Source: Lysobacteraceae bacterium | GTDB lineage: Bacteria > Pseudomonadota > Gammaproteobacteria > Xanthomonadales > Xanthomonadaceae | Reading direction: 5' to 3' | DNA length: 64,000 nucleotides | NCBI GenBank assembly: GCA_003241895.1 | Contig: QBLY01000002.1 | Span: 186,001-250,000 of the forward strand | Shown here: in pieces, positions 1-64,000 of the stretch | How the letters are laid out: the number at the start of each line of letters is the position of its first letter | Position numbering within the stretch: position 1 is the stretch's first letter | Notes under the pieces: generated by a model | Told to the model about the DNA's origin: nothing | Seen by the model: the letters and a program-made list of their open reading frames with translations, nothing else | The model's database searches: none | Program-made: the position numbers and the translations under genes

Positions 1-225
1 CGGCGCCTTATCTGCAGCGTGTGCTGGCGTAGGAAGCTGGCGTTCATCCACAGCACCGCGGCGTGGCGACGGCAGGAATTTCTTGGCCTTGGGTGGGCGG
101 ATATCCGATACGCGGTCGTTGGATTCTGATTGACGATCTTCCTTCGCCGAGCGAAGGACCCACGCCATGGCTTGCCCGCGCGCTGCAGTTGCAGGCTGTA
201 CGCCAATGGCGCATAGTCGCTTTCC

Positions 226-534
226 GTGCTGACGGTCATCGAGTCCGCGCTGTTCACCCGGCTTTGGCCGGATTACTGGACGCCCGAGGAGTACGGCGAT
301 TTCCTGCATCACCTTGCCGCGCGCCCCGAAGCGGGCGATGTCGTCCCGGGCTCCGGAGGCTGCCGCAAGATTCGCTGGTTCAGGGCCGGTATGGGCAAGC
401 GTGGCGGCGTCAGGGTGATCTACAGCCTGGGCCTGTTGCCCGGAACCTTGGTGCTGTTGACGATCTATTCCAAGTCGGCACGCGAATCCCTGTCGGCCGA
501 CGTGCTGCGGAAATTGTTGGAGGCGATGCAATGA
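226..534 (+). CDS. RelE/HigB-family toxin of a type II toxin-antitoxin pair
   Basis: A 102-residue protein with the compact RelE/ParE-fold pattern. The stretch around residues 45-65 (RKIRW, then GKRGGVRVIY) and the later LLTIYSKS match HigB-type mRNA interferases, which cleave mRNA on ribosomes and are held inactive by a DNA-binding partner. The start chosen is GTG at 226; a weak promoter (TTGCAG, 17 bp, CATAGT at 189-217) lies just upstream. The stop overlaps the start of the next gene by 4 bp in ATGA style, so toxin comes first and antitoxin second, the order typical of higBA. Family call is fairly secure; the cellular target is inferred from the family. Confidence 0.8.
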   Translation: MLTVIESALFTRLWPDYWTPEEYGDFLHHLAARPEAGDVVPGSGGCRKIRWFRAGMGKRGGVRVIYSLGLLPGTLVLLTIYSKSARESLSADVLRKLLEAMQ

Positions 535-836
535 AGACCACAAAAAATGCCCTCGCGGTTCGCGATTCTGGCCGCGACATCGGTGCCGAACTTCTGCAGG
601 CGGTTCGGGAAGTGAAGTCCGGCATCGTCGGCGGCCGCCGCCAAGTGCCGGTCAATGAAGTGGTGAAAGCGCGCCTGGGCACCGGACTTTCGCAAGCCGA
701 GTTCGCGGCAGCGCTGCAGATTTCTGCGCGCACGCTGCAGCAGTGGGAGCAGGGACGGCGGCTTCCTTCGGGAGCTGCCGAAACCCTGTTGCGCATCGTA
801 AGCCGCCATCCTGAAGTGTTGCGGGGAATACGGTAG
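531..836 (+). CDS. HigA/NadS-like HTH antitoxin
   Basis: A 101-residue protein starting at ATG 531 with a good Shine-Dalgarno (GGAGG at 519-523). The C-terminal half carries an XRE-type helix-turn-helix: LSQAEFAAALQISARTLQQW followed by EQGRR and a conserved PSGAAETLLR helix. Proteins of this kind bind the partner toxin and repress their own operon. The reading frame is open far upstream (to 63), but the 4-bp overlap with the toxin stop and the SD decide for 531. Its job as antitoxin is inferred from pairing with the RelE-like gene. Confidence 0.8.
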   Translation: MKTTKNALAVRDSGRDIGAELLQAVREVKSGIVGGRRQVPVNEVVKARLGTGLSQAEFAAALQISARTLQQWEQGRRLPSGAAETLLRIVSRHPEVLRGIR

Positions 837-894
837 TCGTAAAGGAAAGCTGCCCGCGCACGCTTTGAGACGGTGAACCGGCGATTGCCAGCCG

Positions 895-2763
895 TCAGAG
901 ATGCTTGCCGAAGAACTTGGCCAGCTCCAGGGTCGACCGGACCCGATTGACCTGCTTGCGCCAGCCATGTCCTTCGTCGGGGAACAACACGTACTCAACA
1001 TCAATGCCACGCTCCTTCAGCGTCGACACCACTTGCTCGGCCTCCACCACCGGCACATTGGTGTCATTCGCGCCATGCATCACCAGCAGCGGCGTCACCA
1101 CGCGGTCCAGCTTGTGGATGGGTGACAGGTCCCGCAGCAGCTGCAGCTGCGTCTTGGGATCCCCGTACTCGCCGGTCGAAATCGCGCCCATCCACGGCGT
1201 GCTCTGGGCGAAGAAGGTTTCGAAGTTCACCATGCCGAACAGGTTGGCGCCGGCGGCGAAGGTGTCGGGGTAATCGGTCACGGCCACCATCACCGCGTAG
1301 CCGCCGTAGCTGCCGCCCATCACGCCCAGGCGGCCCTTGGCGCCGATGCCGGCGTTTACCAGGAAGTCGGCGGTGGCCTTGATGTCCTTGTTCGCATCAA
1401 AGCGGCCTTCGTGGTTGTCCAGGCTCATGAAGGCCTTGCCGAAGCCGGAGCTGCCGCGGATGTTGGGCGCGAACACGGCGATGCCGCTGGCCAGCAGGGC
1501 CTGGTAGTCGGAGCGGAAGTTGGGGCGGTCTTGCCCTTCGGGGCCGCCGTGGAAGCTCAGCACCACGGGGCCGGGCGCCTTGAAGCCCTTGGGCAGGTAC
1601 AGCCAGCCCGACAGCTCCAGGCCGTCGTGCGCCTTGAAGGTGCGCAGCTCGGGCTTCACCAGCGTGGCCAGGTCCACGCCTGGGGTGGGGCTGAAGGTGA
1701 GACGGGTGTATTGCTCGGTCGCCAGGTCCAGCTGCCACAGGTCGGTGGGGGCGGACGAGCCGCTCAGGGCCAGCACCACGCGGCGGCCGTCGGGCGAGTA
1801 GTCGGCGCCGGTCACGATTTCGGCGGGGGCGGCGGGCAGGGGCTGGCGCTGGCCGGTGGCCAGGTCGATCAGTTCAAGCTCGTTCCTGCCGGCCACGTTC
1901 CAGGACAGCAGGGCCTGCGTCTTGGCGTCGTTGAGGATGAAGTCGTCCAGCTCGGCGTCGTCGCGCTCGGCCAGTTCGGTGCGCTTGAAGCTGCGCCCGT
2001 CGGCGGCGATGTCCACGCGTCCGAACGCGAAGCGGTCGCGGTCCAGGTTGTGGGCCAGGTACACGGTGTTGGTGTCCTTGCCGAACACCCCGCCACTTTC
2101 GGCCTTGCCCTGGTGCGGGGTCAGCAGCATGCGGCGGCCGGTGGTGAGGTCGTCCAGCCACAGGTTGCTGTTGCCGCGCGTTACCAGGCGGTTGACCAGG
2201 GCGCGGTTGCCCAGCACGTCGTCCATGCCGCCCAGGCCGTCCATCTCCACGGCGATGCCGGCCTTGGCCGTGGCCGGGTCGTACATATAGATGTCGGTGG
2301 TTTCCGGGTTACGGGCGTTGCTGCGGAAGTGGTAGCGGCCGTCGGGCGCGAAGTCACCGGTGAAGGTGTTGGCCTCGCCTTCGTTGATGCGCCGTACGTC
2401 GGTGCCGGCCGTGTCGGTGAGGAACAGCTGCGCGTTGTAGCCACCGCCCGGCGACACCGCATACGCAAGCTTTCCATCGGGCGACCAGCGCAGTCCAGAC
2501 ACCGCGTCGGCGTAGCTGGTCACCTGCCGCGGATAGCCGCCGCCGGCCGGGATGACCCACGCCTGCGGCGAGCCGCTGAGCGTGGTGATGAAGGCAATCT
2601 GCGCGCCGTCGGGCGAGTACTGCGGCGACGACGCGCTGCCCACCTTGCCCATGGCGGTGATGCGGGCTTCAAGCGCGGCATCGGCCGGGGCGTCGGCGGC
2701 GAACGCGGGGGCGCTGGCCAACAGCAGGGCAAGCGGAAGGCTGACGCGGAGGCGGCACGGCAT
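895..2763 (-). CDS. Secreted S9-family peptidase (dipeptidyl/acylaminoacyl-peptidase type)
   Basis: A 622-residue serine peptidase. It begins with a signal peptide ending in APAFA, so the mature enzyme is probably periplasmic or exported. Residues about 30-370 form a WD40-like beta-propeller with repeated SPDG motifs. The C-terminal alpha/beta-hydrolase domain has the nucleophile in GGSYGG (Ser about 485), the acid in HGAND (Asp about 567) and the histidine in DEGHGW (about 599). The family removes dipeptides or acylated residues from short peptides. An SD (GGGAGAG) precedes the ATG by a few bases. The gene is monocistronic and faces the toxin-antitoxin pair. Confidence 0.9.
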   Translation of the reverse strand: MPCRLRVSLPLALLLASAPAFAADAPADAALEARITAMGKVGSASSPQYSPDGAQIAFITTLSGSPQAWVIPAGGGYPRQVTSYADAVSGLRWSPDGKLAYAVSPGGGYNAQLFLTDTAGTDVRRINEGEANTFTGDFAPDGRYHFRSNARNPETTDIYMYDPATAKAGIAVEMDGLGGMDDVLGNRALVNRLVTRGNSNLWLDDLTTGRRMLLTPHQGKAESGGVFGKDTNTVYLAHNLDRDRFAFGRVDIAADGRSFKRTELAERDDAELDDFILNDAKTQALLSWNVAGRNELELIDLATGQRQPLPAAPAEIVTGADYSPDGRRVVLALSGSSAPTDLWQLDLATEQYTRLTFSPTPGVDLATLVKPELRTFKAHDGLELSGWLYLPKGFKAPGPVVLSFHGGPEGQDRPNFRSDYQALLASGIAVFAPNIRGSSGFGKAFMSLDNHEGRFDANKDIKATADFLVNAGIGAKGRLGVMGGSYGGYAVMVAVTDYPDTFAAGANLFGMVNFETFFAQSTPWMGAISTGEYGDPKTQLQLLRDLSPIHKLDRVVTPLLVMHGANDTNVPVVEAEQVVSTLKERGIDVEYVLFPDEGHGWRKQVNRVRSTLELAKFFGKHL

Positions 2764-2826
2764 AGGACTCTCCCTTGGGGTTCAGGGGGTCAACGTAGCA
2801 GGTGTGGCGGACCGGCCGCCGCGTTG

Positions 2827-2955
2827 ATGGAGTCGCTGCATGCCGCCGAAGGTAAGGGACAAGCCATCGATCTGCACCTGGCCGGCTTGCGCGAGGACGG
2901 TGATCCCATTCCGCCGCCCGTGGTGCAGGTCCAGTACGTCGACGTAGCGGCCTGA
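2827..2955 (+). pseudogene. 3' remnant of a hicB-type antitoxin gene
   Basis: A 42-codon open stretch whose translation reads like the C-terminal end of HicB antitoxins: GKGQAIDLHLAGL, then REDGDPIPPP and a terminal VQYVDV. In whole HicB proteins this segment follows an RNase-H-like fold beginning near 60-80 residues upstream. Here the upstream frame shows nothing HicB-like and runs into the S9 peptidase promoter region, and no hicA toxin is present. I read it as the leftover of a lost hicAB module. A short standalone protein is possible but unlikely. Confidence 0.6.
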
Positions 2956-3211
2956 CCCCGGCGGGGCAATTCGAATCGTCTGGACGGGCTACGTCCCTGC
3001 GCGCTGCGTGAGTTGTCTTGGAATTCGGCGGCGGTAACGCCTTGGTCGCCGCCGCCTGACGCACAGCAATCACACGCCTGTCATATCCGGCTGGTCTGCT
3101 GCTACCCAGCATGACCCACCTCCCAAGCACGTCCCGTCCGTTGCCGATCGCACCGCCGCACCCCGCGGTCGATCCGCCGTCGCCACCGCACCGGACGCCC
3201 GGGGTCTGCGC
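2956..3211. other. Non-coding or decayed stretch before the glycosyltransferase
   Basis: No convincing gene. It holds a stem of 8 perfect base pairs (CGGCGGCG at 3026-3033 against CGCCGCCG at 3047-3054) with no T-run. It also holds a 34-codon proline-rich open frame from ATG 3111 whose TGA (3213-3215) overlaps the glycosyltransferase ATG in ATGA style. That overlap could be the tail of a degraded upstream partner gene, but the peptide resembles no family I know. Confidence 0.4.
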
Positions 3212-4094
3212 ATGAAAGTCCTGATCGTCACCGACGCCTGGGAGCCGCAGGTCAACGGCGTTTGCGCCGCAGGCCATCCACATCGCCACCGAAGGACCGC
3301 TGGGCATGGCCGCCCGCGCCTATGCGCTGCGCAACAAGCTGCCCTACACCACGGCCTACCACACGCGCTTCCCAGAATACGTGCATGCGCGCGTGCGGCT
3401 GCCGCTGTCGGTGACGTATCGCTTCCTGCGCTGGTTCCACGGCCGCGCCGAAGCGGTGATGGTGCCCACCGAAGTCGTGCGCCGCGACCTGCTGGCCTAT
3501 GGCTTCGCGCCCGGGAAGGTGGTGCTGTGGTCGCGCGGCGTAGACCTGGACATCTTCAAGCCCGGCGCGGCGATGGTGCACAACCGGCACAAACCGATCT
3601 TCCTGTGCGTGGGCCGCGTTGCGGTGGAAAAGAATATCGAAGCCTTCCTGCGGCTCGACCTGCCCGGCACAAAGTGGGTGGCCGGCGACGGCCCTGCGCT
3701 TGACTCGCTGAAGGCGAAGTTCCCCGACGTGCATTTCACCGGCGTGCTGTCCCAGACCGAGCTGGCCACCCTGTACAACGCCGCCGACGTCTTCGTGTTC
3801 CCCAGCCGCACCGACACCTTCGGGCTGGTGCTGCTCGAAGCGCTGGCCTGCGGCTGCCCGGTGGCGGCCTATCCGGTCACCGGCCCGGTGGACGTCATCG
3901 GCGACTCGCCCGCAGGCGCGCTGGACGAGGACCTGCGCACCGCCGCCCTGCGCGCGCTGAAGATCGACCGCGGCGTGGCGCGCGCGCACGCGGAGCGTTT
4001 CTCCTGGGAAGCCTGCACGCGGCAGTTCCTGGCAAACCTGCATCCCTTCGAAGACGGCCGCCGCGCCGGCGCGGTGGGCGACGCGGCCGCCTGA
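3212..4094 (+). pseudogene. Family-4 glycosyltransferase with internal deletion and frameshift
   Basis: The first 17 codons (MKVLIVTDAWEPQVNGV) are the canonical N-terminus of a GT4 glycosyltransferase related to GDP-mannose-dependent mannosyltransferases. Immediately after, the reading frame changes. From about 3264 a second frame reads FAPQAIHIATEGPLG and continues to the stop with all expected parts: AYHTRFPEY, RWFHG, GRVAVEKNIEAFL, and FVFPSRTDTFGLVLLEALACG (in two adjoining pieces), which is the nucleotide-sugar-binding signature. Compared with the family, about 50-60 codons between NGV and FAPQ are missing. The missing part belongs to the N-terminal Rossmann domain, so the product is probably inactive. 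A sequencing or assembly error at this spot is the other explanation. Confidence 0.75.
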
Positions 4095-4231
4095 CCGGTC
4101 GACGCAGGCCTGGGTCTGCATTTCGGGTCGGCACGATCGCCGATCATGCACAGGCGTGCCGACGGTGAATGTTCGCCGGCGCACATGGTGCAGCCAGATA
4201 CGCGCGGCTGCCAACTGCCCCTGCGCGGGCT

Positions 4232-4272
4232 TTGACGCACGTCAATCCACGGCGTCCCGAAAGGCGTATCGT
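4232..4272 (+). promoter_or_regulatory. FNR/Anr-type box with spaced -10 element upstream of the agmatine operon
   Basis: A perfect palindrome TTGAC-GCAC-GTCAA at 4232-4245 matches the FNR/Anr consensus TTGAT-N4-ATCAA except for the inner base of each half. Its centre is 4238.5. A -10-like hexamer TATCGT sits at 4267-4272, which puts the transcription start near 4279-4280, that is 41.5 bp from the box centre. This is the class II activation distance. It suggests oxygen-limited induction of the agmatine genes, as known for Anr and the arc operon of Pseudomonas. Confidence 0.6.
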
Positions 4273-4311
4273 CAAGAATGGGCCGTAGGGCTCGTTGCCG
4301 GAATGGTCTAA

Positions 4312-5331
4312 ATGAAGCACTTCCTCGACACCCAGGATTTCAGCCGCAGCGAGCTGATGGACCTGATGCTGCTGATCGGCCTGCTCAAGCGCGCCGACAA
4401 ACAGGGCGCCCTGCCCAAGCTGCTGGCCGGTGCCTCGCTGGGCATGATCTTCGAAGAGCCCTCCACGCGCACGCGGGTTTCGTTCGAAGTGGCCATGACC
4501 AAGCTCGGCGGGCATGCGCTTTACCTCAAGCCCGGCGAGATCCACCTGGGCGTGCGCGAGAACATCAAGGACACCTCGCAGGTCATCAGCCGCATGGTGG
4601 ACGCCATCGAGGCGCGCACCCTCAAGAACCAGACCCTGCTGGACCTGGCCGCCAACGCCACGGTGCCGGTGATCAACGGGCTCACCGACTACAACCACCC
4701 CACCCAGGTGGTCTGCGACGTGTTCACGATGCTGGAGCACAAACTGCCGGAAAAAGAGCTTTCCGACCTGCGCGTGGTTTTCATTGGCGACGCCACCAAC
4801 GTCTGCGCTTCGCTGCTGATGATGTGCACGCGCATGGGCATGCATTTCACCCATGTGGCGCCGGCGCGCTACCAGGCGCCCGAGGCGTGGCAGAAGATCG
4901 GCCGCGACAACTGCGCACAGTCGGGCGGCAGCCTCACCATCACCGACGACCCGCTGGCTGCGGTGCGCGACGCTGATTTCCTATACACCGACCTGTGGTG
5001 GTGGGTGGGCCAGGAAGACGAAATCCCGGAACGGCGCGCCGCGTTCATGCCGCGCTACCAGGTCAACGCCGAGCTGTTCGCCGCCGCGCCCAAGCACGCC
5101 AAGATGATGCACTGCCTGCCCGCCAGCCGCGGCGTGGAGGCCACCGATGAAGTGCTCGACCACCCGCGTTCAATCATCTACGACCAGGCCGAGAACCGCC
5201 TGCACGCCGAGAAGGCGATCCTGGTGAAGTTCATCTACCCGCGCCTTCGCAAAGCGCCCGACGAGCTCAAGCAGTGGCACGCCGGACGCATCCAGTCCTT
5301 CCTTACCGGCCACGGGCTCGACTTGCCGTAA
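4312..5331 (+). CDS. aguB: Putrescine carbamoyltransferase (ornithine carbamoyltransferase family)
   Basis: A 339-residue transcarbamylase. The carbamoyl-phosphate loop STRTR is at residues 51-55 and the HCLP signature at 267-270. The ornithine-binding SMG loop of true OTCases is absent; its place holds YTDLWWWVGQEDE (from about 225), resembling the YTDVWYG region of putrescine carbamoyltransferases. The enzyme would phosphorolyse N-carbamoylputrescine to putrescine and carbamoyl phosphate. Gene neighbours (antiporter, agmatine deiminase, carbamate kinase) support this over arginine biosynthesis. The symbol aguB follows the lactic-acid-bacteria usage; in Pseudomonas aguB means a different enzyme. 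Catabolic OTCase remains an alternative. Confidence 0.75.
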   Translation: MKHFLDTQDFSRSELMDLMLLIGLLKRADKQGALPKLLAGASLGMIFEEPSTRTRVSFEVAMTKLGGHALYLKPGEIHLGVRENIKDTSQVISRMVDAIEARTLKNQTLLDLAANATVPVINGLTDYNHPTQVVCDVFTMLEHKLPEKELSDLRVVFIGDATNVCASLLMMCTRMGMHFTHVAPARYQAPEAWQKIGRDNCAQSGGSLTITDDPLAAVRDADFLYTDLWWWVGQEDEIPERRAAFMPRYQVNAELFAAAPKHAKMMHCLPASRGVEATDEVLDHPRSIIYDQAENRLHAEKAILVKFIYPRLRKAPDELKQWHAGRIQSFLTGHGLDLP

Positions 5332-5358
5332 GCATCCCCCCTTTCGCAGGAGACCGTC

Positions 5359-6786
5359 ATGAACACTGATCTTCCCGCAGTGAAGTCGCCGCCGACCGCC
5401 CAGGCCCCCCACGGCTTCAAGCGCGTGCTCGGGCTGCTCGACATGACGCTGTTCACCGTCTGCGCCATCCTGGTGATCGACACCCTGGCGGCCTCGGCCG
5501 CGATCGGCCCCTCGGCGATGACCTGGTGGGTGATCACGCTGGTGCTGTTCTTCATCCCCTACGCCCTGATGACCGCCGAACTCGGCGCCGCGTATCCGCG
5601 TGAGGGCGGCATCCAGGGCTGGATCCGCAAGGCCTACGGCGACCGCTGGGCGGCGCGCGCCACCTGGTGCTACTGGATCAACGTGGCGCTGTGGATGCCG
5701 TCGGTGTACATCCTGTTCGCGGGCATGTTCTCGCAGATGTTCTGGCCCGAGATGGGGCTGGGCGCGAAGATCGCGATGGCGGTGGTGCTGTCCTGGCTTA
5801 CGGTGGGCTTCGGCATCCTGAGCCTGGACGTGAGCAAGTGGATCCCGAACATCGGCGCCGTCATCAAGGCCGCCATCATGCTGCTGATCGGTGGCGGTGG
5901 CATCTACTACGTCACGCAGAACGGCGTCGCCAATGAGTTCACCGTGGCGACGCTGACGCCGCAGCTCGGCGCCAGCCTCGCCTTTCTGCCGGTCATCGTC
6001 TACAACTACCTGGGCTTCGAGTTGATGTCGGGTGCGGGCGAGGAAATGAAGGATCCGGCGCGCGACGTGCCGCGGGCGGTGATCATTTCCGGCGTGTCGA
6101 TCGCGGTGTTCTACCTGCTGGCCACGTTCGGCATCCTGGCCGTGCTGCCGCAGGCCGACATCGGGCTGGTCGAGGGCCTGCTGGATACCGTGGCCAAGAT
6201 CTTTGGTGATTCCGCCGCCGGCAAGGCGCTGGTGACCGCGGTCGGCATCGGTGCGCTGTACACCTTCTTCGCCAACATGGTCACCTGGTCGCTCGGCGCC
6301 AACCGCACGGCCCAGGCGGCCTCGGCGGACGGCGAACTGCCGGCGTTCCTGGGCGTGCTGCACAAGCGCCACAAAACGCCGGTGGGTGCCTTCCTGGCAA
6401 TGGGCGTGGTGGGAACGGCCGTGATCTTCGGCTACGGCTTCCTGGCGCAATCCACCGAGGACCTGTTCTGGACGCTGTTCGCGTTCAGTTCGATCATCTT
6501 CCTGCTGCCCTACCTGCTTCTGTTCCCGACCTTCGTGCGCCTGCGCCGAATCGATCCCGACACGCCGCGGCCTTACCGCATGTCGGGGCCGCTGGGCTGG
6601 CTGCGGATCCTGGCCACGGTCTGCGCGCTGTTCATCCTGCAGGCGATCGTGTTCTTCGTGTGGGTGCCGGGCGAGCCGATCGACTGGGCGGCGGCTGGGC
6701 CGATCATGATCGGCGTCGTGGTGACCTTGGTGATCGGCGAAGTGTTGGTGCAGCGCCAGCATCGCCGGCGCGGAAAAACGCCGTGA
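5359..6786 (+). CDS. aguD: APC-superfamily amino acid/polyamine antiporter, probable agmatine:putrescine exchanger
   Basis: A 475-residue, about 12-helix permease of the APC family with the N-terminal signature [15 protein letters not shown] and conserved GGIQGW. SD GGAG lies 8 bp before the ATG. It sits 27 bp after the carbamoyltransferase and overlaps the deiminase start by 4 bp (GTGA), so it is cotranscribed. In agmatine pathways such a carrier imports agmatine in exchange for putrescine, which aids acid resistance and needs no energy. The substrate is inferred from context only; the sequence alone says amino acid/polyamine permease. Confidence 0.75.
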
Positions 6787-7886
6787 CCCGCACCCTGGCC
6801 ACCACCCCGGCCACCGACGGCTTCCGGATGCCGGGCGAGTTCGACCCGCACCAGGGCACCTGGATGCTGTGGCCCGAGCGCCCCGACACCTGGCGCTGGG
6901 GCGCCAAGCCCGCGCAGGCTGCCTATGCCGAGGTGGCGCGTGCCATCAGCGAATTCGAGCGGGTGACGATGTGCGTTTCGCCGGGACAGTTCGCCAACGC
7001 CCGGCAGGTGCTGCCCGAAGCCGTGCGCGTGGTCGAGATGACCAGCAACGACGCCTGGGTGCGCGACTGCGGGCCCAGCTTCCTCATCAACGACGCGGGC
7101 GAGGTGCGCGGCGTGGACTGGCGGTTCAACGCCTGGGGCGGGCTGGAAAGCGGCCTGTATTCGCCGTGGGACCAGGACGATATGGTGGGGCAGAAGATCC
7201 TGGAGCTGGAGAACGTGGCCCGCTACGCCGCGCCGCTGATCCTTGAGGGTGGCTCGATCGAGGTGGACGGCGACGGCACCCTTCTAACCACACGCGAATG
7301 CCTGCTCAACCACGATCGCAATCCCGACCTGGGCCTGGCGGAGATCGAAGCCCAGCTCGGTGAGTACCTGGGCATCAGCAAGATCATCTGGCTCGAAAAG
7401 GGCGTCTACAACGACGAAACCGAAGGCCACATCGACAACCTCGCGCGCTTCGCGCGGCCGGGCGTGGTGATGCTGGACTGGACCGACGACACCACCGACC
7501 CGCAGTACCCGATCAGCCTGGATGCCTTCCAGCGGCTCAGCCAGGCCACCGATGCACGCGGGCGCAAGCTGGAGGTGATCAAGCTGCCCCAACCGGGCCC
7601 GCTGCACATGACCCAGGACGAATCGCGCGGCGTGGACGTGGTGGAAGGCACGCAGCCGCGCGAGGCGGGGCTGCGTCTGGCGGCGTCGTACGTGAACTTC
7701 TACTTGTGCAACGGCGCGGTGATCATGCCGCTGCTGGATGAACGCACCGACGCGGTTGCGGCCGATCTGATCCAGCGCGGCTTCCCCGATCGCCGGGTCG
7801 TCGGCGTGGCGGCGCGGGAAATCCTGCTTGGCGGCGGCGATATCCACTGCATCACCCAGCAGCAGCCGCTGGCGCGGCGGCGCTGA
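6783..7886 (+). CDS. aguA: Agmatine deiminase
   Basis: A 367-residue member of the pentein/guanidino-modifying fold that hydrolyses agmatine to N-carbamoylputrescine and ammonia. Visible signatures are [18 protein letters not shown] near the N-terminus, [23 protein letters not shown] and the C-terminal [11 protein letters not shown] with the nucleophile Cys at about 356, the position expected for this family. The start is the GTG that overlaps the antiporter stop (GTGA); upstream in-frame codons lie inside the antiporter gene. It is the last plus-strand gene of the operon and converges with carbamate kinase 13 bp away. Confidence 0.93.
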
Positions 7887-7899
7887 GCCGGGCGCGCAC

Positions 7900-8835
7900 T
7901 CACCACCAGGACAGGTCCGGTTCGTCCGATGCGCTGTCGGGCACGATCCAAGTGCCGGCGTTGCCGGCCAGGATGGCTTCCAGTTCGTCGATTGACCCGA
8001 TCGCAGCGCGTTTTCCGGCCTTGGCCATCGCTACGGCGGACGCTACTTTGGGCCCCATCGAACCCGTCGCGAACGCATGCTGCGCCAGGCCGCGTGGTGT
8101 TGCACGCTTCAGGGCGCGCACCTGCGGCGTATCGAAGTCCGTCATCACCGCGGCCACATCGGTCAACATCACCAGCGCATCGGCGCCGAGTTCGATCGCC
8201 AGCAGCGCGCTGGCGGCGTCCTTGTCGATCACCGCTTCGACGCCGTAAAGCCGGCCGTCGGCATCCATCGCCACCGGGATGCCGCCGCCGCCGGCGCAGA
8301 TCACCGTCACCTGCGCCTCGGCCATGCGCTTGATCGCCGGCAGGGCCAGGATGCGCAGCGGTGCGGGCGACGCGACCACGCGGCGCCAGTGCGCGCCGTC
8401 CGGCGCAACGGTCCAGCCTTTTTCAGCTGCGAGCGCCGTGGCTTGAGCTTCCGCGTAGACCGGGCCAATGGGTTTGGTCGGGCTGGCGAAGGCCGGGTCG
8501 CGCGGATCCACCACCACCTGGGTGAGCAGGGTGGCGAACTGGCGCCCGGGCAGCTGGTTGATCAACTCCTGTTCCAGCACGTAGCCGATCATGCCCTCGC
8601 TCTCGGCGCCAAGGACGTCGAGCGGGAACGCTGGCCGCGTGGGATCCGCCATCGCCTGCAGCGCCAGCAGCCCCACCTGCGGGCCGTTGCCGTGGGTCAG
8701 CACCACGTCGTGCCGGCGGATCACCGGCGCCAGACCGGCGGCCGCGGCGGCGATGTTGGCGCGCTGCAGCGCGGGGTCCGGCGGCTGGCCGCGCTTGAGC
8801 AGCGCATTGCCGCCCAGTGCGATGACGAGATTCAT
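7900..8835 (-). CDS. arcC: Carbamate kinase
   Basis: A 311-residue kinase converting carbamoyl phosphate and ADP into ATP, CO2 and ammonia. It shows the amino-acid-kinase N-terminus MNLVIALGGNALL, THGNGPQVGLL, the long ICAGGGGIPV loop and VIDKDAASALLA, all typical of ArcC. The ATG at 8835 is chosen because the family begins with this MNLVIALGGNA; the extra upstream codons lack support. It would finish the agmatine pathway but is transcribed toward it from the opposite strand. A TTGACA element on the minus strand (8891-8896) may be its -35. Confidence 0.93.
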   Translation of the reverse strand: MNLVIALGGNALLKRGQPPDPALQRANIAAAAAGLAPVIRRHDVVLTHGNGPQVGLLALQAMADPTRPAFPLDVLGAESEGMIGYVLEQELINQLPGRQFATLLTQVVVDPRDPAFASPTKPIGPVYAEAQATALAAEKGWTVAPDGAHWRRVVASPAPLRILALPAIKRMAEAQVTVICAGGGGIPVAMDADGRLYGVEAVIDKDAASALLAIELGADALVMLTDVAAVMTDFDTPQVRALKRATPRGLAQHAFATGSMGPKVASAVAMAKAGKRAAIGSIDELEAILAGNAGTWIVPDSASDEPDLSWW

Positions 8836-8937
8836 GTCGGGTGATACTCCCCAAGGGTCCACGTTTTATTTCGCGCCCGGGACCCGTTGCTGTCAAGGCG
8901 GCGACAGCATGGCGCGGGTACTTTAGTGCCCAGTTGC

Positions 8938-11109
8938 CTACTCACCCACCGCCATGCCCCGCAGCCGCAGCGCGTTCACCACCACCGACACCGAGCTCAG
9001 GCTCATCGCCAGCGCCGCGAACATCGGGCTCAGCAGCAGGCCGAAAGCGGGATACAGAACGCCCGCCGCCAGCGGCACGCCGACGGCGTTGTAAACCAGC
9101 GCGAAGGTCAGGTTCTGCTTCATGTTCACCACCGTGGCCTCGGACACCTGGCGTGCGCGCAGGATGCCGCGCAGGTCGCCCTTCACCAACGTCACCTGGG
9201 CGCTGGACATGGCCACGTCGGTGCCGGTGCCCATGGCGATGCCGACGTCGGCCAGCGCCAGCGCCGGCGCGTCGTTGATGCCGTCGCCGGCCATGGCAAC
9301 GCGACGACCGTCTTTCTTGAGTTGGGCCACCAGGTCGGCCTTGTCCTGTGGCCGCACTTCCCCGTGCACCTCGTCAATGCCCAGTTCCTTTGCCACGGCG
9401 CGGGCCGTGGTTTCGCCGTCGCCGGTGGCCATGATCAGGCGCAGGCCGGCGGCCTTGAGCGCGGTGATGGCCGCAGGCGTGGAGTCCTTGATCGGATCGG
9501 CCACGGCCAGCAGGCCGGCCAGCGCGCCGTCCACGGCCAGGAACATCACGCTGGCGCCCGCCTTGCGCAGCCGTTCGGCGTCGTCGGTGAGTGCCGATAC
9601 GTCCACCTTGTCGGTGTCCATCAGCGCGGTGTTGCCCAGCGCCAGCGTCTTGCCGTCCACCCGCCCGCGCACGCCGATGCCCGAGGTCGATTCGAAATCC
9701 TCCGCCTTGGCCAGCGACAGTTTGCGTGAATTCGCCTCGTTGACCAGCGCTTCGGCCAGCGGATGTTCGCTGCCCTGGTCGAGGCTGGCGGCCAGGCGCA
9801 GCACTTCGTCGGCGTCGCTGCCGGAAGCGGCAACCACCTCGCGGAAGGCGGGCTTGCCGGCCGTGAGCGTGCCGGTCTTGTCCACGATCAGGGTGTCTAT
9901 CTTGCACAGCGTCTCGATTGCCTCGGCGTCGCGGAACAGCACGCCCAGGCTGGCCGCGCGGCCGGTGGCCACCACGATCGACATCGGCGTGGCCAGCCCC
10001 AGCGCGCAGGGGCAGGCGATGATCAGCACCGAAACGGCGTTGAGCACGGCATACACCCAGGACGGCTCCGGCCCGAAAAAGCCCCAGACCAGCAGCGTCA
10101 CCACGGAAACCGCCAGCACCGCCAGCACGAACCAGTACGACACCTTGTCGGCCATGCGCTGCATCGGTGCGCGCGAGCGCTGGGCCTTGGCCACCAGTTC
10201 GACGATCTGGTTGAGCAGCGAGCCGGCGCCGATCTTGGTGGCCTTGATCACCAGGCTGCCGGAGGTGTTGAGGGTGGCACCGATCACGCTGTCGCCCACC
10301 TGCTTGCCCACGGGCATGGATTCGCCGGTGAGCATGGATTCGTCGATGCTGGACTGGCCCTCCACCACTTCGCCGTCGGCCGGCACCTTTTCGCCGGGCC
10401 GCACCCGCAGGCGGTCACCGACTTGCACCTGGTCCAGCGCCACATCTTCTTCGGTGCCGTCCTCGCGCAGGCGGCGCGCGGTCTTGGGCGCCAGGTTGAG
10501 CAGGGCCTTCATCGCGGCCGAGGTCTGCGAGCGCGCCCTGAGTTCCAGCACCTGGCCCAGCAGGGTCAGCGAGACGATGATCGCGGCGGCCTCGAAGTAC
10601 ACGCCAACGCGGCCGTGTTCCTGGAACGAGGCGGGGAAAAAGCCCGGGGCCAAGGTCGCGGCCACGCTGTAGAGATAGGCCGCCGACACGCCGGTCGCGA
10701 TCAGCGTCCACATGTTGAGGTTGCCGCTGCGGACAGAGGCCACGCCGCGCACGAAGAACGGCCAGCCGGCCCACAGCACCACCGGCGTGGCCAGGGCGAA
10801 CTCGATCCAGGTGCGCAGGTCGGTCGACAGCCACGACAGGTAGTGCCCGAACATCGCCAGCACCAGCACGATCGCCGACAGCGGCAGCGTCCACCAGAAG
10901 CGGCGGCTGAAGTCGCGCAGTTCGGGGTTCTCGTCGTCGTCGGATGGCAACACCGGCTCCAGCGCCATGCCGCAGATCGGGCAGGTACCCGGGCCTTCCT
11001 GGCGGATTTCGGGATGCATGGGGCAGGTGTAGATCGCACCCGGAGGTGCGGGCATCGGGCTTGGCTTGTTGGCGTCGTGCGGGTGGCAGGCGTGCGCGTG
11101 CGGGTCCAT
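8938..11109 (-). CDS. copA: Copper-type P1B ATPase (CopA/SilP-like)
   Basis: A 723-residue heavy-metal exporting ATPase of the inner membrane. Instead of the usual HMA domain it has a short histidine-rich start and a YTCPMHPEI...[12 protein letters not shown] zinc-ribbon-like heavy-metal-binding motif within residues 28-52. Then follow membrane helices, the actuator TGES loop, the ion-binding ACPCALG (about residue 365), the phosphorylation motif DKTGT (about 409), the HP motif (SEHPLAEA) and [13 protein letters not shown] points to Cu(I) or Ag(I). SD GGAGA precedes the ATG. No regulator gene of the CueR type is adjacent. Confidence 0.88.
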
Positions 11110-11319
11110 CGCGTTCTCCGGGAAGGGCCTGTGGCCGTGGGTCTACGCGTCTGCCCGTAAGCGAACGTTTCGCCGGTGCATCGAAGGTGACGTGGCAGCG
11201 TATTGCGCAAGCAAGTGTCCGGCTCGGGCTTTGGCCGCGATGTGCGCTGGCGCACTTAGCGCGAACGCACCCGCGGCACGCTTCAGCTAAAGTGGGCCGC
11301 ATCCCACGCCGGCTTGGCC

Positions 11320-11988
11320 ATGTCCACTTCCCCGACCCAGCCTCTGTCGCCGCCGCTCGTCCTGGACGAGCCCGAACGCCTCGCGCGCGCTGCGGCCTTC
11401 GCCGAGCAACTGGCGCGCCGACGCACGGTCCGCGATTACGCGCCCACGCCGGTGCCGCGCGAGGTCATCGAGGCCTGCCTGCGTGCGGCCGCCAGTGCAC
11501 CCAGCGGCGCCAACCAGCAGCCCTGGCACTTCGTCGCCATCTCCGACCCGGCCATGAAGCACCGCATCCGCGAGGCTGCAGAAATGGAAGAGCGCGAGTT
11601 CTACCAGCGGCGCGCGCCCGACGAATGGCTCAAGGCGCTGGCCCACCTGGGCACCGACGCCGAAAAACCCTTCCTGGAAATCGCGCCTTGGCTGATCGCG
11701 GTCTTCTACGAGCGCACCGGCCCGGAAGTGGAGGGTCACAAGGCCAAGCGTTATTACCCGCACGAATCCACCGGCATCGCCTGCGGCATGCTGATCGCCG
11801 CGCTGCACAACGCGGGTCTGGCCACGCTCACCCACACCCCCAGCCCGATGGCCTTCCTCAACGAACTGCTGGGCCGGCCACGGCACGAAGTGCCCTACCT
11901 GCTGCTGGTGGTGGGGCACCCCGCGCCGGACTGCCGCGTTCCGGCGATCGAGCGCAAGGCGTTGGCGGATATCGCCACGTTCCTTTGA
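11320..11988 (+). CDS. Nitroreductase-family FMN oxidoreductase
   Basis: A 222-residue nitroreductase. The FMN-phosphate region [16 protein letters not shown] and the [12 protein letters not shown] motif near residues 60-75 are typical. The C-terminal part ([16 protein letters not shown], then [10 protein letters not shown]) resembles the iodotyrosine-deiodinase/BluB-like branch. Likely a cytosolic FMN enzyme reducing nitro, quinone or related compounds with NAD(P)H; the substrate cannot be told. An in-frame TTG lies two codons upstream, but ATG 11320 is preferred. Confidence 0.85.
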
Positions 11989-12088
11989 GGCAGGACCGTC
12001 CAGGGCGGCGGCAGCATCACCGGCCCACCTTCCGCTGCCCATCCAAGGCGCATCGGCCCCCTCTGTGCAGTGCCCCAGGGCAACCGCC

Positions 12089-13393
12089 GTGAACGAAGAA
12101 GCCACCCTACAGGCCATCAAGGACATCTGCGGCCTTTCCTGCGCCGCGCCACTGTCGGCCGAAGACCTGCACCGCGCGTGCTTCTGCCTGGCGGTGGATC
12201 CGGCCGAGCTGCGCGCGCAGTTGGACCGGGTGCTGGCGGCGCACGGCACGTCGGCGCCGCTGGCACAGACGCACCCGCACCTGTTCGCGGCGCTGCCCAT
12301 CTTCGTGCCGGCGGCCAGCGTGCAGGCGATGGAACACGTGGTCACGGCGATTGAGTCGGTGGTGATGACGCCGGCCTACCGCGACGCGGTGCGCGCCTGG
12401 GCGCCGGACATCGCGCGGTTCGATCCTAGATCGCCCGGCGGGCTGCTGGGCCTGGATTTCCACCTCGGCCCCGACGGCCCGCGCCTGATCGAGATCAACA
12501 CCAACCCGGGCGGCGTGATGATCAACGCGCTGCTGGCCAAGGCCCAGCAGCTGTGCATGCCACGGCTAAGCGCTCCTGCGGTGGGCGCGTCCGACGTGGA
12601 GGACGCGGCCTTGGACGTGCTGCTGGCCGAATGGGACGCGCAGTCCGACGGCCGGCGCACCGGCGCGGTTGCGATTGTTGACGCAGCGCCCGCGCAGCAA
12701 TACCTGTATCCCGAGTTCGTGCTGTTCCAGGACCGTTTCCGCGCCCGCGGCATCGAGGCCTTGGTCGGCGACCCGGGGGAACTGGCCTATGTCGACGGCC
12801 AGCTGCGCCTGCGCGATCGGCACATCGGCTTCGTCTATAACCGCTGCACCGATTTCGCGCTGTCGGAACCTGCCTCCGCCGTGCTGCGCGCCGCCTACCT
12901 CGACCGTGCCGTGGCCATGAGCCCGCATCCCTGGAGCCACGCGCTGTACGCCGACAAGCGCAACATGAGCCTGCTCGGCGATCGGCCTTTCCTGGAGTCT
13001 GCCGGCGTGCCCGCCGACGCGGTGGACTGCCTGGCGCGCTGCGTGCCGCCCACCGAAGCGATGACCGACGCCAACCGTGACGATCTTTGGCAGCGCCGAA
13101 AGCACCTGTTCTTCAAGCCTGCGGGCGGCTTTGGCGGCCGCGCCAGCTATCGCGGCGACAAGCTCACGCACAAGACCTGGCAGCAGATGGCCGGCGCCGA
13201 CTACGTGGCACAGGCGATCGTGCCGCCCAGCCAGCGCCATCTCAGCGCCGGCGACGTGCCGCTGAAGGTGGACATCCGCTGCTACGCCTACCGCGGCAAG
13301 CCGCTGCTGTTCGCCGCACGCACCTACCAGGGCCAGACCACCAACTTCCGCACGCCGGGCGGCGGCTTCGCGCCCGTGCTGACGCTGGTCTGA
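12089..13393 (+). CDS. ATP-grasp-like protein of unknown substrate
   Basis: A protein of about 434 residues in a family I cannot name. Several features suggest an ATP-grasp fold: LIEINTNPGGV near residue 140, which resembles the metal-binding E-x-N motif of glutathione-synthetase-like ligases; KHLFFKPAGGFGGRASYRG, a lysine and glycine-rich loop placed like the ATP-binding segment; and a C-terminal KVDIRCYAYRG. The order of these elements, with the E-x-N motif before the Lys-Gly loop, is unlike a standard ATP-grasp and might mean circular permutation. GTG 12089 with AGGG upstream is favoured over GTG 12065. It follows the nitroreductase by about 100 bp. Confidence 0.5.
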   Translation: MNEEATLQAIKDICGLSCAAPLSAEDLHRACFCLAVDPAELRAQLDRVLAAHGTSAPLAQTHPHLFAALPIFVPAASVQAMEHVVTAIESVVMTPAYRDAVRAWAPDIARFDPRSPGGLLGLDFHLGPDGPRLIEINTNPGGVMINALLAKAQQLCMPRLSAPAVGASDVEDAALDVLLAEWDAQSDGRRTGAVAIVDAAPAQQYLYPEFVLFQDRFRARGIEALVGDPGELAYVDGQLRLRDRHIGFVYNRCTDFALSEPASAVLRAAYLDRAVAMSPHPWSHALYADKRNMSLLGDRPFLESAGVPADAVDCLARCVPPTEAMTDANRDDLWQRRKHLFFKPAGGFGGRASYRGDKLTHKTWQQMAGADYVAQAIVPPSQRHLSAGDVPLKVDIRCYAYRGKPLLFAARTYQGQTTNFRTPGGGFAPVLTLV

Positions 13394-13459
13394 CCCGCCA
13401 GCGAAAACCCCGCCTGACCTTGGGGAGCCGCGGTTCCGGCGTGAATCAGGTGGCCAGGT

Positions 13460-13957
13460 TCACGACAGCGCCGAGGCTTCTTCAAAGGGCATTCGGATGC
13501 CGCCAGCCGCGATGATCCCGGTGCCGGCGGCATTGAGCTGCTCGTCCTCGCCGTCAATCACCAGCAGGATCCGGCCCGATTCGACTTCGGCCTCGAACTT
13601 GCGCCGTACCGGGTCGGGCAGGGCCGAACCCATCATCGCCGACGACCACGTTCCGGCAAGGGCGCCGACCGCGGCCACCGCGGCTGCGCCGATCAGGGTC
13701 ATGCCGATGGGCGGAATCGCAATGGCGATGAGTCCGGCCACCAAGCCGGTGGCGCCGCCCACGGCGGCGCCCTGCAGCGCAGCCGGCGCGAAATCGGTAC
13801 GGCTGTCGAGCATCCCCTCGGGAATTGCGTCCAGCTCGATGTCGTGGCGCGCAATCAGGGCGATGCCATCTTCGGCGATGCCGCCACGGCGCGCGGCGCC
13901 GACGGCTTTCGCCGCGTCGTCCAGGTTTTCGACCAGATAGACGTGTTTGGTATTCAT
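13460..13957 (-). CDS. Small stress-type protein with glycine-zipper membrane segment
   Basis: A 165-residue protein. The N-terminus (KHVYLVENLDDAAKAVGAAR) forms a small alpha/beta unit like that in general-stress proteins of the YflT/GsiB-related group. Residues about 60-110 are a long glycine/alanine-rich hydrophobic stretch that could cross the membrane twice, and the C-terminus (GRILLVIDGEDEQ) forms a second small strand-helix unit. SD AGGA stands before the ATG. It lies downstream of csbD on the same strand, which fits a general stress role. Function is not established. Confidence 0.65.
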   Translation of the reverse strand: MNTKHVYLVENLDDAAKAVGAARRGGIAEDGIALIARHDIELDAIPEGMLDSRTDFAPAALQGAAVGGATGLVAGLIAIAIPPIGMTLIGAAAVAAVGALAGTWSSAMMGSALPDPVRRKFEAEVESGRILLVIDGEDEQLNAAGTGIIAAGGIRMPFEEASALS

Positions 13958-14031
13958 GGCGGTTTCCTCGGCACGCGGTTGGAGCACAAGTATGCAGACG
14001 CCCGCTTTACGCGGGCGTGAACTGCAGGCGT

Positions 14032-14059
14032 GTCGGCCGGAGCGGGGGCCCCGGCCGAC
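14032..14059 (-). terminator. Hairpin downstream of csbD
   Basis: A 9-bp perfect stem (GTCGGCCGG at 14032-14040 against CCGGCCGAC at 14051-14059) lies 11 bp past the csbD stop. A second hairpin (ACGCCCGC / GCGGGCGT, 13998-14018) follows. Neither has a strong T-run, so these could be weak or rho-assisted terminators separating csbD from the next gene. Confidence 0.4.
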
Positions 14060-14070
14060 GGACGGACGGC

Positions 14071-14259
14071 TCAATGATCCTTTCGGTTCGCGTCGCGCGC
14101 TTCGTCGGCAGCCTCGCCTACGTTGCGCTGGGCCTTGCCGATGTTCTTCTCGACCTTGCCGGCGATTTCCTTCGACTTGTTGCCCGTGACCTTGCCGGCC
14201 ACTTCCTTCACGGTGCCCTTGACCTGGCGCTTGGCGCCTTCCGTTCTGTTCTTGTCCAT
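14071..14259 (-). CDS. CsbD-family stress protein
   Basis: A 62-residue hydrophilic protein with the CsbD pattern: MDKNRTEGAKRQVKGTVKE, then VAGKVTGNKSKEIAGKVEKN, ending in a charged tail. CsbD-like proteins are small, abundant and induced by general stress in many bacteria; their biochemical role is unknown. The start is fixed by an AGGAG SD 6 bp before ATG 14259; the open frame continues upstream without SD support. Confidence 0.88.
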   Translation of the reverse strand: MDKNRTEGAKRQVKGTVKEVAGKVTGNKSKEIAGKVEKNIGKAQRNVGEAADEARDANRKDH

Positions 14260-14318
14260 GGGGTGCTCCTTCTGGCTGCGAGGGGTGCAGCAGCATCGAG
14301 TATCCGCAGGGCGCATGT

Positions 14319-15222
14319 ACGAAACCTCAACGAAACGTGGGCAAGAAAGCGCCCGGGTCGCCGTCCCAGCGGCGTCTCAAGCCATCGCGCACAATGCCTT
14401 GCGCAAGACACGGGCGTGACAAGGCGTCATGCGTATTGCAGTGCGCGGCTCCATGCAGATTGCCGGATAACAGATCGTGGCCAGCGTCGGCGCCATGGGG
14501 TTGCCGAGCTCCGGTCTGGCTTGGGGTTGTCCCGATTGTCGCCGCACGTTCCCGGGTCTGCGCGGCTACTTTCACGTGTTGCCGCGGTCCGGCCTGGCAG
14601 TTAAGCCCCGCGTTTCGTTATGCGCAACCTTGGGCTCCCCTAGACCCACGGCGGCAACTGTTTGCGGACGTCCCATGTCGAACCACATCTCCCGGCTACG
14701 GCTTCAGCGCCCAGATTCTGCCCAACACGGAAATCTATGCCGCTTATGTCTACGACTCTCCCGGATTCCCACATTGGCTGACCGGCCAGAAGGACTACGA
14801 CCCCACGGTGAATTGGGTGGCGATGCAAAAGCCCTTGCCGGCAGGCCCCTTCGCCGGGAGCGCACCCGTGTACCTGCTGTCGGCGCGCAAGGGCTGCGAG
14901 TAGACCATGGACCCCCGCCACTTCCTCATCGAAAGCACGGTGCGGCGCCGCTGTGCCCACGCCTGGCGCGACACCGAAACGACGATGTCGATTTTGGTGA
15001 ACGACGGCCGCTTCGCGTTCACCCGCGTCGCGAACGGCATCAGCCGCTACTTCATTACCGTGAAGAGCGCGACCCGGTGGCGATGGTGGAGCGGCCGCGC
15101 GGGCAGGACGTACTGCTGCCGTCGCCGAACCCGGTTACCGGCGTCATGGGCCGGGTCGGGGCCTTGTGCCCGATCGGTCAATCCCGCAGAGTCGCACGAT
15201 TGAACCAGCCCAGGAGCGGTAC
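14319..15222. other. Gap of about 900 bp, mostly decayed sequence
   Basis: Between csbD and the amidohydrolase I see no intact gene. Several frames are open only because of the base composition and their translations look random. One recognisable piece, a 3' gene fragment, is annotated at 14688-14903. Further on, a short frame from about 14986 (MSILVNDGRFAFTRVANGIS) looks protein-like but loses sense after about 30 codons. The last 30 bp carry the SD (AGGAG) of the amidohydrolase. Confidence 0.5.
14688..14903 (+). pseudogene. 3' fragment of a secreted repeat-type hypothetical protein
   Basis: About 71 codons read GYGFSAQILPNTEIYAAYVYD, then SPGFPHWLTGQ, and end KGCE. The pattern GxGF - Y-YD-xG-P-W-L-GQ is characteristic of a secreted protein family common in Xanthomonadaceae, whose repeats read like GHGF...TYDPSGQPLW. 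The upstream part of the frame is not protein-like, so only the end of the gene survives. Family assignment is from memory of the pattern. Confidence 0.4.
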
Positions 15223-17250
15223 ATGCGGTTTGCAACAGGAATGGCCGTGCTGCTGTTGATCCCGGGGTTGGCGCTGGCCTTCACCGCCGAAGAAAAATTC
15301 ACCGTGGTGACCGGCGGCAACAAGATCGGACACTTGATCGCCACGCACGACGGCAACCGGGTCACGATTGATTTCGACGTCAAGAACAACGGCCGCGGCC
15401 CGACCATCGCCGAGACGCTGACGCTCGACGCCAACGGCCTGCCCACGCAGTGGACCATCACCGGCGCCACCACTTTCGGCAGCAAGGTGGACGAGCGCTT
15501 CGCCGTGGCCGACGGCAAGGCCACCTGGAAGGATTCGGTGGGCGAGGGCAGCGCCACCGTCGCCGAGCCGAGCCTGTACATCGGCCAGAGCGCCAGCCCG
15601 TGGGCGCTTGGGCTTTACGCCCGCGCCCTGCTCAAGGATGCCGACCGCCAGCTGCCGGCCCTGCCCGGCGGCGCGGTGCGCGTGGAGACGGGCGAAACGA
15701 TTCCGTTCACCGACGGCAGGCAGCCGGTCGTAGTGCGCGTGTACGCCATCAGCGGCCTGGAATATGCCCCCGACTACGTGCTTCTGGACGAACAGCAGGC
15801 GCTGTTCGCGGTGATCACGCCCGGCACCGTCATCGTGCGCGAGGGCTACGAACTCGAACAGGTGCGCCTGCGCGAGATGGCCGTCGCGCTGAGCACCAAG
15901 CGGCTTGAAACCATCCAGGCCAAGACCGCGCACCGCTACGGCGCGCCGGTGCGCTTCCGCAACGTGCGCATCTTCGACCCGCAGGAACTGGCCCTGTCGG
16001 CGCCGGTCAGCGTGGTGATCAACGGCCGCCATATCAGCTCCATCCAGTCGATCGACAGCGCGGTGTCGCCGGGCGAGGTGCTGGTGGAAGGCGAGGGCGG
16101 CACGCTGGTGGCGGGCCTGTACGAAATGCACGCGCACACCGGTCAGGATGGGGCGCTGCTCAACATCGCCGCCGGCATCACCTCGGCGCGCGACATGGGC
16201 AATGACAACGCGGTGCTGGACGCGCTGATCACCCGCATTGAGGCCGGCGCCATCGGCGGCCCGCGCATCCACCGCAGCGGCTTCATCGAGGGCAAGAGCC
16301 CGTTCAATTCCAACAACGGCATCCTTGTGAACAGCGAGGCCGAGACGCTCGCCGCCGTGCGCTGGTACGCCGCCCGCGGCTACGTGCAGGTGAAGCTGTA
16401 CAACAGCATGAAGCCCGAATGGTCGGCCGTCGCCGCGAAGGAAGCGCACCGCCTGGGCCTGCGGGTGGCGGGCCACGTGCCGGCCTTCTCGAACGCCGAC
16501 GCGATGGTGGACGCCGGCTACAACGAGCTGACCCACATCAACCAGATCGCGCTGGGCTGGGTGATCAAGCCCGAGGAGGACACGCGCACCCTGTTCCGTC
16601 TGACCGCGCTCAAGCGCCTGGCCACGCTGGACCTGCAGTCGGCGCCCGTGCAGCGCACGATCAACCACATCGCCGACCGCAAGGTGGCGGTGGAACCGAC
16701 CATTGCCATCCACGAGAACCTGCTGCTCAACCGCGGCGGCGCCGTGCCGCAGGGCGCGGTGGACTACCTCGACCACCTGCCGGTGGGCGAACAGCGCGGC
16801 GCACGCCAGGGTTGGGCCGACATGTCCGCACCGGGCGACGCCGAGGCCTATGCCTCGGCCTACGCCAAGCTCATGGACGTGATGCGCCAGATGCGCGACC
16901 GCGGCATCCTGCTGATCCCCGGCACCGACCTGGGCGGCTCGTTCACCTACCACCGCGAACTGGAGCTGTTCGCGCAGCTGGGCTACACGCCGGCCGAAGT
17001 GCTGCGCCTGGCTACCTGGGACATGGCCGCGTACCTGGGCCAGAACCAGATGACCGGCTCGATCGAGAAGGGCAAGCTGGCCGACTTCTTCCTGGTGCCG
17101 GGCGACCCCACGGCCGACCTCAAGGCCATCAAGACCATCCGCGCGGTGGTGAAGGACGGCGCGGTGTACTACCCGTCCGAGGTGTACCCGCACTTCGGCA
17201 TCAAGCCCTTTGGCACGGCTCCCAAGGTGACGCTGCCCGCCGCGCCATGA
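15223..17250 (+). CDS. Secreted metal-dependent amidohydrolase
   Basis: A 675-residue protein with a signal peptide (ATGMAVLLLIPGLALA) and a periplasmic fate. Residues up to about 240 form a beta-rich N-terminal domain not typical of simple amidohydrolases. From about 255 the amidohydrolase begins; metal-binding signatures are MHAHTG, the lysine in VQVKLYNS, GHVPAF, and GTDLGG near the C-terminal barrel strand, followed by ATWDMAAYLG and GSIEKGKLADF. Similar enzymes cleave peptides such as prolyl dipeptides; the substrate is unknown. ATG 15223 has an AGGAG SD. The stop overlaps the SelO start (ATGA). Confidence 0.85.
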   Translation: MRFATGMAVLLLIPGLALAFTAEEKFTVVTGGNKIGHLIATHDGNRVTIDFDVKNNGRGPTIAETLTLDANGLPTQWTITGATTFGSKVDERFAVADGKATWKDSVGEGSATVAEPSLYIGQSASPWALGLYARALLKDADRQLPALPGGAVRVETGETIPFTDGRQPVVVRVYAISGLEYAPDYVLLDEQQALFAVITPGTVIVREGYELEQVRLREMAVALSTKRLETIQAKTAHRYGAPVRFRNVRIFDPQELALSAPVSVVINGRHISSIQSIDSAVSPGEVLVEGEGGTLVAGLYEMHAHTGQDGALLNIAAGITSARDMGNDNAVLDALITRIEAGAIGGPRIHRSGFIEGKSPFNSNNGILVNSEAETLAAVRWYAARGYVQVKLYNSMKPEWSAVAAKEAHRLGLRVAGHVPAFSNADAMVDAGYNELTHINQIALGWVIKPEEDTRTLFRLTALKRLATLDLQSAPVQRTINHIADRKVAVEPTIAIHENLLLNRGGAVPQGAVDYLDHLPVGEQRGARQGWADMSAPGDAEAYASAYAKLMDVMRQMRDRGILLIPGTDLGGSFTYHRELELFAQLGYTPAEVLRLATWDMAAYLGQNQMTGSIEKGKLADFFLVPGDPTADLKAIKTIRAVVKDGAVYYPSEVYPHFGIKPFGTAPKVTLPAAP

Positions 17251-18692
17251 ACTTCGAACACACCTACGCGCAGCTGCCGGCGAAGTTCTGGCAGCGTGTA
17301 GACCCCACGCCGGTGAAGGCGCCGCGGATGCTGGCTTTCAACGACGCACTGGCCGCTGAGCTGGGCATCGTGCGCGAGGCCGACGCGGCCGACGTGTTCG
17401 CCGGCAACGTGGTCCCGCCGGGCGCGCAGCCGCTGGCCATGGCGTATGCCGGCCACCAGTTCGGCCACTTCGTGCCGCAGCTGGGCGACGGCCGCGCGAT
17501 CCTGCTCGGCGAACTGATTGATCGCCACGGCCAGCGTCGCGACCTGCAGCTCAAGGGCGCCGGCCCCACGGCGTTCTCGCGCAACGGCGACGGCCGTGCC
17601 GCCATCGGCCCGGTGCTGCGTGAATACCTGATCAGCGAAGCCATGCACGCCATGGGCGTCCCGACCACGCGCTCGCTGGCCGCGGTGGCCACGGGCGAGC
17701 ACGTGTTCCGCGAAGGCCCGGTGCCCGGCGCGGTGCTGGCGCGGGTCGGCGCCAGCCACATCCGCGTGGGAACGTTCCAGTATTTCGCCGCGCGTCGCGA
17801 CACCGACGGCGTGCGCCAGCTGGCCGACTACGTCATCGCGCGCCACTATCCCGAGGCCGCGCAGGCCGATCGTCCCTACCTGGCGCTGCTCGAAACGGTG
17901 GCGCGCCGTCAGGCGGCGCTGGTGGCGCAGTGGCAGCACGTGGGCTTCATCCACGGCGTGATGAACACCGACAACACCACCCTGTCGGGCGAGACGATCG
18001 ACTACGGCCCCTGCGCTTTCCTCGACGACTACGATCCGGGCAAGGTGTTCAGTTCGATTGATCGCGCCGGCCGCTATTCGTTCGCCAACCAGCCGGCGCT
18101 GGTGCGCTGGAACGTGGCGCGGCTGGCGGAAACGCTGCTGGCCATCATCGATGACGACGGTGACGCGGCCCTGGCCGCTGCCAGCGCCGTGATCGATGCG
18201 ATGCCCGGCTGGTCGGCGCAGGCCTGGCTGGAGGGCATGCGCGCGAAGCTGGGCCTGGCCACGAACGAGGACGGTGACGAAGCCCTGGCGCAGTCGCTGC
18301 TGGAGGCCATGCACGCCGTGGCGGCCGACTACACCCTCGTGTTACGCGCGCTGTGCGATGCCGCCGACGGCCGCGAACCGGACGGCCTGCTGGCGCTGCC
18401 GCGATCGCCGGCGTTCGATGCCTGGCGGACGCGCTGGGCCGGGCGGCTGGCGCGTGACCCGCGCACCGCCGCCGAGCGCGCGGCCGCGATGCGCGCCGTG
18501 AACCCGGCCGTGATTCCCCGCAACCACCGCGTGCACGAAGCCCTGGTCGCGGCCGAACAGGGCGACCTGGTGCCTTTCGAAGCCTTGCTGGCCGCCATTC
18601 GCCGCCCATACGACGACGGACCCGATGTCCACCACTACATGACCCCACCCGAACCAGGTGAGCGCGTGCTGCAGACCTTCTGCGGCACCTGA
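17247..18692 (+). CDS. selO: SelO/YdiU protein adenylyltransferase (AMPylase)
   Basis: A 481-residue pseudokinase-fold enzyme that transfers AMP to Ser, Thr or Tyr of proteins and is linked to oxidative stress. Visible motifs: AMAYAGHQFGHFVPQLGDGRA, LKGAGPTAFSRNGDGRAA, the metal/nucleotide-binding HGVMNTDNTTLSGETIDYGPCAF, and a C-terminal FCGT. The final cysteine occupies the place of selenocysteine in eukaryotic SelO. It is translationally coupled to the amidohydrolase through a 4-bp overlap, though no functional link is obvious. Confidence 0.93.
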   Translation: MNFEHTYAQLPAKFWQRVDPTPVKAPRMLAFNDALAAELGIVREADAADVFAGNVVPPGAQPLAMAYAGHQFGHFVPQLGDGRAILLGELIDRHGQRRDLQLKGAGPTAFSRNGDGRAAIGPVLREYLISEAMHAMGVPTTRSLAAVATGEHVFREGPVPGAVLARVGASHIRVGTFQYFAARRDTDGVRQLADYVIARHYPEAAQADRPYLALLETVARRQAALVAQWQHVGFIHGVMNTDNTTLSGETIDYGPCAFLDDYDPGKVFSSIDRAGRYSFANQPALVRWNVARLAETLLAIIDDDGDAALAAASAVIDAMPGWSAQAWLEGMRAKLGLATNEDGDEALAQSLLEAMHAVAADYTLVLRALCDAADGREPDGLLALPRSPAFDAWRTRWAGRLARDPRTAAERAAAMRAVNPAVIPRNHRVHEALVAAEQGDLVPFEALLAAIRRPYDDGPDVHHYMTPPEPGERVLQTFCGT

Positions 18693-18809
18693 GGCCCGCG
18701 CCCGGCCCGGATGACGGCCCGATGTCGGTGATGTTGCAGGACGGTCATGCTGCCGCCTTAATCTGGCGGCTCAAGGCGCCCGACGGCGCAGACCGAAGGG
18801 GCGTTGGCC

Positions 18810-19206
18810 ATGGCGATGAAGCGGATGGGTTGGGTCGTGCTGGTGCTGGCCCTGCTGCCGGTGCCGGCTTGGGCACAGGCGCCCTACGTGAAGCGCCGAG
18901 GCGAAGGCCGATAGGAAAGCCGAAGTCGCCGCCTCGGGCACCCAGCGCGATCGTGATCCCTCGCGCTTCATCGGCCTGTCCGACGCGCCGATCGCCAGCC
19001 GCGCCAAGGGCACCATCAGCGGCTGGGAGCCGGGCACCGAGTTTTCGCTCGAGAACGGCCAAGTGTGGAAAGTGCTCAAGGGCAAGCTGCGCCTGGATTC
19101 ACCGCGCGAATCGCCCGAGATCCGGGTGGTGCCCGGCATCGCCGGACGCTGGTTCCTTGAAGTGGACCCGGAGCTGCCCAAGGCGCGCGTCTACCGCATC
19201 GACTGA
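18810..19206 (+). pseudogene. Frameshifted small secreted protein
   Basis: Codons from ATG 18810 encode a clear signal peptide (RMGWVVLVLALLPVPAWAQA) and then stop at TAG 18912-18914. In the next frame, from about 18900, a coherent protein continues: ADRKAEVAASGTQRD, FIGLSDAPIASRAKGTISGW, EPGTEFSLENGQVWKVLKG, ending in RVYRID at TGA 19204-19206. A single-base shift near 18893-18902 would restore one protein of about 130 residues. The second half resembles a family of small periplasmic proteins with a GW-x-G-T-x-F-x-L-x-NGQVW core seen in Xanthomonadaceae. Either a young pseudogene or a sequencing error. Confidence 0.7.
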
Positions 19207-19262
19207 GCGAGCAGGCAGGCAATCGTTTGACCGTAGCCTGATTCGCAGCGGCACAAGGCAGG

Positions 19263-19293
19263 ATGCCCGATTGCAGGCGCCTGCATCGGGCAT
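19263..19293 (+). terminator. Strong hairpin terminator
   Basis: A near-perfect inverted repeat (left arm 19263-19278, right arm 19279-19293, one bulged T) centred on GGCGCC and followed by TTTT. It lies 57 bp past the frameshifted gene and insulates the DUF3309 gene. The internal TGCA-N6-TGCA belongs to the stem. Confidence 0.7.
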
Positions 19294-19353
19294 TTTGCCC
19301 GGCGCCGGGCGCAATGGGGCCGTAAGATCCGGCTGTTTGGGCTCCTGCGGGCT

Positions 19354-19370
19354 TGGCATGCAACGTGCAG
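19354..19370 (+). promoter_or_regulatory. Possible sigma-54 promoter or TGCA-N3-TGCA site before the DUF3309 gene
   Basis: TTGGCATG-CAAC-GTGCAG keeps the GG-N10-GC spacing of sigma-54 promoters (GG 19355-19356, GC 19367-19368) with two mismatches to TGGCACG-N4-TTGCA. The same bases contain TGCA-ACG-TGCA (19359-19369), the palindrome found upstream of the algB-like gene. No paired palindrome stands at the expected upstream distance, so this is weaker than the sites at 20449 and 26206. Confidence 0.35.
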
Positions 19371-19401
19371 TGTTCTGCTCACCCAACGAAGGAGTTCCCC
19401 C

Positions 19402-19560
19402 ATGTCCCTGTCCCTGATCCTGTTGATCGTCCTCATCTTGCTGTTGATCGGCTCGCTTCCGACCTGGGGCCACAGCCGGAGCTGGGGCTATGGCCCGAGC
19501 GGTGGCCTGGGTCTGGTGGTGTTGATCATCATCGTGCTGCTGGTGATGGGCCGAATCTGA
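19402..19560 (+). CDS. DUF3309 small membrane protein
   Basis: A 52-residue protein with two hydrophobic segments (LSLILLIVLILLLIGSLPTW and GLVVLIIIVLLVMG) joined by a short HSRSWGYGPSGG loop, the signature of DUF3309. It should sit in the inner membrane; the function is unknown. An AAGGAG SD is placed 9 bp before ATG 19402. It has its own terminators on both sides and so is probably transcribed alone. Confidence 0.88.
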   Translation: MSLSLILLIVLILLLIGSLPTWGHSRSWGYGPSGGLGLVVLIIIVLLVMGRI

Positions 19561-19596
19561 GGTGCTGGCGATGCGCACCTAGAGGTGCACGCAAAC

Positions 19597-19622
19597 AAAG
19601 GGGCGGCCATGGCCGCCCCTTT
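19597..19622. terminator. Bidirectional perfect palindrome terminator
   Basis: A 26-bp perfect palindrome centred on CCATGG, with A-rich left and T-rich right flanks (TTTTC follows). It serves the DUF3309 gene on the plus strand and the DUF3297 gene on the minus strand, which converge here. Confidence 0.8.
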
Positions 19623-19651
19623 TCTTTTGGTGCCGTTCGGCGCGCGGCGGC

Positions 19652-19903
19652 TCAGCCGGCGGGTGGGCTGTCCAGGAACCACACTTCCACTTCGCCACTG
19701 GTCCTGATGGTCATGGCGTTGCCGCGGCGGTCAAGCGACTTGCCCACAGGCAGCCGCACCCAGCCTTCGGAAATGCAGTATTCCTCGACGTTGTTGCGCT
19801 CGATGCCCTTGAAGCGCACGCCGATGCCACGCTCAAGCACGGCGCCGTCGTAGAACGGGCTGCGCGGGTTGACGCAGAGGCGGTCGGGAAGCGTGGTGCT
19901 CAT
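19652..19903 (-). CDS. DUF3297 family protein
   Basis: An 83-residue cytosolic protein. The pattern PDRLCVNPRSPFYDGAVLERG, GIGVRFKGIERNNVEEYCIS and EGWVRLPVGKSLDRRGNAMT is that of DUF3297, conserved in proteobacteria and without known function. The ATG at 19903 has an AAGGA SD; upstream codons of the open frame belong to the divergent gene's leader. Confidence 0.88.
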   Translation of the reverse strand: MSTTLPDRLCVNPRSPFYDGAVLERGIGVRFKGIERNNVEEYCISEGWVRLPVGKSLDRRGNAMTIRTSGEVEVWFLDSPPAG

Positions 19904-19962
19904 GGCGGGATCCTTGGCAGAAGGTAGCCATGATAACGCGCCGTCGAGGTTAGACTCGCGCC

Positions 19963-20343
19963 ATGAGCCAAAGCGCACTCAATGTACTGGGCCGTCCGCT
20001 GCTGCCCTGCGGCACCGAGCCGATGACCGGCTATTTCCGCGACGGCTGCTGCCGCACCGACGCCAGCGACCGCGGGCTGCACGTGGTGTGTGCGGTGATG
20101 ACGCCGGAGTTCCTGGCCTTTTCGCAGCGCCGCGGCAACGATCTGTCCACGCCCCGCCCCGAATTCGATTTCCCGGGCCTGCGCCCGGGCGACCGCTGGT
20201 GCCTGTGCGCGAACCGCTGGCTGGAGGCCTGGATGGAGGGCGTGGCGCCGCGCGTGGTGCTTCAGTCCACCCACCTCAACGCCCTGGGCGTGGTGACGCT
20301 GGAGCAACTCCGGGCACTGGCAGTGGACGCGTCCGGCAACTAA
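19963..20343 (+). CDS. DUF2237 family protein
   Basis: A 126-residue protein of the DUF2237 family: NVLGRPLLPCGTEPMTGYFR, DGCCRTDASDRGLHVVCAVM, RGNDLSTPRPEFDFPGLRPGDRW split by short linkers, and CLCANRWLEAW. Several conserved cysteines (GCC, CLC) suggest a metal or redox role, but none is established. It is divergent from the DUF3297 gene with only 59 bp between the starts. Confidence 0.9.
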   Translation: MSQSALNVLGRPLLPCGTEPMTGYFRDGCCRTDASDRGLHVVCAVMTPEFLAFSQRRGNDLSTPRPEFDFPGLRPGDRWCLCANRWLEAWMEGVAPRVVLQSTHLNALGVVTLEQLRALAVDASGN

Positions 20344-20350
20344 GGGCGCG

Positions 20351-20393
20351 TGCAAAATGCATGGTCCTGAGGGCCCGATCCATGCACAATGCA
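20351..20393 (+). promoter_or_regulatory. Paired TGCA-N3-TGCA palindromes, probable enhancer of the algB-like gene
   Basis: Two copies of an 11-bp palindrome, TGCAAAATGCA (20351-20361) and TGCACAATGCA (20383-20393), have centres 32 bp apart, about three helical turns. The second centre is 62.5 bp from the -24 GG of the sigma-54 promoter at 20449. The two copies also form an overall inverted repeat (TGCATGG / CCATGCA). The layout repeats at 26109-26151. A sigma-54 activator binding as a dimer of dimers is the natural reading; the AlgB-like product itself is the best candidate. Confidence 0.65.
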
Positions 20394-20448
20394 ATATCAA
20401 ACGCCCCGGCGATCGGGGTAGCCCCTGTCCTGAAGGCCTGTATGCAGG

Positions 20449-20464
20449 TGGCACGGGCCTTGCA
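20449..20464 (+). promoter_or_regulatory. Sigma-54 promoter of the algB-like gene
   Basis: TGGCACG-GGCC-TTGCA matches the sigma-54 (RpoN) consensus TGGCACG-N4-TTGCA at every fixed base, with GG at 20450-20451 and GC at 20462-20463. Transcription would start near 20475, 20 bp before the TTG start codon. Confidence 0.8.
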
Positions 20465-20494
20465 GCCCCCTCGGAACCCCCCTTGGAGTCTCCC

Positions 20495-21862
20495 TTGGCC
20501 GAATCCATCGCCAGCCCCATAGGTCGAATCCTGGCCATTGATGACGACGCCCGACTGCTCGAAAGCTTTGGCATGTGCCTGGAAGGCGCCGGCTATCGGG
20601 TGTCCACGGCGACAACGCTGCAGTCCGGCCTGAAGCTGGCCGCCGCCCAGCCGTTCCATGTCTGCCTGCTGGACCGCAACATCGGCCACGAGTCGGGCAT
20701 GGACGCGCTGCCACGGCTGCGCGAGCTGGCGCCACAGATGCGCATCATCATGGTCACGGGCCACTCGCGGGTGGACGACGCGGTGAAAGCGCTGTCTGAA
20801 GGCGCCAGCGATTACCTGGTAAAGCCCTGCTCGCCCGAACAGCTGCGCATCGCGGTGGCGCGCCAGATGGACACCATGCGCCTGCTCGATAAGATCGAAC
20901 GCCTGGAGCGCGAGGTCGAGCCGGGCGCGGCGGTGGACCTGCAGAGCAAAAGCCCGGCCATGGCCCAAGTGCTGGCCGTGGCCCGGCAAGTTGCCGCTAC
21001 CGACGCCAACCTGCTGCTGCTGGGCGAAAGCGGCACCGGCAAGGGTGTGCTGGCCAACGCCATCCACCAGTGGAGCCGGCGCGCGCAGGCGCCCTTTGCC
21101 ACCATCAACTGCCCGTCGCTGTCGGCCGAGCTGATGGAAAGCGAACTGTTCGGCCACGCCAAGGGCTCGTTCACCGGTGCCACCCAAAGCACGCAGGGCC
21201 GCGTCAGCAACGCCGACGGCGGCACGCTGTTCCTGGACGAGGTGGGCGATTTCCCGCTGGCCCTGCAGCCCAAGCTGCTGCGCTTCATCCAGGACAAGCA
21301 GTACGAGCGCATCGGCGACCCGGGTACGCGGCGCGCCGATGTGCGCATCGTCTCGGCCACCAACCGCGACCTGGAAACGATGGTTTCCGAGGGAAGTTTC
21401 CGGCTGGACCTGCTCTACCGGCTCAACGTGATCAGCCTGACGCTGCCGGCGCTGCGCGACCGGCCCGAGGACCTTGAAGACCTCGCGCTGGGCTTCATCG
21501 GCCGCTACGCGCGCAGCTACCACCTGCCGGCGGCGCGCCTGGCGCCCGAGGCACTGGCACGCCTGCGCGCTTACCCCTGGCCGGGCAACGTGCGCGAACT
21601 GCAGAACGTGATGGAGCGCGCGGTGATCCTTTGCACGGGCGAAGTGATCACGCCGGCGCAGTTGGCTCTCGGCACGCAAACCGCGGCTGGCGGCGACGCC
21701 GTCCCTGCCGCGGTGGCCGGTGCACCCATCACCATCAATCTACTGGAGCGCCGGCACATCGAAGCCGTGGTGGCCGCCAGCGAAACACTGGATGCCGCCG
21801 CCAAAACGCTCGGCATCGATGGATCCACCCTTTACCGGAAACGGAAGTCGTACGGCATTTAA
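20495..21862 (+). CDS. algB: AlgB-like NtrC-family response regulator (sigma-54 activator)
   Basis: A 455-residue regulator: receiver domain (residues 10-125, phospho-acceptor Asp60 in LLDRN), AAA+ domain (about 150-385; Walker A GESGTGKG near 177, GSFTGA at 224-229 where most relatives have GAFTGA, ESELFGH, GTLFLDE), and a Fis-type HTH ending [22 protein letters not shown]. Length and C-terminus match AlgB of Pseudomonas. TTG 20495 is chosen because of the SD TTGGAG 5 bp upstream and because it gives the AlgB length; the open frame begins earlier at 20357 within the enhancer. No KinB-like kinase is adjacent. GSFTGA keeps the sigma-54-contacting Phe-Thr pair. Confidence 0.85.
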
Positions 21863-21870
21863 AGGGACGA

Positions 21871-21892
21871 CCTCCCGCGCTACGCCGGGAGG
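21871..21892 (+). terminator. Hairpin after the algB-like gene
   Basis: CCTCCCG (21871-21877) pairs perfectly with CGGGAGG (21886-21892) across an 8-base loop, 8 bp past the stop codon. The following GATTTG gives only a weak T-run. Confidence 0.55.
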
Positions 21893-21970
21893 GATTTGCG
21901 ATCAGGAGTGAGGGACGTGCAGCATTTGAACCAGCGCAACGATCGATCCAGCGTCGAAGAGGGCGCTGAC

Positions 21971-22462
21971 GTGTCGGACACGAAGCCCAGGCTGCTTTCA
22001 GGGGTGTTGCTGGCGGTGTGGGTATTGGCGATCGTGGTCGCTGGCGCCGCGGCAGGGCTTCTGTTCCCGCCCGGTGAGTGGTACCAGCAGTTGGCCAAGC
22101 CGACCTGGAACCCGCCGCCGTGGCTGTTCGGCCCGGTGTGGACGACGCTCTACGTGCTGCTGGGTATCGGCGCATGGCTGGTGTGGCGCGAGCCGGGTGT
22201 GGCGGCCGAAGAACGTCGCGGCGCATGGATCGCTTTTGGCGTCCATGCGGTCCTCAATCTGTCCTGGACAGCGCTATTCTTCGGGCTCAAGCAGCCCGGC
22301 CTGGCCTTCCTTGAAATTAGCCTGATGTGGATAGTGCTGCTGTGGATGACGCTGCGGTTCGGCCGCGTGAGCGCCCTTGCGGGCTACCTGCAGATGCCGC
22401 TGGTGCTGTGGGTGAGTTTCGCTCTGGTGCTCAATGGCACCATCTGGCTCATGAACGCCTGA
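21971..22462 (+). CDS. tspO: TspO/MBR-family membrane protein
   Basis: A 163-residue protein with five predicted membrane helices. The TspO signature WYQQLAKPTWNPPPWLFGP followed by WTTLYVLLGIGAWL is clear, as is NLSWTALFFGL in helix 4. TspO binds tetrapyrroles and related ligands and is tied to oxidative and light stress. GTG 21971 gives the family length; the frame is open up to 21896, which would add a 25-residue polar extension lacking an SD. Confidence 0.9.
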   Translation: MSDTKPRLLSGVLLAVWVLAIVVAGAAAGLLFPPGEWYQQLAKPTWNPPPWLFGPVWTTLYVLLGIGAWLVWREPGVAAEERRGAWIAFGVHAVLNLSWTALFFGLKQPGLAFLEISLMWIVLLWMTLRFGRVSALAGYLQMPLVLWVSFALVLNGTIWLMNA

Positions 22463-22494
22463 CCGAAGACGGCTTTGAGAATCCAGGGGAATCC

Positions 22495-24642
22495 ATGTTG
22501 ACTCAACCCGCTACGTTCCGCTATCGGCTGTACACCGGTCTTCTTTTTTTCTCCGTGGTTGTGATCCTGGGCACATCCATCCTCTCGCTGCGCACCACGG
22601 GCCAGCTGCAGGACTCGGTCTCCGTCGCCAGCCACACCGAGCGGGTGATCGCCCAGGTAAACGAGTTCTGGGGACTGGTGGGAAACAGCGAATCCAACGG
22701 CCTGCGCTACCTATTTACCGGGGAACCACGGTACCTGGTGGCGTTCCGAACCGACGTTGCGGCGATTGACGACTCGCTGGACCAACTGACGGCACTGGCG
22801 GCCGACAATCCACAACAATCCGCGAAGGTGGCCGAGCTTCGCCGTCTGCATATGGAGCGGGTGAGTTTCGGCATGACCACCATGCAGCTGAAGTCCGACG
22901 AGATGGCCGGCAATCCGGCGGCGGGCCGTACGGTCCGGGAACGTCTGGCCAGCGGCGACGGTGGTCGCCTCCGGGAAGGGCTGCGTGTAGCGAGGGACAA
23001 CCTGCTGACAAAAGAACGCGACCTTCTGGTGGCTCGCAGTGAGCAGCGCAACAAGATGATCCGCCAGAACTGGGCCACCGTGCTGATCGCCAATGGCCTG
23101 GCGCTGGTTGCGGGCATGGTGGGCTATTCCGCCACGCGCCGCATGCAGCGCAAGGCCATGGAAGCCTATCGCTCCGACCTGCAGGCCGACCAGGCGCGCC
23201 GCTCCAGCCAGGACAAATCCGTTTTCCTGGCCAGCATGAGCCATGAGATACGCACGCCGATGAACGCCATCTTCGGCTTCACCAACCTGCTCGGCGAAAC
23301 TGCCACCGATCCCACCCAGGCCGAGTACGTCGCCTCGATCAAGAAAAGCGGCCAGGCCCTGCTGTCGCTGATCAACGACGTGCTGGACCTGTCGAAGATG
23401 GAGGCCGGCAAGTTCGAGCTGCGCGAAGAGCCCACCGACCTGCACGAGATCGTTGAACAGACCCTTGTGATGTTCCGGCAGACCGCCGACGCCAAGGGCA
23501 TCTACCTGCGCGTCGTATACGAAGGCCGCGCGGAGCAGCCGCTGCTGGTGGATCCCGTGCGCCTGCGCCAGGTGATGATCAACCTGGTGGGCAACGCCAT
23601 CAAGTACACCGAAAAGGGCGGCGTTATCGTGCAAATCTGCTGCGTGCCCAGCGCACTGGACGGCCACTGCGACCTCAAGATCGAAGTGGTGGACACCGGC
23701 ACGGGCATCGCGCCGCACCAGCTGGGCGTGATCTTCGATCCGTTCGAGCAGGGCGACAATCCCGACGGCAAGAGCCGCGAAGGCACCGGCCTGGGCCTGA
23801 GCATCTCGCGCCGGCTGGCCACCCTGATGGGTGGCGAGCTGGGCGCGGAAAGCAGGCTGGGCGAAGGCTCCCGGTTCACCATGCACATGCCGCAACGCGC
23901 CCTGCATCTTTCGCCTGTAAGCCAGAAGCCAAAGTCCGACGAGCGGGTTGATTTCGACCGGCTGCCGCCGCTGGACGTGCTGCTGGTGGACGACGTGGCC
24001 TGGAACCGCGACCTGGGCGTGGCCTACCTGCGCGGCAGCCACCACCAGGTCCGTGAGGCACGCGACGGCGTAGAGGCGCTCGAGCAGATCAAGGAAAAGC
24101 TGCCCGACGTGGTTCTGATGGACCTGCGCATGCCGCGCATGTCGGGCGAACAGGCGCTGATGCGGATCAAGTCCGACCCGGCCACGGCGCACCTGCCGGT
24201 AATCGCGGTGACGGCGTCGAGCATGCAGCACGAAGAGGGCACTATGCGGCGCCGCTTTGATGGCTTCGTTCGCAAACCCTATTCCAAAGCGGACCTTTTT
24301 GACATGTTGGCGCTGCATTTCCGGGCGCAGCCTGCCGCGGCGGCTGCCGTGCCAGAGGCTGAAACCGCGACGGGGGAGCTGCCCGGCCCCAGGGTTCGCG
24401 ACGAGGCGGCCTTGGCAAAGCTGCATCTGCTGCTGGACCAACGCATGGCCGGGATGAGGGCGTCTTTGCGCATGCGCGAGATCAACGATGCCGCCACCGA
24501 GCTGGCGGCGCTGGCGCAGGTTCTGCAGTGGCCGGCGCTTTCCGCGCACGCGCAGGCGCTGGCCAGCGCGGTGGATCGCTTTGACGTGCCCGAAGTGAAG
24601 CGGCTGCTCGACGCCACGCCGCAGCCAGGGGGCGCACCGTGA
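22495..24642 (+). CDS. CHASE3-type hybrid sensor histidine kinase with C-terminal receiver
   Basis: A 715-residue membrane kinase. A first helix (about 13-33) and a second (about 203-222) bracket a helical periplasmic CHASE3-like sensor (RTTGQLQDSV, then EPRYLVAF). The HisKA H-box SHEIRTPMNA has His250; the ATPase domain shows NLVGNAIKYT, DTGTGI and GTGLGLS. A receiver follows with Asp543 (LMDLRMP), then a helical C-terminal segment of about 90 residues that lies where an HPt would but shows no obvious phospho-histidine motif. SD AGGGGA. The stop overlaps the next gene (GTGA), so both act together. Confidence 0.88.
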   Translation: MLTQPATFRYRLYTGLLFFSVVVILGTSILSLRTTGQLQDSVSVASHTERVIAQVNEFWGLVGNSESNGLRYLFTGEPRYLVAFRTDVAAIDDSLDQLTALAADNPQQSAKVAELRRLHMERVSFGMTTMQLKSDEMAGNPAAGRTVRERLASGDGGRLREGLRVARDNLLTKERDLLVARSEQRNKMIRQNWATVLIANGLALVAGMVGYSATRRMQRKAMEAYRSDLQADQARRSSQDKSVFLASMSHEIRTPMNAIFGFTNLLGETATDPTQAEYVASIKKSGQALLSLINDVLDLSKMEAGKFELREEPTDLHEIVEQTLVMFRQTADAKGIYLRVVYEGRAEQPLLVDPVRLRQVMINLVGNAIKYTEKGGVIVQICCVPSALDGHCDLKIEVVDTGTGIAPHQLGVIFDPFEQGDNPDGKSREGTGLGLSISRRLATLMGGELGAESRLGEGSRFTMHMPQRALHLSPVSQKPKSDERVDFDRLPPLDVLLVDDVAWNRDLGVAYLRGSHHQVREARDGVEALEQIKEKLPDVVLMDLRMPRMSGEQALMRIKSDPATAHLPVIAVTASSMQHEEGTMRRRFDGFVRKPYSKADLFDMLALHFRAQPAAAAAVPEAETATGELPGPRVRDEAALAKLHLLLDQRMAGMRASLRMREINDAATELAALAQVLQWPALSAHAQALASAVDRFDVPEVKRLLDATPQPGGAP

Positions 24643-25721
24643 CTTTGCCCTGCACCGCCGTGGTGATGGTGGTGGACGACCAGGAAGCCAACGTGCGCAC
24701 GGTGGGCGGCCTTTTGGCGCGCGCCGGGTTCGACGTGATGCCCTGCTTCAGTGGCCAGGATGCCCTGGACCGCATGGCGGCCGGTCTTCCCGACCTGGTG
24801 CTTCTGGACATGCGCATGCCGGTGATGGACGGATTCCAGGTGCTGGAGCGGCTGCAGGCCGACGAGGCGACACGTTCGCTGCCGGTGATATTCCTCACCG
24901 CCGACCACGAGCGCGAATCGCTGGTGCGGGCGTTTTCCAGTGGCGCGGTGGACTATGTCACCAAGCCCTTCGTGCCCGAGGAGCTGCTGGCGCGCGTTCG
25001 CACGCACTGCGAGCTGAAAGTTGCGCGGGACCGGCAGCAGCAGCTCGCGTGCGAACGCCAGGAGAGCCTGGAGCTGATCGCGCACGACCTGCGAAACCAC
25101 TTCACCAACGTCATGTTCGCCAGTGAACTGCTGGCGGCGGGTGACCTGGCCGACAGCAAGCGCGAGCGCCTCGCGGCGTCCATCCGCAGTTCGGCCGATG
25201 CCGGGCTGCTGTTCCTGCAGGCGGTGCTGGACCAGGCCGCAGGTGAGGTGCAGGGTTTGGCGCTGGAGCCGCTGCCGGCCGCGCAGGTATTCCAGGACGC
25301 GGTGGACGTGATGGCGGCCCAGGCGGAGGCCAAGGGCATGCGCTTCGAGCTGGATCTTGATCGCCGCCTGCTGGTCCGCGGCCAGCGCGACGCCGTGGGT
25401 CATGTACTGCAGAACCTGATTTCCAACGCGATCAAGTACGCACCCCGCGGCAGCGTGGTGACGCTGTCGGCACAGGCGCACGAGGGCAACGCGCGCCTGC
25501 GAGTGCTGGACGTGGGGCCGGGCGTGTCGGACCTGGAGCAGGCGTCGCTGTTCCAGCGCTTCGTGACGCTTTCCAGTCAGCCTACCGGCGGCGAAACCGC
25601 CACCGGCCTCGGGCTGGCCCTGGCCAAACAGAAGTCGCGGGCCCTCGGCGGAGACCTCTGGTACGAGCACCGCCCAGGCGGCGGCGCCTGCTTCACGCTG
25701 GAACTGCCGCGCGTTCCATGA
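24639..25721 (+). CDS. Receiver-histidine kinase hybrid (REC-HisKA-HATPase)
   Basis: A 360-residue soluble protein. The N-terminal receiver has Asp57 (LLDMRMP) and the switch lysine in VDYVTKPF. It is followed by an H-box IAHDLRNHFTN (His149), then N-box NLISNAIKYAPRG and a degenerate G1 box (VLDVGPGVSD) with GETATGLGLAL as G2. It is coupled to the upstream kinase by a 4-bp overlap, suggesting phosphotransfer from that kinase to this receiver, which would control a second kinase activity. The order REC before kinase is a known but less common arrangement. Confidence 0.88.
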   Translation: MTLPCTAVVMVVDDQEANVRTVGGLLARAGFDVMPCFSGQDALDRMAAGLPDLVLLDMRMPVMDGFQVLERLQADEATRSLPVIFLTADHERESLVRAFSSGAVDYVTKPFVPEELLARVRTHCELKVARDRQQQLACERQESLELIAHDLRNHFTNVMFASELLAAGDLADSKRERLAASIRSSADAGLLFLQAVLDQAAGEVQGLALEPLPAAQVFQDAVDVMAAQAEAKGMRFELDLDRRLLVRGQRDAVGHVLQNLISNAIKYAPRGSVVTLSAQAHEGNARLRVLDVGPGVSDLEQASLFQRFVTLSSQPTGGETATGLGLALAKQKSRALGGDLWYEHRPGGGACFTLELPRVP

Positions 25722-25743
25722 CCCCGCCCGCCGACTTCCCATG

Positions 25744-25775
25744 AAGAAGGGCGCGCCTCGCGGCGCGCCCTTCTT
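25744..25775 (+). terminator. Strong intrinsic terminator
   Basis: A 14-bp perfect stem, AAGAAGGGCGCGCC (25744-25757) against GGCGCGCCCTTCTT (25762-25775) with a TCGC tetraloop. It ends the two-kinase operon and also stands beyond the stop of the convergent entericidin-like gene. Confidence 0.85.
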
Positions 25776-25799
25776 GCATCACGGCCCGGGAAGCGCCGT

Positions 25800-25952
25800 T
25801 CAGTTCTTGGCGTCTTCCGCCGTTTCTTCGATCACTTCACCGGCCTTCTTGACGTCCTGGCCAGCGCCGGAAATCGTGTTGCAGGCGGTCAGCGAACCAA
25901 GCGAGAAGCCCAGCAGGGCAAGGGCAGCGAAGGTGCGCAGGGTGGTCTTCAT
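25800..25952 (-). CDS. Entericidin-like small lipoprotein
   Basis: A 50-residue lipoprotein precursor: MKTTLRTFAALALLGFSLGS, lipobox LTAC, then NTISGAGQDVKKAGEVIEE, the pattern of entericidin A/B-type proteins. The mature peptide of about 27 residues would be lipid-anchored in the envelope; entericidins are stationary-phase/stress peptides. AAGGA SD before ATG 25952. It is divergent from the lipoprotein gene at 26309 and shares its palindrome pair; a sigma-54-like promoter faces it at 26039-26054. Confidence 0.88.
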   Translation of the reverse strand: MKTTLRTFAALALLGFSLGSLTACNTISGAGQDVKKAGEVIEETAEDAKN

Positions 25953-26038
25953 GGGGATTCCTTCATTTTTGGTAATGCATGGAGTGAGTCTTTGGATCCG
26001 GGGGAGGGGTCGGCAAGCGCCGATCCTGTCCAAGCATC

Positions 26039-26054
26039 TCCAAGAAGCGTGCCA
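26039..26054 (-). promoter_or_regulatory. Sigma-54-like promoter facing the entericidin gene
   Basis: On the minus strand the bases read TGGCACG-CTTC-TTGGA. The -24 part is perfect; the -12 part has G where the consensus has C (TTGCA), which would weaken it. The -24 GG (26053-26052) is 61.5 bp from the centre of the nearer palindrome (26114), the mirror image of the plus-strand arrangement. Confidence 0.5.
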
Positions 26055-26108
26055 ACGCTCCCCCGCGCGCAGCAGGCGCATTGCACGGGTGATTTGAAAC
26101 GCGGGGTA

Positions 26109-26151
26109 TGCGAAACGCATGGCGACCTGCCCTGTGACCGTGCAGCGTGCA
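26109..26151. promoter_or_regulatory. Paired TGCR-N3-YGCA palindromes between divergent lipoprotein genes
   Basis: TGCGAAACGCA (26109-26119) and TGCAGCGTGCA (26141-26151) have centres exactly 32 bp apart, the same as the pair before the algB-like gene. The outer distances to the two flanking sigma-54 -24 elements are both 61.5 bp, so the pair sits in the exact middle of a mirror-symmetric divergent promoter region. Probable binding site for a sigma-54 activator. Confidence 0.65.
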
Positions 26152-26205
26152 TGTTCGCCGCGCTTGAACCAGGCCAAACGCCGCACTGCATGGGCCTGCG
26201 GCGGT

Positions 26206-26221
26206 TGGCACGGGACTTGCT
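26206..26221 (+). promoter_or_regulatory. Sigma-54 promoter of the lipoprotein - DUF2383 genes
   Basis: TGGCACG-GGAC-TTGCT matches the sigma-54 consensus at all fixed positions (GG 26207-26208, GC 26219-26220, N10 between). The start of transcription would be near 26232, leaving a 76-base leader before ATG 26309. Confidence 0.8.
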
Positions 26222-26308
26222 GCCTGTTCCATGACGTCGCCTTGCGACTCCGTGGCGCCCGCCTCCCCGCAGCGCCGCGAAAACCTTCCCCCCTAGCGGA
26301 GTTTTCCC

Positions 26309-26710
26309 ATGAATAAGTTCACCCTGTCCGCCCTGTCGTTCGCCGTCGTCCTCGCCATGTCCGGCTGCAAGCCCGAGACCCCGGCGGAAACGCAGGAAGA
26401 CGTCGCCGAAGCGCGCGTCGACGCCAATGAAGAAATCCGTGATGCGCAGCGCGACGCCAACGAAACGGCGATGGACACCAACACCGACGTTGCCGATTCC
26501 ATGGAAGACAACGCCGAGGCCCGCTACGACGTGGCGATGGCCAAGGCCGACGGCCAGCTGTCGATCGCCAAGGAGCGCTGCGATGGCGTCGTGGACGTCG
26601 AGCGTGACGCCTGCAATGCAGCCGCCGAAGCCGATTACGAAGCCGCCAAGGCTACGGCCACGACCGATATGGAAGCTGCCGAAGCAAACGCCGAGACGAT
26701 GACTCGCTGA
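26309..26710 (+). CDS. Acidic, heptad-rich envelope lipoprotein
   Basis: A 133-residue lipoprotein: signal peptide SALSFAVVLAMSGC with a lipobox cysteine at about residue 18, then an acidic Ala/Glu/Asp-rich helix with repeated DA-x-DA-N-E patterns (EARVDANEEIRDAQRDANET). Two further cysteines (ERCDGVV, RDACNAA), 13 residues apart, might form a disulphide. The composition suggests a long helical, perhaps coiled-coil rod in the periplasm. Function unknown. It is first behind the sigma-54 promoter at 26206 and is followed after 90 bp by the DUF2383 gene. Confidence 0.8.
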   Translation: MNKFTLSALSFAVVLAMSGCKPETPAETQEDVAEARVDANEEIRDAQRDANETAMDTNTDVADSMEDNAEARYDVAMAKADGQLSIAKERCDGVVDVERDACNAAAEADYEAAKATATTDMEAAEANAETMTR

Positions 26711-26800
26711 GCCCCCGGGTTCGCGACAGTTGCCCCCGCGCGGCCCACGCCGTGCACCGATGCCGGGCCGAGCGCCCGGCTCCCCCAACGGAGAATTGAA

Positions 26801-27247
26801 ATGACCCAGAACAAAACCGCCGCCAGCATCAACGACCTCGTGGAAGCCCTCAACGACGGCGTTGCCTTCTACGACCACGCCGCTGGCGAGGCCAAGGAAG
26901 CGGGCCACAAGCAGCTGTTCCAGGACATGAGCCGCATCAAGCGTTCCATCGCCACGGAGCTCAAGTCCGAGGTGCTGCGCCAGGGCGGCGAGCCGGCCAA
27001 CGACAGCAGCTGGCTGGGTGACTTCCGCCAGGGCTATGCCGATCTCAAGGCGAAGATGGTGAAGGACTCGGACGGCGCCTACATCGTGTCCTTGGAAGCC
27101 CAGGAAGACCGCGTGCTGCACGCTTTCCGTGATGCCGTGGACGTTGACCAGCCGGCGCGGGTGCGCGAAATCGCCGCCAAGTACCTGCCCGAAGTGCAGG
27201 GCATGCACGACCGCATGCGTGCGCTGAAGCTGGCCAAGGAGGCCTGA
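26801..27247 (+). CDS. PA2169/DUF2383-family four-helix protein
   Basis: A 148-residue all-helical protein of the DUF2383 (ferritin-like, PA2169) family: INDLVEALNDGVAFYDHAA, then FQDMSRIKRSIATELKSEV, and EAQEDRVLHAFRDAV. Carboxylate and histidine residues occur where ferritin-like proteins bind iron, but metal binding is not proven. GGAGA SD lies before the ATG. It probably shares the transcript of the lipoprotein upstream and ends at the terminator at 27325. Relatives appear in stress and stationary-phase sets. Confidence 0.85.
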   Translation: MTQNKTAASINDLVEALNDGVAFYDHAAGEAKEAGHKQLFQDMSRIKRSIATELKSEVLRQGGEPANDSSWLGDFRQGYADLKAKMVKDSDGAYIVSLEAQEDRVLHAFRDAVDVDQPARVREIAAKYLPEVQGMHDRMRALKLAKEA

Positions 27248-27324
27248 CCCACGGGACGTCCGGCCCACCTGTCCCGCCGTGGACGCAGTGGATTGGCCGT
27301 CCGGCAGGCAACGAAGCAAGACAC

Positions 27325-27350
27325 AAAGACCGGCCAATTGGCCGGTCTTT
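27325..27350. terminator. Perfect palindrome terminator
   Basis: A 26-bp perfect palindrome centred on CCAATTGG with AAAGAC / GTCTTT arms and TTG after it. It ends the DUF2383 transcript before the HU promoter. Confidence 0.85.
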
Positions 27351-27393
27351 TTGTTTGGCTGCGGTAAAACAGGCGTTTTTTGCCCGTTTGGGC

Positions 27394-27422
27394 TTGGCGT
27401 GGCGGCCAACTTGGCCTACATT
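27394..27422 (+). promoter_or_regulatory. Sigma-70 promoter of the HU-like gene
   Basis: TTGGCG (27394-27399) and TACATT (27417-27422) are 17 bp apart. The start would be near 27429, giving a leader of about 60 bases, A-rich before the ATG. Confidence 0.5.
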
Positions 27423-27488
27423 CGCACTGCCGGAGGGATTTCCAGGCACCCCAATCACCCAATCAAGCAACAACGGGAATAAAAAAAC

Positions 27489-27872
27489 ATGGCTACCAAG
27501 AAAGCTGCTGCAAAGAAGAAGGCTGCCCCGAAGGCCGCCGCCAAGCCGGCCGCCCCGAAGGCGATCAAGGAAGCGCTGACCAAGTCCGGTCTCGTTGCCC
27601 ACATCGCCGAAGGTACCGGCGTTGCCGCCAAGGACGTCCGTGCGGTGATGGCTGCCCTCGAAGGCGCCGTGCACGGTTCGGTCAGCAAGAAGGGCGCGGG
27701 TTCGTTCACCCTGCCGGGCCTGCTGAAGATCTCGGTCGTCAACGTGCCGGCCAAGGCCAAGCGCAAGGGCATCAACCCGTTCACGAAGGAAGAGCAGTGG
27801 TTCGCCGCCAAGCCGGCCTCCGTCAAGGTGAAGGTCCGCCCGCTCAAGAAGCTCAAGGACGCCGCGGCCTGA
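27489..27872 (+). CDS. HU-family DNA-binding protein with Lys/Ala-rich N-terminal extension
   Basis: A 127-residue histone-like protein. Residues 1-25 are a Lys/Ala/Pro-rich tail (KKAAAKKKAAPKAAAKPAAP), like histone H1 tails. The rest is an HU/IHF fold: IKEALTKSGLVAHIAEGTGV, KKGAGSFTLPGLLKISVVN, then the GINPFTKEEQWFAAKPASVK arm and a basic C-terminus. It should bind and bend DNA in the nucleoid; the tail probably raises non-specific affinity. It has its own promoter and terminator. Confidence 0.9.
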   Translation: MATKKAAAKKKAAPKAAAKPAAPKAIKEALTKSGLVAHIAEGTGVAAKDVRAVMAALEGAVHGSVSKKGAGSFTLPGLLKISVVNVPAKAKRKGINPFTKEEQWFAAKPASVKVKVRPLKKLKDAAA

Positions 27873-27921
27873 TCCAGGCGCGCAGTCCCGGCGGCGTTCG
27901 CGTCGCGGGGAAGCAACAGCA

Positions 27922-27952
27922 CGGGGTGGGTTCGCGCAAGCGGCCCACCCCG
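27922..27952 (+). terminator. Terminator of the HU-like gene
   Basis: CGGGGTGGG (27922-27930) pairs with CCCACCCCG (27944-27952) and is followed by TTTTC. It stands against the end of the convergent GNAT gene. Confidence 0.8.
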
Positions 27953-27955
27953 TTT

Positions 27956-28498
27956 TCATGAGGCGCAGGGTGCGTCATTGCCGAACACGCGCAGCACCTG
28001 GTGGTCGAACTGGCCCACGCCGCGGTCGGTCATGCCCAGTTTTTCCAGCACGCGCACCGAGCCGTCGTTGCCCGGCTGCACGATGGCCAGGATGCGCGCC
28101 AGGCCGCGCGGGCCGAACCCGAGCGCCAGCACCGCCGCACCCGCTTCGGTGGCATAGCCCTGGCCCGCGTGCCCGGGCAGGAAGGCGTAGCCCAGGTCGG
28201 GGAAGGCCAATACGTCGCGCTTGATCAGGCCACTCATGCCGACCGCCAGGCCGTCGGATCGCCGCGTCACTTTCCATAGCCCGAAACCATGGGCGGCGTA
28301 GCTGGCGATGGGACCTTCGGCGAGGTAACGCTGCGCGTCCTCGCCCGTGCGCACCCCGCGGTCGCCGATGTGGGCCAGGAAGCCCGGCGAGTTCAGCAGC
28401 TCGACGATGAAGAGTTCGTCGGCCGGACAAAGCTCGGAAAGCTGCAGCCGGTCGGTTTCCAGGATCAACGCCGGGATGGGCTCAAGCGGGGACTGCAT
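27956..28498 (-). CDS. GNAT-family N-acetyltransferase (RimJ/RimL type)
   Basis: A 180-residue acetyltransferase: LETDRLQLSELCPADELFIV at the N-terminus, the central DLGYAFLPGHAGQGYATEAG with the acetyl-CoA pyrophosphate loop, then ARILAIVQPGNDGSVRVLEK and LGM, the usual RimJ-like ending. Substrate unknown; relatives modify ribosomal protein N-termini or small amines. Its start overlaps the end of the GGDEF gene by 17 bp, so it is probably the last gene of the borosin-GGDEF operon or at least reads in the same direction. Confidence 0.85.
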   Translation of the reverse strand: MQSPLEPIPALILETDRLQLSELCPADELFIVELLNSPGFLAHIGDRGVRTGEDAQRYLAEGPIASYAAHGFGLWKVTRRSDGLAVGMSGLIKRDVLAFPDLGYAFLPGHAGQGYATEAGAAVLALGFGPRGLARILAIVQPGNDGSVRVLEKLGMTDRGVGQFDHQVLRVFGNDAPCAS

Positions 28499-30260
28499 GC
28501 AGGCTCACGCGGTCGCGGCCATCGCGCTTGGACTGGTAAAGCGCGTCGTCGGCCTTGGCCAGCAGCGCGTCGAAGCCGTGGCCGCAGCTGCGCGAACCGG
28601 CCACGCCGAAGCTGGCGGTGATCTGGAATTCATGGCCCGAGGCAAGCGTGTCTATCGCGGCGATGCGCAGCCTGCACTCCCGGGCCAGCGCGGCGCTGGC
28701 GTCCAGGTCGCTGCCGACCAGCAGGAACGCGAACTCCTCGCCGCCCAGGCGGCCCAGCAGGTCGTCGCGGCGACAGACCTCCAGGCAAACCCTGGCCACT
28801 TCCCTGAGCGCCCAGTCGCCGGTGGCGTGGCCGTACTGGTCGTTGATGGACTTGAAGTGGTCCAGGTCCAGCATCACCAGGCCCACCTGTTCGTTGGCCT
28901 TGCGGCACTGCTCCAGCACGGCCGCGGCCCGGCGGGTGAAATGGTGGCGATTGCTGATGCCGGTGAGCGCATCGATTTCCGCCAGCTTGCGGAACGACAC
29001 CTGCATGCGCTTGACCTTGAAGGCCCAGTAGCCGATCGAAGCCAGTAGCACTGCCAGCAGCGCTATCAGCAGGCGGTTGGCCTGGGTGGTCTTGGCGGCG
29101 ATCCGTTGTTCGAGCGTCAGCACCTGGTTCTGCCGGTTGAGCAGCTCGATGGTCTGGGTTTTCTGCTGGGTTTCGTGCTTGACCAACTGGAACGCCAGCT
29201 CGCGCGCCTTGACGCTGTCGAGATAGGCCTCGTTGGCCTCGGTGTAGGCGCGCAGGGACGCCAGCGCCAGCGTCTCGTCGTTCCTCGACATGCCAATCCG
29301 GTAGAGGATCTGGTTGGCCTGGATAAAGGGCAGCGAGTGCACGATGCCGACGCTGCGCTCCATGGCGACCCGCGCGTGACCCTCGGCATCATCCACCATG
29401 CCTTCCTCCAGCTTCCACTGCGCAAGCTGCGAGTGCACCTCGGCGATCAGCTGGGAGTAGTTGCTGGCCTCCACATCGGGAAGCATCTGCTCCAGGGTGC
29501 CGATGGCCCTGATTCGATCATCCTGCGTTGCCCAGAAGCGGGCCAGGTAGCTCTTGAGGAAATACACCGCCAGCGGCTCGCCAGCCGCCTCGCACTGGGC
29601 CATGGCCTGCAGGATCGATGATTCCGCGCTGTCGAGCCGGCCCAGGTAGAAAATGGCCTCGAGCCGGGAATAGCCGGCGACGCAGCTGGTGCGGGGCGTT
29701 GGATCGTCGGCCAGCACCAGTTCGGCGTAGTGGCGCGCCAGATCGTACTGGCCCACCGCGGAATAGATCTGCGATGCCGCCGTCCAGCCGTGGTGGCGGA
29801 TGTCCGGGTCCTGCACCTGGTCCACCAGGGCCAGGGTCTGGTCGAGGTAGCGCAGGCCTTCGGTGAACTCGCGGGTGGAGGCGTAGCTGTTGATCATCAG
29901 CGACCCGGCGCGGAACTTGAGCGCCACGTCGGAGGTGGTGTCGAATATCTTCTTCGCTGCGGCGATGCCCAGGTCGAAGCGGCCGCTGAAGCCAAGCTGG
30001 TAGGCCCGCAGGTAAGCCAGCTGCTCGCGCTGAGAATTGCTCGCCGCTTCAACGCTGGAGGTCAGCTGCCCCAGCAGTTGCTGGAACTGCTCCGGGTCGG
30101 AGCTGCGCACCAGGTCGGCCTGCCGCAGCATCGCCTCGAACGCCGGCGAACCGCCGGCGTTCGAGGCGTGCAGGCACGGCGACGCCAGGCATAGCGTCGC
30201 CGCTATCAGGGCGGCCGCAAGGCGCATCAACATGGGCGTTGGGTCGGCCCGAAGACTCAA
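28482..30260 (-). CDS. Membrane-anchored diguanylate cyclase with periplasmic TPR-like sensor
   Basis: A 592-residue protein. After a signal sequence (ALIAATLCLASPCLHA) come about 330 residues of helical TPR-like repeats, a coiled segment, one membrane helix (LLIALLAVLLASIGYW, near 400) and a cytoplasmic GGDEF domain with active GGEEF (about 505) and DLDHFKSINDQYGH. It should make c-di-GMP in response to a periplasmic signal. The TTG at 30260 overlaps the stop of the borosin precursor gene (TTGA), suggesting coupling; ATG 30233 is an alternative start that gives a tidier signal peptide. Confidence 0.85.
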   Translation of the reverse strand: MSLRADPTPMLMRLAAALIAATLCLASPCLHASNAGGSPAFEAMLRQADLVRSSDPEQFQQLLGQLTSSVEAASNSQREQLAYLRAYQLGFSGRFDLGIAAAKKIFDTTSDVALKFRAGSLMINSYASTREFTEGLRYLDQTLALVDQVQDPDIRHHGWTAASQIYSAVGQYDLARHYAELVLADDPTPRTSCVAGYSRLEAIFYLGRLDSAESSILQAMAQCEAAGEPLAVYFLKSYLARFWATQDDRIRAIGTLEQMLPDVEASNYSQLIAEVHSQLAQWKLEEGMVDDAEGHARVAMERSVGIVHSLPFIQANQILYRIGMSRNDETLALASLRAYTEANEAYLDSVKARELAFQLVKHETQQKTQTIELLNRQNQVLTLEQRIAAKTTQANRLLIALLAVLLASIGYWAFKVKRMQVSFRKLAEIDALTGISNRHHFTRRAAAVLEQCRKANEQVGLVMLDLDHFKSINDQYGHATGDWALREVARVCLEVCRRDDLLGRLGGEEFAFLLVGSDLDASAALARECRLRIAAIDTLASGHEFQITASFGVAGSRSCGHGFDALLAKADDALYQSKRDGRDRVSLHAVPA

Positions 30261-30559
30261 TGCGCCCCTTTGTGACGGATCGATTCTTTCGGCTGGTCCT
30301 GGGTCGGCTCCTCGCCGTCGCCCTCCTGTTCTTCGCCGTCCTTCTTTTCATCGCCGTCGGCGGGGAAGAGGAAGCCGATCATCTGCAGGCGGCCGCCCAG
30401 CAGGCCGTTGAGCGCATCGGCGTCGCGGTCGAGCAGCGCCTGCCGGGGCGCGTCGTCCAGGCCGAGGGCGTCAACGGCTGCGGCGTATTCTTCCGGCGCC
30501 TGGCTGGCAAGCGCGGCGTTGTTGCCCATTTTTTCCAGGAATGCGATCACGTTCGACAT
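30257..30559 (-). CDS. Split-borosin precursor peptide (SonA-like)
   Basis: A 100-residue protein 36 bp downstream of the borosin methyltransferase gene. Residues 1-55 (SNVIAFLEKMGNNAALASQA, EYAAAVDALGLDD, LLDRDADALNGLLGG) resemble the helical borosin-binding/LigA-like domain of SonA-type precursors. Residues about 57-66 (RLQMIGFLFP) are a short hydrophobic stretch, the likely methylated core, followed by an acidic tail (DGDEKKDGEEQEGDGEE) and a basic end. In this class the methyltransferase methylates backbone amides of a separate precursor. AGGAA SD. Which residues are methylated and whether a peptide is released are unknown. Confidence 0.75.
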   Translation of the reverse strand: MSNVIAFLEKMGNNAALASQAPEEYAAAVDALGLDDAPRQALLDRDADALNGLLGGRLQMIGFLFPADGDEKKDGEEQEGDGEEPTQDQPKESIRHKGAH

Positions 30560-30595
30560 CTGGGTTTCCTTGGTTGCGGGTGGGTGTTGCGGGGG

Positions 30596-31393
30596 TCAGT
30601 TGGACGCCAATGCCGACTCTATCTCGGCGATTCGCAGGAGCATGGCAGGATTTGGCCGCATCGGCTGGCTCGGCGGCAGCACCAGGGTGGACGCCATTCC
30701 CAGCGCTGCGCCGGGCAGGTCGCGCAGGGCGATCGATTCGATGCGCGGCCGGGCGAAGGGCAGCGTGGCGGCCTCGTAGAGGGTGCACGGGTGGTCCAAG
30801 GGATAGTCCTCGGCCAGCAGCTCAACCAGCAGCTGGCGATGGGCCGGCCCGGTGGCGAAGCGGCGGAAGCTGCGGTCGCCGGCCAGGCCGACCTGCCACA
30901 GCACCAGGGTGGCGCTGGGGTCGATGCGCCGGCGGTAGAACATCAGCTGGCTGGCTTCGTAGTGCTGGCAGCCGGTCTTGCCCGGGTCGATGCCCAGGTC
31001 GGCGTACAGGCAATCCTCCGCCGAGATGCCCGGCTCCATCACGGCGCTGTAGCCTTCGCTGCGGGCGATCGCGATCGCTTCGTGCGGGGCCTGGGCGAAG
31101 ACGCCGGGATGCCCGTAGAAGGCGCCGCAGACCGTCCTGCCCGCGCGAACCGGCGCCAGCATCTGCTCCACCATCTCGCGGTAGGTGTCGTGGCGGGATT
31201 TCCCGTCGGCATACAGCGGCTGCAGGCTGCGCACGTCCGGGTGCATCTGCTGCAACCACAGTTCCACCAGCGGATCGGACACGGCGGCGAACACCACGTC
31301 GGCCTGTTCGATGTGGCTGCGCGAACGCGGGCTGATGTGTGCGCCCAGCGTCATGCCGAGGCCGACGCAGGCCAGGCTTCCGGCTTTTTCCAT
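30596..31393 (-). CDS. Split-borosin alpha-N-methyltransferase (SonM-like, tetrapyrrole-methylase fold)
   Basis: A 265-residue SAM-dependent enzyme. SLACVGLGMTLGAHISPRSR, HIEQADVVFAAVSDP, RHDTYREMVEQML, YGHPGVFA and MEPGISAEDCLYADLGIDPG are the signature blocks of the OphMA/SonM family. Tyr61, Arg67, Tyr71 and Tyr93 fall where the catalytic Tyr/Arg set of that family is found. It methylates peptide-bond nitrogens of the precursor rather than porphyrins: no cobalamin or siroheme genes are near, and the next gene encodes a borosin-type precursor. ATG 31393 gives the family N-terminus; upstream codons are not conserved-looking. It is the first gene of a minus-strand operon. Confidence 0.88.
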   Translation of the reverse strand: MEKAGSLACVGLGMTLGAHISPRSRSHIEQADVVFAAVSDPLVELWLQQMHPDVRSLQPLYADGKSRHDTYREMVEQMLAPVRAGRTVCGAFYGHPGVFAQAPHEAIAIARSEGYSAVMEPGISAEDCLYADLGIDPGKTGCQHYEASQLMFYRRRIDPSATLVLWQVGLAGDRSFRRFATGPAHRQLLVELLAEDYPLDHPCTLYEAATLPFARPRIESIALRDLPGAALGMASTLVLPPSQPMRPNPAMLLRIAEIESALASN

Positions 31394-31490
31394 GTCCCCG
31401 GGGCAGTCCGTGAAGAGGCCCGCTGAGGTTAGCGGATTGCCTGCGGGTTGTCGCCGACGCAAGCAGGCTTGAACCGTAGGACGGCGTGCG

Positions 31491-31519
31491 TTGTCACAAG
31501 CCCATGAATTTTATATGAC
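31491..31519 (+). promoter_or_regulatory. Promoter for the HD-GYP gene in the divergent region
   Basis: TTGTCA (31491-31496), 17 bp, TATGAC (31514-31519). The local AT-rich patch (AATTTTATA) and the inverted TTGTCA / TGACAA (31491-31496 and 31516-31521) make it the most promoter-like spot between the borosin operon and the HD-GYP gene; it may work in both directions. Confidence 0.4.
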
Positions 31520-31543
31520 AAATCCGGCCCCGGTTGCCCCGGT

Positions 31544-33220
31544 TTGCACAAGCGCGGCTTTCGGTACATCGTTCCGCATCCGACCCCTGCCGATGCCTAC
31601 GTGACCAGCGAACAGCAGATCCTGAGCCGCCTCGAGACCCTCAACGCCATCGGTGCGGCGCTGTCGCACGAACGCGACCTGCCGACCCTGCTTGAACGCA
31701 TCCTGGAGGCCGCGCGCGAGTTCGCCAACGCCGACGGCGGCACGCTGTACCGGGTGCAGGGCGACACCCTGGTGTTCGAGGTGCTGCGCAACCACTCGCT
31801 GGGCTATGTGATGGGCGGCCGGCACGGCAAGCCGATCGACTTCCCGCCGCTGCCCATGCACGACGAGAGCGGCCGGCCCAACCACGGCATGGTGGTGGCG
31901 CACGCTGCGCTGACCGGAACCACCGTCAACATCGCCGACGCCTACGTGGCCGAAGGCTACGACTTTTCGGGCACCCGCGCCTTCGACGCCAAGACCGGCT
32001 ACCGCTCGCAGTCCTTCCTCACCGTGCCGATGAAGGACCACGACGGCCGCGTGATCGGCGTGCTGCAGCTGATCAACTCCAAGAACGCGGCCGGCGAGGT
32101 GGACGCCTTCAGCCACGCCGAGCAGCAGCTGGTGGAGTCGCTGGCCTCGCAGGCGGCCATCGCGCTCAACAACCGCATCCTCATCACCCAGCTCGAGAAC
32201 CTGTTCGAGGCGCTGATCAAGCTGATCAACACCGCCATCGACGAGAAGTCGCCCTACACGGGCGGCCACTGCGAGCGCGTACCGGTGCTGACCAACCTGC
32301 TGGCCGAAGCGGCGGTGCGCACGCAGGTGGGTCCGCTGGCGGCGTTCGCCATGAGCGAGAAGGACCGCTACGAGCTCAAGATCGCCGGCTTGCTGCACGA
32401 CTGCGGCAAGATCACCACGCCGGTGCACGTGGTGGACAAGGCGACCAAGCTGCAGACGCTGTTCGACCGCATCGCGCTGGTGGAAACTCGCTTCGAGGTG
32501 CTGCTGCGCGACGCCGAGATTGCCCATCTCAGGGGCGAGATCGACGCCGGGGCCTACCAAGTGCGCGTGGCCCAGCTCCAGGTCGACCGCGAGTTCCTGC
32601 GCCAGTGCAACACGGGTGGCGAGTTCATGGTCGACGCCAAGCTGGCGCAGGTGCAGCGCATCGCCGGCTACCGCTGGCGCGCGCCCGACGGCAGCGACCA
32701 GCCGTTCCTGTCGGCCGATGAAGTGGAGAACCTGAGCATTCGCCGCGGCACGCTGACCGCGGCCGAGCGCGAGGTCATCAACCACCACATGGTGATGACC
32801 ATCCGCCTGCTGGAGGCGCTGCCATGGCCGGCGCACCTGACCCAGGTGCCCGAGTACGCCGGCGGCCACCACGAGCGCATGGACGGCAAGGGCTACCCGC
32901 GCGGCCTCACCCGCGACCAGATGAGCGTGCAGGCCCGGGTGATGGGCGTGGCCGATGTCTTCGAGGCGCTGACCGCCAGCGACCGGCCCTACAAGCTGGG
33001 CAAGACGCTGACCGAATCGCTGACCATCCTGGGCCGCATGAAGCTCGAACACCACGTGGACCCGGACCTGTTCGACGTGTTCCTGCGCGAGCGCGTGTAC
33101 CTGGACTACGCGCACCGTTTCCTGGCGCCCGCGCAGATCGACGCGGTTGACTGGGCGTGCATCCCCGGCGTGTCGTCCGAGCTGGCGGCGGAGCTGGCGG
33201 CGATGGACGCGCGCGCCTAG
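31544..33220 (+). CDS. GAF-HD-GYP protein, probable c-di-GMP phosphodiesterase
   Basis: A protein of up to 558 residues. Residues about 35-220 are a GAF sensor (FANADGGTLYRVQGDTLVFE, TVPMKDHDGRVIGVLQLINS). The HD-GYP domain has HDCGK (about 285) and HHERMDGKGYPRG (about 443), with the GYP triad intact, so it should degrade c-di-GMP. An insertion of about 110 residues separates the two motif groups, longer than in the minimal domain. The first possible start is TTG 31544; GTG 31601 is equally plausible and neither has a good SD. Its TAG stop shares CTAG with the convergent gene's stop. Confidence 0.88.
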   Translation: MHKRGFRYIVPHPTPADAYVTSEQQILSRLETLNAIGAALSHERDLPTLLERILEAAREFANADGGTLYRVQGDTLVFEVLRNHSLGYVMGGRHGKPIDFPPLPMHDESGRPNHGMVVAHAALTGTTVNIADAYVAEGYDFSGTRAFDAKTGYRSQSFLTVPMKDHDGRVIGVLQLINSKNAAGEVDAFSHAEQQLVESLASQAAIALNNRILITQLENLFEALIKLINTAIDEKSPYTGGHCERVPVLTNLLAEAAVRTQVGPLAAFAMSEKDRYELKIAGLLHDCGKITTPVHVVDKATKLQTLFDRIALVETRFEVLLRDAEIAHLRGEIDAGAYQVRVAQLQVDREFLRQCNTGGEFMVDAKLAQVQRIAGYRWRAPDGSDQPFLSADEVENLSIRRGTLTAAEREVINHHMVMTIRLLEALPWPAHLTQVPEYAGGHHERMDGKGYPRGLTRDQMSVQARVMGVADVFEALTASDRPYKLGKTLTESLTILGRMKLEHHVDPDLFDVFLRERVYLDYAHRFLAPAQIDAVDWACIPGVSSELAAELAAMDARA

Positions 33221-35001
33221 GACGCCGCCGGCGCACGCCCCGGGCGGGCGCGTTCAAACCACCACAGCGCGGCGCTGAGCAGCAGCCAGGCCAGCAGCCA
33301 GGGCCAGCGGCGGCCCGGGTTTTCCAGCGCACCCGCGGCAAGGGTGGGTACGACGTTCGCGGCGAGGGCCAGGGTGGCGTCGCGGCGTTCGGCGGCGCGC
33401 AGGCCGGGCGCTTGATCTTCGCCGCGGACCGGGAAGGCGGCGCTGGTTTCGCCGACAGCCAGCTCGTGCCAGCCGGCCTGGGTCGGCCAGAACGCGGCGC
33501 AGCCGCTGCCGGGATCGGTGGCCAGCGCGATCGCGCTGCCGTCGGGTGCCCGCAGCGTGCCCACGTCGACCAGGCCGCACAGCGTGCTGCGCTCGGACAC
33601 GCGTGCAGCATCCGGCACGGCCAGCGGGGTTGTGGCACCGGGCCGCGCAAGGGTTTCCAGGCTGGCGGCCCACAGGTTGCCGTAGGCAATGCCGCGGCCG
33701 GCCAGCGCCAGCCGGTAGCTGTCCGACAGCAGCCAAAGCGCGACGCGGCCCCGGCCCTCCGCGCGCCATAGCGCCAGCGTGTCGCCGCGGGTGTCGCGCA
33801 GCAGGGGCACGCCGTCGCCGGCGCTGGCGGTGAGCGGGCGGCGCGACAGCAGTGGCGCCGTGTCGGTGGCCTGGATTTGCGCGCTGCCGTCGATGCGGCG
33901 CGCCGCGGCGTCGGCGGTCTGCGTGCCGGGCAGGCGCACGCTGCGCGGCTGGTCGGTGGCGGCGATGTCGAAGCCCCATTCGCGCAGCGCCGCGCGGTCG
34001 GTTGCCGTGAGGTCGCCGGTGATGCGCAGCATTACGCCCAGGCCGCCGCGCACGGCCTCGCGCAGCGCGGCGCGGCCGCCGGCGCCGAGCGTGCGCCAGG
34101 CGCGCTCGTCAAGCACCACGGCGTCGAACTCGCGCAGCGTGGCCGCGTTCAGCGGCAGCGGCGGATCGCCCAGCTCGACGCCGGCGCCCACGCTCACCTG
34201 GGTGCGCAGGGCCAGGCCGGCGTCCACGGCCCAGCGGCGCAGGTACTTCAGTTCGGGGCTCGGGCCGCCCGCCACCAGCCACAGGCGCAGCGGCGTACCG
34301 GCGGCGACGTCCATGGGCAGGGCGATGTCTTCGCGCACGGCGTCGTCGGCGTCGCGCCACTGCAGGCGGTAGTCGGCGCGCCCGGGCGCGCCGGCCACGG
34401 CCGGCAGGTCGAAGCGGCCCTGTGGATCGGGGACGGCGCGCGAGGCGCGCGCGCCCGCGGGATCGACCAGGTCCACGGCTACGGCCACGTTGCCTTCGAT
34501 CCGGCCCCGCACATGGACGCTGCGCCCGGCGATGGCCCACGTCGGCGCGTCGAGTTCGACCACGGCGATCGGCAGCGGCGACGGCGTGAACGCCAGCGGC
34601 CGCTGGCGCGCGGCGTCGCGATCACGCGGCAGCAGGCCCTCGCCCACGATCGTGATGGTGCGCGCGCCGGGGTGGCGGCGCAGCGCCGTGCCCAGGTCGG
34701 GCACGCGCTCGGCACCGGGGGCGGCGCCGGCTTCGGGCAGGGCCACGACCACGTCGCCGGGCGCCGTTGTGCGGGCCGCCGGCGCGTTCGCCGTCAGCAC
34801 CACCAGCGCGCCCGCGGTGGTGGGCACCGTTGGCGGCAACAGCACGAAGTAAAGCAGCGCTGCGCTGGCTGCCTGTCCCACCAGCAGCGCCGCGATGCGC
34901 CAGGCGCGCTCGCCGCTGCTGCGCGCGCGCAGCAGCAGGCGCAGGCTGGCCACCACCACCACGCCGGCCAACACCATCGCCAGTGAAACGGCCGGGCTCA
35001 C
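33217..35001 (-). CDS. Membrane protein at the end of the MoxR/TldD operon
   Basis: A 594-residue protein with two N-terminal helices (SLAMVLAGVVVVASLRLLL and GQAASAALLYFVLLPP), a long region with immunoglobulin-like and glutamine-amidotransferase-like character (TPLRLWLVAGGPSPELKYLR, EFDAVVLDERAW, GGLGVMLRITGDLT), and a C-terminal helix (WPWLLAWLLLSAALWWFE). This is the layout of large envelope proteins found next to BatA- and DUF58-type genes. GTG 35001 overlaps the upstream stop (GTGA). Function unknown. Confidence 0.75.
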   Translation of the reverse strand: MSPAVSLAMVLAGVVVVASLRLLLRARSSGERAWRIAALLVGQAASAALLYFVLLPPTVPTTAGALVVLTANAPAARTTAPGDVVVALPEAGAAPGAERVPDLGTALRRHPGARTITIVGEGLLPRDRDAARQRPLAFTPSPLPIAVVELDAPTWAIAGRSVHVRGRIEGNVAVAVDLVDPAGARASRAVPDPQGRFDLPAVAGAPGRADYRLQWRDADDAVREDIALPMDVAAGTPLRLWLVAGGPSPELKYLRRWAVDAGLALRTQVSVGAGVELGDPPLPLNAATLREFDAVVLDERAWRTLGAGGRAALREAVRGGLGVMLRITGDLTATDRAALREWGFDIAATDQPRSVRLPGTQTADAAARRIDGSAQIQATDTAPLLSRRPLTASAGDGVPLLRDTRGDTLALWRAEGRGRVALWLLSDSYRLALAGRGIAYGNLWAASLETLARPGATTPLAVPDAARVSERSTLCGLVDVGTLRAPDGSAIALATDPGSGCAAFWPTQAGWHELAVGETSAAFPVRGEDQAPGLRAAERRDATLALAANVVPTLAAGALENPGRRWPWLLAWLLLSAALWWFERARPGRAPAAS

Positions 35002-37109
35002 GGCGAACGCTCCCGCGCCAGCGCATCCAGGTAAGCCGCGCCGCGCTCGTTCGGGGCAGGCCGCGCCGCCGTGGCGGCAGCGGGCGTGGCCAGCAGCGGC
35101 CACAGCCTGCGGCGCAGCTCGATGCGGCAGGCGTCGCAGGCGGGGTCGCCCGCAAGGGCATCCAGCGCGGCCACCAGGCTGAGCGAATCGTCCACCGTTG
35201 AATCATTCGCCCGCAGCCACTGCGCGAACGCGTCACGCTCAGCGGCGCTGTCGCCGGGCGCGGCCAGCGTGCGCCACAGCGCCAGCGCCGGCGACGCGGC
35301 GGGCGCAGCCGGCACCAGCCCGGTGCGGCGGTCGCCCAGGCCGGCACGATCACCGGTCATGCGCCGCGCTTCGTCGATCGGCGGCAGTTCCAGGCCCACG
35401 CGGGCCAGGTAGATCCGGCTGGCCTGCTGCACCTGCTTGATGAAACCCAGGGCACGGTAGGCGTGCGGCAGCGCCTGCCCGGGCTGGCCCTGGCGCAGTT
35501 CACCCTCGGAAAGCCACATCGCGTTGAGCGCCTTGCGCAGCAGCTCGCGCGTCCCGGGGTCGAGCAGGGTGGCGGCCTCGGAAACGTCGTGGGTGTGGCC
35601 GAATTCCGCGATCACGTCCGGCATGGCGTCCATGGCTGCCGGCGGCTCGCTGCCGTGGTCGTGGCCGTCGTCCACGCGGTGTTCTTCACCGTCGGCGGAC
35701 GGCGGCGGCTCGGGCTCGCCCTCGGTTTCTTCGCCCAGGAACTGGCCGTAGCGCAGGCGCAGGATGCGCTGGTCGACGCCCAGGGTGTCCGAGCGCTGCA
35801 TGAGTTTGTCGGGCGAAATCTGCGGGCGCTGCTCCAGCAGCGCCTCGGCGTCGATGATGATCTGGCGCTGGCTGCGGAAGTACGCAGGCAGGGTTTTTTT
35901 CACCAGGCCTTCCATGCCGGTGGATTGGCTGCTGGCCGGCGGCGGCCAGCGCAGGATCAGGCTGGTGCTGCGGGTGGACTGCGGCGACGGGGGGCGGTTG
36001 TCGTTCACCACCAGGCGCACGATCAGGTCGTCGCCTTCGCCCAGTCCCAGCGCCGCCAGGTCCAGGGTGCGGGTGTAGCGGCGCAGCTTAGCGTTGCCCT
36101 CGCCGGACAACACCAGCGAGCGCTCGGTCACGGTGACCTGTTCGCCCGCGCCCTGCGCCAGCGTGAGGCCCAGGCGCGCCGTGCCCAGGCCGTAGTCGTC
36201 GCTGGCTTCGAACGACAGCGCCCAGCGGCGTTGGCCCGGCGTGGCCATCGTCAGGCTGCGTTCGGGCGCGATCACGCGCACCTGCGGCGGCTGGTCGGGC
36301 AGGGCGTCGAGGCGATGCAGCCCATCGTCGCGCAGCGGCAGCGGGCCGCCGGGCACCAGCCGGTAAAGCGTTGACTGCGCGAGCACGCGCGTGGCGACCC
36401 AGTCCCCGCCTTCGCGCACCAGGGGCAGGCGCTCGCCGTCATGGAAGACCAGTTCGGCAGAGGATGGCTGCGGCGACAGGCGCAGCGTCCAGCGCAGGCG
36501 AGACGCTTCGGGCGCCTTGGCGGAAAGTTCTGTTTCGTCGCGTTCCGGCAGGCCGGTGTACGCAGGCGGCGTGACTGTGAGCTTCGCCGCAAGCACGGTG
36601 ATGTCGGTGGCGGCGGCAGGGCTGGCGCTGCCGGGCTCAGGGGCCGACGTGGTGGTGGGTGCAGCGCCGGGCCACAGCGCGATGGCGGCCGACAGCGCCA
36701 CCGCCAGTGCCAGCGTCGTGCCGAAGGCGCGCATCGGCCAGACCGGGCGCAGGTCCGGCGGCGCGCCGCGCGCCAGCGTCTGCAGCAGGCGATCACGCTG
36801 CAGGGATTGAAGGCCCTGCAGGGACCCGGGCGGCAGGAACAGCAGGTCGGCGCTGTCCTGCATGTCGCCCCGTCGGTCGAGCTGGCGGGTGAGCCATCGC
36901 GCGTCGATCCGACGGGCGCTGCGCGCGGCCCACGCGCCGGCGCCGCCGATGACTGCGGCCAGCAGCACGAGCGACCACGGTGCGAAAGCGCCGCGCCAGG
37001 CCAGCGCCATCGCAACCACCAGCACCGGCAGCGCCAGCAGCAGCGCCGACAGTGCCCGCCGGCGCCGCGCCGCGGTAGCAGCGCGCTGCACGATCGGCGG
37101 CAGGCTCAC
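34998..37109 (-). CDS. DUF4175-type large membrane protein
   Basis: A 703-residue protein with two to three N-terminal helices (LSALLLALPVLVVAMALAW, WSLVLLAAVIGGAGAWAA), a third near residue 130, and a long periplasmic part (TVTPPAYTGLPERDETELSA, ALSFEASDDYGLGTARLGL) resembling DUF4175 proteins, with a histidine/acid-rich linker (EEHRVDDGHDHGSE). The C-terminal third is helical. It is linked by GTGA overlaps to both neighbours, so the products are likely made in fixed ratio. Role unknown; clusters of this type are thought to act in envelope maintenance. Confidence 0.75.
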   Translation of the reverse strand: MSLPPIVQRAATAARRRRALSALLLALPVLVVAMALAWRGAFAPWSLVLLAAVIGGAGAWAARSARRIDARWLTRQLDRRGDMQDSADLLFLPPGSLQGLQSLQRDRLLQTLARGAPPDLRPVWPMRAFGTTLALAVALSAAIALWPGAAPTTTSAPEPGSASPAAATDITVLAAKLTVTPPAYTGLPERDETELSAKAPEASRLRWTLRLSPQPSSAELVFHDGERLPLVREGGDWVATRVLAQSTLYRLVPGGPLPLRDDGLHRLDALPDQPPQVRVIAPERSLTMATPGQRRWALSFEASDDYGLGTARLGLTLAQGAGEQVTVTERSLVLSGEGNAKLRRYTRTLDLAALGLGEGDDLIVRLVVNDNRPPSPQSTRSTSLILRWPPPASSQSTGMEGLVKKTLPAYFRSQRQIIIDAEALLEQRPQISPDKLMQRSDTLGVDQRILRLRYGQFLGEETEGEPEPPPSADGEEHRVDDGHDHGSEPPAAMDAMPDVIAEFGHTHDVSEAATLLDPGTRELLRKALNAMWLSEGELRQGQPGQALPHAYRALGFIKQVQQASRIYLARVGLELPPIDEARRMTGDRAGLGDRRTGLVPAAPAASPALALWRTLAAPGDSAAERDAFAQWLRANDSTVDDSLSLVAALDALAGDPACDACRIELRRRLWPLLATPAAATAARPAPNERGAAYLDALARERSP

Positions 37110-38266
37110 GGGCTGGCCCCACGGCGGCCGCTGGCCAGCCACCGCTCCAGCGCGAACAGCGCGGCCGCCAGCCACAGCAGCCAAGGCGAAAGGTCGCGCG
37201 GTGTCTCCGGGAAGCTGGCGCCACCGGTGCGCGGCACATAGGCGCGCGCGTCCGCGCGGGTGGGCGCGGCAGGCGCAGCTTGCGTGAGCGCACGCAAACG
37301 CTCCGGGAAATCGGGCTGCAGCAGGGCGGGCATCGCCGCCGGCAGCAGCGGCTGGGTGAACTGCACCACGCGTCCCCGGCCCAGCGCCGCCTCGCGCGCC
37401 AGCGCCTGGCCGGCGGAATCATGGCCGGTTACCGCGCCTGCTTTGGCCAGCGGCCAAGTGGCGTCGGCGTCGAGCAGCACGGTGCCGCCGTCCCGGATCC
37501 ATTCGAGGACCGGTGCAGGCAGGTCGCCCGAGTCCAGCCAGACGATCGCGCGCGTTTTCCCGGGCAGCTCGGCGTCCGTGCCGGCGATGTCCAGCGACGC
37601 GGCCAGCGCGCCGTCGTCGCCCGGGTGCCAGGCCGCCATCGCGGCACGCAGGTAGGGCAGGGCGGCTTCACGATCCGGCGCGTGGCGCACGGACAGCGCG
37701 AAGGGCGCGACCGCATCGGGCGCCGCGCGGGCCGGCGCCCCGCTGCCCACCCGCCAGTCCACCGCGCGCGACAGCTGCGGCTGCGCGCCGTCGGCGCCGT
37801 CGAAGGTCTTGGGCACCAGCACGGTCAGCGGCGTGCCGGCGGGCAGCTCGGCGTCGAGCTGGCGCAGCAGGCTGCCGGTGGCCACCGGGCCGGTCGGCAT
37901 CGGCGCATCCAGCGACGGGAAGCCCGGCGCCAACCAGCGGCGCTGCGCGCCCTCGGGCAGGGCCAGCGCGTCGGCTGGGCTGGCGCCGGGCAGCACCACC
38001 AGCCACGCGGCATCGCCCCGGCCGCCGAACAGCACCGGCTGCGCCAGCAGCAGCGCCAGCACCGCGACCAGCAGCAGGCGCAGCGCCAGCAGCATTTTCT
38101 CTTCGAAGCGCAGCCGCTGCCGCGGCCGGAACTTGGCCGCCAGCCAGCGCAGCGCGGCGAAGTCGGTGGGCACCTGCTCTTCGCGCCGGGCCAGGTGCAC
38201 CAGTAGCGGCAGCAGCAGCGCCGCAAGCGCCGCCAGGCCCAGCGGTGCCAGCAGGCCCGGGCTCAT
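37106..38266 (-). CDS. BatA-domain membrane protein
   Basis: A 386-residue protein. The N-terminus (GLAALAALLLPLLVHLARRE, then LRFEEKMLLALRLLLVAVLA) is the double-transmembrane BatA domain, and a last helix (LSPWLLWLAAALFALERWL) closes the protein. The middle has a von Willebrand-like or amidotransferase-like fold without a clear MIDAS. It overlaps both the DUF58 gene (ATGA) and the DUF4175 gene (GTGA). Function as part of a MoxR-DUF58 system is inferred. Confidence 0.8.
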   Translation of the reverse strand: MSPGLLAPLGLAALAALLLPLLVHLARREEQVPTDFAALRWLAAKFRPRQRLRFEEKMLLALRLLLVAVLALLLAQPVLFGGRGDAAWLVVLPGASPADALALPEGAQRRWLAPGFPSLDAPMPTGPVATGSLLRQLDAELPAGTPLTVLVPKTFDGADGAQPQLSRAVDWRVGSGAPARAAPDAVAPFALSVRHAPDREAALPYLRAAMAAWHPGDDGALAASLDIAGTDAELPGKTRAIVWLDSGDLPAPVLEWIRDGGTVLLDADATWPLAKAGAVTGHDSAGQALAREAALGRGRVVQFTQPLLPAAMPALLQPDFPERLRALTQAAPAAPTRADARAYVPRTGGASFPETPRDLSPWLLWLAAALFALERWLASGRRGASP

Positions 38267-39159
38267 GCGCGATCGGCCGCCTGCGGTGCCAGCAGCCGGC
38301 GCAGCGGCTGGTCGAGGGGTTCGTCGAGGAAGTACTCGGCGCGACGCACGCCGCTGGTCGCCAGGCGGGCTTCCAGCTGGCGACGGGCCTGCGCGAACGC
38401 GGAAACGAATTCGCCGCGCGCGGCCGCGCCGTCGCTGAGGCGCTCTTCGCCCGACTCCGCGTCGCGGAAGCGCCGGCCGCCCCGGAACGGGAAGTCGCGC
38501 TCCTCGGCGGTGAGCACCTGCACATTCAGCACTTCGCGGCGTGCGGCGGAAAGCCGTTCGGCCAGGACCACGGCCGCTTCGTCGAAGTCATCGCTCAACA
38601 GCACCACCAGCTGGCCGGCGCCGATGCGTTCCCACAGCGGCGTGAGCCGCGCTTCCGCGGGCCACTGGCCGTGCGCGCGCAGCCCCTGCAGTTCGAGCAG
38701 GCAGCGGTCGCGCTGGCGCGGCCCGGCGCCCGCAGTCACCAGGCCAAGGCCGTCGCCGCCGATCACCGCCAGGCCGAAGCGGTCCCCTTGGCGCAAGGCC
38801 AGTTCGAACACGCAGGCGGCCAGCGCGCGGGCGGCGTCGAGTCGCGACCAGCCTGGCCGCGCTCCGTCGCCCTGGGCCATCGATGCCGTGGCGTCGATCA
38901 CCACCCAGGCGGTGAGCGGACTGTCGCGCTCGGCTTCGCGAACGAAGAAACGGTCCGAGCGGGCGTAGAGCTTCCAGTCCACTTGGCGCGGCTCGTCGCC
39001 CTGTTCGTAGGCGCGATACTGGGCGAACTCCAGCCCCGAGCCGCGGCTTCGGCTGGCGTGCTGGCCGAAGCCATGCCCGCCCGCGGCCCGGCGCCCGGCA
39101 AGCCTCAGCGTCTTTAGCCGCGCACGCACGTCGGCGGGGATGAAGTCGGGGCCCGACAT
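38263..39159 (-). CDS. DUF58 protein with VWA-like domain
   Basis: A 298-residue cytosolic protein. The DUF58 signature is complete: SRSRGSGLEFAQYRAYEQGD, EPRQVDWKLYARSDRFFVRE, then DATASMAQGD, a MIDAS-like metal site of the VWA fold, and VVLLSDDFDE. DUF58 proteins are the usual partners of MoxR ATPases. ATG 39159 is 9 bp after the MoxR stop; upstream codons belong to the moxR gene. It likely serves as the adaptor of the MoxR chaperone. Confidence 0.88.
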   Translation of the reverse strand: MSGPDFIPADVRARLKTLRLAGRRAAGGHGFGQHASRSRGSGLEFAQYRAYEQGDEPRQVDWKLYARSDRFFVREAERDSPLTAWVVIDATASMAQGDGARPGWSRLDAARALAACVFELALRQGDRFGLAVIGGDGLGLVTAGAGPRQRDRCLLELQGLRAHGQWPAEARLTPLWERIGAGQLVVLLSDDFDEAAVVLAERLSAARREVLNVQVLTAEERDFPFRGGRRFRDAESGEERLSDGAAARGEFVSAFAQARRQLEARLATSGVRRAEYFLDEPLDQPLRRLLAPQAADRA

Positions 39160-39167
39160 CGCGGCGA

Positions 39168-40163
<996 letters not shown>

Positions 40164-40197
40164 GGATTTCCCGGGTAGAAAGCGCGGCAGCCCGCCC

Positions 40198-40914
40198 TTA
40201 GTTGTTCAGCGCGTACATCGCGATATTCACCGCGAACCTGGTGTTGTCCTCGGCCAACCAGCGCTTGTTGCGCCAGTCGTAGTCCCATTCGCAGCCGTAG
40301 TCCTTGTTGCTGTAGAGCACGCCCAGGCGGCCGTCGATGCTGATGCCCTTGAGGTAGTCGTGCACCAGGTCGTCGCCCCAGCCGTTGAGCTCGAAGCCGG
40401 TGGCGGGCGGGCCGTCGGGGAACTTGAAGAAGCTTGAGTACAGCGGGTGGCTGTTGGGCAGCTTGCGCAGCGCCGATGCCCCGAAGATGGCGGCCATCTG
40501 GTCTTCGAACGACTTGGCGAAAAGTCCGTCGATGTCGTGGTTGCAGTCGTCCACGAACACGAAGCCGCCGCTGCGCACGTAGCGCTCGAAGTTGCGGCGC
40601 TCGTCGGGGTTGAACTCCACCAGCTTGTGGCCGGCCAGGTAGCAGAACGGCGCCGAAAGCATGCGCGGGTCCGAAAGCGCCAGCACGTGTTCCTTGGTGT
40701 CCACCCGCAGCGTGGTGTATTCGAGCAGCGACGTGATCAGGTTGGCCGGCATGCGCTGGTCCACGTCCCAGTTGCCCGACTCGTACATCAGCCGGGTGAA
40801 CCAGAAGTCGTAGTCGGCACCGGCAGGCGATGCGCCCTGGGCCATCAGCTTGGGCGCGAACACCCCGCCGGCAAGGGCGCCCACCATCAGGCGCAGGAAG
40901 GCGGCGCGGTTCAT
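40198..40914 (-). CDS. DUF4159-family exported protein
   Basis: A 238-residue protein with an export signal (AAFLRLMVGALAGGVFAPKL). The mature part (WFTRLMYESGNWDVDQRMPA, SAPFCYLAGH, VRSGGFVFVDDCNHDIDG, NGWGDDLVHDYLKG) is the DUF4159 domain, a glutamine-amidotransferase-like fold. It sits between TldE and MoxR in the operon and ends with VNIAMYALNN. Function unknown. Confidence 0.88.
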   Translation of the reverse strand: MNRAAFLRLMVGALAGGVFAPKLMAQGASPAGADYDFWFTRLMYESGNWDVDQRMPANLITSLLEYTTLRVDTKEHVLALSDPRMLSAPFCYLAGHKLVEFNPDERRNFERYVRSGGFVFVDDCNHDIDGLFAKSFEDQMAAIFGASALRKLPNSHPLYSSFFKFPDGPPATGFELNGWGDDLVHDYLKGISIDGRLGVLYSNKDYGCEWDYDWRNKRWLAEDNTRFAVNIAMYALNN

Positions 40915-40969
40915 CGCGCCGCCCCGGAACGACGGGCCGCCCCGTTGGCAACAGGCAGCCCCGACACCA

Positions 40970-42304
40970 CTACACCGCGTCTGAGAGCGAGGTGAAGGTG
41001 AAGTCGCGCAGCTTCATCGGCGGGATCATCATCACGAACGGCGACTCGTCGCCGCTGATGCGCACCGGCTTGCCGAGCTCCTCGATGTTGTTGAGCATGA
41101 TCACCGGTGATTCGTTGAAGCGGAAGTTCTTCACCGGGTGCTTGATCTCGCCGTTCTCGATGTAGAAGGTGCCGTCGCGGGTCAGGCCGGTCAGCAGCAC
41201 CGTCTGCGGGTCCACCATGCGGATGTACCAGGTGCGCGTTACCAGGATGCCCTTCTGGGTGGACTTCACCAGTTCGGCGGTGGACTTGTCGCCGCCGGCC
41301 ATCAGGAGGTTGCCCACCTGGCCAATCGCCTTCTTACCCTGTTTCTGGGCCCAGTAGCGGGAGTAGGAGAGGTTGGCGACCTTGCCGTCCTTGATGATGT
41401 CCTGGCGCTCGCGCGGCAGGCCCGACTGGTCCCAGGGCAGCACGGCCGCCGCGGCGTCCCACGGGTCGGCGTGGATATTCACCTGCGCGTCGTACACCTG
41501 TTCACCCATCTTGGTGCCGCCGCCCTTCTTGGACAGGAAGCTGCGGCCTTCGTCGGCCTGGCGCGCGTCGAAGAAGAACATCATGAAGCTGATCAGGCCC
41601 GCGGCTGCGGCCGGCTCGAGGATGACGGTGTACTTGCCCGGCTCCAGCGCCTTGGCCTCGGCCGAGTCGCGCGCCTTCTGGATGGCCACCTGGATGTCGT
41701 CGCCGGCCTTGAACTGGTCGGCGTCGGCGAGGTTGCGCGAGACCCAGCCCGAACCGCGGCCGTCTTCGGTGCGCACCGTGCAGGTGTAGTTGAAGTTGGT
41801 GGACTGCTGGTAGGCGAAGTTGCCGTTGGAATTGGCCGACGCGAAGAAGCTGTGGCCGTCGCTCAGGTAACCCGCGGCGATCAGGTTGCTGGCCTTGCAC
41901 GGGTCGATGGAGTCGGCGGCCACCCTGGCGCGCAGCTCGGGCGTGATGGCGGCCGTGGCGGCGTTGAAGGTGGGGCTGGGGGTGTACGTCTGCTTCTCCA
42001 GCGCCGGCATGTATTCCTCGTTCTCCGGCGCCAGCCGGGCAAGGTCTTCGGCCCGGCGCACCACGCGCTCGAGCGCGGCGTCGTCGAACTCGTTGATGGT
42101 GGCGATGCCTTCGCGCTTGCCGAACGCCGCCTGCACGATCAGCTGGGCATCGTTGACGATGCCGCTGGTGGAAACGTTGTTGAGGGCGAAGCGGATGTTG
42201 CCGTCGACCGACCCGGCGAGGGTGGCCGTGCATTGGTCGGCCACCGACAGCTTGATGACCTTGTCGAGGATGGCCTTGGCCTGTTCTTCAGTGAAGATGC
42301 TCAT
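40970..42304 (-). CDS. TldE/PmbA-type subunit of a TldD/TldE protease
   Basis: A 444-residue PmbA/TldE-like protein: NNVSTSGIVNDAQLIVQAAF, ANSNGNFAYQQSTNFNYTCT, then YTVILEPAAAAGLISFMMFF, and MVDPQTVLLTGLTRDGTFYI. It lacks the HExxxH motif, as expected for the non-catalytic partner. No signal peptide is seen, whereas its TldD partner begins with a Tat signal; co-export of the pair by hitch-hiking is possible. ATG 42304 follows the tldD stop by 20 bp. Confidence 0.88.
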   Translation of the reverse strand: MSIFTEEQAKAILDKVIKLSVADQCTATLAGSVDGNIRFALNNVSTSGIVNDAQLIVQAAFGKREGIATINEFDDAALERVVRRAEDLARLAPENEEYMPALEKQTYTPSPTFNAATAAITPELRARVAADSIDPCKASNLIAAGYLSDGHSFFASANSNGNFAYQQSTNFNYTCTVRTEDGRGSGWVSRNLADADQFKAGDDIQVAIQKARDSAEAKALEPGKYTVILEPAAAAGLISFMMFFFDARQADEGRSFLSKKGGGTKMGEQVYDAQVNIHADPWDAAAAVLPWDQSGLPRERQDIIKDGKVANLSYSRYWAQKQGKKAIGQVGNLLMAGGDKSTAELVKSTQKGILVTRTWYIRMVDPQTVLLTGLTRDGTFYIENGEIKHPVKNFRFNESPVIMLNNIEELGKPVRISGDESPFVMMIPPMKLRDFTFTSLSDAV

Positions 42305-42324
42305 GTTCGGGGGCTCCTGGCCGG

Positions 42325-43953
42325 TCAGCCGATGTTGCGGGCGGTGTTGATGACGTTCATGCCGTCGAAGCGGGCCGTGCTGGACCCGTGCGAAACCGCC
42401 GAGGACTGCGTCGGCTGGCCCTTGCCGTCGAAGAAGCTGCCGCCCAGGCGGTAATCGGACTCGTCGCAGATGGCCGAGCAGGCGTTCCAGAATTCCGGCG
42501 TGCGGATCTGGTAGGCCGCGTCCTCGATCATGCCGGCGAGCTTGCCGTCCTTGATCTCGTAGAACAGCTGGCCGCCGAACTGGGCGTTGTAGCGCTGCTG
42601 GTCGATGGAGAACGAGCCGTCGCCGATGATGTAGATGCCCTTCTCGACGTCCTTGATCATGTCCGTGACGCTGAGCTTGTCCTTGCCCGGCGCCAGCGAC
42701 ACGTTGGCCATGCGCTGGAACTGCACGCTCGACCAGGAGTCGGCGTAGCAGCAGCCGTCCGATTCGGTCTTGCCCAGGATGTGGGCCTGGTCGCGGATGG
42801 TCTGGTAGTCCACCAGCTTGCCCTGGTCGATCAGGTTCCAGCGCTTGGTCTTCACGCCCTCGTCGTCGTAGCCCACGCCGCCCAGGCTGCCTTCCTGGAC
42901 CTTGTCGGCGAACAGCGTGACGCGGTCGCTGCCGTACTGGAAGCGTGCCTCGCGCTTGTCGAGCGTGGCGAAGCTGGTGCCGGCGAAGTTGGCCTCGTAG
43001 CCCAGCACGCGGTCGAGCTCGAGCGGATGGCCGACGTTCTCGTGGATGGTGAGCCACAGGTGCGACGGGTCGAGCACCAGGTCGTACTTGCCGGGCTTGA
43101 CCGACGGCGCGGTGAGCTTCTCGCGCGCCTGCCTGGCCGCGGCCACGGCGTCTTCCACCATGTCGTAGGACTTGCCGTAGTTGACGATCCCGTTGGGCGA
43201 GACGTACTTGCCCGAGGCGTCACCGTCCAGGTACTCGTAGCCCATGCCCATCGGCGCCGACAGGCCGTCGCGGGTGCGGAACTTGCCGGTGGCCTTGTCG
43301 ATGGCGGTGACCGAGAACGGGGCCCAGATGCGGTGCACGTCCTGGTCGATGTAGCTGCCGTCGGTGGAAGCGAAGTACTTCTGTTCGTTCACCAGGAACA
43401 TGGTGGAGTTGACGTAGTCGGCGCCGGCCTTGATGGCGGCGGCGTTGACGCCCAGCAGCAGGTCCACCTTCTCTTTGAGCGGGACGGCCATGGCGTTCTT
43501 GGTGATCGGCGTCTTCCAGCTGACCTCGCCCACGCCCGCGACCTTGGCCAGCTGCACCGGCGCGGTCTGGAAGCGCGAGTTGGCCTTGGCGATCGTGGTG
43601 GCCTGGCGCGCCGCGGCGGCGACGCCGGCGGTGCTCAGGTCGCGGGTGGCGGCGAAGCCCCAGGCGCCGTTGGCGATCACGCGGATGCCGATGCCGGTGG
43701 ATTCGGCGTTCACGACGTTCTGGACCTTGTCCTCGCGGGTGATCACGAACTGCTGCAGGTAGCGGCCGATGCGCACGTCGCAGTAGCTGGCGCCGGAGCC
43801 GGTGGCGGCTTCGAGAGCGGCGTCGGCGATGGCTTTCTTCATCGCGATGTCCAGGCCGGAGACCAGTTCCTGGGCGGCGATGGAGCGGCTGTAGGGAAGC
43901 ATCAGGCCTGCAAGGCCGACACCCGAAATCGTCAGGAAGTCGCGTCTGTCCAT
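42325..43953 (-). CDS. TldD-type metalloprotease with Tat signal
   Basis: A 542-residue protein. The N-terminus MDRRDFLTISGVGLAGLML is a twin-arginine signal, so the enzyme is probably exported folded. The TldD core follows: DVRIGRYLQQFVITREDKVQ, GIGIRVIANGAWGFAATRDL, and the catalytic zinc motif HENVGH (HExxxH, about 303-308). Classical TldD is cytosolic and processes peptides such as microcin B17 or helps degrade CcdA. This exported version with MoxR and DUF4159 neighbours is a distinct group. It is the first gene of the eight-gene operon. Confidence 0.88.
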   Translation of the reverse strand: MDRRDFLTISGVGLAGLMLPYSRSIAAQELVSGLDIAMKKAIADAALEAATGSGASYCDVRIGRYLQQFVITREDKVQNVVNAESTGIGIRVIANGAWGFAATRDLSTAGVAAAARQATTIAKANSRFQTAPVQLAKVAGVGEVSWKTPITKNAMAVPLKEKVDLLLGVNAAAIKAGADYVNSTMFLVNEQKYFASTDGSYIDQDVHRIWAPFSVTAIDKATGKFRTRDGLSAPMGMGYEYLDGDASGKYVSPNGIVNYGKSYDMVEDAVAAARQAREKLTAPSVKPGKYDLVLDPSHLWLTIHENVGHPLELDRVLGYEANFAGTSFATLDKREARFQYGSDRVTLFADKVQEGSLGGVGYDDEGVKTKRWNLIDQGKLVDYQTIRDQAHILGKTESDGCCYADSWSSVQFQRMANVSLAPGKDKLSVTDMIKDVEKGIYIIGDGSFSIDQQRYNAQFGGQLFYEIKDGKLAGMIEDAAYQIRTPEFWNACSAICDESDYRLGGSFFDGKGQPTQSSAVSHGSSTARFDGMNVINTARNIG

Positions 43954-44172
43954 CGTGTTACTCCAGCGGGATTGGCCGGGCCGGGCTCCGGAAACCGGAG
44001 CGGGCGGCGGAGAAGTTGCTTCCCGACTCTGGCGACTCGGGTCCCAAGGCGTCAAGTGACGAATGGGCTAGACGCAGGGCCGGCGCCGCCTCGCGCTGTT
44101 GCGTCCGCGTTTCGCGTAACTTCAGGCCCGGGTTGGCAGTGTTGTGCATTGAACCTGCGTGTGGAGCCCCCG

Positions 44173-44994
44173 ATGAAAAAGCCGATTCCCTACGGCCCCT
44201 GGCTGATGATCGTCGCGCTGGTGGCCGGCGCAGCGCTGCTTTGGCACTACTATCCGCGCCCTGCTGCCGCGCCCGCCGTTGCCGTTGCCGTTACCGGCGC
44301 CACGCCCGCCGCCGGCGAGCCGGCGGTCGCGCCGGCGCCACCCAGCTATCCCATCGAACAGGTGCCCGCGCTGCCCGATGCGCCCACCGAACCGCTGCCC
44401 CTGCTTGACGACAGCGATGGCCTGGCGCTGGCCGCCCTGTCCGAGGCGGTGGGCAGCGACGTGGGCGTTTGGTTGCGCGCGGAGTTCCTGCTGCCCCGTT
44501 TCGTGGCCACGGTGGACGCGCTGCCGCGCAAATCGCTGACCCAGCAGATCTACGTGGCCCGGCCCGTGGCCAGCCCGCTGGCGGTGGCGCAGGCCGATTC
44601 GCGCCTGTGGCTCGACGACGCCAACGCCGCCCGTTACGAGCCCGCTGTGCGCCTGTTCGAGGCGCTTGATTCACGCCGGCTGGTGTCGGTGTACGTGCGC
44701 TTCTATCCGCTGCTGCAGCAGGCCTACCGCGATCTGGGTGTGCCCGACCGCCAGTTCAACGACCGCCTGGTGGAAGTGATCGACCATCTGCTTGCGGCGC
44801 CGGAACTCACCGGCCGGATCGAGCTGGTGCCGATCGCGGGCACGCCGCGCCTGGCCTTCGCCGATCCGCAGCGCGAGTCCGCGTCGGTGGGCCACAAGGC
44901 GATGTGGCGGCTGGGCCCTGACCGTGCCGCCCGGGTGAAAGCCAAGCTCACCGGGCTGCGCGAACTGCTGGCCGGGCAGCGCCCCGGCGCCTGA
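44173..44994 (+). CDS. DUF3014 inner-membrane anchored protein
   Basis: A 273-residue protein with one N-terminal helix (PYGPWLMIVALVAGAALLWHY), a Pro/Ala-rich linker, and a DUF3014 domain: LPRFVATVDALPRKSLTQQI, LYPLL-like FYPLLQQAYRDLGVPDRQFN and GHKAMWRLGP. Predicted to be a periplasmic protein fixed in the inner membrane. Function unknown. It is divergent from the TldD operon. Confidence 0.85.
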   Translation: MKKPIPYGPWLMIVALVAGAALLWHYYPRPAAAPAVAVAVTGATPAAGEPAVAPAPPSYPIEQVPALPDAPTEPLPLLDDSDGLALAALSEAVGSDVGVWLRAEFLLPRFVATVDALPRKSLTQQIYVARPVASPLAVAQADSRLWLDDANAARYEPAVRLFEALDSRRLVSVYVRFYPLLQQAYRDLGVPDRQFNDRLVEVIDHLLAAPELTGRIELVPIAGTPRLAFADPQRESASVGHKAMWRLGPDRAARVKAKLTGLRELLAGQRPGA

Positions 44995-45054
44995 AGCTGC
45001 CGGCACCGGCGGCTTGCGCTAGGCTGTGGGTCTGACCCGGGCCGTGGAGCCAGC

Positions 45055-45846
45055 ATGTCGCCGCTGCAATTCCTGGGTCGTCGGCTGGCCGCGTTCCTGG
45101 CCAAGCCGCGCGAGCGCAACAGCCATATCCCGACCAGCCCGGTCGCCCAGTTCGCGGCCACGCTGCGCAAGGGCGACGTGGTGCTGGTGGAAGGCAGCAG
45201 CCGCTTCGCCAGCGCCATCAAGTACCTCACGCAGTCCACCTGGTCGCATGCCGCGCTCTACATCGGCGACACGCTGGGCCCGCCGGCGCCGGGGGAGGAG
45301 CCCCGCCTGCTGGTGGACGTGGACGTGGTGGACGGGGTGCGCACCATCCCGCTGAGCACCTTCGCCGGCCTGCACACGCGCATCTGCCGGCCGGTGGGGC
45401 TGGGCGAGGCGGAAGTGGATGCGCTGGTGCAGTTCATGCTGTCGCGCAAGGGCATCACCTACGACCTCAAGAACATCTTCGACCTGGCGCGCTACTTCAT
45501 CCGCACCCCGCCGGTGCCTGGCTCGATGAAGCGGCGCATGCTGTCGCTGGGCAGCGGCGAGCCGACCAAGGCGATCTGCTCGACGCTGCTGGCGCAGGCG
45601 TTCGAATCGATCCGCTACCCGATCCTGCCCGAGGTGGCGCTGGTGGACGTGGACTCGAAAGGCGCGCGGCGCGCGGCCCGCGAGATCCTCTTCATCCGCC
45701 ACCACAGCCTGTATGCGCCGCGCGACTTCGACGTGTCGCCGTTCTTCCAGGTGGTGAAGCCACGCCTGGCCCAGGGCTTCGACTACCGCCAGCTGGAGTG
45801 GCAGTCGCCGGCCGAACCGCCGCGTACGGGGCCTGGCGCCGGCTGA
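45055..45846 (+). CDS. YiiX/YebB-like permuted papain-fold (NlpC/P60 superfamily) protein
   Basis: A 263-residue protein with the permuted papain pattern: LRKGDVVLVEGSSRFASAIK, the catalytic histidine in STWSHAALYIGD (about residue 64), and the catalytic cysteine in KAICSTLLAQAF (about 180). Members of this superfamily act on lipids, peptidoglycan or other amide/ester bonds. The order His before Cys is the permuted form. No signal peptide. It lies 60 bp after the DUF3014 gene and could share its transcript. Confidence 0.8.
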   Translation: MSPLQFLGRRLAAFLAKPRERNSHIPTSPVAQFAATLRKGDVVLVEGSSRFASAIKYLTQSTWSHAALYIGDTLGPPAPGEEPRLLVDVDVVDGVRTIPLSTFAGLHTRICRPVGLGEAEVDALVQFMLSRKGITYDLKNIFDLARYFIRTPPVPGSMKRRMLSLGSGEPTKAICSTLLAQAFESIRYPILPEVALVDVDSKGARRAAREILFIRHHSLYAPRDFDVSPFFQVVKPRLAQGFDYRQLEWQSPAEPPRTGPGAG

Positions 45847-45856
45847 TTGCGGCCGG

Positions 45857-46741
45857 TTATTCGGATTTGGCCGATTCTTCGGCCAGGCGTTTGTCCAGCC
45901 AGTCGCGACCGAAGGCCGCGTAGGCGCGGCAGGACTGGTCGTCGAAGAAAGCCGGTTCTTCTTCTCCGGCATCGCGGGCGGCGGCGCGTTCAAAGAGCTT
46001 CGTGGGGCCGGGGTGGGCGGACACGGCCAGGTCGCAGTCCAGCCCGGCGATGCGGTCGAGGGTGGCGCGGAACTCGGCCACGCGGCCCGGGTCGTCGCTG
46101 AATCGGAAGCCGGGCGCCGATACGGCCGTGACACTGTCGGCATACACCAGGTCGCGGCAGCGGCCTTGATCGCAGCTGCGCCACGACCAGGTCGCGCCGC
46201 CCGGCGTGTGGCCGGGGGTGGCGTGCAGCGTGAGCGTCAGGTCGCCGACGGTGAGCTGGGCGCCATCGGCCAGTCCGGTCACCTCGTCCACCGGCGGGAA
46301 CGCATTCGCCTGCGGTCCGTAGCCCACCTGCGGGTCGTCGTGGGGCGCGTTGCCCTGGCGCATCGCCTCGGCGCCACGGGCGGTGCCGGCAACGCGGGCG
46401 CCGCTCAGGCGTTTGAGCGCTGCGATGCCGCCGGCATGGTCATAGTGTGGGTGCGAGTTGAGGATCCATTTCACATCGGTGACCGAAAAGCCCAGCGAGG
46501 CGATGTTGGCGGCGATCAAGGGCGCGGACTGCGGCAGGGCACCGTCGACCAGCACCAGGCCATCGCCGCTGTCGATCAGCACCGCGCTCAGGCCTTGCGT
46601 GCCGACGTACCAGCTCTTGCCGTGCAGCAGGAAGGGCGCCTGCGGCAGGTTCCAGCCAGCGCAGGCGGGGCATTCGATCGGCATGAGGTCGGCGGGGGAG
46701 GCGGCCAGGGCCAAGGCCAGCAGGGTGGACGTGATCAGCAT
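45857..46741 (-). CDS. Subclass B3-type metallo-beta-lactamase candidate
   Basis: A 294-residue exported protein: signal peptide MLITSTLLALALAASPA, then QAPFLLHGKSWYVGTQGLSA, IDSGDGLVLVDGAL, the HPHYDH motif (residues 97-102), His178 in GHTPGG and His243 in SAHPGP. These are the zinc ligands of the MBL fold with the HxHxDH form used by B3 beta-lactamases, and the AGWN...PF.....WYVGT start is B3-like. Activity on carbapenems is a family expectation, not shown. ATG 46741 gives a clean signal peptide; earlier codons of the open frame are not protein-like. Confidence 0.75.
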   Translation of the reverse strand: MLITSTLLALALAASPADLMPIECPACAGWNLPQAPFLLHGKSWYVGTQGLSAVLIDSGDGLVLVDGALPQSAPLIAANIASLGFSVTDVKWILNSHPHYDHAGGIAALKRLSGARVAGTARGAEAMRQGNAPHDDPQVGYGPQANAFPPVDEVTGLADGAQLTVGDLTLTLHATPGHTPGGATWSWRSCDQGRCRDLVYADSVTAVSAPGFRFSDDPGRVAEFRATLDRIAGLDCDLAVSAHPGPTKLFERAAARDAGEEEPAFFDDQSCRAYAAFGRDWLDKRLAEESAKSE

Positions 46742-46893
46742 GGTGGGTAAGTCGGAAACGGGAGCCCCAGTGTCGCCCGGGGACGCCGGCCGATGGAAGG
46801 CGCCCCCGACTTGACGCGGTCTACCGGCTGGCAGACTGTGTCGGCAGGGCAGGCCACAGGGGTGGCGCGGCCCGAACCGCGGACCCGAAGCGC

Positions 46894-48048
46894 GTGATTC
46901 CATCCGACCACAGCGCAGGCCCCGGCCTGTCCGAAAGCCACATCGCCGACTGGCGGTTGCGACAGGTCGTGGGCGACACCTACCAGCTGTCGAAGGTCGG
47001 CGGCTTCCTTTACCTGTTCGGCTGGGCCGTCATCGCCTGGCTGGGCGGGTCGATGGCGTTCGCGCCGCGGGTGACGCTGGCGATCTTCGCGGGCTTCCTG
47101 GTGCTGGCCTGCCTGCGCCTGTGGATGCGGCCGCCGCCGGACGGCGACCGTGCAGCCAACCAGCGCTGGCTGCGGCAATTCGCGCTGGTGCTGCCGCTGG
47201 CCTCGGCGCTGTGGTCGGGCGTGCAGGCCTGGATCCTGCTCGACCCCCGCTACGACGGCGAAACCAGGATGGTGTCCCTGATTGCCACCATCGGATACGC
47301 CACCGTGTTCGCCAACGTCTATTCCACCGTGCGCCACTTCGCGGTGACCGGTGTGTGCGTGCTGTTCGTGCCGATGCTGGTGGTGCTGTGGAGCCACCCC
47401 GCGGACCGTGCGCTGGCGGTGGCCATGTCGTTCTACGCGCTGTACCTTGCCGGTGCCTTGGTGCGCAGCTACGCCGAGTACAGCCGGCGCCTTCGGCTGG
47501 ACCTGGCGCTGCGCGAACAGCGCGACCTGTACGAACACCTCAGCCGCACCGACGCGCTGACCGGGGTCTTCAACCGCCGGCATTTCACCGCGCGCCTGGA
47601 CCAGCTGGCCGAGCGCGCACAGCAGGGCGGGCCGTCTTTCTGCCTGCTGATCCTGGACGTGGACCACTTCAAGCAGGTCAACGACCGCCATGGCCACGTG
47701 GTCGGCGACGCCTGCCTGAAGGCCTTGGCCGATCGCCTGCAGCGCGCCTTCGAACCCCAGTCGGCGCTGCTGGCGCGGCTGGGTGGCGAGGAGTTCGGCG
47801 TGCTGTTGGAAGGCCGCGAGGCGGCGGCGCTTGCGGCCGGCGAGGCGCTTCGCCATGAACTGGTGCTGCGACCGCTGGACTGCGACGGCCAGCGTATCAA
47901 CGTGACCGTCAGCATCGGCCTGGGGTCGTTCGACGCGGTCATTCACGGGGACGGTGACGGCCTTTACCGCGCAGTGGACCTGGCGCTGTACGAGGCCAAG
48001 GGGCAGGGCCGCAACCGGGTGAACGCGCTGCGGCCGGCCAACGCTTGA
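46894..48048 (+). CDS. Membrane diguanylate cyclase (GGDEF)
   Basis: A 384-residue protein beginning with GTG 46894. Five to six membrane helices (residues about 35-200, e.g. VGGFLYLFGWAVIAWLGG) are followed by a coiled linker and a GGDEF domain: LTGVFNRRHFTARLD, LDVDHFKQVNDRHGHVVGD and active GGEEFGVLL near 297. It should make c-di-GMP. The membrane part belongs to no sensor family I recognise. It is divergent from the beta-lactamase-like gene. Confidence 0.88.
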   Translation: MIPSDHSAGPGLSESHIADWRLRQVVGDTYQLSKVGGFLYLFGWAVIAWLGGSMAFAPRVTLAIFAGFLVLACLRLWMRPPPDGDRAANQRWLRQFALVLPLASALWSGVQAWILLDPRYDGETRMVSLIATIGYATVFANVYSTVRHFAVTGVCVLFVPMLVVLWSHPADRALAVAMSFYALYLAGALVRSYAEYSRRLRLDLALREQRDLYEHLSRTDALTGVFNRRHFTARLDQLAERAQQGGPSFCLLILDVDHFKQVNDRHGHVVGDACLKALADRLQRAFEPQSALLARLGGEEFGVLLEGREAAALAAGEALRHELVLRPLDCDGQRINVTVSIGLGSFDAVIHGDGDGLYRAVDLALYEAKGQGRNRVNALRPANA

Positions 48049-48090
48049 GCGGCGCGGCGGGCTAAAATCGCCGTTCACTTCCCGGCGAGC

Positions 48091-49140
48091 ATGCCCTTGG
48101 CCCCGGCCACAGACGATCCCGCGCTTGAAACCCTGTTCCTGCCGCTTGCCTCGGGCGCCGTCGCCTGGCCTTCGGCGGCGGGCGGCACGCTGTTCCTGCG
48201 CGCGCGCGCCGGCGCCGCGCTGGATGCCGCGCAGAGACGGGACCTGGCCTGCGAGCAGACCTTCAAGCCCTGGGCGGATGCGCTGGCGGCTTCAGGACAG
48301 CGCGTGGTGGACGCCCAGCCCGGATGCTTCGAGCGCGTACTGGTGCTGGCACCGCGGCAGCGAATGGAGTCGCGCGCACTGCTGGCGCGCGCCGTGGCCC
48401 AGGCCGCAGCGGGCGGGGTGGTGCTGGCCTGCGCGGCCAACAACGAAGGCGCGCGTTCGATGTGCGACGACCTGGCGCGCCTGGCCGGCCCGCTGCATGC
48501 CTTGTCCAAGCGGCATTGCCGGGTGTGCTGGACCGCGCCGCTGGGCGAGGGCGTGGACCGCGCGCTGATCCAGGAGTGGCAAGCGCTGGACGCGCCGCGC
48601 CGCATCGGCGGCGGGCGCTTCCTCAGCCGCCCCGGCCTGTTCGCGTGGGATCGTATCGATGCCGCGTCGGCCCTGCTGGCCTCCTGCCTGCCGCCCGACC
48701 TGGCCGGCCGCTGCGCCGACCTCGGCGCGGGCTTCGGCTACCTGTCCAGCGAAGTGCTGTCCCGCTGCCCCGGCATTACGGCGCTGGATCTGTACGAAGC
48801 CGAGGCCCGCGCGCTGGCGCTGGCGCGCGACAACCTTGCTGCTTCCAGCGTGCCGGTGGGCTTTCATTGGCACGACGTCACCACCGGCCTGCCGCAGGCG
48901 TATGACGTCATCGTCAGCAATCCGCCCTTCCACCAGGGCCGCGCCGATGAACCCATGCTGGGCCTGGCTTTCATTGCCGCGGCGCAGGCGGCGCTGCGCC
49001 CGGGCGGCCGGTTTTGGCTGGTGGCCAACCGGCACCTGCCCTACGAGGCCGCGCTGTCGAAAGGTTTCGCGCAGGTGCACACCGTCCGTGAGGACGCGGG
49101 CTTCAAGGTGATCGAAGCCATCAAGGAATCTGGAAAATGA
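48091..49140 (+). CDS. rsmC: RsmC-like 16S rRNA guanine-N2 methyltransferase
   Basis: A 349-residue methyltransferase with the duplicated RsmC architecture: a degenerate N-terminal half (LVLAPRQRMESRALLARAVA) and a catalytic C-terminal half with DLGAGFGYLSSEVLSR (SAM loop) and VSNPPFHQG, the NPPF motif of N2-guanine methylation. RsmC methylates G1207 of 16S rRNA. It overlaps the next gene, also an rRNA modification enzyme, by 4 bp (ATGA). Confidence 0.85.
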   Translation: MPLAPATDDPALETLFLPLASGAVAWPSAAGGTLFLRARAGAALDAAQRRDLACEQTFKPWADALAASGQRVVDAQPGCFERVLVLAPRQRMESRALLARAVAQAAAGGVVLACAANNEGARSMCDDLARLAGPLHALSKRHCRVCWTAPLGEGVDRALIQEWQALDAPRRIGGGRFLSRPGLFAWDRIDAASALLASCLPPDLAGRCADLGAGFGYLSSEVLSRCPGITALDLYEAEARALALARDNLAASSVPVGFHWHDVTTGLPQAYDVIVSNPPFHQGRADEPMLGLAFIAAAQAALRPGGRFWLVANRHLPYEAALSKGFAQVHTVREDAGFKVIEAIKESGK

Positions 49141-49847
49141 AGCTGGTGAAGCTGATCGCCAACCTCGGCTACGGCAGCCGCAAGCAGGTGACGCAGATGT
49201 TCCGCGAGGGCCGCATCACCGACGACGCCGGTGAAGTGCTTTACGCCGACGACGCCGTCGCCCATGCCCGGGTGCGGCTGGACGGCGAGCCGCTGGATCC
49301 GCCGCAGGGGCTGCTGCTGATGCTGCACAAGCCCACGGGCTACACCTGTTCCACCAAGGACCCCGGCCGCGTGGTTTACGACCTGCTGCCGCCGCGCTAC
49401 CGCCTGCGCGACCCCTTGGTGTCCACGGTGGGCCGCCTGGACCGCGACACCTCGGGCCTGCTGCTGATGACCGACGACGGCGCGCTGCTGCACCGGATCA
49501 CCTCGCCCAAGGCGCAGCTGCCCAAGGTGTACGAAGCCGTGCTGGGTTCGGACCTGCGCGGTGACGAGGCCGAAGTATTCGGCAGCGGCACGCTGATGCT
49601 GGAATCGGAGAAGACGCCGCTGGCGCCCGCCGTCATCGAGCCGCTGGGCCCACGCCGCGCACGCATCACCCTGGTGGAAGGTCGCTACCACCAGATCCGG
49701 CGCATGTTCGCCGCCGTCGGCAACCACGTGGAAAGCCTGCACCGCCACACGCTCGGTGGCCTCGGGCTGGATCGGCTGCCGGCCGGTGAATGGCGGATGC
49801 TCGACGAGGCGGATCGAGCGCGGGTGTTTGGCGGCGGCGGGAGCTGA
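49137..49847 (+). CDS. rsuA: RsuA-family 16S rRNA pseudouridine synthase
   Basis: A 236-residue enzyme: N-terminal S4 RNA-binding domain (LIANLGYGSRKQVTQMFREG), catalytic motif GRLDRDTSGLLLMTDDG with the nucleophilic Asp, KVYEAVL, and EGRYHQIRRMFAAVGNHV. It should convert U516 of 16S rRNA to pseudouridine. Translationally coupled to rsmC. Confidence 0.9.
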   Translation: MKLVKLIANLGYGSRKQVTQMFREGRITDDAGEVLYADDAVAHARVRLDGEPLDPPQGLLLMLHKPTGYTCSTKDPGRVVYDLLPPRYRLRDPLVSTVGRLDRDTSGLLLMTDDGALLHRITSPKAQLPKVYEAVLGSDLRGDEAEVFGSGTLMLESEKTPLAPAVIEPLGPRRARITLVEGRYHQIRRMFAAVGNHVESLHRHTLGGLGLDRLPAGEWRMLDEADRARVFGGGGS

Positions 49848-49861
49848 GCTGCGCGCCGGCC

Positions 49862-50344
49862 TCAGTCGCGGAAGTTGTCGAACTGCAGCGCGATCTCCAG
49901 GTCGGTCTTCTTGAGCAGCGCCATGGCGTCCTGCAGGTCGTCGCGCTTCTTGCCGGTGATGCGCAGCTTGTCGCCGTTGATCTGCGCCTCGACCTTGAGC
50001 TTGGCTTCCTTGAGGCTGGCGACGATCTTCTTGGCCAGCTTCTGTTCGATGCCCTGCTTGATGGTGACCTTCTGGCGCGCACCGGCGAGGTTCACTTCGG
50101 GCTCGGCGGCGTCCATGCAGCGCATGTCGATGCCGCGCGCCGCCAGCCGGCCGCGCAGGATGTCGAGCATCTGCTTGAGCTGGAAATCGCTGGGCGCCTT
50201 CTGCGTGACCACGAAGCCGTCGAGCTCGAAGCTGGCGTCCTGGCCCTTGAAGTCGAAGCGGGTGGAAAGCTCGCGGTTGGCGGTGTCCACCGCATTGGTG
50301 AGTTCGTGCTTGTCGACTTCCGAGACAACGTCGAAGGAGGGCAT
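49862..50344 (-). CDS. yajQ: YajQ-family protein
   Basis: A 160-residue protein: MPSFDVVSEVDKHELTNAVD, RFDFKGQDASFELDG, KQGIEQKLAKKIVASLKEAK and the C-terminal ALLKKTDLEIALQFDNFRD, which match YajQ along the full length. YajQ proteins bind nucleotides; a Xanthomonas member is a c-di-GMP effector acting on virulence gene transcription. With two GGDEF proteins and an HD-GYP protein in the same window, a c-di-GMP role is attractive but inferred. Confidence 0.93.
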   Translation of the reverse strand: MPSFDVVSEVDKHELTNAVDTANRELSTRFDFKGQDASFELDGFVVTQKAPSDFQLKQMLDILRGRLAARGIDMRCMDAAEPEVNLAGARQKVTIKQGIEQKLAKKIVASLKEAKLKVEAQINGDKLRITGKKRDDLQDAMALLKKTDLEIALQFDNFRD

Positions 50345-50527
50345 GGCGGTGGGGTACTCCGTAGTTTTTCAGGGATTCTAGCCCAGCCGGCCAACGGCGG
50401 GCAGCTGACTGGCAGGCAACTGGCCCTTGCCGTATCCGAGCGCATTCAACACGAATTCAGACACTTGGGAGCGATGATCCGCGCCGTGGGCAAGTACTGG
50501 CCACGACCCCGAAACCTGAGGTGGACA

Positions 50528-51406
50528 ATGAACAAGCTGATGCTCGCTTCCCTTTCCCTGCTGCTTGCGGGCGCTGCCGCCCTGCCGGCGCAGGCCCAGG
50601 ACCAGCGTCGCTGGGACCGCGGCATCGGTGAATCCGGCCAGGCGGACGTCAGCGAGCGTGCCCAACAGCGCCGCGAGGCCCGCGAAGAGCGGGGCGAGGC
50701 CCGCCAGGAACTTGGCGACGCCGCACGCGAAGAGCGCGACGCGCGCCGTGACGGCCAAGGCGGCGGCCGCCGTGTCGAGCCGATACAGCCGACCGTGGCG
50801 CCGATCGGGAACCCGTTGGCGCAAGGTCGCGGCAACGACCACCGCGACTGGAACGCCGACCGTCGCGATGACCGCCGCGACCACCGCCGTGATGATCGCC
50901 GAGACGACCGTCGTGACGACCGTCGTGACGACCGCAGCGACTGGCGGGCTGACCGCCGCGACGACCGCCGTGACTGGAGAAACGATCACCGCTATGACGT
51001 CCGCATCGGTTACAACGACAGTCGCTACGACAACCGCTACGACAACCGCTACGACAACCGCTACGACAACCGCTACGACCACCGTTACGACGGCCGCCGC
51101 TATGACGTGAGCCGCTACTCCCGCCACAACGACCGTCGCTGGAGTGGCAACCACTGGTACCCGCAGTACCGCTACCGCGCCCCGGTGCGCTACTCGTACC
51201 CCCGTGGCTACCGTTCCTACCAGTGGCGCGTCGGCAATCGCCTGCCGTCGAACTACTACGGCTCGAACTACTATGTGGACTACAACGCCTACCGCCTGCC
51301 GCCGCCGCCTTACGGCTACAGCTGGGTGCGCGTTGACCGTGATGTGGTGCTGGTCTCGATCGCCTCGGGTTTGATCCGCGACATCCTGTACGGCCTGTAC
51401 TACTGA
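50528..51406 (+). CDS. RcnB-like secreted protein with Arg/Asp and Tyr/Asn repeats
   Basis: A 292-residue protein: signal peptide LMLASLSLLLAGAAALPAQA, a charged helix (RAQQRREAREERGEARQELG), a DDRRDD repeat block (about 120-155), a DNRY repeat block (about 165-185), and a C-terminal RcnB-type domain with the YVDYNAYRLPPPPYGYSWVR and IRDILYGLYY ending. RcnB-type proteins are periplasmic and linked to nickel/cobalt homeostasis, but the repeat-rich forms are broad and poorly studied. SD GAGGTGG before ATG 50528; the open frame upstream is spurious. Confidence 0.8.
   Translation: MNKLMLASLSLLLAGAAALPAQAQDQRRWDRGIGESGQADVSERAQQRREAREERGEARQELGDAAREERDARRDGQGGGRRVEPIQPTVAPIGNPLAQGRGNDHRDWNADRRDDRRDHRRDDRRDDRRDDRRDDRSDWRADRRDDRRDWRNDHRYDVRIGYNDSRYDNRYDNRYDNRYDNRYDHRYDGRRYDVSRYSRHNDRRWSGNHWYPQYRYRAPVRYSYPRGYRSYQWRVGNRLPSNYYGSNYYVDYNAYRLPPPPYGYSWVRVDRDVVLVSIASGLIRDILYGLYY
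51023..51094 (+). repeat. 12-bp coding tandem repeat
   Basis: CGCTACGACAAC is repeated four times without change (51023-51070), then come two degenerate copies (CGCTACGACCAC, CGTTACGACGGC). It encodes the RYDN run of the RcnB-like protein. A similar looser repeat of GACCGTCGTGAC type lies at about 50865-50940. Repeats of this kind can change copy number by slippage without breaking the frame. Confidence 0.9.
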
Positions 51407-51429
51407 TCCACGCTGCAAGCACTTCCATT

Positions 51430-51452
51430 AAGGGCCGGCCATGCCGGCCCTT
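51430..51452. terminator. Terminator between the RcnB-like and dinB genes
   Basis: AAGGGCCGGC (51430-51439) and GCCGGCCCTT (51443-51452) form a 10-bp stem with loop CAT, followed by TCTTTG on the plus strand. Likely shared by the two convergent genes. Confidence 0.8.
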
Positions 51453-51467
51453 TCTTTGTTTGCGGGA

Positions 51468-52544
51468 TCAGTCGTTGAACAGGTTCGCCTGCGGCGGCAG
51501 CTCGTCGTGGCGGCGGAAGTTGGCCAGGCCAACGCCCACCAGCCGGTAGCGCACCCGCGCCGGCAGCTCCACCCGCGAACGCAGCTCCAGCGCGATGGCG
51601 GTGATCTCGGCCAGCGATGTCGGCGGTTTCGCCGGCGTCAGGCTGCGGGTGAGGATGCGGAAGTCGGAGGTCTTGAGCTTGAGCACCACGGTTCGCCCGC
51701 TGCGGTCGGTTTCGCGCAGCGCGGCGGCCCAGGCCTTTCCAGCCAGGCGCTCGATCGCCTCGGTGGTGGCCTCCAGCGGCACGTCCGCGGCGAACGTGTC
51801 TTCGGCGGACACCTGGGTGGTGGGGCGTTCGCTTTGCACCGCATGTTCGTCCACGCCCATCGAAAGCTCATGCAAGCGGCGGCCCCAGCGGCCGAAGCGC
51901 TGGTCCAGGTCGGGCAGCCCGTGCACGCGCAGCTGGCCCACGGTGGCGATGCCCAGCGCCGAAAGCCGCGCCTCCATCACTTTGCCCACGCCCGGCAGCT
52001 TGCCCACCGGCAGCGGCTCCAGGAAATCCATCACCATGGCCGGCTTCACCACGAACTGGCCGTCGGGCTTGCGCCAGTCGCTGGCGATCTTGGCCAGGAA
52101 CTTGTTGGGCGCGATGCCGGCCGATGCCGTGAGCTGGGTTTCGGTGCGGATGGCGTCGCGGATGGCTTGGGCCACGGCGGTGGCGCTGTCCAGGCCCAGC
52201 TTGTTGGACGTGACGTCCAGGTAGGCCTCGTCCAGCGACAGCGGTTCGATCAGGTCGGTATGGCGCGAGAAGATCTCGCGCACCTGGCGCGACACGGCCT
52301 TGTAGCGCGCGAAGTCGGGCGGCACGAACACGGCCTGTGGGCACAGCTTTTCAGCGCGCAGGGCCGGCATCGCAGAGCGGATGCCGAAGGTGCGCGCCTC
52401 GTAGCTGGCCGCGCACACCACCGAGCGCGCGCCGCGCCAGGCCACCACCACCGGCCGGCCGCGCAGCGAAGGATCGTCGCGCTGTTCCACGGACGCGTAG
52501 AACGCATCCATGTCCACGTGCACGATCTTCCGGGGCGCAACCAT
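51468..52544 (-). CDS. dinB: DNA polymerase IV (Y family)
   Basis: A 358-residue translesion polymerase: KIVHVDMDAFYASVEQRDD with metal-binding acids, SYEARTFGIRSAMP, SLDEAYLDVT with the second acidic pair, GIAPNKFLAKIASDWRKPDG, helix-hairpin-helix LPGVGKVMEARL and the little-finger domain. The C-terminal QANLFND is a beta-clamp binding motif. The start is set at ATG 52544 (MVAPRKIVHVDMDA); six more codons upstream are possible. Confidence 0.95.
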   Translation of the reverse strand: MVAPRKIVHVDMDAFYASVEQRDDPSLRGRPVVVAWRGARSVVCAASYEARTFGIRSAMPALRAEKLCPQAVFVPPDFARYKAVSRQVREIFSRHTDLIEPLSLDEAYLDVTSNKLGLDSATAVAQAIRDAIRTETQLTASAGIAPNKFLAKIASDWRKPDGQFVVKPAMVMDFLEPLPVGKLPGVGKVMEARLSALGIATVGQLRVHGLPDLDQRFGRWGRRLHELSMGVDEHAVQSERPTTQVSAEDTFAADVPLEATTEAIERLAGKAWAAALRETDRSGRTVVLKLKTSDFRILTRSLTPAKPPTSLAEITAIALELRSRVELPARVRYRLVGVGLANFRRHDELPPQANLFND

Positions 52545-52791
52545 GCCGCCATTCTGGCCCAACCAGGACCGGGTGCGTGTCAGTTCGCGCGGTCGCGAAG
52601 CGCCGGCCGCCCTCGGCTCGCCCGCAGTCGGAATCGGTTGCGGAAGCCGGCGGGCGCGACTGAGGCGGCGTGGCCGGAGTTGCCGGCAACCTGAACGCCA
52701 CGCACGTCCTTATTCGTGGCTGTCAACCGCGGCAGGGTTGGCGCGTTCTTGTGGGTACGGACGGAATGCACCGGCCCATCAGGAGACTTCC

Positions 52792-53301
52792 ATGTTCAAG
52801 CCCCTCATCTGCACCGCGCTGGTGCTGGCCAGCGGCATCGCCTTCGCGCAGGACCCGGGCGCCGAACGCGGCGCGCGCCATGCCGATCGCCAGGCCCAGG
52901 TCCAGGCGCGCTTCACTGCCGCCGACAAGGACGGCAACGGCCGCATTGATCGCCTCGAGGCGCAGGCCGTCGGTGAGCGCATGGCCAACAACTTCGACCG
53001 CATGGACGCCAACAAGGACGGGTCGATCGACCAGGCCGAGCTGGCTGCGATGCGCCAGAAGATGCGTCGCGGCGGCGATCGGATGAAGTCGGCGATGTCC
53101 TGCCAGCGTGGCCTGTTCATCGGCATGGACGACAACGGCGACGGCGCGGTCACCGCCGCCGAGCTGGGCAGCAAGCACGAGCGCTGGAGCGAGGACTTCG
53201 AGATCATCGACGCCAACCGCGACGCCAAGCTGACGTCCGAGGAGATCAAGGCCTACGGCCGCGCAACGATGAAGGCCCATCGCGCAGCGCGCGAAGGCTG
53301 A
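52792..53301 (+). CDS. Secreted EF-hand calcium-binding protein
   Basis: A 169-residue protein with signal peptide MFKPLICTALVLASGIAFA. Four EF-hand loops follow: DKDGNGRID, DANKDGSID, DDNGDGAVT and DANRDAKLT (the last is degenerate, with Ala at the conserved Gly). It should bind calcium in the periplasm or outside. SD AGGAG 5 bp before ATG 52792. It is divergent from dinB; the 247 bp between them show no other feature. Confidence 0.88.
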   Translation: MFKPLICTALVLASGIAFAQDPGAERGARHADRQAQVQARFTAADKDGNGRIDRLEAQAVGERMANNFDRMDANKDGSIDQAELAAMRQKMRRGGDRMKSAMSCQRGLFIGMDDNGDGAVTAAELGSKHERWSEDFEIIDANRDAKLTSEEIKAYGRATMKAHRAAREG

Positions 53302-53329
53302 AAAAAAGAGGGGCGGCCCGGAGACCGCC
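53301..53329 (-). terminator. Minus-strand terminator of a lost gene
   Basis: Read on the minus strand: GGCGG (53329-53325), short loop, CCGCC (53316-53312), then CCTC and seven T's (53307-53301). It begins at the stop codon of the EF-hand gene and points leftward, so it must have served a gene to its right. That gene survives only as the porin-like fragment at 53330-53400. Confidence 0.5.
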
Positions 53330-53674
53330 GAAGTTGTCGTTCACGTAGTAGTCGGCGCCCAGCGTCAGGCTCAGGCCGCTGGCATTGCTGCCGTGTGAAC
53401 CGCGGCTTAGCGGCGCCGGGAACCATTCTCCGCAGCGATGGTCCATCAACTGTACGCGGAGGCCTTTTGGCACGTGCCGCGCCGCAACCCATCGTCCACT
53501 GTGTGCATCCCATCACGAGGAAATGTTGCCAGCGGACAACGTTCCACAGGACCGCCGATTCCTCATTGCGCTTGGGCTCACCGCGAGCCCCGCGAAGGTG
53601 CGAACAGCACGCGTACCCGAGCGTTTGCGCTCTCCAGCCCCCCGTTCCCCTCGGGGGGTAATTTTTGGTTCCTG
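53302..53674 (-). pseudogene. Decayed region with an outer-membrane protein fragment
   Basis: No intact gene in these 373 bp. On the minus strand, about 53330-53400 reads SNASGLSLTLGADYYVNDNF, a beta-strand pattern typical of outer-membrane porins, next to the leftward terminator at 53301-53329. The upstream part of that frame is not protein-like. Near 53640-53665 an inverted CCCCCCG / CGGGGGG lies just beyond the zincin stop. I read the region as the end of a deleted porin gene. Confidence 0.4.
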
Positions 53675-54169
53675 TTATTCCCGCAGCCACCGCAGCATGT
53701 GTGGATACGGCGGCAGTCCCCGCAGCCGCGCCGCTTCGCCAATCAGCGCCATGCCCGCTTCGGACAATCCGCGGCAGCCGGGATACACGCCGGCGCCATA
53801 GGTGGCTATCAGCGCTTGCGACTTTCCGTGGTATCCCCCGGGATGAAACAGCACGTCGGGCGTCAGCCCCAGCGCGACGGTGGCCGCATAGGCCCAGGCC
53901 GTGGCTTCGGCTTCGCCTGCGTGGGTTTCGTTCTCCTGGTCCGCCAGGTCATCGCTGAGTGCGCCGCGCCGGGTGGACGGCGTCATCGCCAAGTGACCGG
54001 CTTCGTGCAGCAGGTCGCCGGCCCAATGCAGCTTGCGCCGGTCGAACACGATCGCCCCGGCCGTGATCCGGAGACCGGGCAGGAAAGTGTTATCGGGGAC
54101 CTCGCCCTCGTCCACGCCCAGGCCGAGGTTGCGCAGGAACGCCACGATGAGGTTGATGGTTGCCGCCAT
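53675..54169 (-). CDS. Zincin-like metalloprotease-fold protein (HEAGH)
   Basis: A 164-residue protein with HEAGH (about residues 55-59) inside RRKLHWAGDLLHEAGHLAMT and a possible third ligand glutamate in NETHAGEAEATAWAYA. The pattern resembles small ImmA/IrrE-like or M78-like zincins, which cleave repressors, though no such target gene is adjacent. No signal peptide. The TA-like or stress role is a guess. It is divergent from aceF with about 220 bp between. Confidence 0.7.
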   Translation of the reverse strand: MAATINLIVAFLRNLGLGVDEGEVPDNTFLPGLRITAGAIVFDRRKLHWAGDLLHEAGHLAMTPSTRRGALSDDLADQENETHAGEAEATAWAYAATVALGLTPDVLFHPGGYHGKSQALIATYGAGVYPGCRGLSEAGMALIGEAARLRGLPPYPHMLRWLRE

Positions 54170-54389
54170 GCCTTTCTCCCGTGCCAGGCCGCTGGCCAGG
54201 CCAGCCCGCAGGGAGTATGCGCGAGGGCGCGTGCCGGCCCGCCGGTTTCAGCGGTCAATCACGACCCATCCATCGACGTATGGGGCCCCGATGTGGGCGC
54301 GAAGGCCCGATCAAGCCGGCAAACTTTGCCCGCAGGCGGCAACGGGGCGAGAATGGGGCCACGACTCTGATGCGGGACCCAGGTGGACC

Positions 54390-55733
54390 ATGGCCGATCT
54401 GTTGGAAGCACGCGTGCCGGATATCGGCGACGACAAGGATGTGCCGGTGATCGAGCTGCTGGTGCAGCCCGGTGACACGGTGAAGAAGGACCAGGGCCTG
54501 GTGACGCTGGAGTCCGACAAGGCCACCATGGAAGTGCCGTCGCCGTTCGACGGCGTAGTGCGCGAGCTCAGGGTCAAGGTCGGCGACGCGCTGTCGGAGG
54601 GTTCGGTGGTGGCATTGATCGAGCCTGCGGCTACCGAGGTGGCCACTTCCACGCCCGCGCCCGCTGACGCTCCGCCTGCGGCCGCGCCGGCCGCATCGGT
54701 AGCGCCCGCTGCGCCTGCTGCGCCTGCCGCATCCGCCCCCAGCGTGGCGGCCAGTGCCCCGGTGCCTGTCGCTGTCCCAATGCCCACCCGCACGCCGCCC
54801 GTGGCGTTCGACGCGCAGTCGCTGCTGCCGGGCACTGTGCCGCACGCCAGCCCGGCGGTGCGTCTTTTCGCGCGCGAACTGGGCGTGGACCTGGCCCAGG
54901 TCACCGGCAGTGCCCGTGCCGGCCGAATCAGCAAGGAAGACGTACAGGGCTTCGTCAAGGCGGCCCTGGCCGGCGGCGGCGCACCGCGCACGGCAGGCGG
55001 CGGCGGGCTCGACCTGATCCCGTGGCCGAAGGTCGACTTCGCCAAGTTCGGCAGCATCGAAAGCCGGCCGCTCACCCGCATCCAGAAGCTCAGCGGCGCC
55101 AACCTGGCGCGCAACTGGGCCATGATCCCGCACGTCACCCAGAACGACGACGCCGACATTACCGAAATGGAGGCGTTCCGAAAGAGGCTGGGTGAAGAGC
55201 ACAAGGACACCAAGATCACGCCGCTGGTGTTCCTGATCAAGGCCGCGGTGGCCGCGTTGAAGAAGTTCCCGAACTTCAACGCCTCGCTCGACGGCGACAG
55301 CCTGGTGCTCAAGCAGTACTTCCATATCGGCATCGCGGTGGACACGCCCGACGGCCTGGTGGTGCCAGTGATTCGCGACGCCGACCGCAAGGGGCTGCTG
55401 GAGTTGGCCAGGGAGCTGGGCGAGATCAGCGCCAAGGCCCGTGACAAGAAGCTGTCGTCGGCCGACATGCAGGGCGGCTGCTTCTCGATCAGCTCGCTGG
55501 GCGGCATTGGCGGCACCGGCTTCACGCCGATCATCAATGCGCCCGAAGTCGCCATCCTGGGCGTCTCACGCAGCGCCATGAAGCCGGTCTGGAACGGCAG
55601 TGCGTTCGAGCCGCGCCTGCTGCTGCCGCTGAGCCTGAGCTATGACCACCGCGTGATCGACGGTGCCGCCGCGGCGCGCTTCACCGCCTACCTGGGGCAG
55701 GTGCTCGGCGACCTGCGCCGGCTGCTGCTGTGA
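54390..55733 (+). CDS. aceF: Pyruvate dehydrogenase E2, dihydrolipoamide acetyltransferase
   Basis: A 447-residue E2 subunit: one lipoyl domain (lysine in LESDKATMEVP, about 43), an Ala/Pro-rich linker, the E3/E1-binding domain (HASPAVRLFARELGVDLAQV, RAGRISKEDV) and the catalytic domain ending SLSYDHRVIDGAAAARF with the active His and Asp. It transfers acetyl groups to CoA. SD AGGTGG before ATG 54390. No E1 gene (aceE) is near; E3 lies 2.7 kb downstream after two unrelated genes. Confidence 0.95.
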   Translation: MADLLEARVPDIGDDKDVPVIELLVQPGDTVKKDQGLVTLESDKATMEVPSPFDGVVRELRVKVGDALSEGSVVALIEPAATEVATSTPAPADAPPAAAPAASVAPAAPAAPAASAPSVAASAPVPVAVPMPTRTPPVAFDAQSLLPGTVPHASPAVRLFARELGVDLAQVTGSARAGRISKEDVQGFVKAALAGGGAPRTAGGGGLDLIPWPKVDFAKFGSIESRPLTRIQKLSGANLARNWAMIPHVTQNDDADITEMEAFRKRLGEEHKDTKITPLVFLIKAAVAALKKFPNFNASLDGDSLVLKQYFHIGIAVDTPDGLVVPVIRDADRKGLLELARELGEISAKARDKKLSSADMQGGCFSISSLGGIGGTGFTPIINAPEVAILGVSRSAMKPVWNGSAFEPRLLLPLSLSYDHRVIDGAAAARFTAYLGQVLGDLRRLLL

Positions 55734-56821
55734 CGGCTGCCGCGCCGCCGGCGGCAGCGCAGGAGGCAGGCGCGTTCGATGCGGTAGCAGCGCAGCTGGG
55801 TGGCGCCTGGGAGTATGAGCTGGCGCGTCTGGGCGAGGTATCGATCACGGCGGGCGGCATCGTTGCCGCGGTGCTGGTCTTCATCGTCGCGTGGCTCGCT
55901 TCGTGGCTGTTTCGAAAGGCGCTGGTGCGTTTTGTCCGCCGCGAGGGCGCGCAGGACCGCAACGCCATCGTCTACGCGGTGGGGCGCGTGGCGCACTACA
56001 TCCTGCTGCTGGTTGCGATGCTGGTGGCGCTGGAGCTGCTCGGCGTGCCCGCCAGCCGCTTCGCCGTGTTCGCCGGCGCGCTGGGCGTGGGCCTGGGCTT
56101 CGGCCTGCAGGCGATCTTCAACAACTTCGTGTCCGGCCTGATCCTGCTGTTCGACCGCAGCCTGAAGGTGGGCGATTTCGTCGAACTCGAGTCCGGCGTG
56201 CACGGCGAGGTCACCGACATCAACATCCGCGCCACCCGCATCACCACCAACGACAACATCGACATCCTGGTCCCCAACTCGGAGTTCGTCAGCGGCCGGG
56301 TGGTGAACTGGACGCACCGCGAAGTGTCGCGGCGGCTGAAGATTCCGTTTGGCGTGGCCTACGGCAGCGACAAGGAAACCGTGAAGAAAGCCGCCCTTGA
56401 GGCTGCCTGCAAGGTCCCGTTCACCCTGGCCCAGGAAGGTCCGCGGCGCCCGCAGGTCTGGTTGGCGGGGTTCGGCGACTCGAGCCTGGAGTTCGAGCTG
56501 GTGGTCTGGCTGACCGCCGAAGCCACCAAGCGGCCGTCGGCCGTCAAGGCCGCGTACAACTGGGAGCTTGAGACGGCGCTGGCCCGCCACGGGCTGGAAA
56601 TTCCGTTCCCGCAGCGCGACCTGAACCTGCGCAGCGCCTTCGGCCTGCAGGGTGGTGACGCCCTGGCGGCGCTGGGCCGGGGCCCGGTGCACGAACCGAT
56701 CAAACCTTCCAGGCCCAAGCCCGCGCCGGTCGCTACCAGTAGCAACGACGCCACCGAAGACGTGGTTCAGGAACTTGATCGGACGGATACCCCCGCCGAA
56801 AACCCATCCACCACAGATTGA
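55730..56821 (+). CDS. MscS-family mechanosensitive channel
   Basis: A 363-residue protein: three N-terminal helices (SITAGGIVAAVLVFIVAWLA; AHYILLLVAMLVALELLGV; ASRFAVFAGALGVGLGFGLQ, the pore helix), then the MscS beta domain (LFDRSLKVGDFVELESGVHG, DILVPNSEFVSGRVVNWTHR) and a C-terminal polar tail. It releases solutes upon osmotic downshift. GTG 55730 overlaps the aceF stop (GTGA), an unexpected coupling to a pyruvate dehydrogenase gene. Confidence 0.9.
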   Translation: MTAAAPPAAAQEAGAFDAVAAQLGGAWEYELARLGEVSITAGGIVAAVLVFIVAWLASWLFRKALVRFVRREGAQDRNAIVYAVGRVAHYILLLVAMLVALELLGVPASRFAVFAGALGVGLGFGLQAIFNNFVSGLILLFDRSLKVGDFVELESGVHGEVTDINIRATRITTNDNIDILVPNSEFVSGRVVNWTHREVSRRLKIPFGVAYGSDKETVKKAALEAACKVPFTLAQEGPRRPQVWLAGFGDSSLEFELVVWLTAEATKRPSAVKAAYNWELETALARHGLEIPFPQRDLNLRSAFGLQGGDALAALGRGPVHEPIKPSRPKPAPVATSSNDATEDVVQELDRTDTPAENPSTTD

Positions 56822-56830
56822 GGTAATTCC

Positions 56831-58390
56831 GTGTCCGATTCCCAGCGCGACAAGCCATCCCTGGTGGTACGCCCCGCTACCCGCGGCGACATCCCGGGCA
56901 TTGTCGCGCTGTCGCAGCGCACCTACGGCTTGGGCTATTGCTACCAGCCTGAAATGGTGGGCGGGCAGCTGGCGCAGTTCCCGGAGGGCCAGTTTGTAGC
57001 TGTCTACGACGATGTGGTGGTTGGCTATTGCGCAACGTTCCGTATCGCGGAGAAAGTCGCGCTGGTCAAGCACGGCTGGCGCGAGATCACCGGCGGCGGC
57101 TATGCCTCTCGGCACGACCCGGCCGGTGATTGGCTATACGGCATGGAAGTGTGCGTCGACCCGGAGCGCCGTGGCCTGCGCATCGGCCGCCGCCTCTACG
57201 ATCGCCGCAAGCGGCTTTGCCTGCAGCTGGGGCTCAAGGGCATCGTATTCGGCGGGCGCCTCCCGGGCCTGTCCAAGCGCATCAAGCAGTTCGGCAGCGC
57301 GCAGGCCTACGTGGATGCCGTGAGGGAAGGCAAGGCGCGTGACCTGACGCTGTCGTTCCAGTTGACCAACGATTTCCAGGTGATCGGCGTTATTCCCGAC
57401 TACCTGCCGTCCGACCACGAATCACTCGGTTTCGCGTCGCACATGATCTGGCGCAACCCGAGCTTTTCCGACCACCCGGAGATCCGCAAGGCGCAGCGCA
57501 GCGGCGACCTGCCCGCCGCGGTGCGGGTGGCCACCGTGCAGTACCAGCAGCGCCGCATCAAGAGCTTCGAGGAGTTCGCCACCCAGATCGAGTACTTCGT
57601 GGACATCGCCGCCGACTACCGCAGCGACTTCGTGGTGTTCCCGGAGCTGATTACGCTGCAGCTGCTTTCGATCGAGAACAAGCCGCTGTCGCCTTCCGAT
57701 TCCATCCGCACGCTGACCAAGTACACCGACCAGTTCCGCGAAATGATCCAGAAGCTGGCGGTGTCCTACAACATCAACATCATCGGCGGCTCGCACCCGA
57801 CCCAGATGCCCGATGGCGACATCCACAACATCTGCTACGTCGGCCTGCGCGACGGCTCGCTGCACGAGCGCGAGAAGATCCACCCCACCCCGAACGAAGT
57901 GCACTGGTGGAAGATCGCCGGCGGCGACAGCGCCGAGGCCATCGCCACCGACTGCGGCCCGATCGGCGTGATGATCTGCTACGACTCCGAGTTCCCGGAA
58001 CTCGCCCGGCACCTGGTGGACCAGGGCGCGATGATCCTGTTCGTGCCCTACTGCACCGACGTGCGCCAGGGCCACCTGCGGGTGCGCTACTGCTGCCAGG
58101 CGCGGGCGGTCGAGAACCAGGTCTACGTGGTCACCTCGGGCAACGTCGGCAACCTGCCGGGCGTGAACAACTTCGACATCCAGTATGCGCAGAGCTGCAT
58201 CATCACGCCCTGCGATTTCCCGTTCGCGCCCGAAGGCATCGCCGCCGACACCACGCCCAACGCCGAACAGGTGGCGTTCGCCGACCTGCGCCTGGACGAC
58301 CTGATGCAGGCCCGCGCGTCAGGCACCGTGCAGAACCTGCGCGACCGTCGCCACGACCTCTACCAGACCACATGGAAGCGCCGCGTCTGA
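56831..58390 (+). CDS. GNAT-nitrilase fusion protein (carbon-nitrogen hydrolase)
   Basis: A 519-residue fusion. Residues 1-200 are a GNAT acetyltransferase (VRPATRGDIPGIVALSQRTY, MEVCVDPERRGLRIGRRLYD). Residues about 225-510 are a nitrilase-superfamily hydrolase with the Glu-Lys-Cys triad visible in VVFPELITLQ, REKIHPTPNEV and GVMICYDSEFPEL. Such fusions are conserved in many proteobacteria; the substrate is unknown. Start GTG 56831, 9 bp after the channel gene. Confidence 0.9.
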   Translation: MSDSQRDKPSLVVRPATRGDIPGIVALSQRTYGLGYCYQPEMVGGQLAQFPEGQFVAVYDDVVVGYCATFRIAEKVALVKHGWREITGGGYASRHDPAGDWLYGMEVCVDPERRGLRIGRRLYDRRKRLCLQLGLKGIVFGGRLPGLSKRIKQFGSAQAYVDAVREGKARDLTLSFQLTNDFQVIGVIPDYLPSDHESLGFASHMIWRNPSFSDHPEIRKAQRSGDLPAAVRVATVQYQQRRIKSFEEFATQIEYFVDIAADYRSDFVVFPELITLQLLSIENKPLSPSDSIRTLTKYTDQFREMIQKLAVSYNINIIGGSHPTQMPDGDIHNICYVGLRDGSLHEREKIHPTPNEVHWWKIAGGDSAEAIATDCGPIGVMICYDSEFPELARHLVDQGAMILFVPYCTDVRQGHLRVRYCCQARAVENQVYVVTSGNVGNLPGVNNFDIQYAQSCIITPCDFPFAPEGIAADTTPNAEQVAFADLRLDDLMQARASGTVQNLRDRRHDLYQTTWKRRV

Positions 58391-58412
58391 GCGGCGACAC
58401 CCGGAGCCCGAC

Positions 58413-60242
<1,830 letters not shown>

Positions 60243-60254
60243 CGCGGCGCGGAT

Positions 60255-61625
60255 TCAGCGGAAGGCGATCCAGCACACGGTGCAGATCACCACCAGGCCG
60301 ATGACGTTGAGCATGGCGCCCTCGCGGAACATGCGCGGGGCGTCCACCAGGCCGCTGCCGTAGGCGATGGCGTTGGGGGCGGTGGCCACCGGCAGCATGA
60401 AGGCGCCGCTGGCCGCCAGCACGGCCGGGAACATCAGCAGCGCCGGGTCCACGCCGATGGCCACGCCCGTGGCGGCGAGGATCGGCATCATCAGAACGGC
60501 CGTGGCGGTGTTGCTGGCGATTTCCGACATCAGCAGCACCGACGCCACCACCACCACCAGCAGCACCGGCAGCGGCAGCGCGCCCAAGCCCGACAAATGA
60601 CCGGCCAAGGCCCCGCTCAGTCCCGATGACTGGAATGCGGTGGCCAGCGCGATGCCGCCGCCGAACAGCACCAGCGCGCCCCAGGGAATGGTTTCCGCGG
60701 TTTCCCAGTCCAGCAGGCGGCCGCCCTTGCCGTCGGACACCACGCACATCACCACCACGGCGATCAGCGCCACCGCGGCGTCGTTGGCGCCGGGCAAGGA
60801 AAACAGTGCGCTCCAGCCGCCGAAGGGTTCGGTGCGGAACACCCAGGCCATCGCCGTGAGCACGAACACCCACAGTACGCGCCGCTCGCCGGGCGTCCAG
60901 GCGCCGCTGTCGGGCAGCACCGCGGCCGGCGTGCCGGCCAGGCCGCGCCCCAGCCACCAGCCCACCATCGGCAGCATCAGCACCACCACCGGGATGCCGA
61001 TCATCATCCAGTCGAGGAAGCCATAGCGGGTGCCCGTGGCTTCGGCATACACCTGCATGAACACCAGGTTGGGCGGCGAGCCGATCGGCGTGCCCAGGCC
61101 GCCTATGCTGGCCGAGTAGGCGATGGCGAGGATCAGCGGCGCCTGCAGCCGCTTGTCGGGATAGTAGTGCAGGATCGCCAGCGCAACCGGCAGCATCACC
61201 AGGGTGGTGGCGGTGTTGGATATCCACATGCTGACCACGCCACAGGCAACGATGAAGCCGTAAAGCAGGCTGCGCCCGCTGCCGCCTCCGAACGCGCGCA
61301 CCATGCCCAGCGCGAGGCGGCGGTGCGCACCGCTGCGCTCGAGCGCGCGAGAGAGCATGAAGCCGCCGCCCAGCAGCAATATCAACTCATGCCCATAGCT
61401 CTGGGCGACCTGTTTGGCATCCAGCACCCCCAGCACGGGAAACAGGCCCAGCGGCAGCAGCGCCGTCACCGGTGCGCGAACGGGTTCGAGCACCCACCAC
61501 AGGGCGCACCAGCCGGTCATGCCGAGCGTGGCAGCCAGCGCATGCGAGCTGCCTTGGCCCACGGCAATGAAATAAAGTGCAATCGCCAGCAGCGGCCCGG
61601 CCGGCAGCGCGAGCCGGAGAAGCAT
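60255..61625 (-). CDS. DASS/SLC13-family anion or dicarboxylate transporter
   Basis: A 456-residue permease with about 11 helices and both SNT substrate/sodium motifs: MWISNTATTLVMLPVALA and EIASNTATAVLMMPI. The PLGLFPVLGVLDAKQVAQSY and GGGFMLSRALERSG segments are also typical. It likely imports C4-dicarboxylates or a related anion with sodium. Its ATG shares one base with the stop of mnhG (TGATG), so it is cotranscribed with the cation antiporter genes; sodium coupling may connect them. Confidence 0.88.
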   Translation of the reverse strand: MLLRLALPAGPLLAIALYFIAVGQGSSHALAATLGMTGWCALWWVLEPVRAPVTALLPLGLFPVLGVLDAKQVAQSYGHELILLLGGGFMLSRALERSGAHRRLALGMVRAFGGGSGRSLLYGFIVACGVVSMWISNTATTLVMLPVALAILHYYPDKRLQAPLILAIAYSASIGGLGTPIGSPPNLVFMQVYAEATGTRYGFLDWMMIGIPVVVLMLPMVGWWLGRGLAGTPAAVLPDSGAWTPGERRVLWVFVLTAMAWVFRTEPFGGWSALFSLPGANDAAVALIAVVVMCVVSDGKGGRLLDWETAETIPWGALVLFGGGIALATAFQSSGLSGALAGHLSGLGALPLPVLLVVVVASVLLMSEIASNTATAVLMMPILAATGVAIGVDPALLMFPAVLAASGAFMLPVATAPNAIAYGSGLVDAPRMFREGAMLNVIGLVVICTVCWIAFR

Positions 61626-61957
61626 CAGTCCTGGCCTTCCCGGTCCGGTGGTGTCGCCGGTCGCAGCGACGGGTCCAGCGCCAGCGCCGCCTTGGCCATC
61701 AGGTGGGCGCTGACCGGCGCGGTCATGAACAGGAAGAGCGTGATCAGCAGCTCACGCACGCTCGGTTCGCCCTGCATCGCCTGCCACACCATGGACGCCA
61801 GCAGCACGCCGCCCACGCCCAGGGTGCTGGCCTTGGTCGGGCCGTGCAGGCGCTTGAAGAAATCCGACAGCTTCACCATGCCCCACGAGCCCACCAGGGC
61901 AAAGGCGGCGCCGGCGAGCAGCAGGGCGGAGACGAGGATCTCGAGCGCGGCGCTCAT
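61625..61957 (-). CDS. mnhG: Mrp/Mnh cation:proton antiporter subunit G
   Basis: A 110-residue membrane protein: ALEILVSALLLAGAAFALVG, then SWGMVKLSDFFKRLHGPTKA and STLGVGGVLLASMVWQ, then LLITLFLFMTAPVSAHLMAK, the three helices of MnhG/PhaG. It is a small subunit of the multisubunit Na+/H+ or K+/H+ antiporter. It overlaps subunit F (ATGA). Confidence 0.92.
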   Translation of the reverse strand: MSAALEILVSALLLAGAAFALVGSWGMVKLSDFFKRLHGPTKASTLGVGGVLLASMVWQAMQGEPSVRELLITLFLFMTAPVSAHLMAKAALALDPSLRPATPPDREGQD

Positions 61958-62223
61958 TCGATGATGTCCCGGCGGATGACGAACTTCGACAGCACCACGG
62001 TGCCGACGAAGCCGAGCATGGCGATGATCACCGCAGCCTCGAAGTAGATCGTGCTGCTTTCGCGCAGGCCTACCAGCACCAGCAGGGCGATGGTGTTCAC
62101 GTACATCGTGTCCAGCGCCAGGATGCGATCGGTCACGCCGGGACCGCGCAGCAGGCAGTAGAGGTTCAACGCCATCGCGACGGCGAAGGCGCCGATGGCC
62201 AGGCTGATGCAGGTCTGGATCAC
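61954..62223 (-). CDS. mnhF: Mrp/Mnh antiporter subunit F
   Basis: An 89-residue protein with three helices: CISLAIGAFAVAMALNLYCL, RGPGVTDRILALDTMYVN, LLVLVGLRESSTIYFEAAVI and MLGFVGTVVLSKF. This is the MnhF/PhaF pattern. GTG 62223 overlaps the subunit E stop (GTGA), which decides the start over upstream frames. Confidence 0.92.
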   Translation of the reverse strand: MIQTCISLAIGAFAVAMALNLYCLLRGPGVTDRILALDTMYVNTIALLVLVGLRESSTIYFEAAVIIAMLGFVGTVVLSKFVIRRDIIE

Positions 62224-62705
62224 GGGAAGATCTCCCTCAGTGGGGTTTCGTAGCGCTGCTTGATCTGCGCGACGGCGGCGTCGGCGTCCTCGAGGTGGAA
62301 GCAATGCACCAGCAGGTGCCGGCGGTCGCCGCTCAGTTCGGACGACAGGGTGCCGGGCGTCATGGTGATGATGCCGGCCAGCGCAGCGATGCCATAGGGA
62401 TTGGTGATTTCCAGCGGCACCCAGACGAAGCCCGGGTGGATGCGCGATTCGCGGCCCAGGATGAGCCGCGCCACCTCGATGTTCGATATCACGATGTCCC
62501 ACAGCACGCGCAATCCCAGCCGCGCCGCCAGCAGCGGCCGCTGTACGGGCGCGTGCTCGGTCCGCAGCCGGTCCGCCGCCAGCGGCAGCACCAGTGCCAG
62601 TATCGCAGCGAGCAGCAGGTGCGCTGGTTCCACCGTTGCCACCAGCAGCAGCCACACCACGAACACCGCCAGGCTCATCATCGGTGCCGGCAACCAGGAC
62701 TTCAT
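62220..62705 (-). CDS. mnhE: Mrp/Mnh antiporter subunit E
   Basis: A 161-residue protein: two N-terminal helices (APMMSLAVFVVWLLLVATVE, LLLAAILALVLPLAADRL), then DIVISNIEVARLILG and the conserved PGTLSSELSGDRRHLLVHCF block of MnhE. ATG 62705 overlaps the subunit D stop (ATGA). Confidence 0.92.
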   Translation of the reverse strand: MKSWLPAPMMSLAVFVVWLLLVATVEPAHLLLAAILALVLPLAADRLRTEHAPVQRPLLAARLGLRVLWDIVISNIEVARLILGRESRIHPGFVWVPLEITNPYGIAALAGIITMTPGTLSSELSGDRRHLLVHCFHLEDADAAVAQIKQRYETPLREIFP

Positions 62706-64000
62706 GGCGCCACCCCCGGGCGCGGCACGGCGCCGCGAACCTGTTCGATATAGCCCGCCGGTGCCATCAGCTGCGCGCCGGCGTCCTGTGCGTAGCGCAG
62801 CGCCGGCCCGGCAAACAGGCTCAGCGCGACGCCCATCGCCAGCAGCAGGACGGTGGCGCCCACTTCCGCTGCGCGCAGCGGCGGCACCTGCCCGGGCGCC
62901 GCTTCGCCGCTGCCTTCGCGCCAGAACAATTGGCTGCCTGCGCTCGCCAATGCAACCAGCACCAGCAGGCCGGTGACCAGGATCACCGGCCAAAGCCAGG
63001 TGGCCTGCGGCGCCGGCACCGCGGCCAGCAGCGCGAACTTGCCGATGAAACCCGACAGCGGCGGCAGCCCCGCCACCGACACCGCCGCCACCGCAAACAT
63101 CGTCCCCAGCAAGGCCTTGGGGGCCAAGTGGTCCAGCTTGCGCAGGCTGTCGCCGGCCTTGTCGCGCTGCCTGTGCACCAGGTCGGCCAGCAGGAACAGG
63201 GCGCCGCCCACCAGCGTGCTGTGCACCAGGTAGTACAGGCCCGCACCCACGGCTTCGGCGCTTGCCAGCCCCAGGGCGATGAACAGCGTCGCGGCCGAGC
63301 CAAGCACCAGGTAAGCCGACAGCGTCCGCAGCGACGGCGCCGCCAGGGCACCCAGCGTTGCCAATACCAGGGTGGCCGCGCCCAGCGGCAGCAGCCACGG
63401 CCAGGCCAGGTCGGCCAGCGCACCGGCTTGCGCGCCGAACACCAGGGTGTAGACACGCAGCACGGCATACACGCCCAGCTTGGTCATCACCGCGAACAGC
63501 GCCGCCACTGCCGCCGGGCTGCGCGCGTAGGTGTCGGGCAGCCAGAAGTACAGAGGCAGCAGCGCCGCTTTCGAGCAGAACACCACCAGCAGCAAACCGG
63601 CCGCCGCGCGCAGCGGGCCGGCATCCGCGGCCGGCACCTGCGCCACGCGATGCGCCACCTCGGCCATGTTCAGCGCACCGGTGACGCCGTAGATCAGGCC
63701 CACGGCCACCAGGAACAGGGTGGACGCGGCGATGTTGAACGCCACGTACTGCAGGCCGCTGCGCAGCCGCGGACCGCGGCCGCCGCTGAGCAGCAGCCCG
63801 TAGGAAGAGATCAGCAGCACCTCGAAGAACACGAACAGGTTGAACAGGTCGGCGGTGAGGAAGGCGCCATTCAGGCCCATCAGCTGCAGCTGGAACAGCA
63901 CGTGGAAATGGCTGGCGCGCCGGTCCCAGCCGCCGGTGGCGAACAGCAGGCAGGGCAGGGCGAGCAGGGACGTGGCCACCAGCATGATCGCGGTGAGGCG
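62702..64000 (-). CDS. mnhD: Mrp/Mnh antiporter subunit D (partial, runs off the window)
   Basis: The C-terminal 432 residues of an NuoN/MnhD-like subunit. Visible: LNGAFLTADLFNLFVFFEVL with the conserved membrane Glu, FCSKAALLPLYFWLPDTYAR, SPAAVAALFAVMTKLGVYAV, YYLVHSTLVGGALFLLADL and AGLPPLSGFIGKF. These proton-channel subunits form the core of the antiporter. The frame stays open to base 64000, so the start lies beyond the window, as presumably do subunits A-C. Confidence 0.92.
   Translation of the reverse strand, partial: RLTAIMLVATSLLALPCLLFATGGWDRRASHFHVLFQLQLMGLNGAFLTADLFNLFVFFEVLLISSYGLLLSGGRGPRLRSGLQYVAFNIAASTLFLVAVGLIYGVTGALNMAEVAHRVAQVPAADAGPLRAAAGLLLVVFCSKAALLPLYFWLPDTYARSPAAVAALFAVMTKLGVYAVLRVYTLVFGAQAGALADLAWPWLLPLGAATLVLATLGALAAPSLRTLSAYLVLGSAATLFIALGLASAEAVGAGLYYLVHSTLVGGALFLLADLVHRQRDKAGDSLRKLDHLAPKALLGTMFAVAAVSVAGLPPLSGFIGKFALLAAVPAPQATWLWPVILVTGLLVLVALASAGSQLFWREGSGEAAPGQVPPLRAAEVGATVLLLAMGVALSLFAGPALRYAQDAGAQLMAPAGYIEQVRGAVPRPGVAP

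Follow-up and report, generated by a model that had tools for sequence, protein, structure and literature searches.

The question raised by this locus is whether two pairs of short palindromes, one upstream of an algB-like gene and the other between divergent lipoprotein genes, mark sigma-54 promoters that share a regulator, as a first-pass annotation of the window (the whole 64,000-nucleotide stretch analysed here) had proposed. All four palindromes are perfect, strandless matches to TGCR-N3-YGCA. Upstream of the regulator operon, the distal AlgB-type palindrome TGCAAAATGCA (20351-20361) and the proximal one TGCACAATGCA (20383-20393) precede a predicted sigma-54 promoter TGGCACGGGCCTTGCA on the plus strand (20449-20464), and in the divergent region TGCGAAACGCA (26109-26119) and TGCAGCGTGCA (26141-26151) lie between a putative minus-strand promoter TGGCACGCTTCTTGGA of the entericidin gene (26039-26054) and a plus-strand promoter TGGCACGGGACTTGCT of the lipoprotein gene (26206-26221). 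The centres are 32 bp apart in both pairs, at 20351-20393 and 26109-26151, and the distance from the nearer centre to the promoter GG, put at 61.5-62.5 bp by the annotation, was measured as 62.5 bp at 20449 and 61.5 bp at each divergent promoter; each palindrome of the second pair is also 93.5 bp from the GG of the farther promoter. Both plus-strand promoters match TGGCACG-N4-TTGCW at 12/12 positions, so that two of the three are perfect as described, and the minus-strand promoter matches at 11/12, its GG-N10-GC being incomplete with the -12 GC missing. A weak third site, GGCGCATTGCA (26075-26085, no strand), is centred 27.5 bp from the minus-strand GG and adjoins the entericidin -24 box; in locus L045 it is a perfect palindrome, TGCGCAATGCA. 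Single palindromes were not enriched in the window (9 observed vs 15.6 expected), and the perfect 32-bp pair was found at only two places in the 3.1-Mb genome, with none for the reversed-pattern control. The rare thing is the pairing, and the claim that identical spacing is unlikely by chance holds.

The gene behind the first promoter (20495-21862, plus strand) encodes a receiver, a sigma-54 AAA+ and a Fis-type helix-turn-helix domain (REC, Sigma54_activat and HTH_8, called on 20498-21862, all with Pfam scores above cut-off). Its start codon is uncertain (TTG at 20495 or 20483); the listed ATG (20357) precedes the promoter at 20449-20464. In the tree, 41 rows including this protein and the Pseudomonas regulators formed one clade with support of 99/99 against 34 other rows, and the protein was 57% identical to that of P. 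peli. The kinase adjoining the regulator matched the KinB_sensor Pfam model in L048, L051 and the MAG locus L047 (all three scanned); no KinB sensor domain was found in the L159 kinase, which has HAMP, PAS and HisKA domains, or in the scanned frames of L160 and L161, where the reading frames are probably wrong. The label algB-like thus proved apt, and by its sequence the window regulator is a strict AlgB orthologue. The same 13-residue reading helix is present in 39/40 clade rows vs 0/34 other activators. The sigma-54 contact loop of the window protein is GSFTGA (GAFTGA-type), one of the two forms found in 38/40 clade rows, and the genome contains rpoN. The two clade members lacking the loop (G201 and G209) keep the reading helix, and their 18-20-kb regions yielded no perfect pairs and no sigma-54 site scoring at least 11.

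Domain searches assigned three further plus-strand genes behind the regulator to a TspO/MBR family protein (21917-22462), a CHASE3 hybrid histidine kinase with HisKA, HATPase and receiver domains (22495-24642) and a soluble receiver-kinase (24639-25721; REC-HATPase, with a HisKA-like H box recognised by eye). The last was matched near the regulator in 23/26 non-Pseudomonas loci (partial matches in L126, L131, L132 and L135); it is a candidate cognate kinase and may phosphorylate the AlgB orthologue. The divergent region separates two putative targets, an entericidin-family lipoprotein found by domain search (25800-25952, minus strand) and a lipoprotein with a lipobox recognised by eye (26309-26710, plus strand), for which Pfam and NCBIfam searches gave no match and a homologue is present in many related loci. 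A DUF2383/PA2169-family four-helix-bundle protein, identified by domain search (26801-27247, plus strand), is presumably encoded on the transcript of the latter.

Comparison with related genomes showed that the paired architecture is conserved, with less rigid dimensions than the exact 32/62 arrangement seen in the window. Elsewhere the pair spacing is mostly 31-32 bp, with some pairs at 21-22 or 30 bp, and the distances from palindrome to promoter cluster near 51.5, 62 and 73.5 bp, that is, steps of about one helical turn and not fixed numbers. The distances were not taken to follow a clean 10.5-bp period, since they form only three clusters and a period of about 11.4 bp fits them best. In 32 loci picked by regulator and not by pattern, 21/26 perfect pairs standing before sigma-54 sites had a spacing of 31-32 bp, over an examined range of 20-45 bp. 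Nine of these 32 orthologous loci lacked a pair scoring at least 15/16 at a spacing of 31-33 (L126, L129, L131, L132, L133, L135, L151, L152 and L158); among these, the spacing is 22 for a perfect pair in L131 and in L132, and 30 for a 15/16 pair in L129 and in L152.

We consider it very probable that the pattern represents a direct sigma-54 regulon of the AlgB orthologue. AlgB dimers would bind paired palindromes with a centre-to-centre distance of some three helical turns (31-32 bp), or at some promoters about two (21-22 bp), the whole-turn spacing placing both dimers on one face of the DNA. The paired dimers would form the AAA+ ring and touch the sigma-54 polymerase held on a -24/-12 promoter at a distance of 50-75 bp. 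The first pair in the window would drive the algB operon in a positive feedback, and the second, equidistant from its two -24 boxes, would serve both divergent promoters simultaneously, with entericidin as output leftwards and the lipoprotein and DUF2383 protein rightwards. This reading is strengthened by the loop-less orthologues, which are also without pairs and promoters, and weakened by the missing -12 GC of the minus-strand promoter, by the nine loci lacking a 31-33 pair, by the mismatches between pattern and AlgB and by a glycine-zipper gene that occurs together with AlgB and has sigma-54 sites but weak palindromes or none, both described below. It is unlikely, in our judgement, that the sites are genuine AlgB sites used partly for repression or independently of sigma-54. 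AlgB is said to be able to act at algD without RpoN. A review passage (PMC10418997) has unphosphorylated AlgB binding and activating algD, a further review passage (PMC13001231) places algB under AlgU, and both the third palindrome beside the entericidin -24 box and the loop-less proteins that retain the reading helix would suit such a use; yet -24/-12 elements stand at stepped distances from most pairs, and the loop is kept throughout the clade except in the two members that also lost pairs and promoters.

The direct-regulon reading gains further weight from the distribution of palindrome pairs with a sigma-54 promoter across genomes. The strict scan pattern requires a distal TGCA and perfect halves and misses the window lipoprotein promoter itself (distal TGCG), so that its counts are lower bounds. 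In Lysobacteraceae, where the orthologue is patchy (21/297 genomes), the pattern occurred in 10/21 genomes with it vs 0/276 without (p 2.8e-13), and in Pseudomonadaceae in 161/174 genomes with AlgB, leaving 13 without the strict pattern, vs 2/44 (G869 and G884) with no AlgB match (p 6.9e-31), both 2x2 tests ignoring kinship. The pattern tracks the AlgB orthologue in both families. Control by the AlgB-like protein, as proposed earlier, agrees with this co-occurrence; binding to the palindromes and activation of the promoters by AlgB itself we infer from the sequences. That a different regulator co-travelling with AlgB, an enhancer-binding protein or a repressor, binds the palindromes while the sigma-54 promoters are activated otherwise is very unlikely: the two AlgB-less Pseudomonadaceae, and G442 and G649 in a class-level scan, carry the pattern, but all 10 pattern-bearing Lysobacteraceae are among the few genomes with the orthologue, the pair often adjoins algB in both families although the other neighbours vary, and the reading helix is specific to the AlgB clade. 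G442 and G649 were set aside as another system; they have three palindromes close together and no AlgB orthologue. In a scan for the pair alone in 198 family genomes, the reversed pattern occurred once in each of 8, a background of about 0.04 places per genome. Chance arising from GC-rich DNA and a flexible motif is next to negligible, for although single palindromes are unenriched in the window and a 32-bp pair by itself is present once in a few family genomes that lack the orthologue, reversed controls gave 0/297 (Lysobacteraceae), 0/369 and 0/218 (Pseudomonadaceae) genomes vs 10, 4 and 163 for the true pattern.

As to the regulon, the architecture recurs in relatives, and the clear predicted membership in this genome is small, comprising one operon and one divergent pair plus one weaker candidate. 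A genome scan for TGGCAYRN4TTG gave 17 sites vs 9 for the reversed pattern, with a perfect pair only at the three window promoters. At L178, a promoter-pattern match falls within a gene that looks by eye like one for a GGDEF protein. The best additional candidate (G000:C4:65185) precedes a glycine-zipper gene, with 7/8 sites at two distances, 95.5 and 73.5 bp. Homologues of this gene occurred in 8/27 genus genomes, every one of which belongs to the 13 that have an AlgB orthologue (p 0.0006), and sigma-54-like sites (11-12/12) were upstream of 6/11 copies, three of which (L281, L282 and L285) have distances taken from partial matches, so that the site may be within the gene; the palindromes beside these sites were weak or absent. 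Among 150 listed Pseudomonadaceae matches, 60 were within 7 kb of algB, 65 were unlinked and 25 not placeable, and the unlinked matches argue for a regulon since the sites are not only algB-linked. The first gene belonged to one of four recurring groups at 32/34 unlinked matches fetched, and in G011 such a match precedes a DUF2383 gene, a target family also of the window. Recurring putative targets are the regulator operon, entericidin, DUF1328, a lipoprotein, DUF2383, BON proteins, DUF3509, Dps-like ferritins and small proteins ending in WVF. For the second of the small genes that follow the G467 site, assignment to DUF1328 was abandoned, as Pfam gave no match. From an Arenimonas-like bacterium to Pseudomonas, the putative targets appear to be mostly small envelope and stress genes, whose products may serve the envelope or general stress.

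Taken jointly, these results incline us slightly toward the view that the ancestral and still main direct task of AlgB is to run, through sigma-54, a regulon that makes small envelope and stress proteins (BON/OsmY-like, DUF2383, DUF1328, entericidin, DUF3509, Dps-like and WVF-ended peptides) and not alginate, with a helix-phased code of two palindromes kept from Lysobacteraceae to Pseudomonadaceae, sensor kinases exchanged, and the small branch of G201 and G209 having lost sigma-54 loop, pairs and promoters together. If true, such a regulon would be the sigma-54 equivalent of a portion of the general stress response. With a motif, a rule for the spacing and targets known from many genomes, the direct regulon of AlgB becomes testable; they also suggest what the uncharacterised families DUF2383, DUF1328, DUF3509 and the WVF-ended peptides share.

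Among known systems, the response regulators ZraR and AtoC have the same kind of domains in the same order as the window regulator, which missed their cut-offs (304.6 and 374.1 bits vs 760 and 714). At the classical sigma-54 enhancer, NtrC at glnAp2, the -24/-12 promoter is preceded by a pair of dimer sites separated by about three turns, an arrangement like that of the pairs described here; the palindrome here is a different one of 11 bp (TGC-N5-GCA), and the protein scored 346.2 bits, below the 558.6 cut-off of the NtrC (NR-I) NCBIfam equivalog. The closest counterpart is KinB-AlgB of Pseudomonas, whose RpoN enhancer-binding response regulator is well studied in passages linking it to alginate, biofilm and CRISPR-Cas expression; those passages do not give its binding sequence, and an HT-SELEX atlas (PMC8041468) includes an AlgB motif with its letters outside the main text. 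In the present locus KinB does not adjoin the regulator, its place being taken by TspO, the CHASE3 hybrid kinase and the receiver-kinase, and the operon has its own predicted sigma-54 promoter, in contrast to the AlgU control of P. aeruginosa algB given in the passage cited above (PMC13001231). The regulators are nevertheless orthologous and share the reading helix, and the same palindrome pairs are present in Pseudomonas genomes, beside algB as well as elsewhere.

The window contains four perfect TGCR-N3-YGCA palindromes, arranged as two pairs (20351/20383 and 26109/26141), each with centres 32 bp apart, as the first-pass annotation had described for both loci. The distance it gave from the nearer palindrome to the GG of the -24 element, 61.5-62.5 bp at three sigma-54 promoters, was measured as 62.5 bp for the + strand promoter at 20449 and 61.5 bp for both the + strand promoter at 26206 and the - strand promoter at 26054-26039. 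Both + strand promoters match TGGCACG-N4-TTGCW at 12 of 12 positions, the two full matches it had claimed and the only ones in the window, and the - strand promoter matches at 11 of 12, with the -12 GC absent. Single palindromes were rarer in the window than expected (9 observed versus 15.6), so the signal lies in the pairing. A genome-wide scan of the kind that the annotation had proposed confined the perfect 32-bp pair to these two places in 3.1 Mb, and the reversed pattern, our control for chance matches, gave 0. A third, imperfect palindrome (26075-26085) lies near the entericidin -24 box, is perfect in the related locus L045, and could be a repressing or additional site. In the stretch 20357-20495, the ATG-started regulator frame starts within the enhancer, and a regulator transcript from the sigma-54 promoter would have a very short leader and would need to be translated from a TTG codon.

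The regulator is a receiver-type sigma-54 activator in an operon-like run with TspO, a CHASE3 hybrid kinase and a receiver-kinase, beyond which lie an entericidin gene (- strand) and then lipoprotein and DUF2383 genes (+ strand). It scored below the equivalog cut-off for all 25 NCBIfam families listed (the best 25 of 97). In a 75-row tree (19 of 80 genome-contig loci used; row L040, a match of <300 residues, left out), the window protein, 27 more Lysobacteraceae rows and 13 rows from Pseudomonas and its kin, including one MAG row and one row from genome G467, formed one clade with 99/99 support, separate from 34 other activators. For the activator's relatives in Pseudomonas peli, P. tumuqii and a gammaproteobacterial MAG, the gene that comes next encodes a kinase bearing a KinB sensor domain. 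Because of these KinB-linked relatives and the 99/99 clade, the earlier "algB-like" label is right as orthology; a KinB partner is absent at the window locus. Of 40 clade rows, 39 carry a 13-residue reading helix, and the remaining one (L027) has its break at this end of the protein; none of the 34 other activators has the helix. A second AlgB-orthologue match, in L126 (G128:C5:123808-124659; 62%, residues 3-286, C-terminally incomplete), adjoins a partial receiver-kinase match and looks like a decayed copy.

The GAFTGA or GSFTGA loop is present in 38 of 40 clade rows, being altered or partly deleted in the orthologues of genomes G201 (L025) and G209 (L026), which retain the reading helix despite this loss. 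Their regions (L133 and L134) lacked perfect pairs, and sigma-54-like sites there reached at most 10/12; L134 had a single imperfect pair immediately behind the kinase gene. These genomes perhaps represent a sigma-54-independent branch. The G198 region (L135) also had no pair, yet the loop is intact there, in a protein C-terminally broken in the assembly.

Across 32 loci selected by, and oriented on, the regulator (66 sigma-54-like sites; spacings 20-45 examined), perfect pairs were spaced at 31 (9), 32 (12), 22 (2), 21 (1), 34 (1) and 38 (1). Pairs scoring 15/16 or better with spacing 31-33 occurred in 23 of the 32 loci and were absent from L126, L129, L131, L132, L133, L135, L151, L152 and L158. 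Among these nine, L131 and L132 carry a perfect pair spaced at 22, and a 15/16 pair spaced at 30 is present in L129 and L152. In a broader locus set, biased in that many loci were retrieved with a pattern requiring spacing 31-32 and a distance of ~45-80 bp, 60 non-redundant sigma-54 sites are preceded, at 35-130 bp, by at least two perfect palindromes. The nearer one lies at 51 (4), 61-64 (25), 66 (1), 72-74 (29) or 108 (1) bp, and 52 of 94 spacings were 31 or 32. There were 234 sigma-54 anchors, and the reversed anchor gave 0 of 26. The g14 regulator promoter has spacing 31 and distance 51.5-52.5 in 5 of 7 loci, Pseudomonas mostly 31-32 and ~73.5, and at some Arenimonas promoters the values are 21-22 and 62. 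Thus, the architecture recurs in relatives, and 32 and 62 are the values of the window lineage. In L157 (G126:C111), TspO and the hybrid kinase are separated from the regulator and preceded by a 12/12 sigma-54 site. A perfect pair lies 162 bp from that site, its distance to an opposite promoter being 63.5 bp; parts of the operon may have relocated together with an enhancer.

To follow the pattern alongside the AlgB orthologue, we used a strict whole-genome form (TGCA-N3-YGCA, N20-21, TGCR-N3-YGCA, N38-72, TGGCAY) and orthologue thresholds of E <= 1e-130 (Lysobacteraceae) and E <= 1e-150 (Pseudomonadaceae AlgB). Among 297 Lysobacteraceae genomes the pattern occurred in 10, all within the 21 with an orthologue, and in 0 of the 276 others (control 0). 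Among 218 Pseudomonadaceae genomes, of unstated completeness, it occurred in 163 (control 0) and AlgB in 174: 161 had both, 13 AlgB only, 2 the pattern only and 42 neither. The comparisons in both families are uncorrected for kinship. Among the 150 Pseudomonadaceae matches listed, 133 were 113-115 bp in total length (86-121 allowed), and 60 lay within 7 kb of algB, 65 were unlinked and 25 unplaced. The class-level scan found the pattern in 4 of 369 genomes (control 0): the window genome, G467, whose orthologue (59%) is not linked to the pattern site, and G442 and G649, where no AlgB orthologue was found. The last two (L180, L181) show three close TGCA-N3-YGCA palindromes with a sigma-54-like site, which perhaps belong to a different regulator with a similar site.

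Putative Lysobacteraceae targets were the regulator operon, lipoprotein, entericidin, DUF1328 and DUF2383 genes, with a Dps-like ferritin between promoter and regulator in L129 and L130 and DUF2383 downstream of an unlinked site in G011. Of 30 Pseudomonadaceae loci, 7 had a BON-DUF2383 gene pair divergent from algB, 17 encoded proteins of 75-103 aa whose C-terminus is WVF or a slight variation of it, and the rest comprised 3 short BON, 2 DUF3509 and 1 unclear. Among 40 further matches, 6 had no algB position and 34 came from the set of 65 unlinked ones; their first genes were 12 short BON, 12 long BON, 6 WVF/WTF-ended, 8 DUF3509 group and 2 other (for the 34 unlinked: 12, 8, 5, 7 and 2), with BON labels mostly assigned by eye (L048, L207, L234, L253 and L266 scanned) and 6 of the 8 in the DUF3509 group scanned, L245 falling below the cut-off. 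Over both surveys, a WVF-type C-terminal tetrapeptide was present in 23 of 71 first genes. At the G467 site (L179), the product of the first gene likewise has RWVF as its last residues. These exported-looking 65-103-aa proteins, with C-terminal [RHS]WVF or a similar sequence and the AlgB-type pair at their promoters, comprise 17 loci among L204-L233 with L242, L244, L247, L248, L259 and L263 (Pseudomonadaceae) and L179; the two scanned (L205, L263) had no Pfam match. Eight of the 27 genus genomes contain a glycine-zipper gene (L275-L285; G000:C4:64622-65131 in the window genome), and every one of the eight also has an AlgB orthologue; the glycine-zipper gene lies upstream of and divergent from the orthologue at a distance of 218 bp in G201 and ~1.2 kb in G209.

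The contact loop, the rpoN gene found in the window genome and the stepped distances suggest most naturally, from sequence, that two AlgB dimers on one DNA face would assemble an activator ring, which would touch the closed complex through a short DNA loop. The pair at 26109-26151, 61.5 bp from each of two opposite promoters, would serve both, and this symmetry is retained in L045 and L046. The pair lies beside the regulator with the sigma-54 promoter directed away from it in g41, g15 and Pseudomonas loci, and downstream, ahead of the lipoprotein gene, in g12 (L159); in the Arenimonas and g14 lineages, a sigma-54 promoter for the regulator itself therefore seems to be a derived feature.

In published work, HT-SELEX yielded an AlgB motif, its letters absent from the text (PMC8041468), AlgB bound three sites at algD (PMC10418997) and carries GAFTGA and the phosphorylation site D59 (PMC6932827), KinB and RpoN acted on algW and AlgU on algB (PMC13001231), and RNA-seq and ChIP-seq including AlgB/KinB in P. 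syringae were cited (PMC11957545); PMC8523701 and PMC10482368 were considered alongside these. The literature searched, which covers few subscription papers, held no match for "AlgB binding site", for AlgB together with PA5482 or a BON domain, or for sigma-54 with entericidin and an enhancer-binding protein, and for DUF1328 with RpoN it held nothing but a study on fluoride in E. coli. Since most subscription papers lie outside that literature, the motif may already have been published. We conclude that the paired-palindrome feature is true, conserved and larger in scope than first stated, and that its reading as a regulon probably controlled by the AlgB-like regulator was correct. Systems of this kind are already known; the AlgB code and its target set appear to be new within the literature searched.
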